Source: Thermus aquaticus
GTDB taxonomy: Bacteria > Deinococcota > Deinococci > Deinococcales > Thermaceae
DNA: 61,650 bases
Assembly (NCBI RefSeq): GCF_001280255.1
Contig: NZ_LHCI01000106.1
Location: forward strand, 1,951,600 to 2,013,249
Direction: 5' to 3'
Positions 1-61,650 of this stretch are shown here, piece after piece. Each line of letters opens with the position of its first letter. Positions within the stretch are counted from its first letter, which is position 1. Both the position numbers and the translations under genes were made by a program. Below the pieces are notes generated by a model. That model saw only the letters and a list, made by a program, of their open reading frames with translations. It made no database searches and was not told where the DNA came from.

Positions 1-292
1 TCCTCACCCTCCAGGGCAGTCGCGCTCTCCTGATAGACCCGGTCAAGGAGGGCTTCTGCCTCCACCCGTGGGTTGGACAGGAAGCGGTAAAGGGCTTTGG
101 CCTGGTGGAAGCGGTTCTGGAGGGGAGAAGGGAGCGAGGCCACCATCTCGCTCACCCGGGCTGAGCCTGCGGCCAAGGCGCCCCGCACCACCTCTTCAAA
201 CCGTCGGTGGAGGCGCTTATCGGGGGAAAACGCTCGCAAAACGGCCCGTGAACTCCTGGAGCCTGGCCTCGGCCACCTTGAGCATGTCCATG
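1..292 (-). pseudogene. IS4-type transposase, N-terminal part, frameshifted, runs off the left edge
   Basis: The reverse strand from the ATG at 292 reads about 22 residues and meets a stop near 218. A second frame then continues without a break to the window edge. The second frame contains RFHQAKALYRFLSNPRV, which resembles the N-terminal DNA-binding domain of IS4-type transposases. One small indel near 218-225 would join the frames, so I call this a broken transposase and not two genes. The catalytic part lies outside the window. Programmed frameshifting is possible in insertion sequences, but I see no obvious slippery run. Confidence 0.6.
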
Positions 293-332
293 GATCACCC
301 CCGGTACCAGATACGGGCTGCGCCCGCAAGGG

Positions 333-408
333 GAGATTTACCACGAAACGGAGATGTGGGTAAAGTCCTGGAGATTTACCACGAAACGGAGATGTGGGTA
401 AAGTCCTG
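333..408. repeat. Perfect 38-bp tandem duplication
   Basis: Two identical head-to-tail copies occupy 333-370 and 371-408. Each contains an imperfect inverted repeat, TTTACCAC and GTGGGTAAA. The complement, TTTACCCACAT, resembles TTACCCACATT at 61080, the apparent outer end of the transposase copy at the right edge. The repeat therefore probably derives from insertion sequence ends. Confidence 0.8.
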
Positions 409-586
409 CTCTACTATCTTGACGCAGAAACCCTCCTTGTGGCTATCTACCTGGACTTACGCGGTGCTGAAGATCCCCGATAAAATGGGCCTCAAGATGT
501 TTCCCTATGGGAAAGCAGCCGGTGACTAGGGAGGCCCAATGAAGAGGATACCACGGCCTGTTCTGCGCGCTCTAGATCACGGGTGA
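409..586. other. Segment with no recognisable gene
   Basis: This stretch is less GC-rich than the rest of the window. Short open frames exist, but I recognise no family in them. It lies between two decayed transposase genes and is most likely insertion sequence debris. Confidence 0.4.
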
Positions 587-1421
587 AGCCCGTATCTTGG
601 AGCTTTAGCCCAAAGCCCCATCAATACCTCCGCCCTGGCCATGGCCGAGGGCCAAGACTTCGCTCACGACACCCTCTACCGGGCCCTGAACCAACCCTTG
701 GCCTCCTTCTTTGAACTCTCCCTGGAGCTCTGCAAGGCCATGGGTGGCCTGGACCGGGGCTACCTCATCCTTTGGGCTGTCCCTGGTGGTGCTAGCCTGG
801 ACGGACGGGAAGCGGCGGATTCCCCTGGCGTTCCTGCCCTACTTCGGGGAAGAAGAGAGCAAGCTGGACCTGGCCCTGCTGGAGTGGGCCAAGGAGGCGG
901 GCTTTCGTCCGGAGGGGGTGCTCTTTGACGCCTGGTACGCGGCGAGGCGGGTCCTGGAGTGGCTCCGTGCCCACGGCTGGCCTTTTGTCACGAGGCTCAG
1001 GTCTAACCGTGTGCTGGACGGTGTTCAGCTCAGGAGGCGTGGGGGTACCCGTTGGGTGAAGGCGGGGAGGCTGCGGGGCCTGACCTTCGCCGTGGGGGTG
1101 TTCAAGCGCGGGGGGAAGTTTTACGGGACGGATCGGGAGGAATGGTGGGGGGTGGGGATGAGGGAGGTCTACCGGTCGCGGCAAGCGATTGAAGAGATTT
1201 TCCGGGGGCTTCAACAGGAACTGGGGTGGACGGGGCATCGGCACTGGCGTAGGGCCAGGCTTCTGGCCCATCTGGCCTTGGGCTTGGTGGCCTATGGGCT
1301 CATTGAGCGGCAGCGGGAGGGGCTGGGGTTGAGTTTCTACCAATGCCGACGGAGACTCATCGCAGGCAAGCTGAGCCTGGATTTGAGCCCTCTGTTACCG
1401 GTGCAGGTGGAGGCCGCGTAA
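587..1421 (+). pseudogene. DDE transposase (IS701/IS4-like), internally deleted and frameshifted
   Basis: The N-terminal part reads in one frame to about 770 (SPINTSALAM, then HDTLYRALNQPL and GLDRGYLIL). The rest continues in another frame from about 775 to a stop at 1421. The C-terminal part keeps FDAWYAARRVLEWL, which holds the second catalytic Asp, and RQAIEEIFRGLQQELGW, which holds the Glu. In this family the first catalytic Asp follows a LILDD-type motif. Here the sequence departs right after LIL, so a deletion probably removed that Asp along with the frame. The element should be unable to move by itself. Family naming is from motif resemblance only. Confidence 0.65.
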
Positions 1422-1429
1422 GTCCAGAC

Positions 1430-1579
1430 ATGCTGTTCGGCCTGGAGCGGCCCATCCCGGAAGACCCCAGGGTGCGGGCCTTGCTGGTGCAGTGGGGCCA
1501 CCTCACCCCCGAGGAGGCCTTCCCCGAGGGGGAGGCCAAGCCCCTCCCCGCCCTGGAAGGAGGGGAGGATGGTCCTTGA
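1430..1579 (+). CDS. Small protein of unknown function, possibly a truncated remnant
   Basis: A 49-residue acidic frame begins MLFGLERPIPEDP, just after the transposase stop, and overlaps the next small gene by 11 bases. I recognise no family. The position suggests it is the 3' remnant of a gene of the integrated element, cut by the upstream insertion sequence. Codon use matches other genes here and favours real coding, but the start is uncertain. Confidence 0.4.
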   Translation: MLFGLERPIPEDPRVRALLVQWGHLTPEEAFPEGEAKPLPALEGGEDGP

Positions 1580-1733
1580 CCTCTCCTCCTCGCCCCCCGT
1601 GCGCCTCCACCACGGGGAGGCCCTCGAGGGCCTGTCCCCCAAGGAGCGGGGGCAGGCCCTTCTCAGGGGCCTCAAGGTGGAGCACTATTGGTGGGAGCCC
1701 GCGGAAGAAGAGGATGTGGAGGAGGAAGCGTGA
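1569..1733 (+). CDS. Small acidic protein of the integrated element
   Basis: The frame encodes 54 residues, from MVLDLSSSPPVRLHHGE to an acidic tail of the form AEEEDVEEEA. A plausible binding site (GGAGGGGAGG) lies directly upstream. The stop overlaps the start of the next frame by 4 bases, so 1430-1867 looks like a chain of coupled small genes leading into the integrase. I recognise no function. Regulatory or excision roles are common for such genes beside integrases, but that is only inference. Confidence 0.45.
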   Translation: MVLDLSSSPPVRLHHGEALEGLSPKERGQALLRGLKVEHYWWEPAEEEDVEEEA

Positions 1734-1867
1734 GGTGGCTTTGGCGGCTTCTCAGGCTCATAGGGGACGTGAAGGCCCTCTCCCGGGGGCGGCTTCCCAA
1801 GCGCCTGGCCTGGAGGTGGGCCAAGAGGACCCTGAGGCGGGCGGGAAGACGAAGGGGGTGGTGGTAG
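1730..1867 (+). CDS. Very basic small protein upstream of integrase
   Basis: A GTG-initiated frame of 45 residues is rich in Arg, Lys and Trp (RWLWRLLRLIG, RLPKRLAWRWAKR, RRAGRRRGWW). It overlaps the preceding frame by 4 bases and shares one base with the GTG start of the integrase. The charge suggests nucleic acid binding, and excisionase-like proteins are often small and basic. No specific family is recognised. The tight coupling on both sides is the main support for it being a gene. Confidence 0.4.
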   Translation: MRWLWRLLRLIGDVKALSRGRLPKRLAWRWAKRTLRRAGRRRGWW

Positions 1868-3044
1868 TGGGGAAGCGCAAGCGGGGCAACGGGGAGGGCA
1901 CCATCGTGCGCCGCCGCGATGGGCGTTGGATGGGCCAGCTGATGGTGGGCTACGGCCCCGATGGCAAGCCCAGGAGGCGCACGGTCTACGGCAGGACCCG
2001 GCAGGAGGTGGCGGCCAAGCTGGCCGAACTCGCCGCCCAGCACCACAAGGGCCTCCTCCCCTCCCCCGAGGCCATCACCGTGCGGGAGTGGGCCTCGAGG
2101 TGGCTTGAGCGGAAGGCCCGGAAGGTGCGGCCCAAGACCCTCCTTCTCTACTGGGAGGAGCTGGCCTACGCCCTTCCCTCCCTCGAGGACCCCCAGGCCA
2201 AAGACCCCTTGGGGAGCATGCGCCTTCAGGCCGTCCAGCCCGCCCACATTCGGGCCCTCCTGGACGGCCTGGCCGAGCGGGGCCTCTCCGTGCGCACGGT
2301 GAAGAAGGTGCGGGAGAAGCTTCACGCCCTCTTTGAGGAGGCCCTGAGCCTAGAGCTGGTGGCCCGAAACCCCGTGGCCCCGGTGAAGGTGAAGGCCCCC
2401 GCCCCGGAGAAGACGGGGAGGGCCCTGGAACCCGGAGAAGCGGATGCCCTCCTCGAGGCCCTGGATGCCTACCCTGACCCCCGCATGGGCCTCGCCCTGC
2501 ACCTTGGGCTGGCGTTGGGCCTCCGGAGGGTGGAGATTCTGGGGCTCCAATGGGAGGACCTGGACATCGAGGAAGGAGTCCTCACCATCCGAAGGGCCTG
2601 GGTAGCCGTGGAGGGAAGGGGGGAGATTTCGGACCCCAAAACGCCGAACGCGTACCGGACCCTTCCTATCCCCCACTCCACCCTGGTGCGGCTCAGGGCC
2701 TACCGGGCCTGGTGGGAGGGCACCTTCGGGGGCCTGGGGACTCCCTGGGTCTTCCCCGGCACCAAGGACCCCTCGTGGCCCTAAACCCCAACAGCCCCAA
2801 CCACGCCCTGAGGCGGATAACCCAACGCCTGGGCCTGGAACGGGTGCGGGTCCATGACCTCCGGCACAGCTACGGCACCCTCTGCTTGGCGCGAAGAGTC
2901 CCCCTCGAGGTGGTATCGGAGCGCTTGGGGCACGCCAACCCCACCATCACCCTCAACCGCTACCGCCACGTCCTAGAGGAGGAGCGCCGGGGCTGGGTCA
3001 TGAACCTCGAGGAGCTGGTGAAGCCTAACCGGGCCAAGGCCTGA
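1867..3044 (+). pseudogene. Tyrosine recombinase (phage-type integrase), split by a one-base frameshift
   Basis: Read through a single missing base near 2775-2780, the product is about 392 residues. It has an N-terminal arm-binding segment (GNGEGTIVRRRDGRW), a core-binding domain around residues 60-170 and a catalytic domain. The first frame contains the Arg motif GLALGLRRVEILGLQW and stops at TAA 2782. The second frame holds HDLRHSYGT and LGHANPTITLNRY with the nucleophile Tyr. Adding one C to the CCC run near 2770 restores one frame. Gene and tRNA-Ala are arranged with the integrase 3' end next to the tRNA 3' end, as in elements that use a tRNA as attB. A sequencing error in the homopolymer cannot be excluded. 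Confidence 0.8.
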
Positions 3045-3076
3045 CCCGGGTTGCAGTAGGGTTGCAGTAAAAAGGC

Positions 3077-3109
3077 CTTCCCCCCCTCACTACCGAGGGG
3101 GGAAGTTTT
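3077..3109. terminator. Bidirectional intrinsic terminator between integrase and tRNA-Ala
   Basis: An arm CTTCCCCCC pairs with GGGGGGAAG (3097-3105) across a short loop. TTTT follows on the + strand and TTTTT follows on the - strand after a GGCC. It can end both integrase and tRNA transcripts. Confidence 0.75.
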
Positions 3110-3121
3110 GCGTCCCTGCGC

Positions 3122-3196
3122 TGGTGGAGCGGGGGGGATTTGAACCCCCGACCTCCCGCTTGCAAGGCGGGTGCTCTCCCTCTGAGCTACCGCCCC
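3122..3196 (-). tRNA. tRNA-Ala(UGC)
   Basis: The reverse strand folds into a full cloverleaf of 75 bases including an encoded CCA. The acceptor stem is GGGGCGG with CCGCTCC and carries G3:U70, the hallmark of alanine tRNAs. The D stem is GCTC/GAGC. The anticodon stem is CCCGC/GCGGG with loop CTTGCAA, giving anticodon UGC. The T stem is GGGGG/CCCCC with loop TTCAAAT. Its 3' end faces the integrase, consistent with use as an attachment site. Confidence 0.97.
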
Positions 3197-3207
3197 AGGC
3201 CTTAGGG

Positions 3208-3236
3208 AGTATAGCCCAACCGGGGGGGTTCCGCAA
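3208..3236 (-). promoter_or_regulatory. Promoter of tRNA-Ala
   Basis: On the reverse strand a -35 TTGCGG (3231-3236) and a -10 TATACT (3208-3213) are 17 bases apart. The tRNA 5' end follows 11 bases after the -10. The same -35 hexamer and spacing occur upstream of metG. Confidence 0.65.
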
Positions 3237-3257
3237 AGGCCCCTTGGGCCCTATAAT
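3229..3257 (+). promoter_or_regulatory. Promoter of rpsB-tsf
   Basis: A perfect -10 TATAAT lies at 3252-3257. The -35 is weak (TTCCGC at 3229-3234, 17-base spacing) and overlaps the divergent tRNA promoter, so the two may compete. Transcription would start near 3264 and give a leader of nearly 100 bases. Confidence 0.6.
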
Positions 3258-3265
3258 CGGTAAGG

Positions 3266-3357
3266 CGTGCCGGACCAGCCCCTGGGCAGGGGAAGGTCCC
3301 TGGGGAAAAAGGCCGGCCCGCACGAACCGCCAAGCCCAACCTTCCCCGAATGGGAGG
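3266..3357 (+). promoter_or_regulatory. Structured 5' leader of rpsB with a masked ribosome binding site
   Basis: An outer stem CGTGC (3266-3270) with GCACG (3320-3324) closes a nested hairpin: GGACC (3272-3276) with GGTCC (3295-3299), capped by CCCCT/AGGGG with loop GGGC. Next to the gene, CTTCCC (3341-3346) can pair with GGGAGG (3352-3357), which is the ribosome binding site itself. Ribosomal protein leaders are often autoregulated by their product, and this architecture fits such control. The regulator is not shown by the sequence. Confidence 0.5.
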
Positions 3358-3360
3358 AAT

Positions 3361-4148
<788 letters not shown>

Positions 4149-4152
<4 letters not shown>

Positions 4153-4739
4153 GCCAGATGGAACTCATCAAGAAGCTCCGCGAGGCCACGGGGGCCGGGA
4201 TGATGGACGTGAAGAAGGCCCTCGAGGACGCCGGCTGGAACGAGGAAAAGGCCGTTCAGCTCCTTAGGGAGCGGGGGGCCATGAAGGCGGCCAAGAAGGC
4301 GGAGCGGGAGGCCCGGGAAGGCATCATCGGCCACTACATCCACCACAACCAGCGGGTGGGGGTCATCCTGGAGCTCAACTGCGAGACCGACTTCGTGGCC
4401 AGGAACGAGGTCTTCCAGAACCTGGCCAAGGACCTGGCCATGCACATCGCCATGATGAACCCCCGGTACGTCTCCGCCGAGGAGATTCCCGCCGAGGAGC
4501 TGGAGAAGGAGCGGCAGATCTACATCCAGGCCGCTTTGAACGAGGGCAAACCCCAGCCAATCGCCGAGAAGATCGCCGAGGGCCGCCTGAAGAAGTACCT
4601 GGAGGAGGTGGTCCTCCTGGAGCAGCCCTTCGTCAAGGACGACAAGGTGAAGGTGAAGGAGCTCCTCCAGCAGGCCATCGCCAAGACCGGGGAGAACATC
4701 GTGGTGCGGCGCTTCTGCCGCCTGGAAGTGGGAGCGTAG
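4149..4739 (+). CDS. tsf: Elongation factor Ts
   Basis: The 196-residue protein is the guanine nucleotide exchange factor for EF-Tu. Residues 1-55 form the UBA-like N-terminal domain ([21 protein letters not shown]). The EF-Tu contact motif [12 protein letters not shown] follows at about residues 78-89. The length is that of the short Thermus type, which has a single core domain and acts as a dimer, not the roughly 280-residue form of E. coli. The start overlaps rpsB by 4 bases. A strong terminator follows, which separates it from pyrH. Confidence 0.97.
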
Positions 4740-5495
<756 letters not shown>

Positions 5496-5508
5496 GAAAG
5501 GAGGCGCC

Positions 5509-6066
5509 ATGAACCTGAAAGACCTCTACGCCGAAACCCGAAGCCACATGCAGAAGAGCCTCGAGGCCCTGGAGCACAACCTCTCCGGCCTGCGCACCGG
5601 CCGGGCCAACCCCGCGCTTCTCCTCCACCTCAAGGTGGAGTACTACGGCACCCCCGTCCCCCTCTCCCAGATCGCCACCGTCACCGCCCCCGACGCCAGG
5701 ACCCTGGTGGTCCAGTCCTGGGACCAGAACGCCCTCAAGGCCATTGAGAAGGCCATCCGCGACTCCGACCTGGGCCTGAACCCCAGCAACAAGGGGGACG
5801 CCCTCTACATCAACATCCCGCCCCTCACCGAGGAAAGGCGCAAGGAACTGGTGAAGGCCGCCCGCCACTACGCCGAGGAGGGGCGCATCGCCATCCGCAA
5901 CATCCGCCGAGAGGCCTTGGAGAAGCTGAAGAAGCTTGCCAAGGAGCTCCACCTCTCCGAGGACGACACCAAGCGGGCCGAGGCCGAGATCCAGAAGATC
6001 ACCGACGAGTTCATCGCCAAGGTGGACGAGCTTTTGGAGAAGAAGGAAGCGGAGATCCTCCACTAG
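5509..6066 (+). CDS. frr: Ribosome recycling factor
   Basis: The 185-residue protein splits post-termination ribosomes together with EF-G. The family segment SGLRTGRANPALL lies near residues 26-38, and the long helical C-terminal half holds GRIAIRNIRREALEKLKKL. Length and layout are normal. A good binding site AAGGAGGCGCC precedes the ATG. It sits between pyrH and cdsA in a run of housekeeping genes read in one direction. Confidence 0.97.
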   Translation: MNLKDLYAETRSHMQKSLEALEHNLSGLRTGRANPALLLHLKVEYYGTPVPLSQIATVTAPDARTLVVQSWDQNALKAIEKAIRDSDLGLNPSNKGDALYINIPPLTEERRKELVKAARHYAEEGRIAIRNIRREALEKLKKLAKELHLSEDDTKRAEAEIQKITDEFIAKVDELLEKKEAEILH

Positions 6067-6102
6067 GCCCATGGGTCCGGCCAAAGCCCCAGGAGGCGGG
6101 GG

Positions 6103-6927
6103 GTGAAGGACGACCTCCCCATGCGGGTCCTCTCCTCTTTGGTGGGGGCGGGGCTCCTCCTTCTGGTCCTCTGGGCGGGGATTCCCCTGATCCTGCCCAC
6201 CCTCTTCTTCGTCCTCTGGCTTGGGGGCCTGGAGCTCAAGGAGATGCTGGCCCGAAGGGGGATCGGCCTGAACCAGCCCCTCCTCTTTCTGGGGGGCGGG
6301 CTCCTTTTCCTCTTCTCCCTGCCCCAGCTCTACTGGCACTTCCCCCAGGTCCCCTGGCGGGAGGTGGCCCTGGGGCTTTTCCTCATGGGAAGCTTCAGCT
6401 ACGAGCTCCTCCGGGGGGCGGACCTCACCCGCTTCGCCTTTACCCTCCTCGCCTTCCTCTACCTGCCCTGGAGCCTGGGGTACGTCCTCCTCCTGAGGGA
6501 GACCCCGGACCCGGGCCTTGGGCTTTGGACCCTCTCCCTGCCCCTGGTGGCCAGCTTCGCCACCGACACCGGGGCCTACTTCGCCGGGCGCTTCTTTGGG
6601 CGGCACAAGCTGGCCCCGGAGATCAGCCCCGGCAAGACCCTGGAAGGCTCCATGGGAGGCATCCTCTTCAGCTTTCTGGCCCTTCTCGCCTACACCGCCT
6701 TGGTGCGGGAAGTCTTCCCCTTTGGCCTTCTGGAGCTTTGGCTTTTCAGCCTCCTCCTCTCCCTGGCGGCCCAGCTCGGGGACCTGGCGGAGTCCATGCT
6801 GAAGCGCTTCGCCGGGGTCAAGGACTCCGGGCGCTTCCTGCCCGGGCACGGGGGGCTTTTGGACCGGATAGATAGCCTCCTCTTCACCTTCCCCCTGACC
6901 TACTTTCTGGTGGTGCTCTTCACATGA
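6103..6927 (+). CDS. cdsA: Phosphatidate cytidylyltransferase (CDP-diacylglycerol synthase)
   Basis: The 274-residue membrane enzyme makes CDP-diacylglycerol from CTP and phosphatidic acid. Several hydrophobic segments span most of its length. The C-terminal family signature is present: [19 protein letters not shown], then [14 protein letters not shown], with metal-binding Asp residues. I chose the GTG at 6103 because AGGAGGCGGG lies just before it. A later ATG at 6121 would drop only six residues. The stop overlaps dxr by 4 bases. Confidence 0.93.
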
Positions 6928-8027
6928 AGCGCTTGGTGATCCTGGGTTCCACGGGCTCCATCGGCCGGCAGGCCCTGGAGGTGGCCCTCTGGCGGGGCTA
7001 CCGGGTGGTGGGCCTGGCGGCGGGGAAGAACCTGGAGGTCCTCGCGGAGCAGATCGCCCGCTTCCGGCCCCTTCTGGTGGCGGCCGAGGAGGGGCTACAC
7101 CGGGAGCTTAAGGCGCGCTTTCCCTGGCTGAAGCTGGCCTCCGCCGAAGAGGTGGCGGCCATGGAGGCCGAGGTGGCCGTGGCCGCCATCCCGGGCCTCG
7201 CCGGGCTACCCCCCACCCGGGTGGCGGTGCGGACGGGCAAGCGGGTGGCCCTGGCCAACAAGGAGGCCATGGTGGCGGCGGGGCCCCTCCTGTGGCAGGA
7301 GGTGGAAAAGGGCGGGGCCGAGATCCTCCCCGTGGACTCGGAGCACTCGGCCCTCTTCCAGGCCCTCCTGGGGGAAAGCAAGGAGGAGGTGGCCGAGCTC
7401 ATCCTCACCGCAAGCGGGGGGCCCTTCCTAAGAGGCCCGGAGGACCTCTCCCAGGTAACCCCCGAGATGGCCCTGAACCACCCCCGCTGGCGCATGGGGC
7501 CCAAGGTCACCGTGGACTCGGCCACCCTCTTCAACAAGGGGCTGGAGGTCCTCGAGGCCAAGGAGCTCTTCCGCCTTCCCCTGGAGAAGATCCGGGTCCT
7601 GGTCCACCCCCAGGCCTACGTGCACGGCCTGGTGCGCTTTGTGGACGGAAGCTTAAAGGCCCAGCTGGGCCCCACGGACATGCGCCTTCCCATCCAGTAC
7701 GCCCTCACCTACCCCCACCGGGCGGAAACCCCCTTAAAGGACCTCCCCATCCCCGGGGTCCTGGAGTTTCTGGAGCCCGACCTAAAGCGCTTCCCCGCCC
7801 TGGCCGTGGCCTACGAGGCGGGGAAGCGGGGCGGCGTGGCCCAGGTGGCCGTCTCCGCCGCCGACGAGGTGGCCGTGGAGGCCTTTTTGGCGGGCAGGAT
7901 CCCCTTCACCCGCATCCCGGAAGTGTTGGCCAAGGTCCTGGAAAACACCCCTTCCGTCCCCCTAACATGGGAGAACCTCTTCGCCGTGGACGCCTGGGCC
8001 CGGGAAGAGGCCAAGAGGTGGGCATGA
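6924..8027 (+). CDS. dxr: 1-deoxy-D-xylulose 5-phosphate reductoisomerase
   Basis: The 367-residue enzyme catalyses the first committed step of the methylerythritol phosphate route to isoprenoids. The NADPH-binding [13 protein letters not shown] is at residues 8-20. The substrate and metal site residues lie in [12 protein letters not shown] and [19 protein letters not shown]. Length is slightly below the usual 380-400 residues, with a compact C-terminal bundle. It is coupled by overlap to cdsA before it and to the site-2 protease gene after it, a common cdsA-dxr-rseP order in bacteria. Confidence 0.96.
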
Positions 8028-9034
8028 GCCTTTTCTGGTTCCTGATCATCATCGGCGTCAGCGTCTTCGTCCACGAGCTGGGCCACTACCTGGCGGCCCG
8101 GGTCCAGGGGGTGCGGGTCAAGGCCTTCAGCGTAGGCTTTGGCCCCGTCCTATGGCGCAAGCGGGCCTGGGACACAGAGTGGCGGCTTTCCGCCATCCCT
8201 TTAGGAGGGGATGCCGACATTGAGGGCCTCCTCCCCGAGGAGCGGGGCCGGGGATACGACGCCCTGCCCTTTTTGGGCAAGCTCTTCGTCCTGGTGGCGG
8301 GCGTCCTCATGAACGTCCTCCTGGCCTGGGTGCTCCTGGCCTACCTCTTCAGCGCCCAGGGGGTGCCGGAGGCCACGGGGCGGGCGGTGATCCTGGAGGT
8401 CCTGCCGGGGAGCGTGGCGGAGGAGGCCGGGCTCAAGCCCGGGGACGTCCTTGTGGCGGTGGACGGCAAGCCCCTAAGGCGCCCCCAGGAGATTGAGGCC
8501 GTCAAGGTAACGGGCCCCCACACCCTGACCGTCCTCAGGGAGGGGCGGGAGGTGGCCCTTAGCCTCACCTGGGGGGAGGGGATGGAGAAGCTGGGGGTGG
8601 TCTACCAGCCGGAGGTGGCCTACCGCCAGGTGGGCTTCCTCCAGGGCCTGGCCCTGGCGGCGGGCCGCACCTTGGCCTTTGGGCCCACCATGGTCCAGGC
8701 CCTGGTGGGGGGGCTTATTGGCGTGCTTTCGGGGAACGCCAATAGCGGCGTGGTGGGGCCCGTGGGCATCGTGGCCGAGGCGGGCCGGGCGGCCCAGGAG
8801 GGGCTTTTCCGCCTCATAGAGCTCACCGCCGCCATCAACCTCTCCCTGGCCCTCTTCAACCTCCTCCCCATCCCCGCCCTGGACGGGGGGCGGATCCTCC
8901 TCCTCTTCCTCACCCGCTTCCTCCGCATCCGGCCCGAGCAGGAGGCCCTGGTCCACTACCTGGGCTTCCTCTTCCTCATGCTCCTGGTCCTCCTGGTCAC
9001 CCTGCAGGACCTGAGGCGGCTTTTGGGGGGCTGA
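8024..9034 (+). CDS. rseP: RseP-like site-2 zinc metalloprotease
   Basis: The 336-residue intramembrane protease has the zinc motif VHELGH at residues 16-21 in its first membrane helix. A PDZ domain follows at about 105-180 ([20 protein letters not shown]), and the second active-site motif [11 protein letters not shown] sits in a C-terminal helix. Relatives cleave anti-sigma factors or leftover signal peptides within the membrane; no substrate is visible here. The ATG at 8024 overlaps the dxr stop. Longer upstream frames are antisense noise inside dxr. The stop shares one base with the next gene. Confidence 0.93.
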
Positions 9035-9660
9035 TGGAGGCCACGGTCCTCATCCCCGCCTACAACGAGGAGGCCACGGTCGCCCAGGTGGTGCGGGTGG
9101 CCCGAGAGGCGGGCTTTCCCGTGGTGGTGGCCGACGACGGCTCCAGGGACAAGACGGCCCTGGAGGCCCAAGGCGCCGGGGCGGAGGTGGTCCGCCTGGA
9201 GGGGAACCGGGGCAAGGGCGGGGCCATCGCCGAGGGGCTGAAGCGGGTGAGGACCCCCCTGGTCCTCCTCCTGGACGCCGACCTCCTGGGGCTTAGGCCC
9301 GAGCACCTTAAGGACCTCCTCCTCCCCGTGGCCCGGGGGGAGGCGGAGATGACCGTGGGGGTCTTCCGGGGAGGGCGGCTTTCCACAGACCTGGCCATGC
9401 GCCTCACCCCCTTTCTCTCGGGGCAGAGGGCCCTAAGGACCCAGGACCTCCGGGAGGTGGAGGGCCTCGAGGGGGCCCGCTACGACCTGGAGCTCCTCCT
9501 CACCCGCCACGCCAAGAAGCGGGGCTGGCGGGTGCGCTACCTGCCCCTAACGGGGGTGAGCCAGGTGATGAAGGAGGAAAAGCGCGGCCTTCTCCCTGGC
9601 CTTCTCCACCGCCTCAGGATGTACAAGGAGATCCTCCGCTACCGCCTCAAGGCGCGCTGA
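9034..9660 (+). CDS. Family 2 glycosyltransferase
   Basis: The 208-residue protein has a GT-A fold: the start VLIPAYNEEATVAQVV, the nucleotide-sugar loop VVADDGSRDKT and a DxD-type motif LLLDADLLGLRP. It resembles short dolichyl-phosphate-mannose or glucosyl-phosphoglycerate synthase-like enzymes without a membrane anchor. The ending is basic and could touch the membrane. Donor and acceptor cannot be told. It is read directly from the rseP-like gene with a one-base overlap, so it may be involved in envelope synthesis. Confidence 0.75.
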   Translation: MEATVLIPAYNEEATVAQVVRVAREAGFPVVVADDGSRDKTALEAQGAGAEVVRLEGNRGKGGAIAEGLKRVRTPLVLLLDADLLGLRPEHLKDLLLPVARGEAEMTVGVFRGGRLSTDLAMRLTPFLSGQRALRTQDLREVEGLEGARYDLELLLTRHAKKRGWRVRYLPLTGVSQVMKEEKRGLLPGLLHRLRMYKEILRYRLKAR

Positions 9661-10171
9661 AGCGAAGGAGCTCCACCAGCCCCGCCCCCGCCCGGTAGGC
9701 CACCACCCCCAGGCCCGGCACCAGGTAGAGCTCCTTGAGGTCGGTGCCGCCCTTTTCCGTGGTGAAGGCCACCCGCACCCGGTAGGCGTTGAAGGCCCCG
9801 GCCCTGGTCCTAAGGCCCTCCAGGCCTTCCACCCGGGCGGAGAGGGCCACCTTCTGGCCCTGGAAGGCGGCGCTTCCGCCCCAGGCCTGCCCGGGGAAGA
9901 GGCGGGGTGGGTAGAGGAGAAGGGGCGGGGCGAAGGGGAAGTACCCCTCGGGAAGCCCCACGCCCAGGAGGTAAAGCCCCTCCGGGGTGAGCTTGAGGCG
10001 GTCCTCCCGGAAAAGCCGGCCACCTTTCAGGTAGCGGAGGCGAAAGCCCTCGGGGGCGGGGAGGAGCTCCTGCAAGGTGCCGTCCGAGTAGGCGTACCGC
10101 CCCCCGCCCTGGGGGAAGACCTGGGCCAGGGCCGGGAGGAGGCAAAGGAGAAGAGCGAGGAGGCGCCTCAT
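9647..10171 (-). CDS. Exported protein of unknown function
   Basis: The 174-residue product begins with a clear signal peptide (MRRLLALLLCLLPALAQ). The rest is rich in beta-strand-like patterns, for example RYAYSDGTLQELLPAPEG and LVPGLGVVAYRAGAG. I recognise no family. Some outer envelope or DUF3108-like proteins end in a similar way, but I cannot show this. It converges on the glycosyltransferase gene, overlapping it by 14 bases, and lies downstream of proC with a palindromic element between them. Confidence 0.6.
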   Translation of the reverse strand: MRRLLALLLCLLPALAQVFPQGGGRYAYSDGTLQELLPAPEGFRLRYLKGGRLFREDRLKLTPEGLYLLGVGLPEGYFPFAPPLLLYPPRLFPGQAWGGSAAFQGQKVALSARVEGLEGLRTRAGAFNAYRVRVAFTTEKGGTDLKELYLVPGLGVVAYRAGAGLVELLRFSAP

Positions 10172-10192
10172 ACCCTTGTTTCCCCTTTCCTT

Positions 10193-10274
10193 CGGCCCAC
10201 CATGCCTGGCAACCTCCCCAAGAACCTTTCGCCAGTGCCCCCATGCTGGCTTGGGCCAGCATGGGGTGGGATCA
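10193..10274. repeat. Palindromic intergenic element, copy A
   Basis: The 69 bases from 10200 match copy B at 45830 in the same orientation with only a few differences. Both end in the hairpin CCCCATGCTGGC/GCCAGCATGGGG. On the reverse strand it begins TGATCCCACCCC, where TGA is the stop codon of proC. Copy B begins the same way with TAATACCACCCC. Confidence 0.75.
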
Positions 10275-11057
10275 CTCCACCTCCCCCAGCTCGTGCCCCC
10301 GCCGGGTGGCCGCCTCCACCGCCTCGTAGAAGGCCGCCCGCAGGGCCCGAGCCTCGAGGGCGTGCAGGCCGTGGATGGTGGTGCCCCCGGGGCTCGCCAC
10401 CTCGTCCTTGAGCTGGCCCGGGTGGCGGCCCTTCAGAAGCTCCCCGGTGGCGGCCAGGGCCTCGGCCGCCAGGCGCAGGGCCAGGGCCCTGGGCATCCCC
10501 ATCTTGACCCCGGCGTCGGCCAGGGCCTCGGCCACCAGGGCCAGGTAGGCGGGCGCCGAGGCCGACATGGCGGTGAAGGGGTCAAAGAGATGCTCGGGGA
10601 TCTCGTACACGTCGCCCACGGTGGCGAAGAGGGCCCGGGCGAAGTCCAGGTCCCCGGCCTCCCTGGCCTCCGGCAAAGCGGTGAGGGCGGTGGAGCTTTC
10701 CCCGATCACCGCCGCCAGGTTGGGCATGGCCCGCACCACCCGCCTGTTGGAAAGCCTCCGGGCCAGAAGGGCCGTGGACACCCCCGCCATGATGGAGATG
10801 TACCCCACCTCCGGGCGGGCCACCTCCGGGGCCAGGTGGGGAAAGTCCCTGGGCTGGACGGCGATCAAAACCCGCTCCGCCTGGGAAAGCTCCTCCAGGG
10901 GCACGGGCCGGATGCCAAAGGCCTCCGCCAGCTCCCGGGTGCGCTCGGGGGTGCGGCCCACCACCCCCACCTCCTCGGGGCGCAGGAAGCCCCGGGCGAG
11001 GGCCCCCTTGAGGATGCTCCTGCCCATCTTCCCCAGGCCCAGGAAGACCAGCCTCAT
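10272..11057 (-). CDS. proC: Pyrroline-5-carboxylate reductase
   Basis: The 261-residue NAD(P)H-dependent enzyme makes the last step of proline synthesis. The dinucleotide site LVFLGLGKMGRSILKG is at residues 3-18. The C-terminal family signature runs GQLKDEVASPGGTTIHGLHA. AVQPRDF and VRAMPNLAAVIGES are also typical. The start overlaps the rsmB stop by 4 bases, so it is translated with the upstream methyltransferase. Its stop codon lies at the end of palindromic element A. Confidence 0.95.
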   Translation of the reverse strand: MRLVFLGLGKMGRSILKGALARGFLRPEEVGVVGRTPERTRELAEAFGIRPVPLEELSQAERVLIAVQPRDFPHLAPEVARPEVGYISIMAGVSTALLARRLSNRRVVRAMPNLAAVIGESSTALTALPEAREAGDLDFARALFATVGDVYEIPEHLFDPFTAMSASAPAYLALVAEALADAGVKMGMPRALALRLAAEALAATGELLKGRHPGQLKDEVASPGGTTIHGLHALEARALRAAFYEAVEAATRRGHELGEVE

Positions 11058-12250
11058 GCCTTAGAGTCTACCTTGCGGAGGCGCAGGTAATAAAACCCGT
11101 CCAGACCCTCCCGCGGGGCCACGTAGACCCCAAGGCCCGCCTTCAGGACCGGTAGCGGGCAGGAGAAGGCCTCGAGGCGGAACTCCGGGTGCCGCTCCAA
11201 AAAGGCCCGGGCCACCCCCTCCCCCTCCTCCTCGGTGAGGGAGCAGACGGCGTAGACCAGCACCCCGCCCTCCTCGGTGGCCCCGGCGGCGGTTTCCAAA
11301 AGCTCTAGCTGAAGGCGGGCCATGGCCTTGGGGTCCTCCGGCTTCAGGCGGTAGCGGAGCTCGGGGTGGGCGCGGAAGGTGCCGGTGCCGGTGCAGGGGG
11401 CATCCAGGAGGACCTTTTTGGCCTTCTCCTTCAAGGGTTCCCTCAGGTCCTGGGTGCGGTAGGTGACCTTAAGCCCAAGCCGCCTGGCCGTTTTCGCCCC
11501 CGCCTCCTGGCGCCTCGGGTTCAGGTCGTAGGAGACCACCTCCGCCCCCCTGGAGGCCAGATAAAAGGCCTTGAGCCCCGCTCCCCCGCAGAGGTCCAGG
11601 ACCCTTTCCCCGGGCTCTGGCTCCAGAAGCCTCGCGGCGAAGAGGGAGGCCGGGTTCTGGGGCTGGAGGCCCAGGCGGGAGAAGTCCTCCTTGGGGCCTT
11701 CCCAGATGTAGCTCCCCGGGATGGGGCCCGGCCTCAGGTCCACGGGGCGGTAAGCGGTGACGAAGAGGGGGGCGGGCTCGTTGAAGCCCTCGGCGAAGCC
11801 CACCTCCCCGAAAAAGCCCCGCCAGGCCTGGCAGAGCCAGTCAGGCAGGGAGAGGCGCACGCACTCCGGGGCCTCCCGGGGCTTAAGGCGGCGGAGCACG
11901 GCGTTCACCAGGCCAGAAAGGGCTGGGTGGCGGGCCTTCGCCTCCTCCACCCAAGGGCTCACCCGGGCGTGGTCCTCCTTGCCCAAAAGCCACTCCAAGG
12001 CCCCCAGGCGCAGGATCCAGAGCACCTCCTTGGGAAGCCTATCCGGAGCCCTCAGGTGGGGCTCCAGGAGGAAGTCCAGAAGCCTCAGGCGGCGCAGGAC
12101 CCCGTAGACCAGGTGGGTCACGTAGGCCTTGTCCCGCTCGGGGAGGTCCGAGCGGTCCAGGGCCCGGTCCAAAAGGAGCTGGGCCCGCCCTCCCCGCTCC
12201 ACCTCCAGGAGGACGGCGAGGGCCAGGCCCCGGGGGGTGGTGGGCCTCAA
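11054..12250 (-). CDS. rsmB: 16S rRNA cytosine-C5 methyltransferase, RsmB-like
   Basis: The 398-residue protein has an N-terminal NusB-type RNA-binding domain (about 1-130, RDKAYVTHLVYGVLRRLRLLD) and a C-terminal Rossmann methyltransferase. Seen motifs are VLDLCGGAGLKAFYLASRG for S-adenosylmethionine, LLDAPCTGTGTFR, and VYAVCSLTEEEG with the catalytic Cys. RsmB modifies C967 of 16S rRNA in E. coli. Thermus carries several such enzymes, so the exact target is inferred. The start is TTG, sharing TTGA with the spoVS stop. It sits in the run spoVS-rsmB-proC. Confidence 0.88.
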   Translation of the reverse strand: MRPTTPRGLALAVLLEVERGGRAQLLLDRALDRSDLPERDKAYVTHLVYGVLRRLRLLDFLLEPHLRAPDRLPKEVLWILRLGALEWLLGKEDHARVSPWVEEAKARHPALSGLVNAVLRRLKPREAPECVRLSLPDWLCQAWRGFFGEVGFAEGFNEPAPLFVTAYRPVDLRPGPIPGSYIWEGPKEDFSRLGLQPQNPASLFAARLLEPEPGERVLDLCGGAGLKAFYLASRGAEVVSYDLNPRRQEAGAKTARRLGLKVTYRTQDLREPLKEKAKKVLLDAPCTGTGTFRAHPELRYRLKPEDPKAMARLQLELLETAAGATEEGGVLVYAVCSLTEEEGEGVARAFLERHPEFRLEAFSCPLPVLKAGLGVYVAPREGLDGFYYLRLRKVDSKA

Positions 12251-12519
12251 GACTCCAGGGGATGGGCCTTGATGCTGAACTTAAGGGCGGTCCGCTCCTC
12301 GTTCTCCAGCTCCAGCTTGACGAAGGCGGGCTTGACCACCAGATCCAGGTTGTCGGGGGCGATGTAGCCCCGGGCGATGGCGATGGCCTTCACCGCCTGG
12401 TTCACCGCCTGGGGCCCGATGGCCTGGACCTCCACCTCGCCTTTGGTGCGCAAAAGCGCCGCGATGGCGCCAGCCACGGAGTTGGGGCGGGACTTGGAAG
12501 AGACGCGCAACGTTTCCAC
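12247..12519 (-). CDS. spoVS: SpoVS-family protein
   Basis: The 90-residue product (ETLRVSSKSRPNSVAGAIA, then VQAIGPQAVNQAVKAIAIAR) matches the small stage V sporulation S family, which has an Alba-like fold and may bind nucleic acid. Thermus does not sporulate, so the role must differ. I chose GTG 12519 because AGGAGGTCAAA precedes it directly; a longer upstream frame lacks such support. It overlaps rsmB by 4 bases. Confidence 0.9.
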   Translation of the reverse strand: METLRVSSKSRPNSVAGAIAALLRTKGEVEVQAIGPQAVNQAVKAIAIARGYIAPDNLDLVVKPAFVKLELENEERTALKFSIKAHPLES

Positions 12520-12610
12520 TTTGACCTCCTGAAAACCCTTGGGCCACCCCGCTTGGATCAGCCTTGGGCGGCTTGAGACCATGCTAGGACACCAAGCCCG
12601 CCCTTGGCAA

Positions 12611-13048
12611 CTAGGCGGCCATGACCCGCTCCTCCAGGCCCTTGAGGAGGCTTTCCACGTTCTCCTGCATGAGCTTCTGCACCAGCTTCTGCAAAAGCCC
12701 GCCAAAGATGGGGATGGTGAGCTCGTAGGTGAGGGTGAGGACCACCCGGGTCCCCTCCCCCTCGGGCAGGAAGACCCAGGTGCCCTCGTAGCGGTCAAAG
12801 TCCCCCTCGGGGGAGAAGAAGCGGTTTCTCAGATTCTCGTCGTCCCACTCCTCCTCCTCCAGCCAGCGCACCTTCTTGCCCATGGCCACCGCCACCCACT
12901 CGCTTTTGGTGCGGTGGCCCTCCCGGGATAGGACCTTGAGGCTTTCCACCTCCTTGAGGTAGGGCTTGAGGCCCTCCAGGTCCTTGGCCAGGGCGTAGAC
13001 CTTCTCCGGGGGAGCTTGGATGAAACGTTCGGCGCGTACCTCGGGCAT
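12611..13048 (-). CDS. SRPBCC (START-like) superfamily protein, RatA/cyclase type
   Basis: The 145-residue protein has the helix-grip pattern of the polyketide cyclase/dehydrase group: an opening strand AERFIQAPPEKVYALAKDLEGL, a middle sheet with GTWVFLPEGEGTRVVLTLTYE and a long C-terminal helix LVQKLMQENVESLLKGLEER. Relatives bind lipids or quinones (Coq10) or act on ribosomes (RatA). Nothing in the sequence decides between these. It lies between spoVS and recX on the same strand. Confidence 0.8.
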   Translation of the reverse strand: MPEVRAERFIQAPPEKVYALAKDLEGLKPYLKEVESLKVLSREGHRTKSEWVAVAMGKKVRWLEEEEWDDENLRNRFFSPEGDFDRYEGTWVFLPEGEGTRVVLTLTYELTIPIFGGLLQKLVQKLMQENVESLLKGLEERVMAA

Positions 13049-13057
13049 GGGCTCTTT

Positions 13058-13486
13058 TTACCCGCTTTCCTCCTCCTTGACAAGCCGGTAGGCCTCGAGG
13101 GCCACCCCCAAAGGAAAGCCCCGCCCCTTTAGGAAGCGGACCGCCTTGGCCTTGTCCCCCCGCCGGGGATAGCGGCGGAGGACCTTCAGGGCGGCCTGAA
13201 GGACGTCCTCCTCCTTGGGCAGAACCGCCTCCACGATCTCCTCCCCCACCCCCTGGGCCAGCAGGAGCCTCCTTAACTTCATGGGGCCATAGCGGGCGCG
13301 GGTGGCCACGTAGGTCTCGGCGAAGGCCCGGTCGTCCAGGTAGCCCATGGCCTTCAGGCGCTCCAGGGCCTCCTCTATCTCCTCTGGGGCGAAGCGGGCC
13401 AGGAGCTTTTCCTTGAGGCGGGCCTCGCTCATGGCCCTCCGGGCAAGGAGGCGGAGGGCGTGGGCCAGGGCCGCGGCGCGTTCCAT
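13058..13486 (-). CDS. recX: RecX regulatory protein
   Basis: The 142-residue protein consists of three-helix repeats typical of RecX (LARRAMSEARLKEKLLARF, EEALERLKAMGYLDDRAFAE, RYGPMKLRRLLLAQGV). RecX binds in the groove of RecA filaments and limits their activity. recA is not in the window. The gene is divergent from the phosphoesterase gene at 13510, with only 23 bases between the start codons, so the two promoters must overlap. Confidence 0.9.
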   Translation of the reverse strand: MERAAALAHALRLLARRAMSEARLKEKLLARFAPEEIEEALERLKAMGYLDDRAFAETYVATRARYGPMKLRRLLLAQGVGEEIVEAVLPKEEDVLQAALKVLRRYPRRGDKAKAVRFLKGRGFPLGVALEAYRLVKEEESG

Positions 13487-13496
13487 GCCTTTAGGG

Positions 13497-13502
13497 TACG
13501 CT
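13497..13502 (+). promoter_or_regulatory. -10 box of a leaderless promoter
   Basis: TACGCT is followed by 7 bases and then the ATG at 13510. This is the same geometry as at several other genes in this window. No clear -35 is seen. Confidence 0.4.
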
Positions 13503-13509
13503 AAGGCCC

Positions 13510-14193
13510 ATGCGGGTCTTCGCCATCGCCGACCCCCACCTCTCCCGCGTCCACCCCAAGCCCATGACCATCTTCGGGCCCGCCTGGCAGGGCCACCCGG
13601 AGGCCTTCTTCCGGGGCTGGCGGGAGGTGGTGGGCCCGGAGGACCTGGTCATCGTGGCCGGGGACATCTCCTGGGCCATGCGCCTCGCCGAGGCCATCCC
13701 CGACCTTCTGGACCTGGCGTCTCTGCCCGGCAGAAAGGTCCTCCTAAAGGGCAACCACGACTACTGGTGGCCCTCCATCAGCCGCCTGCGGGCGGTCCTG
13801 CCCGAGGGCATGTACGCCCTGCAGAACGACGCCCTGGTCCTGGACGGGGTGGCGGTGGCGGGCACCCGGGGCTGGGAGTACCCTCCCAAGACCCCCGAGG
13901 ACGAAAAGATCTTCGCCCGGGAGGTGGAGCGCCTGGGCCTTTCCCTGAAGGCCCTAAAGGGCCAGCCCTACCGCCACCTGGTCCTGGCCTTCCACTTCCC
14001 CCCCTTTGGGCCGGGCGGGGAGGCCACCCCCCTCCTGGAGATGGCGGCGGAAGCGGGGCCCAGCGCCATCGTCTACGGCCACCTCCACGGGGCCGACCCC
14101 GAGCGCCTTCCCCAGGCCTACCGGGGCATTCCCCTCCACCTGGTGGCCGCCGACGCCTTAGGCTTCCGGCCCAAGCCCATCCTGGAGGTCTAG
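13510..14193 (+). CDS. Calcineurin-like metallophosphoesterase
   Basis: The 227-residue protein carries all blocks of the family in order: DPHLS near residue 8, VVAGDISWAM near 55, LKGNHDYWW near 80 and VYGHLHG near 185. These bind two metal ions. The substrate is unknown; relatives act on cyclic nucleotides, phosphoproteins or lipid precursors. The CPBP protease gene follows after 4 bases, so they probably share a transcript. Confidence 0.88.
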   Translation: MRVFAIADPHLSRVHPKPMTIFGPAWQGHPEAFFRGWREVVGPEDLVIVAGDISWAMRLAEAIPDLLDLASLPGRKVLLKGNHDYWWPSISRLRAVLPEGMYALQNDALVLDGVAVAGTRGWEYPPKTPEDEKIFAREVERLGLSLKALKGQPYRHLVLAFHFPPFGPGGEATPLLEMAAEAGPSAIVYGHLHGADPERLPQAYRGIPLHLVAADALGFRPKPILEV

Positions 14194-14197
14194 GCCC

Positions 14198-14746
14198 GTG
14201 CGAGGACCCTGGGCCTTTCTCCTTTTCCTCCAGGGAGGGCTTCTCCTCATGGGCGCCTCGGGCATGCTCCTTCTGGGCCTACCCCTAAAGGGGCGAAACC
14301 CCTGGGTGGAGGTGCCGGCGGGGCTCCTCCTCCTTGGGCTCCTTCAGGGCCTCGAGGGCCTCTTCGCCCGCCTCTTTCCCGCCTCCTTCCGAGAAGCGGA
14401 AAGGCTCCACCGGGAACTGGGGCGAAGCCTGAAGGCGGCGGGGCTTGGGCCGCCCGCCCTCCTCCTCCTGGCCCTCCTTTCCGGGGTGGCGGAGGAGGTC
14501 TCTTTCCGGGGCCTTCTGCAAACCCTCCTCTACGCGAAGTTCGGGGCCTGGGGCCTCCTCCTCCAGGCCCTCCTCTTCGCCCTCCTCCACCCCGCCCCCC
14601 GGAAGGCCTTCGCCTACACCCTCTACACCGGGGTGGCGGGCCTCCTCCTGGGCCTCGCCTACCTCCTCACGGGAAGCCTCATCCCGGGCATCCTGGCCCA
14701 CGTCCTCCACAACGCCCGGGGGTTTTACGAGGCCTGGCGGGGATGA
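14198..14746 (+). CDS. CPBP-family intramembrane metalloprotease
   Basis: The 182-residue membrane protein has the Abi/CAAX protease motifs: EEVSFRGLL (glutamate pair and Arg) around residues 97-105, an FALLH segment near 127, and LAHVLHN near the end. Relatives include Rce1, bacteriocin self-immunity proteins and regulators. The GTG start sits 4 bases after the phosphoesterase stop. The substrate is unknown. Confidence 0.85.
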   Translation: MRGPWAFLLFLQGGLLLMGASGMLLLGLPLKGRNPWVEVPAGLLLLGLLQGLEGLFARLFPASFREAERLHRELGRSLKAAGLGPPALLLLALLSGVAEEVSFRGLLQTLLYAKFGAWGLLLQALLFALLHPAPRKAFAYTLYTGVAGLLLGLAYLLTGSLIPGILAHVLHNARGFYEAWRG

Positions 14747-14822
14747 AAGGGAAGCCGGGCCACACTTTCCCCGAGGCCTATGGTAGAATGGGGCCCAACG
14801 GGGTATACCAAAAGCCTATGAG

Positions 14823-16831
<2,009 letters not shown>

Positions 16832-16835
<4 letters not shown>

Positions 16836-17875
16836 GGCCCATTGAGCGGGACCTCCTGCGCTTCAAGGAGATCGTCTGGGGGGAGGTGAAGAAGAGGGCC
16901 CGGGAGTTCCTCACCCGGGAGGAGCTCTTCGGCCAGGTGGAAGGGGGGGTGGTCTCCATCCCCCTCCCCCAGCTGGAGGTGCCCAAGATCGTCTACGGCG
17001 AGCCCCTGGGGGAAGGCCCCCTGGGGGCGGGGCCGGGGGCGGAGGGCCTGGGCCCTGGGGGGCACATCCCTGTGGCGGAGCTGGAGCTGGAGGAGTTTTT
17101 GGACCTCATGGGGGAAGCCCTGCGGCTTCCCCGCCTCAGGCCCAAGGGGGAAGGGGAGGTGACGGAGGAGGCCTTCCGCCACACCACCATCGCCCGTAAG
17201 GGCCCAAGAGGCCTCCGCCACGTGCGCCGCACCCTCAAGGAGAGCCTCAAGCGGAGCCTCCTCTCCGGAGAGTACCGGGAGGAGGAGCCGAGGCTCGTCC
17301 CTGAGCGGGAGGACCTCCGCTACAAGGCACCAAAGGCCAAGCCCCGGCCCCACGCCCAGGCAGTGGTCCTCTTCGCCCTGGACGTCTCGGGGAGCATGCG
17401 GGAGGAGGAGCTTAGGCTGGTCAAGACCCTCTCCTTCTGGATCACCCTCTGGATCCGCCGCCACTTCCCCCGGCTGGAGAGGCGCTACCTCCTCCACGAC
17501 GCCGAGGCCTGGGAGGTCTCCGAGGAGGAGTTTTTCCGGGCCCGGGAGGGCGGGGGCACCCGGCTTTCCAGCGCCCTCCTCCTGGCGGAGGAGATCCTTA
17601 AGGCTTACCCCGAGGCCTTCTACAACCGCTACCTCTACCACTTCTCCGACGGGGAGAACTGGCAGGGGGACACCCCTTTGGCCCTCGAGGTCCTGGGCCG
17701 CCTCCTACCAGGCCTGGCCCTGTACGGTTACGCCCAGGTCCAGGGGCCCTACGGCCAAGGGCGCTTCCTCTCGGAACTGGAGGAAGCCCTGGGGGAGCGG
17801 GAGGAACTTAGGGCGGTGGAGGTGCGGGGCCGGGAGGACCTGCCCCCGGCCCTGAGGCGGCTTCTGGGAGGGTGA
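16832..17875 (+). CDS. yeaH: YeaH-like DUF444 protein with a VWA-type domain
   Basis: The 347-residue product contains the metal-site motif [14 protein letters not shown] at about residue 186. The N-terminal domain is Lys/Arg/Glu rich, and a Gly-Pro-rich segment covers residues 55-75. DUF444 proteins accompany PrkA kinases and SpoVR proteins and respond to stress in enterobacteria. The molecular function is not settled. The ATG overlaps prkA by 4 bases and the stop is one base from spoVR. Confidence 0.9.
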
Positions 17876-17876
17876 G

Positions 17877-19250
17877 GTGCGGAAGGAACTCCGGTACTGG
17901 GCCGAGCGGCTTGGGGAGAGGGCCAGGGAGGAAGGGCTTACCTTCCCCCCGGTGCTCTTTGAGGAGGTGGGGCCCGAGGAGATGGCCATGCTGGCGGCCT
18001 ACGGGGGCTTTCCCCGCCGCTACCCCCACTGGCGCTTTGGCAGCGAGTACCTGCGCCAGCGGGAGGTCTACCGCTACGGCCTCGGGCGCATCTACGAGCT
18101 GGTGGTGAACACCGTTCCCGTGCACGCCTACCTCCTCAAGGGGAACACCCTCCTCGCCCAGAAGCTGGTCATGGCCCACGTCTACGCCCACGCCGACTTC
18201 TTCGCCAACAACCTGGCCTTCCAGGCAACCCCCAAGGACATGCTGGACGAGATGGCCCACCACGCCGCCTACGTGGAAAGGGCCATGGAAAGGCACGGGG
18301 CGAGGAGCGTGGAGGAGTTTTTGGACATGGCCCTCTCCCTGGAGAACCTGATAGACCCCCACGCCCCCTACATCCGGAGGCCCGAGGGCGAGGAGGAGGA
18401 GAGGCCCCAGGGGCGCCTGCGGGTCCGGGCCTACCTGGACCCCTACGTGAACCCCCCGGCCGAGCCCCCCAAGGAGGCGGAGGAAGGGGCAAGCCCCAGG
18501 CCCCTCCCCCCCAGGCCCACCCGGGACATCCTGGGCTTCCTGGCCCGGCACGCCCCCCTGGCCCCCTGGCAGAAGGGCATCCTGGAGATCATCCGGGAGG
18601 AGAGCCTCTACTACGCCCCGCAGGCGGCCACCAAGATCCTCAACGAGGGCTGGGCCACCTACTGGCACACGAGGCTCCTCCTCCCCCTCCTCACCCCCGA
18701 TGAGGCCCTGGAGTTCGCCGAGCTCCAGTCGGGCCTCCTGGCCGCCCACGGCTTCAACCCCTACCGCCTGGGCTACTTCCTCCTCCAGGAGGTGGAGGAA
18801 AGGTGGGACAAGGGGCGGTTCGGCCCCGAGTACGAGGCCCTGCCCCTAGGGGAAAAGCTCCGCTACGAGAGGCCCACCGGGGAGGGTAAGCGGAAGCTTT
18901 TCCAGGTGCGGACCGTCCACACCGACATCTCCTTCCTGGAGGAGTTCCTCACCCCCGAGTTCGCCCTGGGCCGGCGCCTCCTCGCCCTCGAGGACCTCCC
19001 CCGCTTCCCGGAGGCCAAGAGGGCCCTCCTCTTCCGCCTCACCAATATGGGCTACCCCATCGTGGAGCTGGTGGACGCCAACTACGGCAACCGAGGGGAG
19101 CTTTATCTGGAGCATCTCTATGAGGGTGTGGAGCTGGACCTGAGGCGCACCAAGGCGGTGCTGGAAAACCTCCACCGCCTCTGGAGCCGCCCCGTGCACC
19201 TGAAGACCGTGGTGGGGGGCAAGGAGACCCTTCTCTCCGCCGGGGCCTAG
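17877..19250 (+). CDS. spoVR: SpoVR-family protein
   Basis: The 457-residue protein shows SpoVR signatures: WRFGSEYLRQREVYRYGLGR, LVMAHVYAHADFFANN, and ILNEGWATYWHTR with conserved His and Glu that suggest a metal site. B. subtilis SpoVR affects the spore cortex; E. coli YcgB belongs to the same group. Thermus forms no spores, so the operon prkA-yeaH-spoVR is likely a general starvation system here. The GTG at 17877 is one base after the yeaH stop. The 3' end overlaps the converging TlpA gene by 4 bases. Confidence 0.92.
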   Translation: MRKELRYWAERLGERAREEGLTFPPVLFEEVGPEEMAMLAAYGGFPRRYPHWRFGSEYLRQREVYRYGLGRIYELVVNTVPVHAYLLKGNTLLAQKLVMAHVYAHADFFANNLAFQATPKDMLDEMAHHAAYVERAMERHGARSVEEFLDMALSLENLIDPHAPYIRRPEGEEEERPQGRLRVRAYLDPYVNPPAEPPKEAEEGASPRPLPPRPTRDILGFLARHAPLAPWQKGILEIIREESLYYAPQAATKILNEGWATYWHTRLLLPLLTPDEALEFAELQSGLLAAHGFNPYRLGYFLLQEVEERWDKGRFGPEYEALPLGEKLRYERPTGEGKRKLFQVRTVHTDISFLEEFLTPEFALGRRLLALEDLPRFPEAKRALLFRLTNMGYPIVELVDANYGNRGELYLEHLYEGVELDLRRTKAVLENLHRLWSRPVHLKTVVGGKETLLSAGA

Positions 19251-20038
19251 CGCAAGACCCGGAGGTACCCGAGGAGCAGGGCTTCGGAAAGCTCCCCCAG
19301 GTGCCGGCTTACCAGCCGGCCCTCGCGGTCAAAGAAGAAGGTGGTGGGAAGCCCCTGGATCCCCAGGGCCTGGGAGAGACGGGTCTCGGGGTCCAGGAGG
19401 ACCCACTCCGCCGTCAGGCCCTGCTCCTCCAGAAAGCGCCGCACCACCTCCGGCCCCTCCCCCTGGCTCACGAAAACGAAGTAGACGTCGGGGTTTTCCT
19501 GGCTCACGCGCACCATCATGGGAAGCTCCCACCGGCAGGGGGGGCACCAGGTGGCCCAGGCGTTGAGGACCACGGGCTTACCCAGGAACCGATCCAGGGA
19601 AATCTCTGTACCCCCCAGGGTGTAAAGGCTCACAGGAGGGAGCCTCTGCTCTTTGTCCCCCTGTCCCCGGGTCAGGAAGAGGCCCGCTACCAACAGGGCC
19701 ACCACCCCGGCCAGGGCCGCGTACCGCCAAAGGTGCTTGGGCAAGGTCATGAGCGTGTACCCTCCTCCCGCCAGGATACCCCAGAGGGGATCAAAGCCCC
19801 CCTGCCAGACGTAAAGGGCGCTGAGGGGATCCCGGGCGTAGACCGATGCGTTTTCCAGCACGAAGCCGACTCTGGCCCCCAAAAGCCCCACCAGGATGGC
19901 GTTGTAGACCCATGGAGAGAGCCTCCTGTCCACCCGCCGGGCCAGAACCTCGGCCACGGCCACCATGGCCAAGAGGGCCAGGGCCACCTGGACCCTGGCC
20001 CAAGGCAGGGCGAGGGGCCCCACCTGAAGCGCGTCCAT
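19247..20038 (-). CDS. Fusion of an Lgt-like membrane domain to a TlpA-type thioredoxin
   Basis: The 263-residue product has about four membrane helices in residues 1-130. This part contains VGLLGARVGFVLEN and WQGGFDPLWGILAGG, which resemble part of prolipoprotein diacylglyceryl transferase, but it is shorter than that enzyme and lacks its full catalytic region. A TlpA/ResA-type domain follows, with WATWCPPCRWEL (CPPC) and a cis-Pro segment QGLPTTFFFDREG. It should reduce disulfides outside the membrane, fed by the membrane part. I chose ATG 20038, which overlaps the upstream rhodanese gene by 4 bases. Confidence 0.8.
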   Translation of the reverse strand: MDALQVGPLALPWARVQVALALLAMVAVAEVLARRVDRRLSPWVYNAILVGLLGARVGFVLENASVYARDPLSALYVWQGGFDPLWGILAGGGYTLMTLPKHLWRYAALAGVVALLVAGLFLTRGQGDKEQRLPPVSLYTLGGTEISLDRFLGKPVVLNAWATWCPPCRWELPMMVRVSQENPDVYFVFVSQGEGPEVVRRFLEEQGLTAEWVLLDPETRLSQALGIQGLPTTFFFDREGRLVSRHLGELSEALLLGYLRVLR

Positions 20039-20412
20039 CACCGGACCAGGGGAAATCCCGCCCGCTCTATGGCCAGCACGCCGCCCTCCACGTGGTAGAG
20101 GTTGGTGTACCCTCTCTTCTTCAGGTACTCCGCCGCCTGGCGGCTGCGGTTGCCGCTGCGGCAGTAGAGGTAGACAGGCTTGTCCTTGGGCAGGGTGTCC
20201 GCCCAGCGGGCCACCTCCTCCACGGGGAGGTTCACCGCCCCCGGCACACGGCCCGCCCGGCACTCCTCGGGGGTGCGCACGTCCACGATCAGGGCACCAG
20301 ACTCCAAGGCCCGGTAAAGCTCCTCCGGGCCCACGTTCTGGTAGCTCCCCTTGGGGCCGCAGGCGGCAAGGAGCGCCAGGGCCAAGAAGGCGAGGAAAGC
20401 CCGGCGGTTCAT
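20038..20412 (-). CDS. Rhodanese-domain lipoprotein
   Basis: The 124-residue protein starts with a lipoprotein signal (FLALALLAAC, lipobox Cys at about residue 18). It then forms a single rhodanese domain with active loop YCRSGNRSRQAAE. It should sit on the outer face of the membrane and move sulfane sulfur. It lies between a disulfide oxidoreductase and a TlpA-type protein and overlaps the latter by 4 bases. This suggests the three handle periplasmic persulfides and thiols together. Confidence 0.85.
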   Translation of the reverse strand: MNRRAFLAFLALALLAACGPKGSYQNVGPEELYRALESGALIVDVRTPEECRAGRVPGAVNLPVEEVARWADTLPKDKPVYLYCRSGNRSRQAAEYLKKRGYTNLYHVEGGVLAIERAGFPLVR

Positions 20413-20413
20413 C

Positions 20414-21103
20414 CTAGGCCTTGACCCCCACGGCCTTCTTGATGGCCTGGAGGAACTGGGAGAGGGGCTGGGCCCCCAGGACCCGCTCCTTGCCGTGGTT
20501 GATGATGGTGTCCGGCACCCCGTGGATGTGGTAGCGGCCCGCGAGCTCGGGGAACTCGTTGGCCTCAATCATCTCGCCCCAGACCTTGGGGGAGGCGTAG
20601 GCCAGGCGGTGGGCGGTGCGGACGGCCTGGGGGCAGTAGGGGCAGGTGGGGGTGACGAAAACCTGGAGGACCACCTCCTCGGGCAGGTTCTGAAGCTCCT
20701 GCACCACGTTCTCGGGCAGGCCGTGGCCGTCCCGGCCCAACATCTCCAGGTCCTCCAGGAGGCTTGCGAACTCGTACCCGGCGGGGATGCCCCGGTAGCG
20801 GATGTTGAGGGCCTCGGACCCCTTCTCCCGCAGGATGAGGGGGGGGGCGGCCTCCACCTTGTAGGCCTTGGCCATCTCCCGCCCCTCGGGGGTGGCCAGG
20901 TCGTAGACCACCAGGTGGAGCTTGTCGGAGAGGGCCTTGAGCTCCTCCAGAAGCTGCTTGGTCTCCTTGCAGTACATGCAGGGCTCCTTACCCGGGGCGA
21001 TGAGGGTGGAGGAGTCGGTGAAGAGCACCATTTCCACGTCCCGGGTAAGGCCGGAAAGCCGCTCGCGCACGATCTCCTGTTCTTTAGGTCCCAGTAGCGC
21101 CAT
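20414..21103 (-). CDS. Protein disulfide oxidoreductase (two thioredoxin folds)
   Basis: The 229-residue protein has two glutaredoxin/thioredoxin units. The first has CMYC at residues 42-45, the second CPYC at 154-157. GVPDTIINH gives the cis-Pro in the second unit. Such PDO proteins are typical of hyperthermophiles and thermophiles and work on intracellular disulfides with thioredoxin reductase. The gene heads the reverse half of the divergent sulfur module. A CsoR/CstR-like dyad lies 13 bases upstream of the start codon. Confidence 0.88.
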   Translation of the reverse strand: MALLGPKEQEIVRERLSGLTRDVEMVLFTDSSTLIAPGKEPCMYCKETKQLLEELKALSDKLHLVVYDLATPEGREMAKAYKVEAAPPLILREKGSEALNIRYRGIPAGYEFASLLEDLEMLGRDGHGLPENVVQELQNLPEEVVLQVFVTPTCPYCPQAVRTAHRLAYASPKVWGEMIEANEFPELAGRYHIHGVPDTIINHGKERVLGAQPLSQFLQAIKKAVGVKA

Positions 21104-21116
21104 GTTTCCTCCCGGA

Positions 21117-21132
21117 TACCCCCGTAGGGGTA
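21117..21132 (-). promoter_or_regulatory. CsoR/CstR-like operator, site 1
   Basis: The dyad TACCCC-CGTA-GGGGTA lies just upstream of the disulfide oxidoreductase gene, downstream of a likely -10 TATAGT (reverse, 21145-21150). G-tract inverted repeats of this kind are bound by CsoR-family repressors, including the persulfide sensor CstR. A related dyad lies at 21235. Confidence 0.55.
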
Positions 21133-21223
21133 GGTCCTTCCCCCACTATACCAGACCGGAAGAAAAGTGCGTAGAGCCAAGGGGGCACCGGGCGCGTTTG
21201 CCCCCTGGGGGTGGCCTCCGCCC

Positions 21224-21253
21224 TTGACACCCATTACCCCGGTAGGGTATATT
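21224..21253 (+). promoter_or_regulatory. Strong promoter of the persulfide dioxygenase operon
   Basis: A perfect -35 TTGACA (21224-21229) and a -10 TATATT (21248-21253) are separated by 18 bases. The operator-like dyad at 21235-21249 fills the spacer, so a bound repressor would block RNA polymerase. Confidence 0.8.
21235..21249 (+). promoter_or_regulatory. CsoR/CstR-like operator, site 2
   Basis: TACCC-CGGTA-GGGTA is a dyad in the spacer of the forward promoter. It resembles site 1 and occupies the classic position for repression. No CsoR or CstR gene is in the window, so the regulator would act in trans. Confidence 0.55.
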
Positions 21254-21295
21254 GGGGCCCGTTGGGGACAAAGGTCCCTTGAAGGAGGCGAAGCT

Positions 21296-22732
21296 ATGGT
21301 CTTCCGGCAGATCTACGAAGAAGGTCTCGCTCAGATGAGCTACCTCCTAGGGTGCGCCGCCACCGGCGAGGCCTTGGTGGTGGACCCCAAACGGGACGTG
21401 GACACCTATCTGGAGCTGGCGGAGAGCCTGGGCCTCCGCATCACCGCCATCGCCGAGACCCACATCCACGCCGACTACCTCTCGGGGGCCCGGGAGCTGG
21501 CCAAGGCCACGGGGGCTACCCTCTACCTCTCCGACGAGGGGGACGAGAACTGGAAGTACAAGGGCCTCGAGGGCTTTTCCTTTGTCCTCCTCAAGGACGG
21601 GGACGAGTTCCGGGTGGGGAACATCCGGGTGAAGGCGGTCCACACCCCCGGCCACACCCCCGAGCACCTCTCCTTCCTGGTGGCCGACGGCGCGGTGACG
21701 GAAGAGCCCCTCCTCTTCCTCACCGGGGACTTCGTCTTCGTGGGGGACGTGGGGCGGCCCGACCTCCTGGAGGAGGCGGCGGGCATCAGGGGCACCGCCA
21801 TCCCCGGAGCCCGGCGCATGTTCAAGAGCCTCAAGGAGAAGTTCCTCACCCTCCCCGACCACGTCCAGGTCTGGCCCGGCCACGGGGCGGGCTCCGCCTG
21901 CGGCAAGGCCCTGGGCGCCCTTCCCGCCACCACCGTGGGCTACGAGCGCCGCCACGCCTGGTGGGCGGAGTACCTGGAGCAGGGCGACGAGGAGGGGTTT
22001 GTGAGGGCCCTCCTCGAGGGCCAGCCCGAGGCCCCCACCTACTTCAAGGAGATGAAGCGGCTCAACCGGGACGGGATGCCCATCCTGGGCGGAATCCCCC
22101 ACCCGGGCCGCCTCACCAAGGCCCAGTTTGACCGCCTCCTCGCCCAGGGGGCGGTCCTGGTGGACACCAGGGACAAGTTCGCCTTCGCCGGGGGCCACAT
22201 CCCGGGGAGCATCAACATCCCCGCCGGCAAGAACTTCTCCACCTGGGCGGGCTGGCTCCTCCCCTACGACCGGCCCCTCATCCTCCTGGCCCACCCCTCG
22301 GAGGTGGAGGTCCTCACCCGGGCCCTGATCCGCATCGGCCTGGACGAGGTGGTGGGCTACATCCCTGGGCTTCAGGGCTACGCCGAGGGCGAGCTAGAGA
22401 TCGTGCCCCAGATCACCGTCAAGGAGGCCAAGGAGCTCTGGGAGTCCGGCAAGGCCCTCATCCTGGACGTGCGGGCCCGGGACGAGTACCGCGCCGGGCA
22501 CATCCCCGGGGCTCTCAACATCCACGCCGGGCGGGTGCTGGCCCACCTGGACCGCCTGCCCAAGGACCGGCCCATCATGGTCCACTGCGTGGGCGGGGAC
22601 CGCTCCAGCACCGCCATCTCCGCCCTTCTCGCCCACGGCTTTAAGAACGCCCTGAACCTGACGGGGGGCATCAAGGCCTGGATGGAGGCCGGCTACCCGG
22701 TGGTGAAGGGCGAGGAGCTGGTGGAGGCCTAA
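21296..22732 (+). CDS. Persulfide dioxygenase-rhodanese fusion (CstB-like)
   Basis: The 478-residue protein has an ETHE1-type metallo-beta-lactamase domain (1-245) with THIHADYLSG at 55-64, HTPGHTPEH near 116-124 and LTGDFVFVGDVGRPD near 142-156. Two rhodanese domains follow. The first (about 265-350) lacks a catalytic Cys in its loop (LLAHPSEV); the second has HCVGGDRSS with Cys 431. ETHE1 enzymes oxidise persulfide to sulfite, and the rhodanese part can move sulfur to form thiosulfate, as in CstB. The ATG at 21296 follows GAAGGAGGCGAAGCT. It leads an operon with a tandem rhodanese and TauE. Confidence 0.92.
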   Translation: MVFRQIYEEGLAQMSYLLGCAATGEALVVDPKRDVDTYLELAESLGLRITAIAETHIHADYLSGARELAKATGATLYLSDEGDENWKYKGLEGFSFVLLKDGDEFRVGNIRVKAVHTPGHTPEHLSFLVADGAVTEEPLLFLTGDFVFVGDVGRPDLLEEAAGIRGTAIPGARRMFKSLKEKFLTLPDHVQVWPGHGAGSACGKALGALPATTVGYERRHAWWAEYLEQGDEEGFVRALLEGQPEAPTYFKEMKRLNRDGMPILGGIPHPGRLTKAQFDRLLAQGAVLVDTRDKFAFAGGHIPGSINIPAGKNFSTWAGWLLPYDRPLILLAHPSEVEVLTRALIRIGLDEVVGYIPGLQGYAEGELEIVPQITVKEAKELWESGKALILDVRARDEYRAGHIPGALNIHAGRVLAHLDRLPKDRPIMVHCVGGDRSSTAISALLAHGFKNALNLTGGIKAWMEAGYPVVKGEELVEA

Positions 22733-22735
22733 GCC

Positions 22736-23395
22736 ATGTACGAGACCCAGGTCAAAAACATCGCCCCCGAGGAGGCCAGGCGCCTCCACGAGGCGGGCGT
22801 GCCCTTCATTGACGTCCGGGAGGTGGAGGAGTACGCCCAGGCCCGGATCCCCGGGGCCAGCCTCCTCCCCCTCTCCGAGTTCATGGCCCGCTACGGGGAG
22901 ATCCCCCAAGACCGGCCCGTGGTCCTCTACTGCCGCACGGGAAACCGCTCCTGGCAGGCGGCGGCCTGGCTGGCCTCGCTGGGCTACGACCAGGTGCTGA
23001 ACCTGGATGGGGGCATCGTCCGCTGGTACCGCTCGGGCCTCCCCGTGGACACCACCCCGGTGGAGGTGGGCTACGCCGCCACCCCCTTCCAGGAGGTGGG
23101 GCCCCACGAGGCCCAGGCCCTCCTGGAAGAGGCCCTGGTGGTGGACGTGCGGGAGCCCTGGGAGTACGCCGAAGGCCACCTGCCGGGGGCGGTCAACATC
23201 CCCCTCTCCACCCTGCCCGCAAGGCTTGCCGAGCTCCCCCGGGACCGCCCCATCCTCCTGGTCTGCAACTCGGGGAACCGCTCGGGGGTGGCCGCCGACT
23301 TCCTGGTCCAGCAGGGCTTCCCCGGGGAAAAGGTCTACAACCTGGAGGGGGGCACCTACGCCTGGATGGCCTCGGGCCTCCCGGTGGAGCGATGA
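22736..23395 (+). CDS. Tandem rhodanese protein
   Basis: The 219-residue protein has two complete rhodanese domains, both with a catalytic Cys: YCRTGNRSW (Cys 66) and VCNSGNRSG (Cys 177). This differs from many two-domain sulfurtransferases in which only the C-terminal domain is active. No signal peptide is seen, so it is cytoplasmic. It starts 3 bases after the dioxygenase gene and overlaps tauE by 4 bases, which places it in the same sulfur-handling operon. Confidence 0.9.
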   Translation: MYETQVKNIAPEEARRLHEAGVPFIDVREVEEYAQARIPGASLLPLSEFMARYGEIPQDRPVVLYCRTGNRSWQAAAWLASLGYDQVLNLDGGIVRWYRSGLPVDTTPVEVGYAATPFQEVGPHEAQALLEEALVVDVREPWEYAEGHLPGAVNIPLSTLPARLAELPRDRPILLVCNSGNRSGVAADFLVQQGFPGEKVYNLEGGTYAWMASGLPVER

Positions 23396-24135
23396 CCCTA
23401 GCCCTTCTTGGCGCCCTCCTTATCGGGCTTTCCCTGGGCCTTCTGGGCTCGGGGGGGTCCATCCTCACCGTCCCCGTCCTGGTCTACCTCCTGGGGGAGC
23501 ACCCCAAGCAGGCCATCGCCGAAAGCCTCCTGGTCGTGGGGGGCATCGCCCTCTTGGGGGCCATCCCCTTCGCCTTAAGGGGCCTGGTGGACTGGCGTAA
23601 CATCCTCTTCTTCGGGCTTCCCGGGATGGCGGGCACCTACCTGGGGGCCTGGCTCTCCCAGTTCGTCTCCGGGCAGGTCCAGCTCCTCACCTTCGCCCTG
23701 GTCATGATCCTCGCCGCCTACTTCATGGCCCGGCCCACCCCCCTGCGCCCCACCCAGAAGCGGCAGGCCTGGAAGATCGTCCTCGAGGGCACGGCGGTGG
23801 GGGCCCTCACCGGCTTCGTGGGCGTGGGCGGGGGCTTTCTGATCGTGCCCGCCTTGGTCCTCCTGGGCGGGCTTCCCATGCACCTGGCCGTGGGCACCAG
23901 CCTCCTCATCATCGCCCTCAAGTCCTTCGCCGGCTTTTATAAGTACCTCCACCTCCTCCCCGCCCTGGGCCTCTCCGTCAACTTCGCCAACGCCGGGCTC
24001 TTCCTCCTGGTGGGCGCCCTGGGGAGCCTGCTGGGGGGAAGGGTGGCCGTCAGGCTTCCCCACGAGGCCCTGAAGCGGGGCTTCGCCCTCTTCCTGGTGG
24101 TCATGGGGGTCTACATGGTGGCCCAGAACCTCTAA
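23392..24135 (+). CDS. TauE/SafE-family anion exporter
   Basis: The 247-residue membrane protein has about eight hydrophobic segments with the duplicated family pattern, for example GLLGSGGSILTVPVLVYLLG and GFVGVGGGFLIVPALVLLGG. TauE/SafE proteins move sulfite, sulfoacetate or related anions. In cst-type operons the member probably exports sulfite or thiosulfate formed by persulfide oxidation, and the same role fits here. The TAA stop lies at the end of palindromic element C. Confidence 0.88.
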   Translation: MTLALLGALLIGLSLGLLGSGGSILTVPVLVYLLGEHPKQAIAESLLVVGGIALLGAIPFALRGLVDWRNILFFGLPGMAGTYLGAWLSQFVSGQVQLLTFALVMILAAYFMARPTPLRPTQKRQAWKIVLEGTAVGALTGFVGVGGGFLIVPALVLLGGLPMHLAVGTSLLIIALKSFAGFYKYLHLLPALGLSVNFANAGLFLLVGALGSLLGGRVAVRLPHEALKRGFALFLVVMGVYMVAQNL

Positions 24136-24197
24136 TACCACCCCGGCACATTTTTTGGGGCCCCCACCGCGGCTTTCGCCGCGGTGGGGTACTATAG
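24132..24197. repeat. Palindromic intergenic element, copy C
   Basis: The element runs from CTAATACCACCCC, which includes the tauE stop, to GGGGTACTATAG. It has two hairpins, one with CCCC/GGGG around a T6 run and the perfect CCCCACCGCGGC/GCCGCGGTGGGG. The first 13 bases equal the reverse-strand start of copy B. The right end carries a -10 box for the next gene. Confidence 0.65.
24190..24195 (+). promoter_or_regulatory. -10 box of a leaderless promoter inside element C
   Basis: TACTAT is followed by 5 bases and the GTG start at 24201. There is no ribosome binding site. Transcription would begin at or next to the start codon. Confidence 0.5.
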
Positions 24198-24200
24198 GGC

Positions 24201-25049
24201 GTGCCCTTCCGCACCTACCTGGCGGTGCAGGCGGAGGTGTTCCCGGAGGCCTATAAGAACGAGGAGGCCTTCCGGGAGCGGGTCCTTGCCCTCCTGAAGC
24301 CCCTGGAGGGCACCCCCTCCCCCAGGCTCGCTGCGTTCCCCGAGCTTTTTGGCCTTCCCCTCCTCCTCCACCTCGAGGGGGAGGTGGGCTTCAAGGACCT
24401 CCTCAAAGACCCCCTCCTTCCCTGGCGGCGGGCCAAAAAGGCCTACGGGGTCTTTCACCGGGTCATGGCCGAGGCCGCCAGGGCCTTTGGCACCTACCTC
24501 CTCTCGGGAAGCCTCCTCGCCCCCCCTTACGAGGAGGAGCTTGCCCGGGGGCGCTTCGCCCGCACCCCCCTCTTCCAAAACCTGGCCCTCTTCTTTAACC
24601 CCGAGGGCCGGCTTTTGGCCCAGGTGCCCAAGATGGAGCGCACGCCCCCCGAGCGCTGGCTTCTAAGGGGGCGGTTCGGCCCCCACCTGGTGGAGACCCG
24701 GGCCGGGCGGGTGGGCATCCTGATCTGCCTGGACGGGTTTTACGAAAAGCACCTCTCCCGCCTGGACGCCCTGGGGGCCGAGGTCCTCCTCCAGCCCTCC
24801 GCCAACCCCGCCCCCTGGGAGAGGCCCTGGCCCTGGGACCCCACGCGGAAGGAGGGAGAGGTGTGGCTGGCCTCGGCCAGGGAAAGGCTTCTGGGCCGGG
24901 AGAACCTGAGGGTCCTTCTAAACCCCATGCTGAACGGGCGGATCCTCTCCCTCGCCTTTGAGGGGCGAAGCGGGATCTACGCCCAAGGCGAGGCCTTGCG
25001 CCTGGCCCAAAGCCCCGTGGGGGACGAGACCCTCCTCCTCACCCTATAG
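24201..25049 (+). CDS. Carbon-nitrogen hydrolase (nitrilase superfamily)
   Basis: The 282-residue protein keeps the Glu-Lys-Cys triad: FPELFGLP (Glu 48), VPKMERTPPE (Lys near 151) and ILICLDGFYE (Cys near 175). Relatives hydrolyse amides, nitriles or N-carbamoyl compounds. The specific substrate is not evident. GTG 24201 is chosen because a -10 box lies 5 bases upstream, giving a leaderless message. The 3' end overlaps the converging peptidyl-prolyl isomerase remnant by 6 bases. Confidence 0.85.
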   Translation: MPFRTYLAVQAEVFPEAYKNEEAFRERVLALLKPLEGTPSPRLAAFPELFGLPLLLHLEGEVGFKDLLKDPLLPWRRAKKAYGVFHRVMAEAARAFGTYLLSGSLLAPPYEEELARGRFARTPLFQNLALFFNPEGRLLAQVPKMERTPPERWLLRGRFGPHLVETRAGRVGILICLDGFYEKHLSRLDALGAEVLLQPSANPAPWERPWPWDPTRKEGEVWLASARERLLGRENLRVLLNPMLNGRILSLAFEGRSGIYAQGEALRLAQSPVGDETLLLTL

Positions 25050-25335
25050 GCGCTCGGGAAAGAGGCGGATGGGCACGCCGCGGATGAGGGCCTTGGCCAG
25101 CTTCTCCCAGGCTTTGGCCTTCAGGGCCTCCTCCAGGTCGGGAAGGGCCTCCTCCAGGGGGTAGCGGCCCGGGGGGAGGGCCTTTTCCAAAAGAATCAGG
25201 TGGAAGCCGTACTCGGTCTGGACCGGGGCCGACACCTGGCCGGGCTTTAGGAGGAGGAGGGCCTTCTCAAAGGCGGGGATGTAGGTGCCCTCAGGCTCGC
25301 AACCCAGCTCCCCCCCGGCCTCCCTGGAGCTGCTA
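25044..25335 (-). pseudogene. Parvulin-type peptidyl-prolyl isomerase, 5'-truncated remnant
   Basis: About 97 residues of the C-terminal part of a PpiC/SurA-type rotamase are readable: EAGGELGCEPEGTYIPAFEK, LLLKPGQVSAPVQTEYGFHL, then a helical tail. The gene is cut at about 25335, where the hemE promoter and start follow. The upstream open frame is only antisense to hemE. The N-terminal half, the chaperone part and the start are missing. A deletion that joined this remnant to hemE explains the layout. Expression as a short domain cannot be fully excluded, but no start site is seen. Confidence 0.7.
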
Positions 25336-25339
25336 GCAT
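25334..25339 (+). promoter_or_regulatory. -10 box of leaderless hemE promoter
   Basis: TAGCAT, 7 bases, then GTG 25347. mqnC has the same TAGCAT and the same spacing to its start. Confidence 0.5.
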
Positions 25340-25346
25340 GGAGGGC

Positions 25347-26363
25347 GTGAACGACCTCATCCTGCGGGCGGCCCGGGGCGAGCCCACCCCCAGGCCCCCC
25401 GTCTGGTTCATGCGCCAGGCGGGCCGCTACCAAAAAAGCTACCAAGAGATCCGGAAGCGCTACACCCTGCCCGAGATCGTGAAGAACCCCGAGGTGGCGG
25501 CGGAGGTGACCCTCCTCCCCGTGAGGGAACTCGGGGTGGACGCCGCCATCCTCTTCGCCGACATCACCACCCCCCTTTACGGCATGGGCGTGGCCCTGGA
25601 CCTGGTGGAGGGGAAGGGGCCCGTCATCCACAGGCCCATCCGGGACAAGGAGGGGGTGGAGGCCCTGAGGCCCCTGGTGCCCGAGGAGGCCGTGCCCTTC
25701 GTCCTAGAGGCTATCCGCCTCTTGAAGAAGGAGCTCAAGGTCCCCCTCATCGGCTTCGCCGGGGCCCCCTTCACCCTGGCCAGCTACCTGGTGGAGGGGG
25801 GGCCAAGCCGCCACTTCCTCCAGGTGAAGGCCTTCATGTACGGGGAGGAGGCCCTCTGGCACCGCCTCATGGAAAAGCTCACCGAGGCCATGGCCCGCTA
25901 CCTGGAGGCCCAGGCCCGGGCGGGGGCCGACCTCCTCCAGGTCTTTGACTCCTGGGTGGGGGCCCTTGGGCCGGCCGACTACCGCCGCTACGTGAAGCCC
26001 CACATGAAAAGGCTCTTCCAGGCCCTAAGGCCCCTTGGGGTCCCGGTCATCCATTTCGGCGTGGGCACCATGGGCCTCCTGCAGGAGATGCGGGAAGCGG
26101 GGGGGGACGTGATGGGCCTGGACCACCACACCCCCCTCCCCTGGGCCCGGGACGTGTTGGGGAATACGCCGGTCCAGGGCAACCTGGACCCCGCCGTCCT
26201 CTTCGCCCCCAAGGAGGTCATCCGGCGGGAGGTGGGCCGCATCCTGGAGGAAAACGCCGGCCGAGCAGGCCACATCTTCAACCTGGGCCACGGCATCCTG
26301 CCCAAGACCCCCCATGACCACGTGGCCTACGTGGTAGAACTCGTGAAGGAGGTGGCGGCGTGA
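25347..26363 (+). CDS. hemE: Uroporphyrinogen decarboxylase
   Basis: The 338-residue enzyme removes four carboxyl groups from uroporphyrinogen III to give coproporphyrinogen III. Signatures are PPVWFMRQAGRYQKSYQEIR near residues 19-38 and VPLIGFAGAPFTLASYLVEGG. I prefer GTG 25347 (MNDLILRA) over ATG 25338, because the ATG overlaps a TAGCAT -10 box and the GTG then sits 7 bases after it. The stop overlaps hemH, and hemE-hemH-hemY form one unit as in Bacillus. Confidence 0.95.
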   Translation: MNDLILRAARGEPTPRPPVWFMRQAGRYQKSYQEIRKRYTLPEIVKNPEVAAEVTLLPVRELGVDAAILFADITTPLYGMGVALDLVEGKGPVIHRPIRDKEGVEALRPLVPEEAVPFVLEAIRLLKKELKVPLIGFAGAPFTLASYLVEGGPSRHFLQVKAFMYGEEALWHRLMEKLTEAMARYLEAQARAGADLLQVFDSWVGALGPADYRRYVKPHMKRLFQALRPLGVPVIHFGVGTMGLLQEMREAGGDVMGLDHHTPLPWARDVLGNTPVQGNLDPAVLFAPKEVIRREVGRILEENAGRAGHIFNLGHGILPKTPHDHVAYVVELVKEVAA

Positions 26364-27319
26364 ACGTGCTCCTTATGGCCTATGGCACCCCTTACACCCC
26401 GGAGGAGATCGCCCCCTACTACACGGATATCCGCCGGGGCCGGCGCCCCACGGAGGAGCTCTTAAAAGAGCTCGCCGAGCGCTACGAAGCCATCGGCAAG
26501 AGCCCCTTGAACGAGATCACCCTGGTCCAGGCCATGCGCCTCCAGGCCCTCTTGAACCTCGAGGCCCCTCTCTACCCCAAGCGCCTGCAAAGCCCCTTCG
26601 GCCCCCGGGCCCCCCACGGCCCGGCCCGGGTCTACGTGGGCACCAAGCACTGGCTCCCCTCCATCGGCGAGGCGGTGGCCGCCATGCACGAGGACGGAGT
26701 GCGGCGGGCCGTGGCCCTAGTGGCCGCCCCCCACTACTCCCTAAGGAGCGTGGCCGAGTACCAGGAGAAGGTGGAGGCCGCCCTCAAGTCCCTGCCCGAG
26801 CCCATAGAGTTCCTCTGGGTGGAAAGCTACGAGGCCCACCCCGGCCTGATCGCCGCCTACGCCAGGCGGCTGGAGGAGGCCATCTGGCGGCTCAAGGACC
26901 CCAGGCGGGCCGCCTACGTCTTCACCGCCCACTCCATCCCCGTGGCCGCCGTTGAGCGGGGGGACCCCTACCCCAGGCAGGTGGAGAAGACGGCGGAGCT
27001 CATCGCCAAAAGGCTTTCCCTCCCCCGCTATTTCGTGGCCTACCAGTCGGCGGGGCGCACCCCTGAGCCCTGGTTGGGCCCGGACATCAACGAGCTCTTA
27101 AGGCGGCTTGGCGAGGAGGGCTTTACCGAGGCCGTGGTCCAGGCGGTGGGCTTCCCCGCCGACCACCTGGAGGTCTTCTACGACCTGGACCTCGAGGCCC
27201 AGGCCACGGCGGAGGCGGTGGGCCTGAGGCTCCTAAGGGCCCGGAGCCTCAACGCCGACCTGGACTACATAGAGGTCCTCAAGGACCTGGTGGAGGCGGC
27301 GTGGCTCAGGTCCTCGTGA
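26360..27319 (+). CDS. hemH: Ferrochelatase
   Basis: The 319-residue enzyme inserts iron into a porphyrin. The family pattern is visible: VLLMAYGTPYTPEEIAPYY at the start, YVGTKHWLPSI, the catalytic His in VFTAHSIPV (near residue 190), YQSAGRTPEPWLGPDI and VVQAVGFPADHLEVFYDLD. Gram-positive-like relatives act on coproporphyrin III; which pathway operates here depends on partners not all in view. It starts with GTG overlapping the hemE stop, and its own end overlaps hemY by 19 bases. Confidence 0.95.
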   Translation: MNVLLMAYGTPYTPEEIAPYYTDIRRGRRPTEELLKELAERYEAIGKSPLNEITLVQAMRLQALLNLEAPLYPKRLQSPFGPRAPHGPARVYVGTKHWLPSIGEAVAAMHEDGVRRAVALVAAPHYSLRSVAEYQEKVEAALKSLPEPIEFLWVESYEAHPGLIAAYARRLEEAIWRLKDPRRAAYVFTAHSIPVAAVERGDPYPRQVEKTAELIAKRLSLPRYFVAYQSAGRTPEPWLGPDINELLRRLGEEGFTEAVVQAVGFPADHLEVFYDLDLEAQATAEAVGLRLLRARSLNADLDYIEVLKDLVEAAWLRSS

Positions 27320-28656
27320 TCGGCGGGGGGGGGGCGGGGCTCGCCGCCGGCCTGGCCCTGAAGGAGGCCGGGGCCGACTTCCTCCTCCTGGAGGCGAGAC
27401 CCCGCCTGGGGGGCAAGGTGCGCACCCTGAGGCAGGGGGGGTTTCTGGTGGAGGGCGGGCCCGACGCCAGCGTCCGCTACAAAAAGGAGGTCCTGGAGCT
27501 GGCCCAGGCCTTCGGCCTGGAGCCCATCGGCACCCTCCCCCAAAAGCCCTCGGCCCTGATCCTGAAAGGGGGGCGGCCCCACCCCCTGCCCGAGGGGCTT
27601 TTGCAGGTGGTGCCCGGGGACCTGAGGGGCCTGGCCAGGACCTCCCTCCTCTCCTTTTCGGGAAAGCTCCGCGCCCTCTACGACCTCTTCCTCCCCCGGG
27701 GCAACAAGGAGGACGAAAGCCTGAGGGAGTTCGTGGAGCGCCGCCTGGGCCCTGAGGTCTTCGCCGCCCTGGTGGCCCCCCTGGCGGGGGGGATCTACGG
27801 GGGCGAGCCCGACGAGCTTTCCATGAAAGCCGCCTTCCCCCAGCTTCTGGAGCTGGAAAGGCGGCACCGGAGCCTGATCCTGGGGGCCATGCGGGAGAGA
27901 AAAAGCCGGGGAAGCCGGGAAGGGGGTAGCCTCTTCTTCTCCTTCCGGGAGGGGCTTTCCGCCCTCACCCGAAAGATGGCCGAGGCCCTTTCGGAAAGGG
28001 TCTTCACGGGCACCCCGGTCCTTGGGGTGGAGCCCTTGGGAAGCCGCTACCGGGTCCACACGCCAAAGGGAGTCCTGGAGGCCGAGGCCCTCGTCCTGGC
28101 CACCCCCGCCCCCCAGGCGGCCAGGCTCCTGAGGCCCTTCCTGCCCGAGGCCACCGCCCTCTTAAAGGGCATCCCCCACATCCCGGCGGCCACGGTGAGC
28201 CTGGCCTTCCCGGAGCCCCTTCCCGTGGTGGGGCACGGCCTCCTGATCGCCAAAGGGGAGGGGTTCCGGGTGCGGGGCTTCACCTGGACCCACCAGAAGT
28301 GGGAGGGCCGGGCCCTCGAGGGCCATAGCCTGGTCCGGGCCTATCTCTCGGGCGAGGCGGCGGGGCTTTCCGAGGCCGAACTGGCCAAAATCGCCCTGGA
28401 GGACCTCCGCCGCTTCCTCGGGAAGGAGGTGCGTCCGAGCCACACCTTCGTCTTCCGCTTCCCCGAGGGGATGCCCGGCTACCGGGTGGGGCACCTGGAG
28501 CGGCTTGACCGCCTGGAGATGGCCCTCCTCAAGGCCCCCGGGCTCTTCCTGGCGGGGAACTACCTGGAGGGCGTGGGCCTTCCCGAGGTGGTGCGCTCCG
28601 GCAGGAGGGCGGCGGGCCGCGCCCTGGCCCACCTGGCCCTGGCCCCCACCCCCTAG
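27301..28656 (+). CDS. hemY: FAD-dependent protoporphyrinogen/coproporphyrinogen oxidase
   Basis: The 451-residue flavoprotein oxidises a porphyrinogen to a porphyrin. The dinucleotide motif VLVIGGGGAGLAAGLALKEAG is at the N-terminus, followed by ARPRLGGKVRTLRQGGFLVE. The C-terminal FAD segment GLFLAGNYLEGVGLPEVVRS is typical. This family is called HemY or HemG (PPO type) in different annotations. The GTG at 27301 overlaps the end of hemH, so translation is coupled. It completes the last three steps before heme with its two neighbours. Confidence 0.93.
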   Translation: MAQVLVIGGGGAGLAAGLALKEAGADFLLLEARPRLGGKVRTLRQGGFLVEGGPDASVRYKKEVLELAQAFGLEPIGTLPQKPSALILKGGRPHPLPEGLLQVVPGDLRGLARTSLLSFSGKLRALYDLFLPRGNKEDESLREFVERRLGPEVFAALVAPLAGGIYGGEPDELSMKAAFPQLLELERRHRSLILGAMRERKSRGSREGGSLFFSFREGLSALTRKMAEALSERVFTGTPVLGVEPLGSRYRVHTPKGVLEAEALVLATPAPQAARLLRPFLPEATALLKGIPHIPAATVSLAFPEPLPVVGHGLLIAKGEGFRVRGFTWTHQKWEGRALEGHSLVRAYLSGEAAGLSEAELAKIALEDLRRFLGKEVRPSHTFVFRFPEGMPGYRVGHLERLDRLEMALLKAPGLFLAGNYLEGVGLPEVVRSGRRAAGRALAHLALAPTP

Positions 28657-28691
28657 CGCCCGGGAAAGGCTTGGGTCAGCATAGGCCAAAC

Positions 28692-30935
28692 ATGGCCCTG
28701 TCTTATCCTGCCATAGCCCTGGCCTCCTTCCTGGTGGGGCTTTTGGCGGGCTTTTTGGGCTACAGCGACCCCTACATCCTCCCCTGGTTCATGATCGCCG
28801 TGGCCGTGGTGGCCAGCGTCTACGGCCTCTCCTGGGGGCTTCTGGCCGCCCTCTTCTCCACCCTGGTCCTCCTCCTTTTCCCGGGGTTTAACCCGATGGC
28901 CCTGGCCCTCCTCCTCCTCTCCGCCCTGCTGGCCCACCAGGTGGGGGAAAGCCTGCGGCGGGCTCACCGCCGCGCTAAAGCCCTCGCCAAAAGCCAGCGC
29001 CTGATCGCCGAGGCCCTCGAGGCCCTCCCCCAGGCCCCAAACCGGGAGGCCCTCCTCAAGAGCCTCCCCGAGCGCCTCCTTGCCCTGGGGGAGGGGGGGC
29101 ACGTGGGGGTCTGGGTGCCCGCCCCCGAAGGGGGGTTTAGCCTTCTCGCCACCCACCCGCCCATGAGCCTGGCCTGGATCCCGGATAGCGGCGTGGTGGG
29201 CCGGGCCTTCCGGGAGGGCAAGCCCCTCTACATCCCCGATGTGCGGCGGGAGCCCGGCTACATCCCGGACCCCTCCATCCCCACCCTGGCCGAGCTGGCC
29301 CTGCCCCTTTGGGAAAGGGGCGAGGTGGTGGCGGTGCTGAACCTGGAGCGCCCAAAGCCCTTCCTCCCCGAGGAGGTGGAGGGCCTCACCCGCTTCGCCC
29401 AGGCGGTGGGCCTCCACCTGGACCGCCTGGCGGACCTGGAGGAGAGGACCCTCCTTTCTGGGCTTTCCGAAAGGCTCCAAAGCGCCGGGACCAAAGAAGA
29501 GGCGGCGGGGAGGGCCCTGGCCTTCCTGGTGCCCGCCTTGGGCCTCCAGGCCGGGGCCCTCTGGGAGGCCCGAGGAGCGCGGATGCAGGCCCTCGCCCAC
29601 CACGGGGTGCGGGAAGCAAGCCTCCTCCGGGTGCTGGAGGAGGGCCTGGCCTTTGGGGTGGGCCTCGCCTGGCGGGTGTACGAGACGGGAAGCCCCCTCT
29701 TCACCGCCCGCTACGCCGAGGAAAGCCAGGGGGTTCCCGCCCTCCAGGCCCTGGGCTGGCGCACCTTCGCCGCCCTCCCCCTGCCCTCCCCGGGAAGCCC
29801 CAGGAGCCGCCGGGTCCTGGTCCTGGGCGCGCCGGAGGCCCGGCCCTGGCGCAGGGCCGAGGTGGAGAGCCTCCTCCTTTGTAGCCGCACCCTGGCCCTG
29901 GCCCTGGAACGCCTGGCCGAGAAGGCGCGGCACCAGGCGGTGAACCGCCTCTTCCAGGAGCTTTTGCAAAAGCCCCTGGAGGCCCTTTACCAGGAGGTCC
30001 TGGAGGAAGCCGTCCGGCAGGTGCCGGGGGCGGAGGCGGGGAGCCTCCTCGTGCTGGAGGAGGGGGTCTACCGCTTCCGGGCGGCGGTGGGGTACGACCT
30101 GGAAGGGCTTAAGGGGGTAGCCTTCCGGCCGGAGGACCAGCTCCTCTGGTACGGCCTGGGAGAGGAGGAGGCCCAGAGGGGCGAGCCCCGGATCCTCAGC
30201 GCCGAGGCCCGCCCCATCGCCGAGATCAGCCACAAGACCGCCCCCCCGGAGGTCATGGACCGCGCGGGCAGGGCCACGGAGATCCAGGCCAACCTCTGCC
30301 TCCCCATCCCCTACCAGGGCCAGGTGCTGGCCTACCTGAACCTGGACAACCTCCACGACCCCCGGGCCTTTGGCGAGGACAGCCTCGAGGCCGCCCGCTT
30401 CTTCGCCACCCCCCTGGCCGCCCTCCTCCACGAGGCCAGGACCCGGAGGCTTCTGGAGGAGGCCGCCCTCACCGATCCCCTCACGGGCCTTCCCAACCGC
30501 CGGGCCTTTGAACGGCTCTTTTTGGAGGAGCTGAAGCGGGCCGAGCGCTACGGTTACCCCCTCTCCCTGGCCGTCTTGGACCTGAAGGGGTTCAAGGCCA
30601 TCAACGACCGGCTAGGCCACGCCGCCGGGGACCTGGCCCTCGTCCGCGTGGCCCAGGTCCTTTCCAAGGAGCGGCGCAACGGGGACCGGGTCTTCCGCTG
30701 GGGCGGGGACGAGTTCGCCGCCCTCTTCCCCCACACGGGCAAGGAGGGGGCCGTAAGGGCCGCCTTCCGCTACGCCCGGGCCATTGAGGGCATCTGCCTG
30801 GAAGGCCTCTGCCTGGGGGTCAACATCGGCCTCGCCACCTATCCCGAGGACGGGACGACCACGGACGAGCTCCTATCCGCCGCCGACACCCGCATGTACC
30901 AGGCCAAGGCCCAGGGGCTTTCTGTCTTGGCCTAA
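28692..30935 (+). CDS. Membrane GAF-GGDEF diguanylate cyclase
   Basis: The 747-residue protein begins with about four membrane helices (1-85). Three GAF-like regions follow (around 100-245, 260-400 and 420-570), then a GGDEF domain. The active site RWGGDEFAAL is intact (motif near 671-675). An allosteric RxxD site (RNGD) lies exactly five residues before it, so product inhibition is likely. It should make cyclic-di-GMP in response to a ligand of the GAF domains. ATG 28692 is preferred; a TTG 21 bases upstream has a weak binding site and is possible. It lies upstream of the tandem RNA leader. Confidence 0.88.
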   Translation: MALSYPAIALASFLVGLLAGFLGYSDPYILPWFMIAVAVVASVYGLSWGLLAALFSTLVLLLFPGFNPMALALLLLSALLAHQVGESLRRAHRRAKALAKSQRLIAEALEALPQAPNREALLKSLPERLLALGEGGHVGVWVPAPEGGFSLLATHPPMSLAWIPDSGVVGRAFREGKPLYIPDVRREPGYIPDPSIPTLAELALPLWERGEVVAVLNLERPKPFLPEEVEGLTRFAQAVGLHLDRLADLEERTLLSGLSERLQSAGTKEEAAGRALAFLVPALGLQAGALWEARGARMQALAHHGVREASLLRVLEEGLAFGVGLAWRVYETGSPLFTARYAEESQGVPALQALGWRTFAALPLPSPGSPRSRRVLVLGAPEARPWRRAEVESLLLCSRTLALALERLAEKARHQAVNRLFQELLQKPLEALYQEVLEEAVRQVPGAEAGSLLVLEEGVYRFRAAVGYDLEGLKGVAFRPEDQLLWYGLGEEEAQRGEPRILSAEARPIAEISHKTAPPEVMDRAGRATEIQANLCLPIPYQGQVLAYLNLDNLHDPRAFGEDSLEAARFFATPLAALLHEARTRRLLEEAALTDPLTGLPNRRAFERLFLEELKRAERYGYPLSLAVLDLKGFKAINDRLGHAAGDLALVRVAQVLSKERRNGDRVFRWGGDEFAALFPHTGKEGAVRAAFRYARAIEGICLEGLCLGVNIGLATYPEDGTTTDELLSAADTRMYQAKAQGLSVLA

Positions 30936-30942
30936 ACGCCCC

Positions 30943-30971
30943 TTGCCAAAACCCGCCCGCAGGTGTACCCT
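30943..30971 (+). promoter_or_regulatory. Promoter of the tandem RNA leader
   Basis: TTGCCA (30943-30948) and TACCCT (30966-30971) are 17 bases apart. Transcription would start near 30978, right at the first hairpin of the leader (GGGAC/GTCCC, 30979-30994). Confidence 0.55.
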
Positions 30972-31002
30972 TGAGCTAGGGACGCTGAAGTCCCCAAAGG
31001 CA

Positions 31003-31077
31003 CCTCGGAGGCGACGAAGCCTGTCCTGCAATCTGGGCGCCTGGGACAGGTGGAGCCAGTGGCGCAACCGGCCGAGG
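31003..31077 (+). ncRNA. Candidate riboswitch aptamer, copy 1 (unrecognised class)
   Basis: A three-way junction can be drawn. P1 is CCTCGG (31003-31008) with CCGAGG (31072-31077). P2 is CCTGTCC (31020-31026) with GGACAGG (31044-31050). P3 is CCAGT (31056-31060) with ACCGG (31067-31071), with one A-C mismatch. The P2 loop holds GGGCGCC (31035-31041), which can pair with GGCGC in the P3 loop, giving a kissing contact. Junction 1/2 starts AGGCGA. A 23-base block at 31052-31074 is identical in copy 2 at 31205-31227. P1 and P2 sequences differ between copies but keep pairing. Confidence 0.65.
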
Positions 31078-31116
31078 GCGGGCAAAGCCAAACCTTTTCC
31101 TTGCTTTCCCTCTGTC

Positions 31117-31150
31117 GGCCAGGCGCCTAGCCTGGCCCTAAGGCTTTTTA
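31117..31150 (+). promoter_or_regulatory. Terminator-like hairpin between the two aptamers
   Basis: A perfect 8-bp stem, GGCCAGGC (31117-31124) with GCCTGGCC (31130-31137), is followed after 7 bases by TTTTT (31145-31149). A second stem, GCCCTAA (31135-31141) with TTAGGGC (31148-31154), overlaps it and also takes up the first bases of P1 of copy 2. The region could act as an attenuator controlled by copy 1 or as an alternative fold of copy 2. Confidence 0.4.
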
Positions 31151-31152
31151 GG

Positions 31153-31232
31153 GCGTTCGGAGGCGAGGAACCGTGATACCCAAGATGGGCGCCAAGGGAC
31201 ACGGGGAGCCAGTGGCGCAACCGGCCGGACGC
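31153..31232 (+). ncRNA. Candidate riboswitch aptamer, copy 2 (unrecognised class)
   Basis: The layout is the same as in copy 1. P1 is GCGTTCGG (31153-31160) with CCGGACGC (31225-31232). P2 is CCGTG (31171-31175) with CACGG (31200-31204). The P2 loop again holds GGGCGCC (31187-31193), junction 1/2 again starts AGGCGA, and the block 31205-31227 is identical to copy 1. Compensatory changes in P1 and P2 against fixed junction and loop bases are the pattern expected of a ligand-binding RNA. The closeness of three cyclic-di-GMP enzymes makes that molecule the first ligand to test. Confidence 0.65.
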
Positions 31233-31257
31233 TATAGCACGGCTATACCGCCGACCC

Positions 31258-31283
31258 TTGCGCCACCTCCCCCAAGGAGGTGG
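31258..31283 (+). promoter_or_regulatory. Expression platform: hairpin masking the ribosome binding site
   Basis: CCACCTCC (31263-31270) pairs with GGAGGTGG (31276-31283) and hides the AGGAGG site of the gene at 31286. TTGCGCCAC (31258-31266) is a perfect 9-base complement of GTGGCGCAA (31212-31220) in the P3 loop of aptamer 2. The two pairings share CCAC and exclude each other. A formed aptamer would leave the hairpin closed; an unformed one would open it. Confidence 0.6.
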
Positions 31284-31285
31284 GC

Positions 31286-31642
31286 ATGCGGACGTGGATC
31301 CTAGCCCTCTTGATCCTCGTAGGGGGCGTGGCCCCGGCCCAGAGCGCCGCCAGCGTCGGCGTGGGCATCCGCATCCCCGCCGTGGTGGGGCTCCGCCTGG
31401 CGGAGGTGGAAGGGCCTATGGTGTCCGCACTGGAGCTTGGGCCCGGGGTCCACACCCTCAGGCTCGTGGCCAACACCCAGTGGGAGCTTAGGGTGGAGGT
31501 GGAGGGCCAGGCCCTTCTGGCCAACCTGTCCCTTCAGGCGGGCACCCACGTCCTCTCGGGCCGGGGCAGGCTGACCCTCACCCTGGAGGTGCCCCCGGGG
31601 AGCCGGGTGCGCCTCAAGGTGGCCCTGGCGGGGATTTCTTAG
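31286..31642 (+). CDS. Small exported protein controlled by the tandem RNA leader
   Basis: The 118-residue product has a signal peptide (MRTWILALLILVGGVAPAQS). A beta-rich domain follows with alternating hydrophobic residues (VGVGIRIPAVVGLRLAEVEG, LRVEVEGQALLANLSLQAG). I recognise no family; the size and pattern could suit a surface or matrix component. AGGAGG lies 5 bases before the ATG, inside the masking hairpin. The gene is 41 bases upstream of the GGDEF-EAL gene, so the leader could also affect that gene by read-through. Confidence 0.65.
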   Translation: MRTWILALLILVGGVAPAQSAASVGVGIRIPAVVGLRLAEVEGPMVSALELGPGVHTLRLVANTQWELRVEVEGQALLANLSLQAGTHVLSGRGRLTLTLEVPPGSRVRLKVALAGIS

Positions 31643-31683
31643 AAACCACACCCCCTTAGGTGTAAACTAGAGGGGATTCGGCC

Positions 31684-34257
31684 ATGGACTGGACCCGAAC
31701 TCCCTCACGGTCCTCGCCCGTCCTGCCCCTCCTGCGGCAGGGCCTTCAGGGGCTTCCCGAGGCCCTCAGGGCCCTGGCCAAGGCCCTACAGGCCCACCGC
31801 GCCTACCTCTTCCGCTTGGAGGAGCGGGACGGGCTTTGGTACGCCTCCCAGCTGGCCGAGTGGGCGGGCCCCCACGTCACGCCCCAGATCCAGAACCCCA
31901 GCCTGCAACGCCTGCCCGTGCGGGAAGCGGGCTACGGCCGCTGGCTGGAGGCCTTTCTGCGGGGCGAAGCCATCGGAGGCGCGGTAAGGACCTTCCCCGA
32001 GGAGGAAAGGCCCCTTCTGGAGGCCCAGGAGATCCAAAGCCTCCTGGTGGTCCCCATCCGGGTGGAGGGGCGGCTCTGGGGCTTTCTCGGAGTGGACGAC
32101 TGCGAAAGGGAGCGGGCCTTCACCCTCGAGGAGGAAGCCCTTCTCCGGGAGGTGGCTGAGGCCCTGGCCCGCACCCTGGACCTCTTTGAGGTCCACCGCT
32201 TCACGGAACGCCTCTTGGAGCTTTCCCCCTTCTACGTGGCCCGCATGAGCCCAGAAGGCGGACGCCTATGGGCCAACCTCGCCTTTAAAAAGGCCTTCCC
32301 CCAGGGGCTTCCCCTGCCCTTGGAGGCGCCCCTGGCCCAGCCGGGGCGGCCGGTGACGGCCACCACCGCTGGGGAGGCCCCCGCCGAGTGGACCCTGGTG
32401 GCCGTGCCCGGCCCGGGAGGGGAGGTCCTAGAGGTTCTGGCCTTCGGCCTGGACCTTCGGGAGCGCCTCCTGGCCCAGGAGCGGGAGGCCCGCTGGAGTG
32501 CCTTCCGCAAAAACCTCCTCCGGGTTTACGAGACCCTGATGGCCGAGGGGTTTTCCGAGTCCGTCTTCGGCCTCATCCTCGAGGCCGCCCTGGACACGGT
32601 GCCCGCCGCCCAGGCGGGGAGCGTGGCCGTCCTCAAGGAGGACGGGTACTACCACTTCGTGGCCGCCAAAGGGTACGACCTGGAGGCCCTGCGCCAGGTC
32701 CGGCTCCACCCGGAAGAGCCTCTCTCCCTCACCGGGCACAGGGAGGCCCAGGTCTTCACCCAGAAGGACCTCAAGCGCTTCAACCGGCGGCTGGACCCCA
32801 AGCGGAGAAGGGTGATGGAGGAGGCGGGAAGGGTGCGGGAGATCCAGGCCGTTCTGGCGGTGCCCGTCTACCTCTCCGGCGAGCGCAAGGCCTTCTTGTA
32901 CCTGGACAACCTGGAGAGGGAGGACGCCTTCACCCCCCTGGACCTGGAGCTGGCCCAGGCCTTTGCCAGCCAGCTGGGCCTCCTCCTCCGGAGGATGGAG
33001 CTGGAGGGGAGGCTGACCTACCTGGCCTTCCACGACCCCCTGACCGGCCTACCCAACCGCCTCTTCTTCCTGGAGAAGCTGGCCCAGGCCCTAAAAGAGG
33101 AGCCCAGGGTGGCCGTCTTGTACCTGGACCTGGACGGGCTGAAGCTGGTCAACGACCTGGAGGGCCACGCCACGGGGGACGAGGTCATCCGGACCGTGGC
33201 CGCCCGCCTGCGGGCCGCCGTCAGGCCCCGGGACCTGGTGGCCCGGCAGGGCGGGGACGAGTTCCTCGTTCTCCTTGCGGGGCTCCGCAAGCCGGAGGAG
33301 GCCGTCCAGGTGGCGGAGCGGCTTCTAGAGGTGGTGCGCCTGCCCCTGCCCCTGGGCGGGCGGGTCTTTCACCTCACCACCTCCTTGGGCATCGCCCTGG
33401 GGGAGCCCGGCCTCACCCCGGGGGAGCTTCTGGCCCGGGCCGACCTGGCCCTTTACCGGGCCAAGGGCGAGGGCAAGGACCGGCTGGCCTTTTACGAGCC
33501 CGGGCTCCAGGAGGCCCTGCGCCGGGAGATGGCCCTGGTGGAGGCCCTGCGGGAGGCCCTGGCCGGGGATGAGGGCGAGCTCACCCTCCTCTACCAGCCC
33601 ATCGTGGACCTGGCCACGGGGGCCCCTGTGGCCCTCGAGGCCCTGATCCGCTGGCCCAAGGCCCCCCCCGGCGAGTTCATCCCCCTGGCGGAGCGGCACC
33701 GCCTCATGCCGGAGCTGGGGGCGTGGGTCCTGCGCCGGGCCTGCCGGGAGCAGGCCCGCCACGGCCTGCCCGTGCACGTGAACGTGAGCCCCCAGGAGCT
33801 CCTCCACCCCGGCTACCCCGGCCTGGTGGCCCAGGTCCTGGAGGAGACCGGATGCCCCCCCAGGGCCCTGGTCCTGGAAATCACGGAAACCGCCCTCATC
33901 CCCGACGAGAGGGGGCGGGACGCCACCCTGACCGTGCGCATCCTGCGGGAGCTGGGAGTCAGGGTCTTCCTGGACGACTTCGGAAGCGGCTACTCCAGCC
34001 TGGAGCGCCTGGCGGCCCTTCCCGTGGACGGCCTCAAGCTGGGCCAGGCCTTCACGCAGGCCCTGGGGAACCCTCCGGACCCCCAAAGCCCCGCCGCCCG
34101 GCTGGTGGCCGCCGTCTTGGCCCTGGCCCAAGCCCTGGGGCTCGCCGCCGTGGCCGAGGGCATAGAGGGCGAGGCCACCCTGGCCTACCTGCGCCGCCTG
34201 GGGTTCACCTTGGGACAGGGCTTCCTCTTTGGCCGCCCCGCCCCTTTGGGGGTATAG
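31684..34257 (+). CDS. GAF-GGDEF-EAL cyclic-di-GMP signalling protein
   Basis: The 857-residue soluble protein has an N-terminal GAF domain (about 10-165), a short PAS-like stretch (170-260), a second GAF domain (270-440), GGDEF (440-605) and EAL (615-857). RQGGDEFLVL (near 523-527) is intact with an RPRD inhibitory site five residues before it. EAL motifs ALEALIRW, ITETALIP and DDFGSGYSS are intact, so both synthesis and breakdown of cyclic-di-GMP are possible. The GAF domains probably decide which dominates. A GAGGGG binding site lies upstream of the ATG, and TAAACT at 31663 could be a separate -10 box. Confidence 0.9.
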   Translation: MDWTRTPSRSSPVLPLLRQGLQGLPEALRALAKALQAHRAYLFRLEERDGLWYASQLAEWAGPHVTPQIQNPSLQRLPVREAGYGRWLEAFLRGEAIGGAVRTFPEEERPLLEAQEIQSLLVVPIRVEGRLWGFLGVDDCERERAFTLEEEALLREVAEALARTLDLFEVHRFTERLLELSPFYVARMSPEGGRLWANLAFKKAFPQGLPLPLEAPLAQPGRPVTATTAGEAPAEWTLVAVPGPGGEVLEVLAFGLDLRERLLAQEREARWSAFRKNLLRVYETLMAEGFSESVFGLILEAALDTVPAAQAGSVAVLKEDGYYHFVAAKGYDLEALRQVRLHPEEPLSLTGHREAQVFTQKDLKRFNRRLDPKRRRVMEEAGRVREIQAVLAVPVYLSGERKAFLYLDNLEREDAFTPLDLELAQAFASQLGLLLRRMELEGRLTYLAFHDPLTGLPNRLFFLEKLAQALKEEPRVAVLYLDLDGLKLVNDLEGHATGDEVIRTVAARLRAAVRPRDLVARQGGDEFLVLLAGLRKPEEAVQVAERLLEVVRLPLPLGGRVFHLTTSLGIALGEPGLTPGELLARADLALYRAKGEGKDRLAFYEPGLQEALRREMALVEALREALAGDEGELTLLYQPIVDLATGAPVALEALIRWPKAPPGEFIPLAERHRLMPELGAWVLRRACREQARHGLPVHVNVSPQELLHPGYPGLVAQVLEETGCPPRALVLEITETALIPDERGRDATLTVRILRELGVRVFLDDFGSGYSSLERLAALPVDGLKLGQAFTQALGNPPDPQSPAARLVAAVLALAQALGLAAVAEGIEGEATLAYLRRLGFTLGQGFLFGRPAPLGV

Positions 34258-34269
34258 TGGGGTAGGAGA

Positions 34270-37203
34270 ATGCGCCTCAGCGCCGCAGGCAAGGTCGCCC
34301 TAGCCTACGCCCTCTTTTCCCTCCTCTGGATCCTGGGAAACGATCGGCTCCTTCTGGCCCTCTTTCCCAAGGCCGCAACCCTCACCCTCTGGCAAACGGT
34401 TAAAGGGTTCCTCTTCGTGGCCCTCTCTGGGCTCCTGGTCTACCTCCTGGCCCTCAGGGAAACCCGGGCGGAAGAGGCCAAAACCAGAGCCGAAAGGGCC
34501 TCCGCCCGCCGCCTCCAGGCCCTTCTGGAAAGCGGCAGGGAGCTCGTCTACCTCCTGGACGAAAAGGGGCGGATCCGCTACGCCTCCCCCAACGTGAGGA
34601 AGGTGCTGGGCTACCTGCCCTGGGAGGACCCGGGGCCGGGGGCGCCTATTTTGGACTACGTTCACCCTGAAGACAGGCTTCTCGCCGAGGCGGCCCTGCA
34701 GGACCTCCTCCGCCACCCGGGGACCACCCTGGAGTACCGCCTGCGCGTCCTGGACAAGGAGGGCGGGGTGCGGGCGGTGCGGGTGTGGGGCAGAAACCTC
34801 CTCCAGGACGAGGCGGTTAGGGCCATCGTCCTCAAGGTCCAGGACGTCACCGAGCTGGTCAGGCACCAGGACCGCCTGGAGAGCGTCCTTGACGCCCTCC
34901 CCGGTATGGTCTTCCAGGTACAGGTGGCGGAGGGAGAAGACCCCGCCTACGCCTCCCTCTACTACATCAGCCCCAAGCAAGCCGCGGCCCTCCTGGGCTA
35001 CCCGGCGGAAGCCCTCCTCGCCGACCCCGCCTTCTATTTTTCCCAGGTCCATCCCGAGGACCGGGAGGGCCTCGAGGCCGCCCTACGCCAAGCGGTGGCG
35101 GAACCCGGCCGGGTTCAGGTCCACACCTACCGCTTCTGGCACGGGAAAAAGGAGGCCTGGGTTTGGCTTCGGGACACCCTCGTCTACCACCCCGAAACCC
35201 GCTTTCTCACCGGGTACACCTACGAGGTCACGGAAGAGGTGGAGTCGGAGCGCCGCTTTCGCGCCCTGGCGGAGACCGCCCCGGCCCTCATCCTCATGTG
35301 GCAGGCGGAAGACCCCACCCGGCCCGAGTCCGCCAGGCTGGTCTACGCCAACCCCGAGGCCCTGCGCCTCACCGGGTACACCCTGGAAGAACTCCAGGCC
35401 AGGCCCATCTGGGAGTTCGTCCACCCCCAGGACCGGGAGCTGGTGCGAAGCCGCGGGCTGGCCCGGCTTAGGGGGCAAACCCCCCCGAGCCGCTACGCCT
35501 TCCGCATCCTGACCAAGGGAGGGGAGGTCCTGTGGCTGGACTACTCCGCCGCCCGGGTGGAGCTTGGGGGGAAACCCACCGTCTTGGGCGTGGGCCTGGA
35601 CATCACCGAGGCCAAGGAACGGGAGCGGACCCTGGAGGCCTTCGCGCGCCTCAGCCTGGCCCTGAGGGAAAGCGAAGACCTCCGGGAGATGATGGAAAAG
35701 GGACTGGACACCGTGATGGACCTCCTGGGGGCCGGGGCGGGAAGCGTCCTCATGTACGAAGGCACCCCTCCCCAGGTCCGGGTGGCCGCGGACCGGGGGT
35801 GGATGGCCCACCTCCCCCCTCCCTCCAACCCCCTGGAGGCGCGGAGCCTGGTGGCCCAGGCCCTGGCGGGGGAGGTCGTCCTCTCCCCCGACCCCAAGAC
35901 TGATCCCCGGGTCCGGGAAGCGGCCCGCCCCTTTATCCCCGAGGGCTGGGGGGTCCTGGCCCTCCCGCTCCTGGCGGGCCGGGAGGCGGTGGGCGCCCTT
36001 TTCCTTTCCTGGCCCCGGGCCCAGCTTCCCGGCCCTAGGGAGGTGGAGCGGACCCAGATCCTGGGCGAGGTCCTGGGCAACGCCCTGCGCCGGGGTAGTC
36101 TGCGGGCAAAGCTTGCCCAGCGGGTGGCCCAGCTGGAGGCCCTCCGGGCCGTGGACCAGGCCATCGCCGCCTCTTTGGACCTGGGGCCCACCCTGGAAGT
36201 CTTTCTGGCCCAGGTCCTCCGCCTGCCCCTGGACGCGGTGGCCTTCTTCCTCTACTGCAAGGAGGAGGGAGGACTGGTCCTGGAGGCGGCCAAGGGGTTC
36301 CTCTCCCCCAAGGAAGCCCTGCCGAAGCGCATCCCCCTGGGCGTGGGCCACGTGGGCCAGGCGGCCCTGGAGGGGCAGGTGGTCCACGTCCAGAACCTGG
36401 CCCAAAACCCGGGCACCCACCCGGAGTTCACCCTCAGGGAAGGCCTGGTCTCCGAGCGGGCCTATCCCCTCTTCGCCAAGGGCAGGCTCCTGGGGGTCCT
36501 GGCGGCCTTCACCCGCAAGCCCTGGGACCTGACCCCCGAGGAGGAGGAGTTCCTGGAGGCCCTGGTGGGCCAGGGGACCATCGCCCTGGACAACGCCCTC
36601 ACCTTCCAAGCCCTGCAGAAGACCCAGCGGGAGCTGGAGGCCGCCTACGACCTCACCCTATGGGGCTGGGCCAAGGCGGTGGAACTGCGGGACCAGGAGA
36701 CCGCCGGCCACACGGAGCGGGTCACGGCGCTCACCCTGCGCCTGGCCCGGGCCCTGGGGGTACCCGAGGAGGACCTGGAGCACATCCGGCGGGGAGCCAT
36801 CCTCCACGACGTGGGCAAGCTGGCCATCCCCGACCACATCCTCCTCAAGCCGGGCCCCCTCACCGAGGAGGAGTGGGCGGTTATGAAAAGGCACCCCGTC
36901 TACGCCTACGAGTGGCTTTCCGGCATCCCCTTCCTCAGGAAGGCCCTGGACATCCCCTACGCCCACCACGAGCGCTGGGACGGCTCCGGCTACCCCCGGG
37001 GCCTGAAAGGGGAGGCCATTCCCCTTTCCGCCCGCATCTTCGCCGTGGTGGACGTCTACGATGCCCTGACCTCCGACCGCCCCTACCGCAAGGCCTGGCC
37101 TAAGGAGAAGGCCCTGGCCTACCTTCGGGAGCAGGCGGGCCGGCAGTTTGACCCCCAGGTGGTGGCGACCTTCCTGCGCCTGGTGGAGGAAGAGGGCCTT
37201 TAG
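34270..37203 (+). CDS. Membrane PAS-GAF-HD-GYP phosphodiesterase
   Basis: The 977-residue protein has two N-terminal membrane helices (1-65). Three PAS domains follow (about 75-200, 205-325, 330-455), then two GAF domains (460-610, 620-780) and a C-terminal HD-GYP domain. The HD pair is in LHDVGKLAIPDHIL (near 844-857) and the GYP part in HHERWDGSGYPRGLKG (near 899-914). HD-GYP enzymes hydrolyse cyclic-di-GMP fully to GMP. TATAGT at 34254-34259 overlaps the end of the upstream gene and may be its own promoter. With the two upstream genes it forms a local write-and-erase set. Confidence 0.9.
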   Translation: MRLSAAGKVALAYALFSLLWILGNDRLLLALFPKAATLTLWQTVKGFLFVALSGLLVYLLALRETRAEEAKTRAERASARRLQALLESGRELVYLLDEKGRIRYASPNVRKVLGYLPWEDPGPGAPILDYVHPEDRLLAEAALQDLLRHPGTTLEYRLRVLDKEGGVRAVRVWGRNLLQDEAVRAIVLKVQDVTELVRHQDRLESVLDALPGMVFQVQVAEGEDPAYASLYYISPKQAAALLGYPAEALLADPAFYFSQVHPEDREGLEAALRQAVAEPGRVQVHTYRFWHGKKEAWVWLRDTLVYHPETRFLTGYTYEVTEEVESERRFRALAETAPALILMWQAEDPTRPESARLVYANPEALRLTGYTLEELQARPIWEFVHPQDRELVRSRGLARLRGQTPPSRYAFRILTKGGEVLWLDYSAARVELGGKPTVLGVGLDITEAKERERTLEAFARLSLALRESEDLREMMEKGLDTVMDLLGAGAGSVLMYEGTPPQVRVAADRGWMAHLPPPSNPLEARSLVAQALAGEVVLSPDPKTDPRVREAARPFIPEGWGVLALPLLAGREAVGALFLSWPRAQLPGPREVERTQILGEVLGNALRRGSLRAKLAQRVAQLEALRAVDQAIAASLDLGPTLEVFLAQVLRLPLDAVAFFLYCKEEGGLVLEAAKGFLSPKEALPKRIPLGVGHVGQAALEGQVVHVQNLAQNPGTHPEFTLREGLVSERAYPLFAKGRLLGVLAAFTRKPWDLTPEEEEFLEALVGQGTIALDNALTFQALQKTQRELEAAYDLTLWGWAKAVELRDQETAGHTERVTALTLRLARALGVPEEDLEHIRRGAILHDVGKLAIPDHILLKPGPLTEEEWAVMKRHPVYAYEWLSGIPFLRKALDIPYAHHERWDGSGYPRGLKGEAIPLSARIFAVVDVYDALTSDRPYRKAWPKEKALAYLREQAGRQFDPQVVATFLRLVEEEGL

Positions 37204-37259
37204 GTCCCGAAGGTGCCCGGGGCCACCCTCTTTCCAGAACCTGGGGCCAGAATGAGGGC

Positions 37260-38267
37260 ATGCGGAAGTTGGGCGGCCTCCTCCTCCTTCTGCCCCTTCT
37301 CCTCGCCCTGAACCTCCTCCTCACCAAAGGACCCCCGGTCCTCTGGACCGAGACCGTCCAAGCGGGCCCGGAAACCCTGCAGGAGGTCTACACCAAAGCC
37401 CACCCCGCCGTCTTGGGGGTAGAGGGCCCCGAGGGAACCCGGGGCACGGGCTTCTTCTACGCCCCGGGCCTGGTCCTCACCGCCTACCACGTGGTGGCCG
37501 AGGGGGGGCCCTTCACCCTCCTCCTGGCGGACCGCACCCGGGCCCAGGCCCGCCTCCTGGGCTTCGCCGAGCCCCTGGACCTGGCGGTCCTGGCCACGGA
37601 GGCCACCCCGCCCGCCCCGCCCCTTCCCCTGGAGACCGAGAGGCGGCCTCAGGCGGGCGAGGCGGTGCTCCACATCGGCAACGGCCGGGGTCAGTTCATC
37701 GCTCCCCGCTACGGCCGGGTGACCCGCCTCGAGGCCAGCCCCTCCGCCTTCCTCCCCCAGGGCCTGGTGGAGACCTCCCTCCCCCTCGCCCCGGGGGACT
37801 CCGGGGGGCCGGTGTTGGACGCCCGGGGGAAGGTCCTGGGGGTGGCCGTGGCCATCGGCCAGACGGAGGCGGGCTTCCGGAGCTACTTCACCCCCCTCTT
37901 CGGCCGGGGGGAGGTCCTTTTGGCCCTGGAGCGGGGCGAGAGGCGCTACTGGCCCTACCTGGGCCTCCGGGGCCCCCGGGCTCTGACCCCAGAGCTCGCC
38001 CGGGAGCTGGGCCTCCCGCCGGGCGGGGTCCTGGTGGGGGAGGTGGTGCCGGGCGGGGCGGCCCACCGGGCGGGGCTTAGGGGCCTCGAGGCGGGAGGCG
38101 TGCCCGACGTGATCCTGGAGGTGAACGGGGTGCCGGTGAACTCCTTTGAGGACCTCCTCCGCGAGGTGCGCCGCCACCAGGTGGGGGGCCGGATCGCCCT
38201 CACCGTGCGCCGGGGGGGCCAGGTCTTCCAGGTGGAAGCGGTCCTCGCCCCTTTCCCAGGACGCTAA
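37260..38267 (+). CDS. HtrA-like S1C serine protease with PDZ domain
   Basis: The 335-residue product has a signal anchor (1-22), a trypsin-type protease domain and a C-terminal PDZ domain (about 230-330). The catalytic triad is His in LTAYHVV (near 76), Asp in LDLAVL (near 107) and Ser in APGDSGGPVLD (near 181). HtrA proteases act on damaged proteins outside the membrane. CAGAAT, 6 bases, then ATG suggests a leaderless start. It converges with the aqualysin gene, with a terminator between. Confidence 0.88.
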   Translation: MRKLGGLLLLLPLLLALNLLLTKGPPVLWTETVQAGPETLQEVYTKAHPAVLGVEGPEGTRGTGFFYAPGLVLTAYHVVAEGGPFTLLLADRTRAQARLLGFAEPLDLAVLATEATPPAPPLPLETERRPQAGEAVLHIGNGRGQFIAPRYGRVTRLEASPSAFLPQGLVETSLPLAPGDSGGPVLDARGKVLGVAVAIGQTEAGFRSYFTPLFGRGEVLLALERGERRYWPYLGLRGPRALTPELARELGLPPGGVLVGEVVPGGAAHRAGLRGLEAGGVPDVILEVNGVPVNSFEDLLREVRRHQVGGRIALTVRRGGQVFQVEAVLAPFPGR

Positions 38268-38275
38268 AGGGAAAA

Positions 38276-38302
38276 CCTCCCCCAGGCGCTTCCCAGGGGA
38301 GG
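38276..38302 (-). terminator. Terminator between HtrA-like gene and aqualysin gene
   Basis: CCTCCCC (38276-38282) pairs with GGGGAGG (38296-38302). On the reverse strand the stem is followed by TTTT, so it mainly serves the aqualysin transcript. Confidence 0.65.
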
Positions 38303-38316
38303 AAGAACTCCTTCGC

Positions 38317-39858
38317 CTAGGGGCGCTGGAGCCAGAACTCGTACATCCCCGAGCCGCTATAGGCGTAGATGCGCCAGAGGTAGTAGCCAGCAGTTCCGCT
38401 GTAGCTGAGACTTTCCTCCGAGGTGGGCCCCGTAGAGCTAGCCACGGTCACCCAACGGGAGCCGTCCCACCGCCAGAGGTAGAGGTCAAAGTCCGTTCCG
38501 GCGGGGCCCCTAAGCCAGGCCCTATGGGTACCTGCAGGGCTGTAGTAGTAGGTGCCGTTGGGTTGGAAGTTATAGTCACCAGGACCGGAAAGGCTGCCCG
38601 TGTAGTAGCTACAGCTGGTACAGGGGGCTGTGGAACCACTCCCCGAGGAGAGCAGGGAGTAAAGGAGACGGTTGGGGGACCCCGATCCGATCCCCGAAAG
38701 CCGCCCCGTAGTGGCTCCGTTGAGGATAGCGCTAGCAACAGAGGCCGGCGTAGCCGAAGGATTTTGCTCTAGATACAAAGCAGCCACCCCGGCCACATGG
38801 GGGGTGGCCATGGAGGTGCCGTTAAGGGTCTGGGTGGCCGTGTCCGAGGTGTACCACGCCGAGGGAATGGAAGCCCCAGGGGCGAAGAGGTCCACGCAAC
38901 TACCGTAGTTGGAGAAGCTGGCACGGGCGTCGGAAGATGTGGTAGCGCCCACGGTAAGGGCCTCGGCCACCCGGGCTGGGGAGTAGTTGCAGGCGTTGGC
39001 GTTGTCGTTCCCCGCAGCCACAGCGTAGACCACTCCCGCGGCGATGGAGTTCTTCACGGCGTTGTCCAGGGCAGTGGAGACTCCGCCTCCTAAGCTCATG
39101 TTGGCAACGGCCGGCCTGCGGTGGTTCCGCGTGACCCAGTCCACCCCAGCGATGACCCCAGAGGTGGAGCCGGAACCGTTGCAGTCCAGGACGCGCACAG
39201 CGTAGAGGTTAACCGCTTTGGCTACCCCATAGGTCACTCCGCCGATCGTTCCCGCCACATGGGTACCGTGGCCGTTGCAGTCCTGGCCGTTCCCCCCTAA
39301 GGCGTCATAGCCTACCCGGGCCCGGCCGCCGAACTCCCGGTGGGTCGTGCGGATTCCGGTGTCAATCACATAGACGTTAACCCCCCTTCCCGTAGCGGTG
39401 TAGGTGTAGCTGTTGGAAAGGGGAAGGTCCCGCTGGTCAATCCGGTCCAGGCCCCAAGGAGCCGGGCTCTGGGTAGCCCAGGCCCGTACCACCTTGTCCG
39501 CCTCTATGAACTCCACGTCGGGACTCTGCCTAAAGGCCTCTAAGGCCTGGGGCGCCATCTCCGCCGCAAATCCCTGGAGGGCGCCCGTGTAGGCCTGGGT
39601 CACCACTACCCCCTGAGGAGCCAGCCGTGCCTGCAGGGTTGTGATGCCACCTTGGAGCAGAGACTGACCCTTCCCCTTCTTAAAGACCACAATGTACCGG
39701 CCCGGGATAGCTTCAGGGTCATCCAGGCCATAGACGGGAGCCTCCTTGGGCCAGAAGGCCTCAGCCAAGGTAGGGGTTGGATCGGAGCGGGAGGCCATCT
39801 GACAACCACCCAAAACGAGCACCGCGAAAAGCGCCATCAGCCAATAAGTCTTCCTCAT
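38317..39858 (-). CDS. Aqualysin I-type subtilisin precursor
   Basis: The 513-residue preproprotein has a short signal region, an inhibitor I9-type propeptide (to residue 127), a mature protease starting [15 protein letters not shown] and a C-terminal pro-region of about 105 residues. The catalytic triad is in [13 protein letters not shown] (Asp), [11 protein letters not shown] (His) and [13 protein letters not shown] (Ser). Four Cys in the mature part fit two disulfides known in aqualysin I. The length and the junction agree with the T. aquaticus enzyme as I recall it. I chose ATG 39858 (MRKTYWLM), with AAAGGAG before it, over an ATG seven codons upstream. GC content looks lower than in neighbouring genes. 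Confidence 0.95.
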
Positions 39859-39887
39859 ACGCTCCTTTGTGGATTTCACGAGGGCAA

Positions 39888-39916
39888 AGCTAACCCTAAG
39901 GATGCCCGGGTGTCAA
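39888..39916 (-). promoter_or_regulatory. Promoter of the aqualysin gene
   Basis: On the reverse strand a perfect -35 TTGACA (39911-39916) and TTAGCT (39888-39893) are 17 bases apart. A leader of about 25 bases with AAAGGAG follows. Confidence 0.7.
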
Positions 39917-39932
39917 GGGGGTTTTTATTCAG

Positions 39933-40919
39933 TTATTCTTCATTTTTACGCACAAGCTGCCGGTATGCAGGCACCCCCAACATCCCCTCCGCCAACAGCA
40001 CCGCCCGGGCGATGGCCCGCGCGAGGGCGTCGGCGGCGTAGGCCCCGAGGCGGAGGAGGAGGTAGGGGTCCACCCCCCTGCCCTCCCCCAGGGCCAGGGC
40101 GAAGACCAGGTCCCCGTCCAGGGGGGTGTGGGCGGGGCGGATGGCCCGGGCGATCCCGTCCTAGGCCATGATGGCCAGGCGCCTGGCCTGGGCCTTGGTG
40201 AGGGGGGCGTCGGTGACGACCGCCGCCAGGGTGGTGCTCTGCCCCGGGAGGAAGGGGTAGCGGTAGGCCTCCTCTTCCCCCCGGTAGCGGGTGAGGTCGG
40301 GGAGGAGGGCCCTCTCCTCCTCGGTGAGGAAGGCCTCGGCGTAGAGCCTTCCCGTCCGGGGGTCAAAGGGGCGGCCCAGGCTGTTGACGGCCACCAGGGC
40401 GTAGACGGCGTACCCCTCCTCCAGGCGGTAGCCCGCCGCCCCCACCCCTCCCTTGACCCCGCCCGCCAAGGCCCCGGTCCCCGCCCCCACGCTCCCCTCG
40501 GCCACCTCCTCCCGGGCGGCCATTGCCGCCAGGTAGCCGGCCTCCGGGTCTGGAGGGCGGAAGGTCCCTCCCCGGCCCAGGTCGTAAAGGACGGCGGCGG
40601 GGACGATGGGGACCGGCCCGGCCGGGGTGGGAAAGCCCAGGCCCCGCTCCCTCAGGTAGCGCACCACCCCCTCCGCCGCCCCCAGGCCGAAGGCGCTTCC
40701 CCCGGTGAGGAGGAGGGCCTGGACCCTTTCCACGGTGTTCTCAGGGGAGAGGAGGTCCGTCTCCCGGGTCCCCGGGGCCGCCCCCCGCACGTCCACCGCC
40801 CCGATGGCCCCCTCCTCCAGGAGGAGGACCGTGCACCCGGTGAGGGCCTTTAGGTCCGTAAAGTGCCCCACCTTCAGGCCCAAAAAGGGAACCTTCCCAG
40901 GAGGCAAGGCTTCCGCCAT
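39933..40919 (-). pseudogene. P1-family (DmpA-like) peptidase interrupted by an in-frame TAG
   Basis: The frame from ATG 40919 encodes the S58/P1 family: GLKVGHFTDLKALTGCTVLL, LLTGGSAFGLGAAEGVV and VGAGTGALAGGVKGGVGAAG around the self-cleavage region. At codon 253 there is a TAG (40161-40163). The same frame continues without change for 75 more codons to TAA at 39933, including RPAHTPLDGDLVFALALG, a conserved C-terminal family motif. A single base change such as CAG to TAG explains this. The 252-residue product would lack the end of the second subunit. Amber read-through is a less likely alternative. Confidence 0.8.
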
Positions 40920-40964
40920 GGCCCCAGTATGGGGTAGCCTGAAGGCCAGGACAAGGAGGGAAGC

Positions 40965-42026
40965 ATGTGGACCTACCTGATCCACGGCGAGCCAACCCCG
41001 GGGGTGGCGAGGCTTCTTGAGGGCGTGGGGCGGGCCCTCGAGGCCCGGGGCTTCCGCCACAGCCCCGAGGCCGAGGCCCCCAACCTGGTCCTGAACGCCA
41101 TCACAGAGGAGAACCCCAAGCCCTACCGCCGCCGAGCCCAGGCCACCTTCGTGGCCTCGGTCCTGGAGCTTCCCCGCTTCCCCGAGGAGCCCATCAAGGA
41201 GCTCTACCCCTACCTGGTCCGGGCCCTTTCCAACGTCCTCCTGGCCTATGTGCCCGGCGAGGGGGCGGCCTTCCTCACCCTGGAGCTGGGCCACTACCGG
41301 GAGAAGGAGGGGGAGGGGTTTTACGAGCGGGTGGCGGAGCGCCTGATGCCCATCGCCTGCAGCCGCCTGGTCATTGACAACATCTTCGTGCCCGACCTGG
41401 AGCCGGAGCTCTGGGAAGGGGACGAGCTAACCGAAAGCATGTACCGGGCGGGCAGGAAGCTCAAGGAGTGGGACCTTCTGCCCGCGCCCTTCCCCATTGA
41501 GGAGATCCTCCCTCCCGAGGACCTCCGCCACGTGAAAAGGCTCTACGGCATCGGCGGGCTTTCTTACGGCAACCTTTCCGTGCGCAAGGACGAAAGGCGC
41601 TTCTGGATGTCGGCGAGCGGCGTGGACAAGGCCAACCTCAAGGTGGTCGGCCGGGACATCCTCATGGTGAAGGACTACGACCCCGAGAAGAACGCCATCC
41701 TCCTCTCGGTGCCGCCCCACGTGGAGCCAAGGCGGGTTAGCGTGGACGCCATTGAGCACTGGATGATCTACCGGGAGCACCCCGGGGTGGGGGCTATCCT
41801 CCACGTCCACGCCTGGATGGAGGGGGTGCCCGCCACCCCCTTCAACTACCCCTGCGGCACGTATGAGCTGGCCCAGGCGGTGGCGGAGAAGGTGCGGGAG
41901 GCCCCAGACCCCACCCGGGCGGTGGTGGGCCTCAAAAACCACGGCCTCACCATCACCGGCCGGAGCCTGGACGAGATCCTGGAGAGGATAGAGGGGAAGC
42001 TGGTCCGCACCGTGCCCATGTCATGA
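40965..42026 (+). CDS. Class II aldolase/adducin-domain protein with an extra N-terminal domain
   Basis: The 353-residue protein has a class II aldolase-like domain in its C-terminal half: YGNLSVRKDERRFWMSASGV, LHVHAWMEG with metal-type His residues, and VGLKNHGLTITG. The first 150 residues form a separate domain with no family I know. Relatives cleave or isomerise sugar phosphates. It overlaps the zinc dehydrogenase gene by 4 bases, suggesting a small sugar or polyol route. AGGAGGGAAGC precedes the ATG. Confidence 0.8.
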   Translation: MWTYLIHGEPTPGVARLLEGVGRALEARGFRHSPEAEAPNLVLNAITEENPKPYRRRAQATFVASVLELPRFPEEPIKELYPYLVRALSNVLLAYVPGEGAAFLTLELGHYREKEGEGFYERVAERLMPIACSRLVIDNIFVPDLEPELWEGDELTESMYRAGRKLKEWDLLPAPFPIEEILPPEDLRHVKRLYGIGGLSYGNLSVRKDERRFWMSASGVDKANLKVVGRDILMVKDYDPEKNAILLSVPPHVEPRRVSVDAIEHWMIYREHPGVGAILHVHAWMEGVPATPFNYPCGTYELAQAVAEKVREAPDPTRAVVGLKNHGLTITGRSLDEILERIEGKLVRTVPMS

Positions 42027-43108
42027 AGGCCCTCCGCTACACCCCTTCCCTCCCCCGCTTCTTCGGGGCCAGGCTTTTGGGCAAGCGTTTTCCCAAGGCG
42101 CTTCTCCCCCTAAGGCTGGAGGAGGTCCCCTTGCCCGAGAGGGCGGGCTTCCAGAGGGTCCGGGTCCACCTCGCTGGGGTCTGCGGCTCGGACCTGGCCC
42201 TCCTCTACGGGAAAAGCCCCCCCACCATAAGCCCCTTTTTCTCCTTTCCCGCCGTTTTGGGCCACGAGATCCTGGGGGAGGTGGAAGGGGAGAAGGTGGC
42301 GGTGAACCCCCTCCTCGCCTGCGCCGACCGGGGCCTTCCCCCCTGTCCCATGTGCCAGAAGGGGGAGGAGGGCCTCTGCCAGAACGTGGCCGAGGGCGAC
42401 CTGGCCCCGGGGATGCTGGGCTACAACCAGGACCTCCCCGGGGGCTGGGGGGAGTGGGTCCTGGCCCGTAAGGAGCGCCTCTACCCCATCCCCCAGGGGG
42501 TCCCGGACGAGCGGGCGGTCCTGGCCGAGCCCCTGGCCGTGGTCCTCCGGGGGCTGGGGAAGTCAAGGCCCTGGCCGGAGGAGGTCCTGATCCTGGGCAT
42601 GGGGACCATCGGCCTCATGGCGGTCCGCCTCCTAAGGGCCTTGGGGTATTTGGGCAGGGTCCACGCCGTGGCCAAGTACCCCCACCAGGCGGAGCGGGCC
42701 AGGGCCTTCGGGGCGGAGAAGGTCTACGGGAGCGCCAGGGAGGCCCTTCAGGAAAGGGCCAGGCGCTACCGCTACCTCCTCTTTGAGGGGTACCGGGGGG
42801 GCTACCCCTGGGTAGTGGAGGCCTCGGGGAGCGGGAAGGGCTTCCGGGAGGCCCTCGCCCTGGCCGAGGAGGGGGGAAAGGTCCTCCTCCTGGGGGCCCC
42901 GGGCCTGGAGTGGGCCGATCTTTCCCCCTTCTGGTTCAAGGAGGTGGCCCTCGTGGGGAGCTACACCTACACCCGGGAGGAGTTCGGCGAGGCCGTGGCC
43001 CTCCTAAGGGAGCTTCAGGGCCTCGAGAGCCTGGTGGGCGGGATCTTCCCCCTGGAGGCGTGGCAAGAGGCCCTTAGCGTCAGGGGCAAGGCCCTCTTCC
43101 GACCCTAG
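42023..43108 (+). CDS. Zinc-dependent alcohol dehydrogenase family protein
   Basis: The 361-residue protein has the medium-chain dehydrogenase layout: VCGSDLALLYG and GHEILGE for catalytic zinc, a lobe with several Cys (CADRGLPPCPMCQKG, GLCQN) for structural zinc, and the Rossmann motif ILGMGTIGLMAVRLLRALG. The best comparison is with threonine or sorbitol dehydrogenase-like members; the substrate is open. It is coupled by overlap to the class II aldolase gene. Confidence 0.82.
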   Translation: MKALRYTPSLPRFFGARLLGKRFPKALLPLRLEEVPLPERAGFQRVRVHLAGVCGSDLALLYGKSPPTISPFFSFPAVLGHEILGEVEGEKVAVNPLLACADRGLPPCPMCQKGEEGLCQNVAEGDLAPGMLGYNQDLPGGWGEWVLARKERLYPIPQGVPDERAVLAEPLAVVLRGLGKSRPWPEEVLILGMGTIGLMAVRLLRALGYLGRVHAVAKYPHQAERARAFGAEKVYGSAREALQERARRYRYLLFEGYRGGYPWVVEASGSGKGFREALALAEEGGKVLLLGAPGLEWADLSPFWFKEVALVGSYTYTREEFGEAVALLRELQGLESLVGGIFPLEAWQEALSVRGKALFRP

Positions 43109-43147
43109 GCCACTTTCTCTCCAGGGCTTTCCCCCTAAGCTCACCTT

Positions 43148-43633
43148 ATGCGCCTCGCAACCCTCCTCCTCTTCCTGGGCTTCCTCCGGGCCGCCGCCCT
43201 CTCCCCCGGGGACAAGGCTCCGGTCCTCGAGGCCAAGGACAGCTACGGCCGCCCCGTGGACTTCCGGGGGAGCTACGTGGTCCTTTGGTTCTACCCCAAG
43301 GCCAAAAGCCCCGGGTGCACCGCCCAGGCCAAGCGCTACTCCGAGCTCTACCTCGAGTTCCAGAAGCTTGGGGCCCGGGTCTACGGGGTGAGCCACGACC
43401 CCGCCCAGGAGCAGTGCGACTTCGTGGAGAAGCTGGCCCTCAAAGGGGGGATGATCCCCGACCCCGAGGGCCGCCTGGCCCGGGCCTTCGGCGTGCGGAG
43501 CCTCTTGGGCTTTTACAGCCGGGACACCATCCTCTTAAACCCGGAAGGCCGGGTTGAGCGCATCTGGCGGAACGTCAACCCCTTCCAGGACGCGGACACC
43601 GTCCTGGCCTATTTGAGGGGTAAGGCCCGCTAA
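43148..43633 (+). CDS. Exported peroxiredoxin (AhpC/TSA, BCP-like)
   Basis: The 161-residue protein begins with a signal peptide (ATLLLFLGFLRAAA) and then a thiol peroxidase domain with YPKAKSPGCTAQ (peroxidatic Cys 57). A second Cys lies in QEQCDFVEK (near 90). It probably removes peroxides outside the membrane and could be reduced by TlpA-type proteins. The cytoplasmic relative is bcp at 53712. No strong binding site precedes the ATG. Confidence 0.82.
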   Translation: MRLATLLLFLGFLRAAALSPGDKAPVLEAKDSYGRPVDFRGSYVVLWFYPKAKSPGCTAQAKRYSELYLEFQKLGARVYGVSHDPAQEQCDFVEKLALKGGMIPDPEGRLARAFGVRSLLGFYSRDTILLNPEGRVERIWRNVNPFQDADTVLAYLRGKAR

Positions 43634-43654
43634 AGGCTTCTCATCTGAAGGCCG

Positions 43655-43660
43655 TAAGAT
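43655..43660 (+). promoter_or_regulatory. -10 box of leaderless ftsX promoter
   Basis: TAAGAT, 7 bases, then GTG 43668, with no ribosome binding site. Confidence 0.45.
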
Positions 43661-43667
43661 AGGGGGC

Positions 43668-44522
43668 GTGTACGCCCTCCGCGAGGCCTTTAGGCAGGTC
43701 CTCCGCCACCCCACGGCCAGCCTAGCCACCTTCTTCACCGCCTTGGTCTCCTTCGCCCTCCTCTACTTCCTGGGCCTCCTCCTTTGGAACCTGGAAAAGG
43801 TGGTCCAGAGCCTGGAGCGGGAGCTGGAGGTGGCCGCCTTCCTGAAGGACGGGGCCAACGTGGAGGCCCTCCTCACGGAGATCCAGGCCTGGCCCGAGGT
43901 GGGGGAGGTGCGCCTGGTGACCAAGGAAGAGGCCCTGGCCCGGCTGGTCCTGGACTACCCCTACCTGGCCGAGGCCAAGGACCTGGTGGAAAACCCCCTC
44001 CCCGACACCCTGCGCCTGAGGCTCCAAACCCCAGAGGCGGTGCGGGAGGTGGCCCTGCGCCTCAAGGCTCTTCCCGGGGTGGAAGGGGTGGAGTACGGGG
44101 GGGAACTCACGGAAAGGCTGGTCCAGGTCCTCTCCGGAAGCCGCCTGGCCATGTTCCTGCTGGTGACCCTCCTTCTCCTCAACACCTTCTTCAGCGTCAT
44201 GGGGGCCATCCGCCTCTCCGTGGAAAGCCGCAAAGAGGCCCTGGCCATCATGCTTTTGGTGGGGGCCACTAGGCGCTTCATCCAGGCCCCCTTCGTCCTG
44301 GAAGGGGTCTTGCTCACGCTGAGCGCTGGGGTTCTCGCCGTTTTGGCCGGGGGTGGGCTCTACCTGGCCCTGGGGCGGGCGGCCCAGGGGCTTCTCCCCT
44401 TCCTGCCGGTCCTGGAGCGCCAGGACCTGGTGAGGATCGGGCTTCTCGTCCTGCTGCTTTCGGCCTTCCTGGGGGCGGGCGGGGCCTACATGGCCAGCCG
44501 GGCCTACCTGAAGGAGGCCTAG
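43668..44522 (+). CDS. ftsX: Cell division protein FtsX
   Basis: The 284-residue protein has the FtsX layout: one N-terminal helix (about 18-42), an extracellular loop (45-155, EVAAFLKDGANVEALLTEIQ) and three C-terminal helices, with an ESRKEALAIMLLVGATRRFI coupling segment between the second and third. With FtsE it transmits ATP hydrolysis to murein hydrolase activators outside. Here ftsE is not upstream but about 2.8 kb away on the other strand. The next gene, 1 base downstream, is an EnvC-like protein, the expected partner. Confidence 0.92.
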   Translation: MYALREAFRQVLRHPTASLATFFTALVSFALLYFLGLLLWNLEKVVQSLERELEVAAFLKDGANVEALLTEIQAWPEVGEVRLVTKEEALARLVLDYPYLAEAKDLVENPLPDTLRLRLQTPEAVREVALRLKALPGVEGVEYGGELTERLVQVLSGSRLAMFLLVTLLLLNTFFSVMGAIRLSVESRKEALAIMLLVGATRRFIQAPFVLEGVLLTLSAGVLAVLAGGGLYLALGRAAQGLLPFLPVLERQDLVRIGLLVLLLSAFLGAGGAYMASRAYLKEA

Positions 44523-44523
44523 G

Positions 44524-45804
44524 ATGCGGCTTTTGGCCTGGCTCCTTCCCCTCTTCGCCCTCCTGGCCCTGGCCCAGGACGTGGCCACCCAGGAGAAGCG
44601 GGTGAGGGACCTCGAGGCCGAGGCCGCCCGGGCCAAGGCCCTGGAACAGGAGGCCCAGGCCCGCATCCAGAAGCTGAACCAGGCGCTCGCCCGCCTCTCC
44701 AAGAGGGTAGCGGACCTCCTCCAGGAAAAGGCCCGCCTGGAAAAGGAAATCGCCCGCCTGGAGGCGGAGCGAATGGCCCTCCGCCAGGAGATCGCCCGCC
44801 TGGAGGAGGCGGTGCGGGAGACCGAGGCCCGCATCGCCAAGCTGGAAAAGGACCTGGCCGCCCTTAAGGAGCGCCTGCAGGCCCTCATGCGAAGCCTCCA
44901 CCGGGAAAGGGCCGGGCGCTACCTACCCCTCCTCCGGGCCCAGTCCTTCACCGACCTGGCGGTGCGGGCCCGCTGGGTGGGGTACATCTCTAAGCAGGAC
45001 GCCGACCTGGTGCGCCAGCTCCAGACCACGTTGAAGGCTTTGGGCGAGGAGCGGGAGCGCCTCAAGCTCCTCCTCCAAAGCCTCTCCGAAAAAGAACGGG
45101 CCCTGGCCGAAATCCAGCGGAAGCTGGAGGCCGAGCGGCAGAACCTCCTCACCACCCTGGCCTCCCTGAGGAAGGAAGAGGAGGGCAAGAAGGCCCTCCT
45201 GCGGGACGCCCTAAGCGAGCGCCAGCGCCTGCAAAGCGCCCTGGCCCAGCTCCAGGCCCGGGTCCTGGCCGAAAGGCAGAGGCTTCTTTTGCTCAAACGC
45301 CAGGAAGAGGAGCGCAGGCGGCAGGAGGAGGAAAGGAGGCGGCAGGAGGAGGCCCAGCGGAAACAGGCCACCCTAAGGCCTTCCCCGGCCCCGGCCCAGG
45401 TGGTGGTCCCCCCACCTCCCCTGCCCGCCACCGTGGGCCGGCTGGCCTTCCCCGTCCCCGGGGGCCGGGTGGTGGTGCCCTACGGCCAGGAAGGTCCCTT
45501 CCAGGTCATCGCCGGCCCCGTCCCGGGAAGCCCGGTCCAGGCCGCCGCCGATGGGTACGTGGCCGGGGTCCTCTACCTGCCCAACCTGGGCTACACCGTG
45601 ATGCTGGTCCACACGGAGACCTTATCCACCGTCTACACCAACCTCCAGGAGCCCCTGGTGGCCGAGGGCCAGAAGGTGAGCCGGGGCCAGCTCCTGGGCT
45701 ACACCGGGGGCGGCCTCCTCATCCGCCCCGAGGAGCTGGAGTTCCGGGTGGCCGCGCGCGTGGGGGAGGAAACCCGCTTCGTGGACCCCGCCGCCTACTA
45801 CTAA
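44524..45804 (+). CDS. EnvC-like murein hydrolase activator (degenerate LytM domain)
   Basis: The 426-residue exported protein has a signal peptide (1-17), long coiled coils (about 20-290), a Pro-rich linker (QVVVPPPPLPATVG) and a C-terminal M23/LytM domain. The M23 metal ligands are missing. The usual HxGxD segment reads FQVIAGPVPGSPVQ and the usual HLHFEV reads ELEFRV. It is therefore probably an activator and not an enzyme, as EnvC is in E. coli. It is read with ftsX. The TAA stop lies at the start of palindromic element B. Confidence 0.88.
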   Translation: MRLLAWLLPLFALLALAQDVATQEKRVRDLEAEAARAKALEQEAQARIQKLNQALARLSKRVADLLQEKARLEKEIARLEAERMALRQEIARLEEAVRETEARIAKLEKDLAALKERLQALMRSLHRERAGRYLPLLRAQSFTDLAVRARWVGYISKQDADLVRQLQTTLKALGEERERLKLLLQSLSEKERALAEIQRKLEAERQNLLTTLASLRKEEEGKKALLRDALSERQRLQSALAQLQARVLAERQRLLLLKRQEEERRRQEEERRRQEEAQRKQATLRPSPAPAQVVVPPPPLPATVGRLAFPVPGGRVVVPYGQEGPFQVIAGPVPGSPVQAAADGYVAGVLYLPNLGYTVMLVHTETLSTVYTNLQEPLVAEGQKVSRGQLLGYTGGGLLIRPEELEFRVAARVGEETRFVDPAAYY

Positions 45805-45904
45805 GTGCCCCGCTGTGGCCAAAGCGGGCCCATGCCTGGTAACTCCCCAGGAACCTTTTGCCGGGGCCCCCATGCTGGCCCAAGCCAGCATGGGGTGGTA
45901 TTAG
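45801..45904. repeat. Palindromic intergenic element, copy B
   Basis: The 104-bp element is bounded by CTAAGTGCCCC (containing the envC-like stop) and GGGGTGGTATTAG. It includes CCCCGCTGTGGCCAAAGC, shared in part with copy D, and a 70-bp block shared with copy A that ends in the CCCCATGCTGGC hairpin. It combines parts of both subtypes. Confidence 0.75.
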
Positions 45905-45908
45905 AGGC

Positions 45909-46469
45909 TCAGGCGGGCTCAATGAGGCCGTAGTTCCCGTCCTTGCGGCGGTAAACCACGTTGATCTCGTCGGTCTTGGCGTTGCGGAAGACGAAGAAGT
46001 CGTGCCCCAGGGCCTCCATCTGGAAGACGGCCTCCTCGGGGTCCATGGGCTTCATCTCAAAGCGCTTGACCCGGACGATCCTGGGGCCTTCCTCCTCCTC
46101 GGGCTTGCGCAAGGCTTCCATGTCCCGCACCTCAGGGGGAGGGGGGCCCTGGTAGGAGTGGCGCTTGCCCACGAAGCGGCGCTCCTTGTAGCGCTTGAGC
46201 TGGATCTCCAGCCGGTCCACCATGCGGTCAATGGCGGCGTAGAGGTCCTGGTCCTCCTCCTCCACCCTGAGAAGCCCCCCGGGGAGGTCCAGCTGGACCT
46301 CGGCCTTGGCCCGCTTCTCCACGTGGGGGCTACCCGCCAGAGAAAGGACCACCTTGGCCATGAGCTCGCCGTTTTGGTAGCGATCCAGGCGGGAGAGCTT
46401 CTTCTCCACGTAGTCGCGGATGGCGTCGGTGATCTCCAGGTTGCGGCCGACGAGCTTGTAGACGTTCAT
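45909..46469 (-). CDS. hpf: Long-form ribosome hibernation promoting factor
   Basis: The 186-residue protein has the N-terminal HPF/RaiA domain (1-100: KLVGRNLEITDAIRDYVEKK, AEVQLDLPGG) and the C-terminal dimerisation domain (about 125-186: IVRVKRFEMKPMDPEEAVFQ, DFFVFRNAKTDEINVVYRR). The long form pairs two 70S ribosomes into inactive 100S dimers in starvation. It overlaps the ftsE stop by 4 bases, so hibernation and a division ATPase share a transcript here. AGGAGG precedes the ATG. Confidence 0.95.
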   Translation of the reverse strand: MNVYKLVGRNLEITDAIRDYVEKKLSRLDRYQNGELMAKVVLSLAGSPHVEKRAKAEVQLDLPGGLLRVEEEDQDLYAAIDRMVDRLEIQLKRYKERRFVGKRHSYQGPPPPEVRDMEALRKPEEEEGPRIVRVKRFEMKPMDPEEAVFQMEALGHDFFVFRNAKTDEINVVYRRKDGNYGLIEPA

Positions 46470-47194
46470 GCCTCCTCCTTTCCGCCCCAGTCAGGGCCTT
46501 CCCTTACCCTTATGCTACCACCCTCCCCGGGACGCTCGTCCCTCACCACCTGACCCGCCTTCAGCACCACCACCCGGGCCGGATAGGCCTCCAGAAGCTC
46601 CCGGCTGTGGGTGGCCACCACCACCGTGGCCCCCCGCTGGTGGGCCGCCTTGAGGATGTCCAGGACCTGGAGGGCGTTTTCCGGGTCCAGGTTGCCCGTG
46701 GGCTCGTCGGCCAAGATCACCGGAGGGTCCAGGAGGAGGGCCCTGGCCAGGGCCACCCGCTGGGCCTCCCCCACGCTAAGCTCCTCGGGAAAGGCCCGCT
46801 TTTTGTGGAAAAGCCCCACCCGGCGCAGGGCCGTGGCGATGCGCTCCGGCCACTCCCTGGGCGGAACCCCCTGGACCTGCAGGACGAACCTGAGGTTTTC
46901 CTCCACCGTCATATCCGCAAGAAGGCGGTGGTCCTGGAAAACCATGCCGATGCGGCGGCGGTGGAAGGCAATGCCGTCCCCCTTCAGGGCCTTCAGGTTC
47001 TGCCCGGCGAAGTAGACCGCCCCCTGGGTGGGCACGAGCCGCCTCAGGATGAGGGAGAGGAGGGTGGACTTCCCCGCCCCCGAGTGGCCCACCACGTAGA
47101 CAAACTCCCCCTTCTTGACCTCGAGGCTCACCCCGTAGAGGGCCTTGGTGCCCGTGCGGGGGTACTCGAGGCTCACCCGGTGAAAGGCGATCAT
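46466..47194 (-). CDS. ftsE: Cell division ATP-binding protein FtsE
   Basis: The 242-residue ABC ATPase has Walker A GHSGAGKSTL (near 35-44), Q-loop MVFQDHRLL, signature LSVGEAQRVALARAL and Walker B VILADEPTGNLDPENA. RLVPTQGAVYFAGQNLKAL is typical of FtsE over LolD-type proteins. I chose ATG 47194 because TATAGT lies 6 bases upstream, giving a leaderless message. The FtsX partner is at 43668 on the opposite strand, and hpf follows this gene with a 4-base overlap. Confidence 0.9.
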   Translation of the reverse strand: MIAFHRVSLEYPRTGTKALYGVSLEVKKGEFVYVVGHSGAGKSTLLSLILRRLVPTQGAVYFAGQNLKALKGDGIAFHRRRIGMVFQDHRLLADMTVEENLRFVLQVQGVPPREWPERIATALRRVGLFHKKRAFPEELSVGEAQRVALARALLLDPPVILADEPTGNLDPENALQVLDILKAAHQRGATVVVATHSRELLEAYPARVVVLKAGQVVRDERPGEGGSIRVREGPDWGGKEEA

Positions 47195-47200
47195 GCCCCC

Positions 47201-47206
47201 ACTATA
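47201..47206 (-). promoter_or_regulatory. -10 box of leaderless ftsE promoter
   Basis: On the reverse strand TATAGT is followed by 6 bases and then the ATG at 47194. Confidence 0.5.
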
Positions 47207-47266
47207 TAGCGGCCCACCCTTTCTTCTCATGGAGAGGCGCTATAGTGAGAGGTAGTGAGGGAGAAG

Positions 47267-48586
47267 ATGAAGCGACGCGCGTGGTTTTTGGTGGGGCTTG
47301 GGGTGCTCCTGGCCCTGGTCTACGCCCAGCTCCCCCGCCCCCAGGCGGAAAGCCTTCTGCAAAACCCCAACGGCCAGGCCCTCTTGGAGGTCTACCAGAG
47401 GATCCAGCAGGACTACCTGGAGCCCCTCTCCAAGGAGAAGCTGAACGCCCTTCTGGAGGGGGCCATCGGCGGGATGGGGGGGGCCCTCAAGGACCCCTTC
47501 ACCAGCTACTCCCCGCCCCAGCGGGCAAGCCTTCGGCAGGAGGACCTCCGGGGCGAGTTCTTCGGCATCGGGGCCACGCTCACCCCCGCCAACCCCGACG
47601 GCACCGGGGCCAAGATAGAGGGGGTCATGAAGGGCCTCCCCGCCCAGCGGGCCGGGATGCGGGCGGGGGACGTGATCCTGGAGGTGGACGGCGAGGACGT
47701 GACCGCTCTCCCCCTCCAGGAGGTGGTGGCCCGCATCCGGGGACGAGAGGGGACCAAGGTCACCATCAAGGTGCGCCGGGAGGGCGTACCCGCCCCCCTG
47801 GTCTTTGAGCTCATCCGGGAGAAGGTGGAGATCATCTCCGTCTCCGTCGGGAAGATTGGCGACGTGGGCTACGTGGCCCTGGAGACCTTTGGCAACTTCA
47901 AGGTGGAGGACCAGCTAAAGAAGGCCATAGAGGGCCTGAAGGCCCAGGGGGTCAAGAAGCTCATCTTTGACCTCCGGGACAACGGCGGCGGCCTCCTGGA
48001 CCAGGGGTGCGCCGTGGCCAGCGCCTTTTTAAAGGAGGGCCCCATCGTCTACCCCCGCACCAGGAACCTCACCCGGGTCTGGTGCGAGGCCTCGGGCAGG
48101 CCCCTGTGGGACGGCCCCATGGTGGTCCTGGTCAACGGCAACTCCGCCTCGGCCAGCGAGATCGTGGCCGGGGCCCTGCAGGACTACGGCCGGGCCCAGG
48201 TGATCGGGGAGAAGACCTTCGGCAAGGGCGTGGGCCAGACCCCCTACACCCTGGCCAACGGCGGGGAGCTCACCCCGGTCACCTTTGAGTGGCTCACCCC
48301 CAAGCGCCGGGCCATCAACAAGGAGGGCCTGAAGCCCGACATAGAGGTCAAGGACACCCGCTTCCCCACGCCCTTCTCCTTCCAGGGGGCCGGGGCCCCG
48401 CCAGGGGCGGAGGTCACCGTGACCCTAAATGGCAAGACCGTGAAGGTGAAGGCCGACACCGAGGGCAAGTTCTCCTACGCCGAGCCCCAGAAGAGCCGCC
48501 CCCTGCCCGAGGAGCGGGGCCAGGCGGTGCTGGACCCGGAGGGGGACGCCATCCTGAAGAAGGCCCTCGAGGTCCTGGGTAAGTAG
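47267..48586 (+). CDS. ctpA: C-terminal processing peptidase (S41)
   Basis: The 439-residue exported protease has a signal segment (WFLVGLGVLLALVYAQ), a PDZ domain (about 85-180, QRAGMRAGDVILEVDGEDV) and a tail-specific protease core. The catalytic Ser is in VNGNSASASEIVAG (near 291) and the Lys in GEKTFGKGVGQT (near 317). A roughly 90-residue C-terminal extension follows. Such proteases trim or degrade exported proteins from their C-termini. ATG 47267 is preceded by GAGGGAGAAG; a GTG four codons upstream is possible. It is divergent from ftsE. Confidence 0.92.
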   Translation: MKRRAWFLVGLGVLLALVYAQLPRPQAESLLQNPNGQALLEVYQRIQQDYLEPLSKEKLNALLEGAIGGMGGALKDPFTSYSPPQRASLRQEDLRGEFFGIGATLTPANPDGTGAKIEGVMKGLPAQRAGMRAGDVILEVDGEDVTALPLQEVVARIRGREGTKVTIKVRREGVPAPLVFELIREKVEIISVSVGKIGDVGYVALETFGNFKVEDQLKKAIEGLKAQGVKKLIFDLRDNGGGLLDQGCAVASAFLKEGPIVYPRTRNLTRVWCEASGRPLWDGPMVVLVNGNSASASEIVAGALQDYGRAQVIGEKTFGKGVGQTPYTLANGGELTPVTFEWLTPKRRAINKEGLKPDIEVKDTRFPTPFSFQGAGAPPGAEVTVTLNGKTVKVKADTEGKFSYAEPQKSRPLPEERGQAVLDPEGDAILKKALEVLGK

Positions 48587-48601
48587 TGAAAAAGCGCCAG
48601 G

Positions 48602-48626
48602 GGCCGGGGATTCCCCGGCCCCTTTC
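48602..48626. terminator. Hairpin between converging ctpA and exported-protein genes
   Basis: GGGGCCGGGGA and TCCCCGGCCCC form a perfect stem, followed by TTTCCC on the + strand. On the reverse strand a short T run (CGCTTTTTC) follows after a few bases. It probably ends both transcripts. Confidence 0.7.
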
Positions 48627-48635
48627 CCGTACTCC

Positions 48636-49502
48636 CTATTTGGGGATGGGGATGTTCCGCCAAACGATCCTTTGCCAGTCCTTGCCGTCAAATACCTCAA
48701 ACTCGGCGTAGAGAATGGTCATGCCTCTGGCATCCCCTGGCGAATAAAATTTTAAGGACACCAAGAGGGGTATACCCGCGATGAAATCGCTTCTGCCCCC
48801 GCTCACACCCCATACACCGCCTGTGCGCTGCTGGCCGTCTTCCAGAATAGTCCTGGTTTTGTCAAAGCGAATCTGGAGATTAGAATCAATAGAGGAAGTA
48901 ACCTTGTAGTTGAAGACGACTACCCAACTACAACATTCGGTTGTAATTGACTGCAGCTCAAACGTGAACGGCCCCACCACGAAGCGCTTCCAGGGTTCGG
49001 CGGTGTCGGCGGGAGCGGCGGGCTGGGCCTGGGGCGCGGGAGCCTGGGCCTGAGGCGGCAGCGCTTGGCCGATGGGGATGCCCCGGAACTCCATGCCCCC
49101 AAAGTAGAGGGCGGCGAAGAAGGTCTCCTCCTGGGGAACGTTGGGGAAAACCAGCTTCCCGGAAGCCCTTCCCCCGGCGGGTAGGGCGAAGGTGGACTTG
49201 GTGACGTCCACCTGCCCCCCTTCCACCGTCAGGTAGCCGGGGTAGCTGAAGCCCCGGGCGGAGATGGCCCTCACCCCTTGGTGGGGCACGGTCACCTGCT
49301 GGTTGGTGCGGGCCGCGCTCTGGATCTGCACGGCGCAGACCACCTTGCCCTCCTGATCCCGGGCGCACCCCTGGATCTTAAAGGTGGCGGACACGTTAGC
49401 CGAAGCCACCTCTATCACCGGCCCCGAGGGCTTGGGCAGGTTCACCTGTTGCGCCACACCCAGCGCGGCCAAAACCCAAAGAAAGGCCAGCGTTCTTTTC
49501 AT
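48636..49502 (-). CDS. Exported two-part protein of unknown function
   Basis: The 288-residue protein has a signal peptide (FLWVLAALGVAQQ), a beta-rich first half, a Pro-Ala-Gln linker (ALPPQAQAPAPQAQPA) and a second half with CCSWVVVFNYKVTSS and repeated aromatic strands. No family is recognised. The DNA for the second half (about 48640-48970) is clearly less GC-rich and uses A/T-ending codons unlike its neighbours, while the first half is normal for this genome. This points to a C-terminal domain gained by recombination. Confidence 0.6.
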   Translation of the reverse strand: MKRTLAFLWVLAALGVAQQVNLPKPSGPVIEVASANVSATFKIQGCARDQEGKVVCAVQIQSAARTNQQVTVPHQGVRAISARGFSYPGYLTVEGGQVDVTKSTFALPAGGRASGKLVFPNVPQEETFFAALYFGGMEFRGIPIGQALPPQAQAPAPQAQPAAPADTAEPWKRFVVGPFTFELQSITTECCSWVVVFNYKVTSSIDSNLQIRFDKTRTILEDGQQRTGGVWGVSGGRSDFIAGIPLLVSLKFYSPGDARGMTILYAEFEVFDGKDWQRIVWRNIPIPK

Positions 49503-49516
49503 GGTAACCTCCTCTA

Positions 49517-49546
49517 GCCTGACCGCAAAAGGGCCAGGCTTTTTCT
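49517..49546. promoter_or_regulatory. Hairpin in the leader of the exported-protein gene
   Basis: GCCTGACC and GGCCAGGC can form a stem about 7 bp long with a short loop. On the + strand TTTTT follows, as in a terminator, but no + transcript ending here is known. On the reverse strand it lies directly before the GGAGG of the gene starting at 49502 and could affect its translation. Confidence 0.4.
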
Positions 49547-49602
49547 AAGATAGAGGCGTCTTCCAGCAAAAAGATGAGAACCGGGTTAAGAGCGCCTTAA
49601 GC

Positions 49603-52099
<2,497 letters not shown>

Positions 52100-52103
<4 letters not shown>

Positions 52104-52318
52104 ACGGCCACCTCCCGCTCGTCGGCGAGGTGGGCCGCGTACTCCAGGGCGGCGTCTATGTCCTCCCGCTCCAAGTAGGGGTAATCGCGAAGGATCTCCT
52201 CCGGGGTCTGATGGCGCAACAGGGTGAGGATCGTCCCCACCGTGATCCGCATGCCCCGGATGCAAGGCCTCCCCCCCATGACCTGGGGGTCAAAGGTGAT
52301 GCGCTCACGCCAGCCCAC
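52100..52318 (-). CDS. DUF433 protein, probable antitoxin
   Basis: The 72-residue protein has the DUF433 pattern ITFDPQVMGGRPCIRGMRIT, then ILRDYPYLEREDIDAALEYA. The family has a winged-helix-like DNA-binding fold, so it likely represses its own operon and neutralises the DUF5615 partner. GTG 52318 lies 6 bases after a TACAAT -10 box, giving a leaderless message. The GTG start of the DUF6883 gene lies 68 bases away on the other strand. Confidence 0.88.
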
Positions 52319-52324
52319 GGTTCC

Positions 52325-52330
52325 ATTGTA
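52325..52330 (-). promoter_or_regulatory. -10 box of leaderless DUF433 promoter
   Basis: On the reverse strand TACAAT is followed by 6 bases and then GTG 52318. Confidence 0.5.
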
Positions 52331-52373
52331 GCCGAGGCGGCCTGGGGCGCGGTCTGATCAAAGCGCTCAGGTG

Positions 52374-52379
52374 TAGACT
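52374..52379 (+). promoter_or_regulatory. -10 box of leaderless DUF6883 promoter
   Basis: TAGACT is followed by 6 bases and then GTG 52386. thyX uses the same hexamer. Confidence 0.45.
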
Positions 52380-52385
52380 TCCCTC

Positions 52386-52706
52386 GTGCGCTTTTTCGTG
52401 CCCAAGGAAAAGCTGGTCGCCTATCTCCTCAACCCCAAGCATCCTGAGGGGGGTAGCAAGGCCCGCTTCTTCATGGCCTTGGGCTTTTCCCCAGACGCCC
52501 CGGAGGCGCTGGAGGTGGCCCTGCTCCAACACGCCCAGGAGGCAGAGGAGGTGAGCCGACAGCCCGGCTACCTGGGCCAGGGGCTCGTCCTGGTCCTAAG
52601 GGGTCCCCTCCGAGGACCCAGGCGAGAGGTCTTCCTCCAGAGCGTCTGGTACCTTGAGGGAGAGGTAGCCCGTTTGGTGACGGCGTACCCATGGAGGGGG
52701 CGATGA
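52386..52706 (+). CDS. DUF6883-like small protein
   Basis: The 106-residue protein contains LVAYLLNPKHPEGGSKARFF, the pattern I associate with DUF6883: a compact domain often beside DUF4926 genes. The two form a coupled pair here too, with a 4-base overlap, next to a second two-gene pair on the other strand. A toxin-antitoxin or defence role is possible but not shown. The family call is from memory of the motif. Confidence 0.6.
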   Translation: MRFFVPKEKLVAYLLNPKHPEGGSKARFFMALGFSPDAPEALEVALLQHAQEAEEVSRQPGYLGQGLVLVLRGPLRGPRREVFLQSVWYLEGEVARLVTAYPWRGR

Positions 52707-52921
52707 TCCGCGAGCACGACCTGGTAGTCCTCAGGCGGGACAAAAGGGAGTGGGGCCTCGAGGCGGGGGATGTGGGGACCGTGGTCCTGGTCTACCCCAA
52801 GGGGGGGTACATGGTGGAGTTCGTGGACCACGAGGGGAACACCCTGGCCCTCCTGGACCTCGCCGAGGAGGAGGTGGAGCCTCTGAGGGGCCCCGCCCTC
52901 CTTCGGGCCAAGACCGCCTGA
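52703..52921 (+). CDS. DUF4926-like small protein
   Basis: The 72-residue protein reads LVVLRRDKREWGLEAGDVGT and VYPKGGYMVEFVDHEGNTLA, matching the SH3-like DUF4926 pattern. ATG 52703 is in the ATGA overlap with the upstream gene and follows GGAGGGGG, so it is preferred to an ATG four codons earlier. It most likely works with the DUF6883-like partner. Confidence 0.65.
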   Translation: MIREHDLVVLRRDKREWGLEAGDVGTVVLVYPKGGYMVEFVDHEGNTLALLDLAEEEVEPLRGPALLRAKTA

Positions 52922-53028
52922 GGAGCCTCTTCTTTAGGCCCGGGAAGCCCATTTGGACCCGGCTCCCGCAGCGACGTTCCCCGACCCGGGTTGACCCCAA
53001 CCCCTGGGGTGTGAAAAAAGAGGGGGCG

Positions 53029-54176
<1,148 letters not shown>

Positions 54177-54183
54177 GCCGGGC

Positions 54184-54189
54184 ATTATA
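54184..54189 (-). promoter_or_regulatory. -10 box of leaderless bcp promoter
   Basis: On the reverse strand a perfect TATAAT is followed by 7 bases and ATG 54176. It overlaps the stop codon of the upstream gene. Confidence 0.6.
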
Positions 54190-54670
54190 GCTTGTAGCCG
54201 AAGCGGCGGAGGAGGTCCTTACGCCAGGCCACCTCGGCCTCGTCCTCCACGCCCAGGGGCTTGAAGCCGTCCATCACGCCCAGGATGGCCCTCTGCTCCC
54301 CCTCCTCGGCCACCACCACCTGAAGGGGGTTGGCGGTGGCGGCGAAGATCCGGACCACCTCGGGGCAGGCCTTCACCGCGTGGAGGACGTTGATGGGGTA
54401 AAACCCCTCGCCCAACACGATGAGGAAGGCGTGGCCCGCGGCGATGTTGAGGAGGTTCCTGACGGCGAGGTCCGTAAGGGCCTCGTCCGTCCCCGAGCGG
54501 CGGATGAGGCGCTTCCCGCTGGCCTCCGAGAAGGCGAGGCCGAACCTGATGCCGGGCACGGCGGTCACCAAGGCCTCGTGCAGGTCCTCCACCGTCTTGA
54601 TAAAGTGGGCCTGGCCCAGGATCACGTTCAGGTTCTCCGGCTTCTCCACGGGGATCAGCTTGAGCTCCAT
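54185..54670 (-). CDS. Adenosine-specific kinase-like protein (PF04008-type)
   Basis: The 161-residue protein begins MELKLIPVEKPENLNVILGQ and has VPGIRFGLAFSEASGKRLIR, NIAAGHAFLIVLGEGFYPIN and FAATANPLQVVVAEE. These are the conserved blocks of a small family found in archaea and thermophiles and annotated as adenosine-specific kinase. The biochemical role is weakly known. It is divergent from mqnC, with 58 bases between the start codons. Confidence 0.85.
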   Translation of the reverse strand: MELKLIPVEKPENLNVILGQAHFIKTVEDLHEALVTAVPGIRFGLAFSEASGKRLIRRSGTDEALTDLAVRNLLNIAAGHAFLIVLGEGFYPINVLHAVKACPEVVRIFAATANPLQVVVAEEGEQRAILGVMDGFKPLGVEDEAEVAWRKDLLRRFGYKL

Positions 54671-54715
54671 GCCCCGATTTTACCGGAGGCCACCCTGGCC
54701 CCGGCAAAGGGGGTG

Positions 54716-54721
54716 TAGCAT
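54716..54721 (+). promoter_or_regulatory. -10 box of leaderless mqnC promoter
   Basis: TAGCAT, preceded by TG (extended -10), is followed by 7 bases and ATG 54729. This supports the second of two nearby ATG codons as the start. Confidence 0.5.
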
Positions 54722-54728
54722 GAGGGGC

Positions 54729-55852
54729 ATGGACGTCCTGGAGAAGGCCGTGGCCGGGGAAAGGCTTTCGCAGGAGGAGGTGCTAACCCTCTTTGACCTC
54801 CCCCTCCCCGAGCTCGCCGCCGCCGCCCACGAGGTGCGCCTCAGGAAGACCGACCCCGAGGTGGTCACCTTCCTCATAGACCGCAACATCAACTACACCA
54901 ACGTCTGCACCGTGGCCTGCGCCTTCTGCGCCTTCTACCGCACCAAAAGGCAGAAGGACGCCTACACCCTGAGCTACGAGGCCATCGCGGAGAAGATTGA
55001 GGAGCTCTACCGGGTGGGGGGAAGGCGCATCCTCCTCCAGGGCGGGGTGAACCCCGAGCTTCCCCTGGAGTGGTACCTGGACCTCCTCCGCTACCTCAAG
55101 GGCCGCTTCCCCGACCTGCGCATAGACGCCTTCAGCCCCGAGGAGATCCTGGGCCTGGAGAGGCTCACCGGCCTCCGGGCCGAGGCCATCCTGGAGAGGA
55201 TGAGGGAGGCGGGCCTGGACGGGATGCCGGGAGCGGGGGCGGAGATCCTGGTGGACGAGGTGCGGCTCAAGGCCGCTCCCGCCCGCATAAGGGTGGCGGA
55301 CTGGTACCGCATCGTGGACGCCGCCCAGGCCCTGGGCCTCTACACCCTGGCCAGCATGGTCATCGGCTTCGGGGAGGGGAAGGAGGAGCGCGCCGCCCAC
55401 CTCCTGGGCCTAAGGGCCCAGCAGGACCGGGCCCTGGAGCGCCACAAGAACGGCTTCGCCGCCTTCGCCCTCTGGACGCTCCAGGTGGAGCACACCCGCC
55501 TCAAGGGCAAGGCCCCGGGGGCCACGGCCCACGAGTACCTGAAGACCCTGGCCGTGGCCCGGCTCACCCTGGACAACTTCGCCCACTTCCAGGCCTCCTG
55601 GCCCACCCTGGGCTTCAAGGTGGCCCAGGCCGCCCTGTACTACGGGGCCGACGACTTCGGGAGCACCATGCTGGAGGAGAACGTGGTCTCGGCGGCGGGA
55701 GGGCACGGGCGCACCCACGCCACGGTGCGGGAGATCGTGCGCCACATCGTGGACGCCGGGTTCCGGCCGGCAGAAAGGGACCCCCTTTACCGCATCCTCC
55801 GCTATCCGGACCCCGAGGCCATCCTGAAGGAGCCCGTGGAGCTCCCCATGGC

Positions 55853-55856
<4 letters not shown>
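54729..55856 (+). CDS. mqnC: Cyclic dehypoxanthinyl futalosine synthase (radical SAM)
   Basis: The 375-residue enzyme closes the second ring in the futalosine route to menaquinone, which Thermus uses. The radical SAM cluster ligands are Cys 60, 64 and 67 in NVCTVACAFCAFYR. The substrate region includes ILLQGGVNPELPLEWYLDLL and GMPGAGAEILVDEVR. The close relative MqnE differs in these segments. Other menaquinone genes are not in the window. The TAA stop forms one end of palindromic element D. Confidence 0.92.
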
Positions 55857-57905
<2,049 letters not shown>

Positions 57906-57915
57906 GCTTTTCTCC

Positions 57916-58034
57916 AAAAAAGGCGCCAAGCGCCCTCAGCCTTTCCATCCTAAGCCCCGGGCCGAAAAAGGCCAAGCCTAGGCTCGGTAGCGGCCGTGGC
58001 GCCTTTTAAAGGCGAAGGGCGTCCTCTTCCGCAT
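57916..58034 (-). promoter_or_regulatory. Possible attenuator and leader peptide of trpBA
   Basis: On the reverse strand an 18-codon leader frame starts at ATG 58034 and stops at 57978 (MRKRTPFAFKRRHGRYRA, no Trp). Near trpB a stem GGCGC-TTG-GCGCC (57934-57922) is followed by TTTTTT, a terminator-like element. The segment AAAAGGCGCC inside the leader frame (58007-57998) is a perfect 10-base complement of GGCGCCTTTT (57927-57918), the terminator arm and part of the T run. The two folds exclude each other, as in attenuation. Confidence 0.5.
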
Positions 58035-58040
58035 GCCCTA

Positions 58041-58069
58041 AGGGTAGCGGGGGCGAGGGCGTTAGGCAA
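58041..58069 (-). promoter_or_regulatory. Promoter of the trpBA leader
   Basis: On the reverse strand -35 TTGCCT (58064-58069) and TACCCT (58041-58046) are 17 bases apart. The leader peptide ATG follows 6 bases later, so this small frame would be translated as a leaderless message. Confidence 0.6.
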
Positions 58070-58070
58070 G

Positions 58071-58076
58071 TAGACT
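58071..58076 (+). promoter_or_regulatory. -10 box of leaderless thyX promoter
   Basis: TAGACT is followed by 7 bases and ATG 58084. It abuts the reverse trpBA promoter. Confidence 0.5.
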
Positions 58077-58083
58077 GTGAGGC

Positions 58084-60936
<2,853 letters not shown>

Positions 60937-60976
60937 GTTGCTACCTACCCCCTGGGCCAGAAAAATAGTGGCCGCT

Positions 60977-61079
60977 ATGCTTTCGCACACCATAGCGGCC
61001 TTTTGCATCATAGACGATGCCCTCCAGGCGATGGGCTACAAGGACGACCCCCAGGCCAAAACACCCGCGTCCGCTATCC
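60977..61079 (+). pseudogene. Transposase N-terminal fragment (IS982-like), cut by another insertion sequence
   Basis: The + strand reads MLSHTIAAFCIIDDALQAMG and YKDDPQAKTPASAIL, which resembles the start of IS982-type transposases, and then enters unrelated sequence at about 61080. The ATG lies inside a perfect 10-bp hairpin, GGCCGCTATG (60970-60979) with CATAGCGGCC (60991-61000), followed by TTTT. Such a hairpin can hide the start codon from read-through messages or end transcription. Confidence 0.55.
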
Positions 61080-61101
61080 TTACCCACATTCCGCACCCCC
61101 C

Positions 61102-61650
61102 TCACTCCAGGAGGTAATATCGCTGTGCCCCCAGCAGGCGCACCGCGGTCTCGTGATGGGGGGCCAGGTTGAGGACCAAGGGCCTGCCCTCCAGCTCCAC
61201 CAGGCGCACCCAGATGAAGAGCCCGAACACCCAGCGCAGGGTGGGTCTTTGGCCAGAGGGTAGACCAAAAGGACCAGGGCCATCACCCGCTCCGGCCGCT
61301 TCAGGAAGGTGCTGCCGGTGAAGAACAGAGGGTCTTTGAGAAACCGGAAGCCCCGCTCCACCGTTCGGGTCTGGTCCTTGTACCGCCCCAGCACCTCCCC
61401 GGCCGGCAGGGCCTCCCGGTCTAGGACGTCCGTGGCCAGGAGGAAGCGTCCCAGGCCCCGCCTCGCCCGCTCCAGCTTCCCCTCGTCCACCTCCAAGCGG
61501 GCCAGGAGGCGGTAGCCCACCGAGAGGGGCGCCTCCCCCTTCCAGGGACGCCCCACCCGCCCCCAGCGCCGCTCTTCCTGTACCCCCAGGTAGACCAGGC
61601 GGTGGGAGGAAAGCTTCCCACTGGCCTCCTCATCTACCGCCAGGGCCCGC
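61102..61650 (-). pseudogene. IS1634-like transposase, C-terminal part, with an internal deletion
   Basis: On the reverse strand the frame enters at the window edge (RALAVDEEASGKLSSHRLVY) and runs through KDQTRTVERGFRFLKDPLFF, the conserved block near the catalytic Glu of this family. After VLLVYPLAKD the frame shifts. The family ending TLRWVFGLFIWVRLVELEG and LLGAQRYYLLE then appears in another frame, with stop at 61102. The linker usual between these parts is missing, so a short deletion caused the shift. TTACCCACATT at 61080 is probably the element end. Confidence 0.7.

Follow-up and report, generated by a model that had tools for sequence, protein, structure and literature searches.

The locus lies within a window of 61,650 nucleotides of Thermus aquaticus DNA, the whole stretch analysed, and comprises a structured leader followed by a gene at 31286..31642 (+ strand, as for all features below unless stated). 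This open reading frame encodes a small secreted protein of 118 amino acids from an ATG at 31286 (a mechanical GTG start at 31280 would give 120) and relatives of it stand behind other tandem leaders. The 120-residue protein matches no Pfam or NCBIfam family, peptide patterns revealed no relative in the genome contigs, and its structural model is of low confidence (pLDDT 66) with no significant fold match. Upstream is a gene for a GAF-GGDEF protein (28671..30935), while downstream are genes for a GAF-GGDEF-EAL protein (31684..34257, possibly co-transcribed) and for a PAS-GAF-HD-GYP-type protein (34270..37203; Pfam HD_5, with an HH-ERWDGSGYP motif read from the translation). The leader is thus flanked by genes for enzymes that make and degrade c-di-GMP (Pfam), as an earlier sequence-only reading of this DNA had stated. 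In the related locus L030 the leader is likewise followed by a long gene, similar in size and start, which is absent in L025, L027 and L028 (related loci are given L numbers throughout), so that the long downstream gene is not a fixed part of the arrangement. Elsewhere in the window a tRNA gene is found at 3125-3196 on the minus strand (Rfam, 74.3 bits).

The leader contains two copies of an RNA element that the sequence-only reading had taken for a tandem ligand-binding RNA of unrecognised class, with c-di-GMP as the first ligand candidate and an Rfam covariance search as a check. That search (Rfam 15 cmscan, whole window) names the class: both copies match RF01786, the c-di-GMP-II aptamer, over the complete model (1-84/84), aptamer 1 at 30998-31082 (+) with 71.9 bits and an E-value of 3.2e-14 and aptamer 2 at 31150-31235 (+) with 61.6 bits and 2.6e-11, each in excess of the gathering score of 53.5. 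Covariance-model E-values of this size across the whole window place the copies at 30998 and 31150 far beyond chance. The tandem ligand-binding RNA and its candidate ligand are therefore upheld, and the unrecognised class is not. The c-di-GMP-II class was defined in 2010.

The sequence elements reported earlier are all where they had been placed, including the junction start AGGCGA (31009 and 31161), the P2 loop GGGCGCC (31035 and 31187) and a common 23-base block GGAGCCAGTGGCGCAACCGGCCG (31052 and 31205). The P1 and P2 stems do differ between copies and yet pair in each, P1 as CCTCGG (31003)/CCGAGG (31072) in copy 1 and GCGTTCGG (31153)/CCGGACGC (31225) in copy 2, and P2 as CCTGTCC (31020)/GGACAGG (31044) and CCGTG (31171)/CACGG (31200), respectively. 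The proposed contact of GCGCC with GGCGC is feasible in both copies, and we take this 'kissing contact' to be the loop-tail pseudoknot typical of the c-di-GMP-II class. What had to be revised is the architecture, since in place of a three-way junction the Rfam model has a single nested stem stack of P1, a 3-bp GGC/GCC helix and P2, and the partner of the P2 loop sits in the single-stranded 3' tail rather than in a 'P3 loop'. In the RF01786 consensus alignments both copies show P1, the GGC/GCC helix, P2, the loop GGGCGCC and the conserved single-stranded tail AGUGGCGCAACCGG, with the P2 loop GCGCC able to pair with GGCGC of the tail. They share with the family the 3' tail AGUGGYGCAACCGG and a loop GGGC-RCC that pairs with GGYGC of the tail, but depart from it at the first base of the model's junction UGA (C in copy 1, G in copy 2) and in the pseudoknot, GCAC:GUGC in the model and GCGCC:GGCGC in the window. 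Judged from the sequences, these departures fall inside the variation of relatives; in loci of other genera (L065, L067, L069-L074) the pseudoknot is GCACC:GGUGC, a compensatory change with respect to GCGCC:GGCGC. On the strength of the full-model matches and the loop-tail pseudoknot we assign the two copies as a tandem pair of the known class c-di-GMP-II, not a new one, with c-di-GMP the expected ligand of both. The earlier statement that known tandem classes do not fit holds for glycine and c-di-GMP-I riboswitches, neither of which gives a gathering-score match in the window or any match at E up to 10 in 30700-31500, but not for c-di-GMP-II; probably the comparison had been made with the c-di-GMP-I consensus, which indeed misfits. 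Weak matches to mir-621, mir-341 and RAGATH, far below their gathering scores, were rejected, that to mir-621 on the minus strand merely mirroring the anti-anti-SD inverted repeat described below.

Upstream of and between the aptamers several further elements can be placed. A candidate -10 element of the leader promoter, TACCCT (30966..30971), is weak and was read from the sequence; TA-rich hexamers occur at the matching place in related leaders, and a sigma-70 consensus scan gave no match for the leader promoter. The 5'-terminal hairpin GGGAC/GTCCC (30979..30994) has equivalents with different letters in L025, L028 and L029 (GGGAGC/GCTCCC, GGGGC/GCCCC). The 3' strand of aptamer 1, CCGGCCGAGGG (31068..31078), is able to pair with the linker strand CCCTCTGTCGG (CCCUCUGUCGG; 31108..31118) instead of forming its own P1, and the linker strand, overlapping hairpin H1, competes with both P1 of aptamer 1 and H1. 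This linker duplex has an energy of -12.5 kcal/mol, which is matched by 13 of 300 shuffled linkers. The competing pairing is found in nine leaders (the window and 8 relatives), including loci of other genera in the family, with letters changed on both sides (GAGGG/CCCUC, GAGGU/ACCUC, GAGA/UCUC, ACCGACC/GGUCGGU), and in 7 of the 9 its energy is matched by at most 13/300 shuffled linkers. Hairpin H1 itself, GGCCAGGC-GCCTA-GCCTGGCC (31117..31137, from its fold and a conserved motif), retains AGGC-N-CC(C/T)A-GCCTGG both within Thermus and at loci of other family genera, and we take it to be part of the coupling between the two aptamers. The following hairpin H2, CCCTAA/TTAGGG (31136..31153), abuts P1 of aptamer 2 and keeps its stem, with a variable loop, in L025-L029, L065 and L067. 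H1 was considered as an intrinsic terminator and rejected: a terminator scan of 30900-31750 found none, and the T-run at 31145-31149 does not adjoin H1 but lies a few bases past it and is missing in L065, L067 and L027 although the hairpins remain. In each of L066 and L068 the AGGCACCCAGCCTGG hairpin that forms H1 in the tandem leaders comes after a single c-di-GMP-II aptamer, and the aptamer of L068 leads a metallophosphoesterase-like gene (judged by eye).

Two mutually exclusive hairpins, one freeing and one closing the Shine-Dalgarno (SD) site, precede the gene at 31286. In the first, hairpin A, an anti-anti-SD strand inside aptamer 2, GGGGAG-CCA-GTGGCGCAA (also GUGGCGCAA; 31203..31220), pairs with TTGCGCCACCTCCCC (UUGCGCCACCUCCCC; 31258..31272), a strand that contains the anti-SD sequence and is kept in L025, L028 and L030; the segment 31203-31274 folds at -41.9 kcal/mol (z -5.6, 0/200 shuffles as good). 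In the second, hairpin B, CCACCTCC-CCCAA-GGAGGTGG (31263..31283, predicted by folding) covers the ribosome-binding site, with CCACCUCC (31263-31270) paired to GGAGGUGG (31276-31283) across the SD sequence AAGGAGGTG (31274..31282), and 31256-31288 folds at -19.3 kcal/mol (z -3.7, again 0/200). Hairpin B is preserved, with different sequences, in L025 (CCACCUCUCCC/GGGAGGUGG), L029 (GCUCCCC/GGGGAGC) and L027 (CGCCCC/GGGGGCG). The two hairpins compete, and a folded aptamer 2 precludes A and permits B. Covariation is unable to prove the anti-anti-SD helix because its aptamer side is invariant for ligand binding.

We have calculated the energy of opening the SD site at 65 °C, with and without the constraint of a folded aptamer, using 60 shuffled linkers as controls. 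In the trimmed window leader, folding of aptamer 2 takes the cost of opening from 2.4 up to 8.3 kcal/mol. The full leader stands at 2.7 kcal/mol when free and reaches 5.2 once aptamer 2 is folded and 9.1 once aptamer 1 is folded as well. These values take no account of kinetics, of Mg2+ or of the energy of the pseudoknot itself, and they rely on parameters extrapolated to 65 °C. Among trimmed leaders of the tandem type the changes are +5.9 (window), +5.1 (L030, a single hybrid aptamer joined to the same platform), +5.5 (L028) and +6.9 kcal/mol (L027), in each case reached by 0/60 shuffles, and +3.9 kcal/mol for L025 (1/60); L029 shows no computed switch (+0.1 kcal/mol, 32/60). Folding of the aptamer thus closes the SD site beyond at least 59 of 60 controls in five of the six tandem-type leaders, though close kinship among several leaders makes the tests less than fully independent. 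The calculation predicts that the tandem leader is a translational OFF switch whose effect is greatest when both aptamers are occupied.

We consider it probable, from the family matches together with the folding calculations, that the element is a tandem c-di-GMP-II riboswitch that turns off translation of the small secreted-protein gene. At low c-di-GMP the conserved strand 31203-31220 on the 3' side of aptamer 2 would pair with 31258-31272, holding the anti-SD strand away, and the SD site (31274-31282) would be open and the gene translated. With c-di-GMP bound, aptamer 2 would keep 31203-31220, CCACCTCC (31263-31270) would close over GGAGGTGG (31276-31283), and translation would stop as hairpin B shuts the SD site. 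Since aptamer 1 has a competing strand of its own, 31108-31118, which would alternate between the P1 3' strand and H1, full closure probably needs both aptamers occupied, and the response to c-di-GMP may be steeper and more digital.

Single-copy leaders that precede a secreted-protein operon behave differently in the same calculation. The SD opening energy falls by 1.4 kcal/mol in L027 (0/60 shuffles as low), by 3.2 in L025 (3/60; a less certain value, as the script kept only one P1 pair), by 4.2 in L032 (3/60), by 2.8 in L028 (5/60) and by 0.8 in L031, from the window's own genome (5/60); the change in L035, -0.7 kcal/mol, is not significant. L038 goes in the opposite direction, from 3.0 to 4.5, with an aptamer that was poorly assigned by the finder, and was left out of the shuffle test. 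The calculations lean toward ON switches for the single-copy leaders, a weaker prediction than that of OFF for the tandems.

These results bear on a first alternative, that the tandem acts as an ON switch or through transcription, with termination or antitermination at H1. Class II switches in C. difficile are transcriptional ON switches, with OFF control exerted via class I (PMC11477304), and share with the tandem in the window the aptamer class and surface-structure targets (a pilin operon, adhesins); unlike them, the Thermus leaders, all of class II, compute as translational OFF in tandem and lean to ON in single copy. The conservation of H1, the T-run shortly behind it and the ON sign of the single-copy leaders speak for this alternative, but the scan of 30900-31750 found no terminator-like site, the T-run is lost where the hairpins persist, and the SD calculation points to OFF in five of six tandem-type leaders, so we regard it as unlikely. 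It is highly improbable that the aptamers are members of the c-di-GMP-II clan with altered ligand specificity: GAG and GCG variants (named in PMC12452182) do belong to the same Rfam clan, CL00127, but neither scores above the canonical family, RF01786 is the best of the clan at both copies (lower-scoring clan matches being left out), and GGDEF, EAL and HD-GYP genes flank the locus. There is similarly little to recommend the notion that one or both aptamers are relics devoid of regulatory function, for which one might cite the absence of RF01786 from 14 of 27 Thermus genomes at E 0.001 (the other 13 have a match) and the recombined or decayed copies of some relatives (L026, L030, L034, L027); both window copies still have P1, P2, the pseudoknot and the conserved core, with an intact platform. 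A new riboswitch class, as first proposed, has no evidence in its favour and can be dismissed in view of the full-length, above-gathering matches of both copies and the presence of RF01786 in 77 of 111 genomes of the phylum at E 0.001.

The preferred reading, a tandem c-di-GMP-II OFF switch, concerns a known class and a known kind of tandem, of which the pair in the window is a new instance. Tandem c-di-GMP-II riboswitches have been published (59 doublets and 9 triplets; PMC9481103), an enrichment of tandem c-di-GMP riboswitches in Deinococcota has been reported (PMC12452182), and we count at least 28 c-di-GMP-II doublets in 25 genomes of the phylum among the matches listed, with start-to-start distances of 136-223 bases; the arrangement in the window is therefore an ordinary one. 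Like it, the published tandems place two aptamers of the same class in one leader ahead of a gene for a secreted or surface protein, although most are in Paraclostridium before COG4932 genes. The triple-tandem c-di-GMP-I of Bacillus thuringiensis (PMC4759541) also repeats c-di-GMP aptamers in one leader, but these are of class I, with an unrelated fold and in three copies.

A third c-di-GMP-II aptamer of the same genome, in single copy at C106:1366220-1366306 (locus L031, C106:1358000-1374000), leads a four-gene operon for a 203-residue secreted protein and proteins of 255, 200 and 819 residues. The model of the 255-residue protein (pLDDT 84) matches the WxL-interacting protein fold (E 6e-12) and that of the archaic pilus chaperone CsuC (E 4e-10), so that the second gene looks like that of a two-Ig-domain chaperone (WxLIP or CsuC fold) and the operon may be described as secreted and pilus-like. 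Its 203-residue protein and relatives (L031 7592-8203, minus strand) have no Pfam match even at E 10; they end in an ITLN-x-x-LTSP-like motif and contain NRxQWTV internally, which brings WxL domains to mind. The profile similarity between the 120- and 203-residue proteins (E 1.7e-5) takes in the signal peptide and just ~15 residues beyond it, and is given no weight here. Where context was read in Thermus, c-di-GMP-II aptamers mostly precede secreted-protein genes, and in L025, L027 and L028 the tandem and single-copy arrangements adjoin.

We tentatively propose, as a picture that may well hold but to which we would not yet commit, that one class operates with opposite signs in one cell, the tandem shutting off the small secreted protein and the single-copy leader turning on the secreted pilus-like operon, side by side in some Thermus, with the sign set only by the platform and platforms swapped by recombination between conserved cores (L026, L030). 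Opposite switching by two leaders of the same class in one genome, here a matter of calculation only, would be new if true. A 2024 study of PilF in T. thermophilus noted that nothing was known so far on c-di-GMP effectors there (PMC11731258); the c-di-GMP-II aptamers, present in nearly half of the Thermus genomes searched, offer candidates for RNAs that c-di-GMP targets in this genus.

Several aptamers in relatives resemble recombination hybrids, in which the 5' half comes from one copy and the 3' half, with its platform, from another, the join lying within the conserved core: L030 (~7893-7990), L026 (~2075-2150, reverse strand of the locus) and L034 (~7600-7690, reverse strand), with 2-4 pairs of P1 left in L030 and L026. 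The first aptamer of L027 (6220-6290) has decayed, its pseudoknot now being GGACCCCC:GGGGGUCC and its conserved GCAACCGG tail lost, and is perhaps a ligand-independent relic. In L076 (~246-400) the P1 3' strand of a single c-di-GMP-II aptamer contains an SD-like GGGAGG and, from this overlap, would be a direct OFF switch. Finally, a direct repeat like TTTCACACGGCTTTCACAC is conserved upstream of the promoter, just before the single-copy aptamers of L025, L027, L028, L031, L032, L035 and L038, and is possibly a transcription-factor site.
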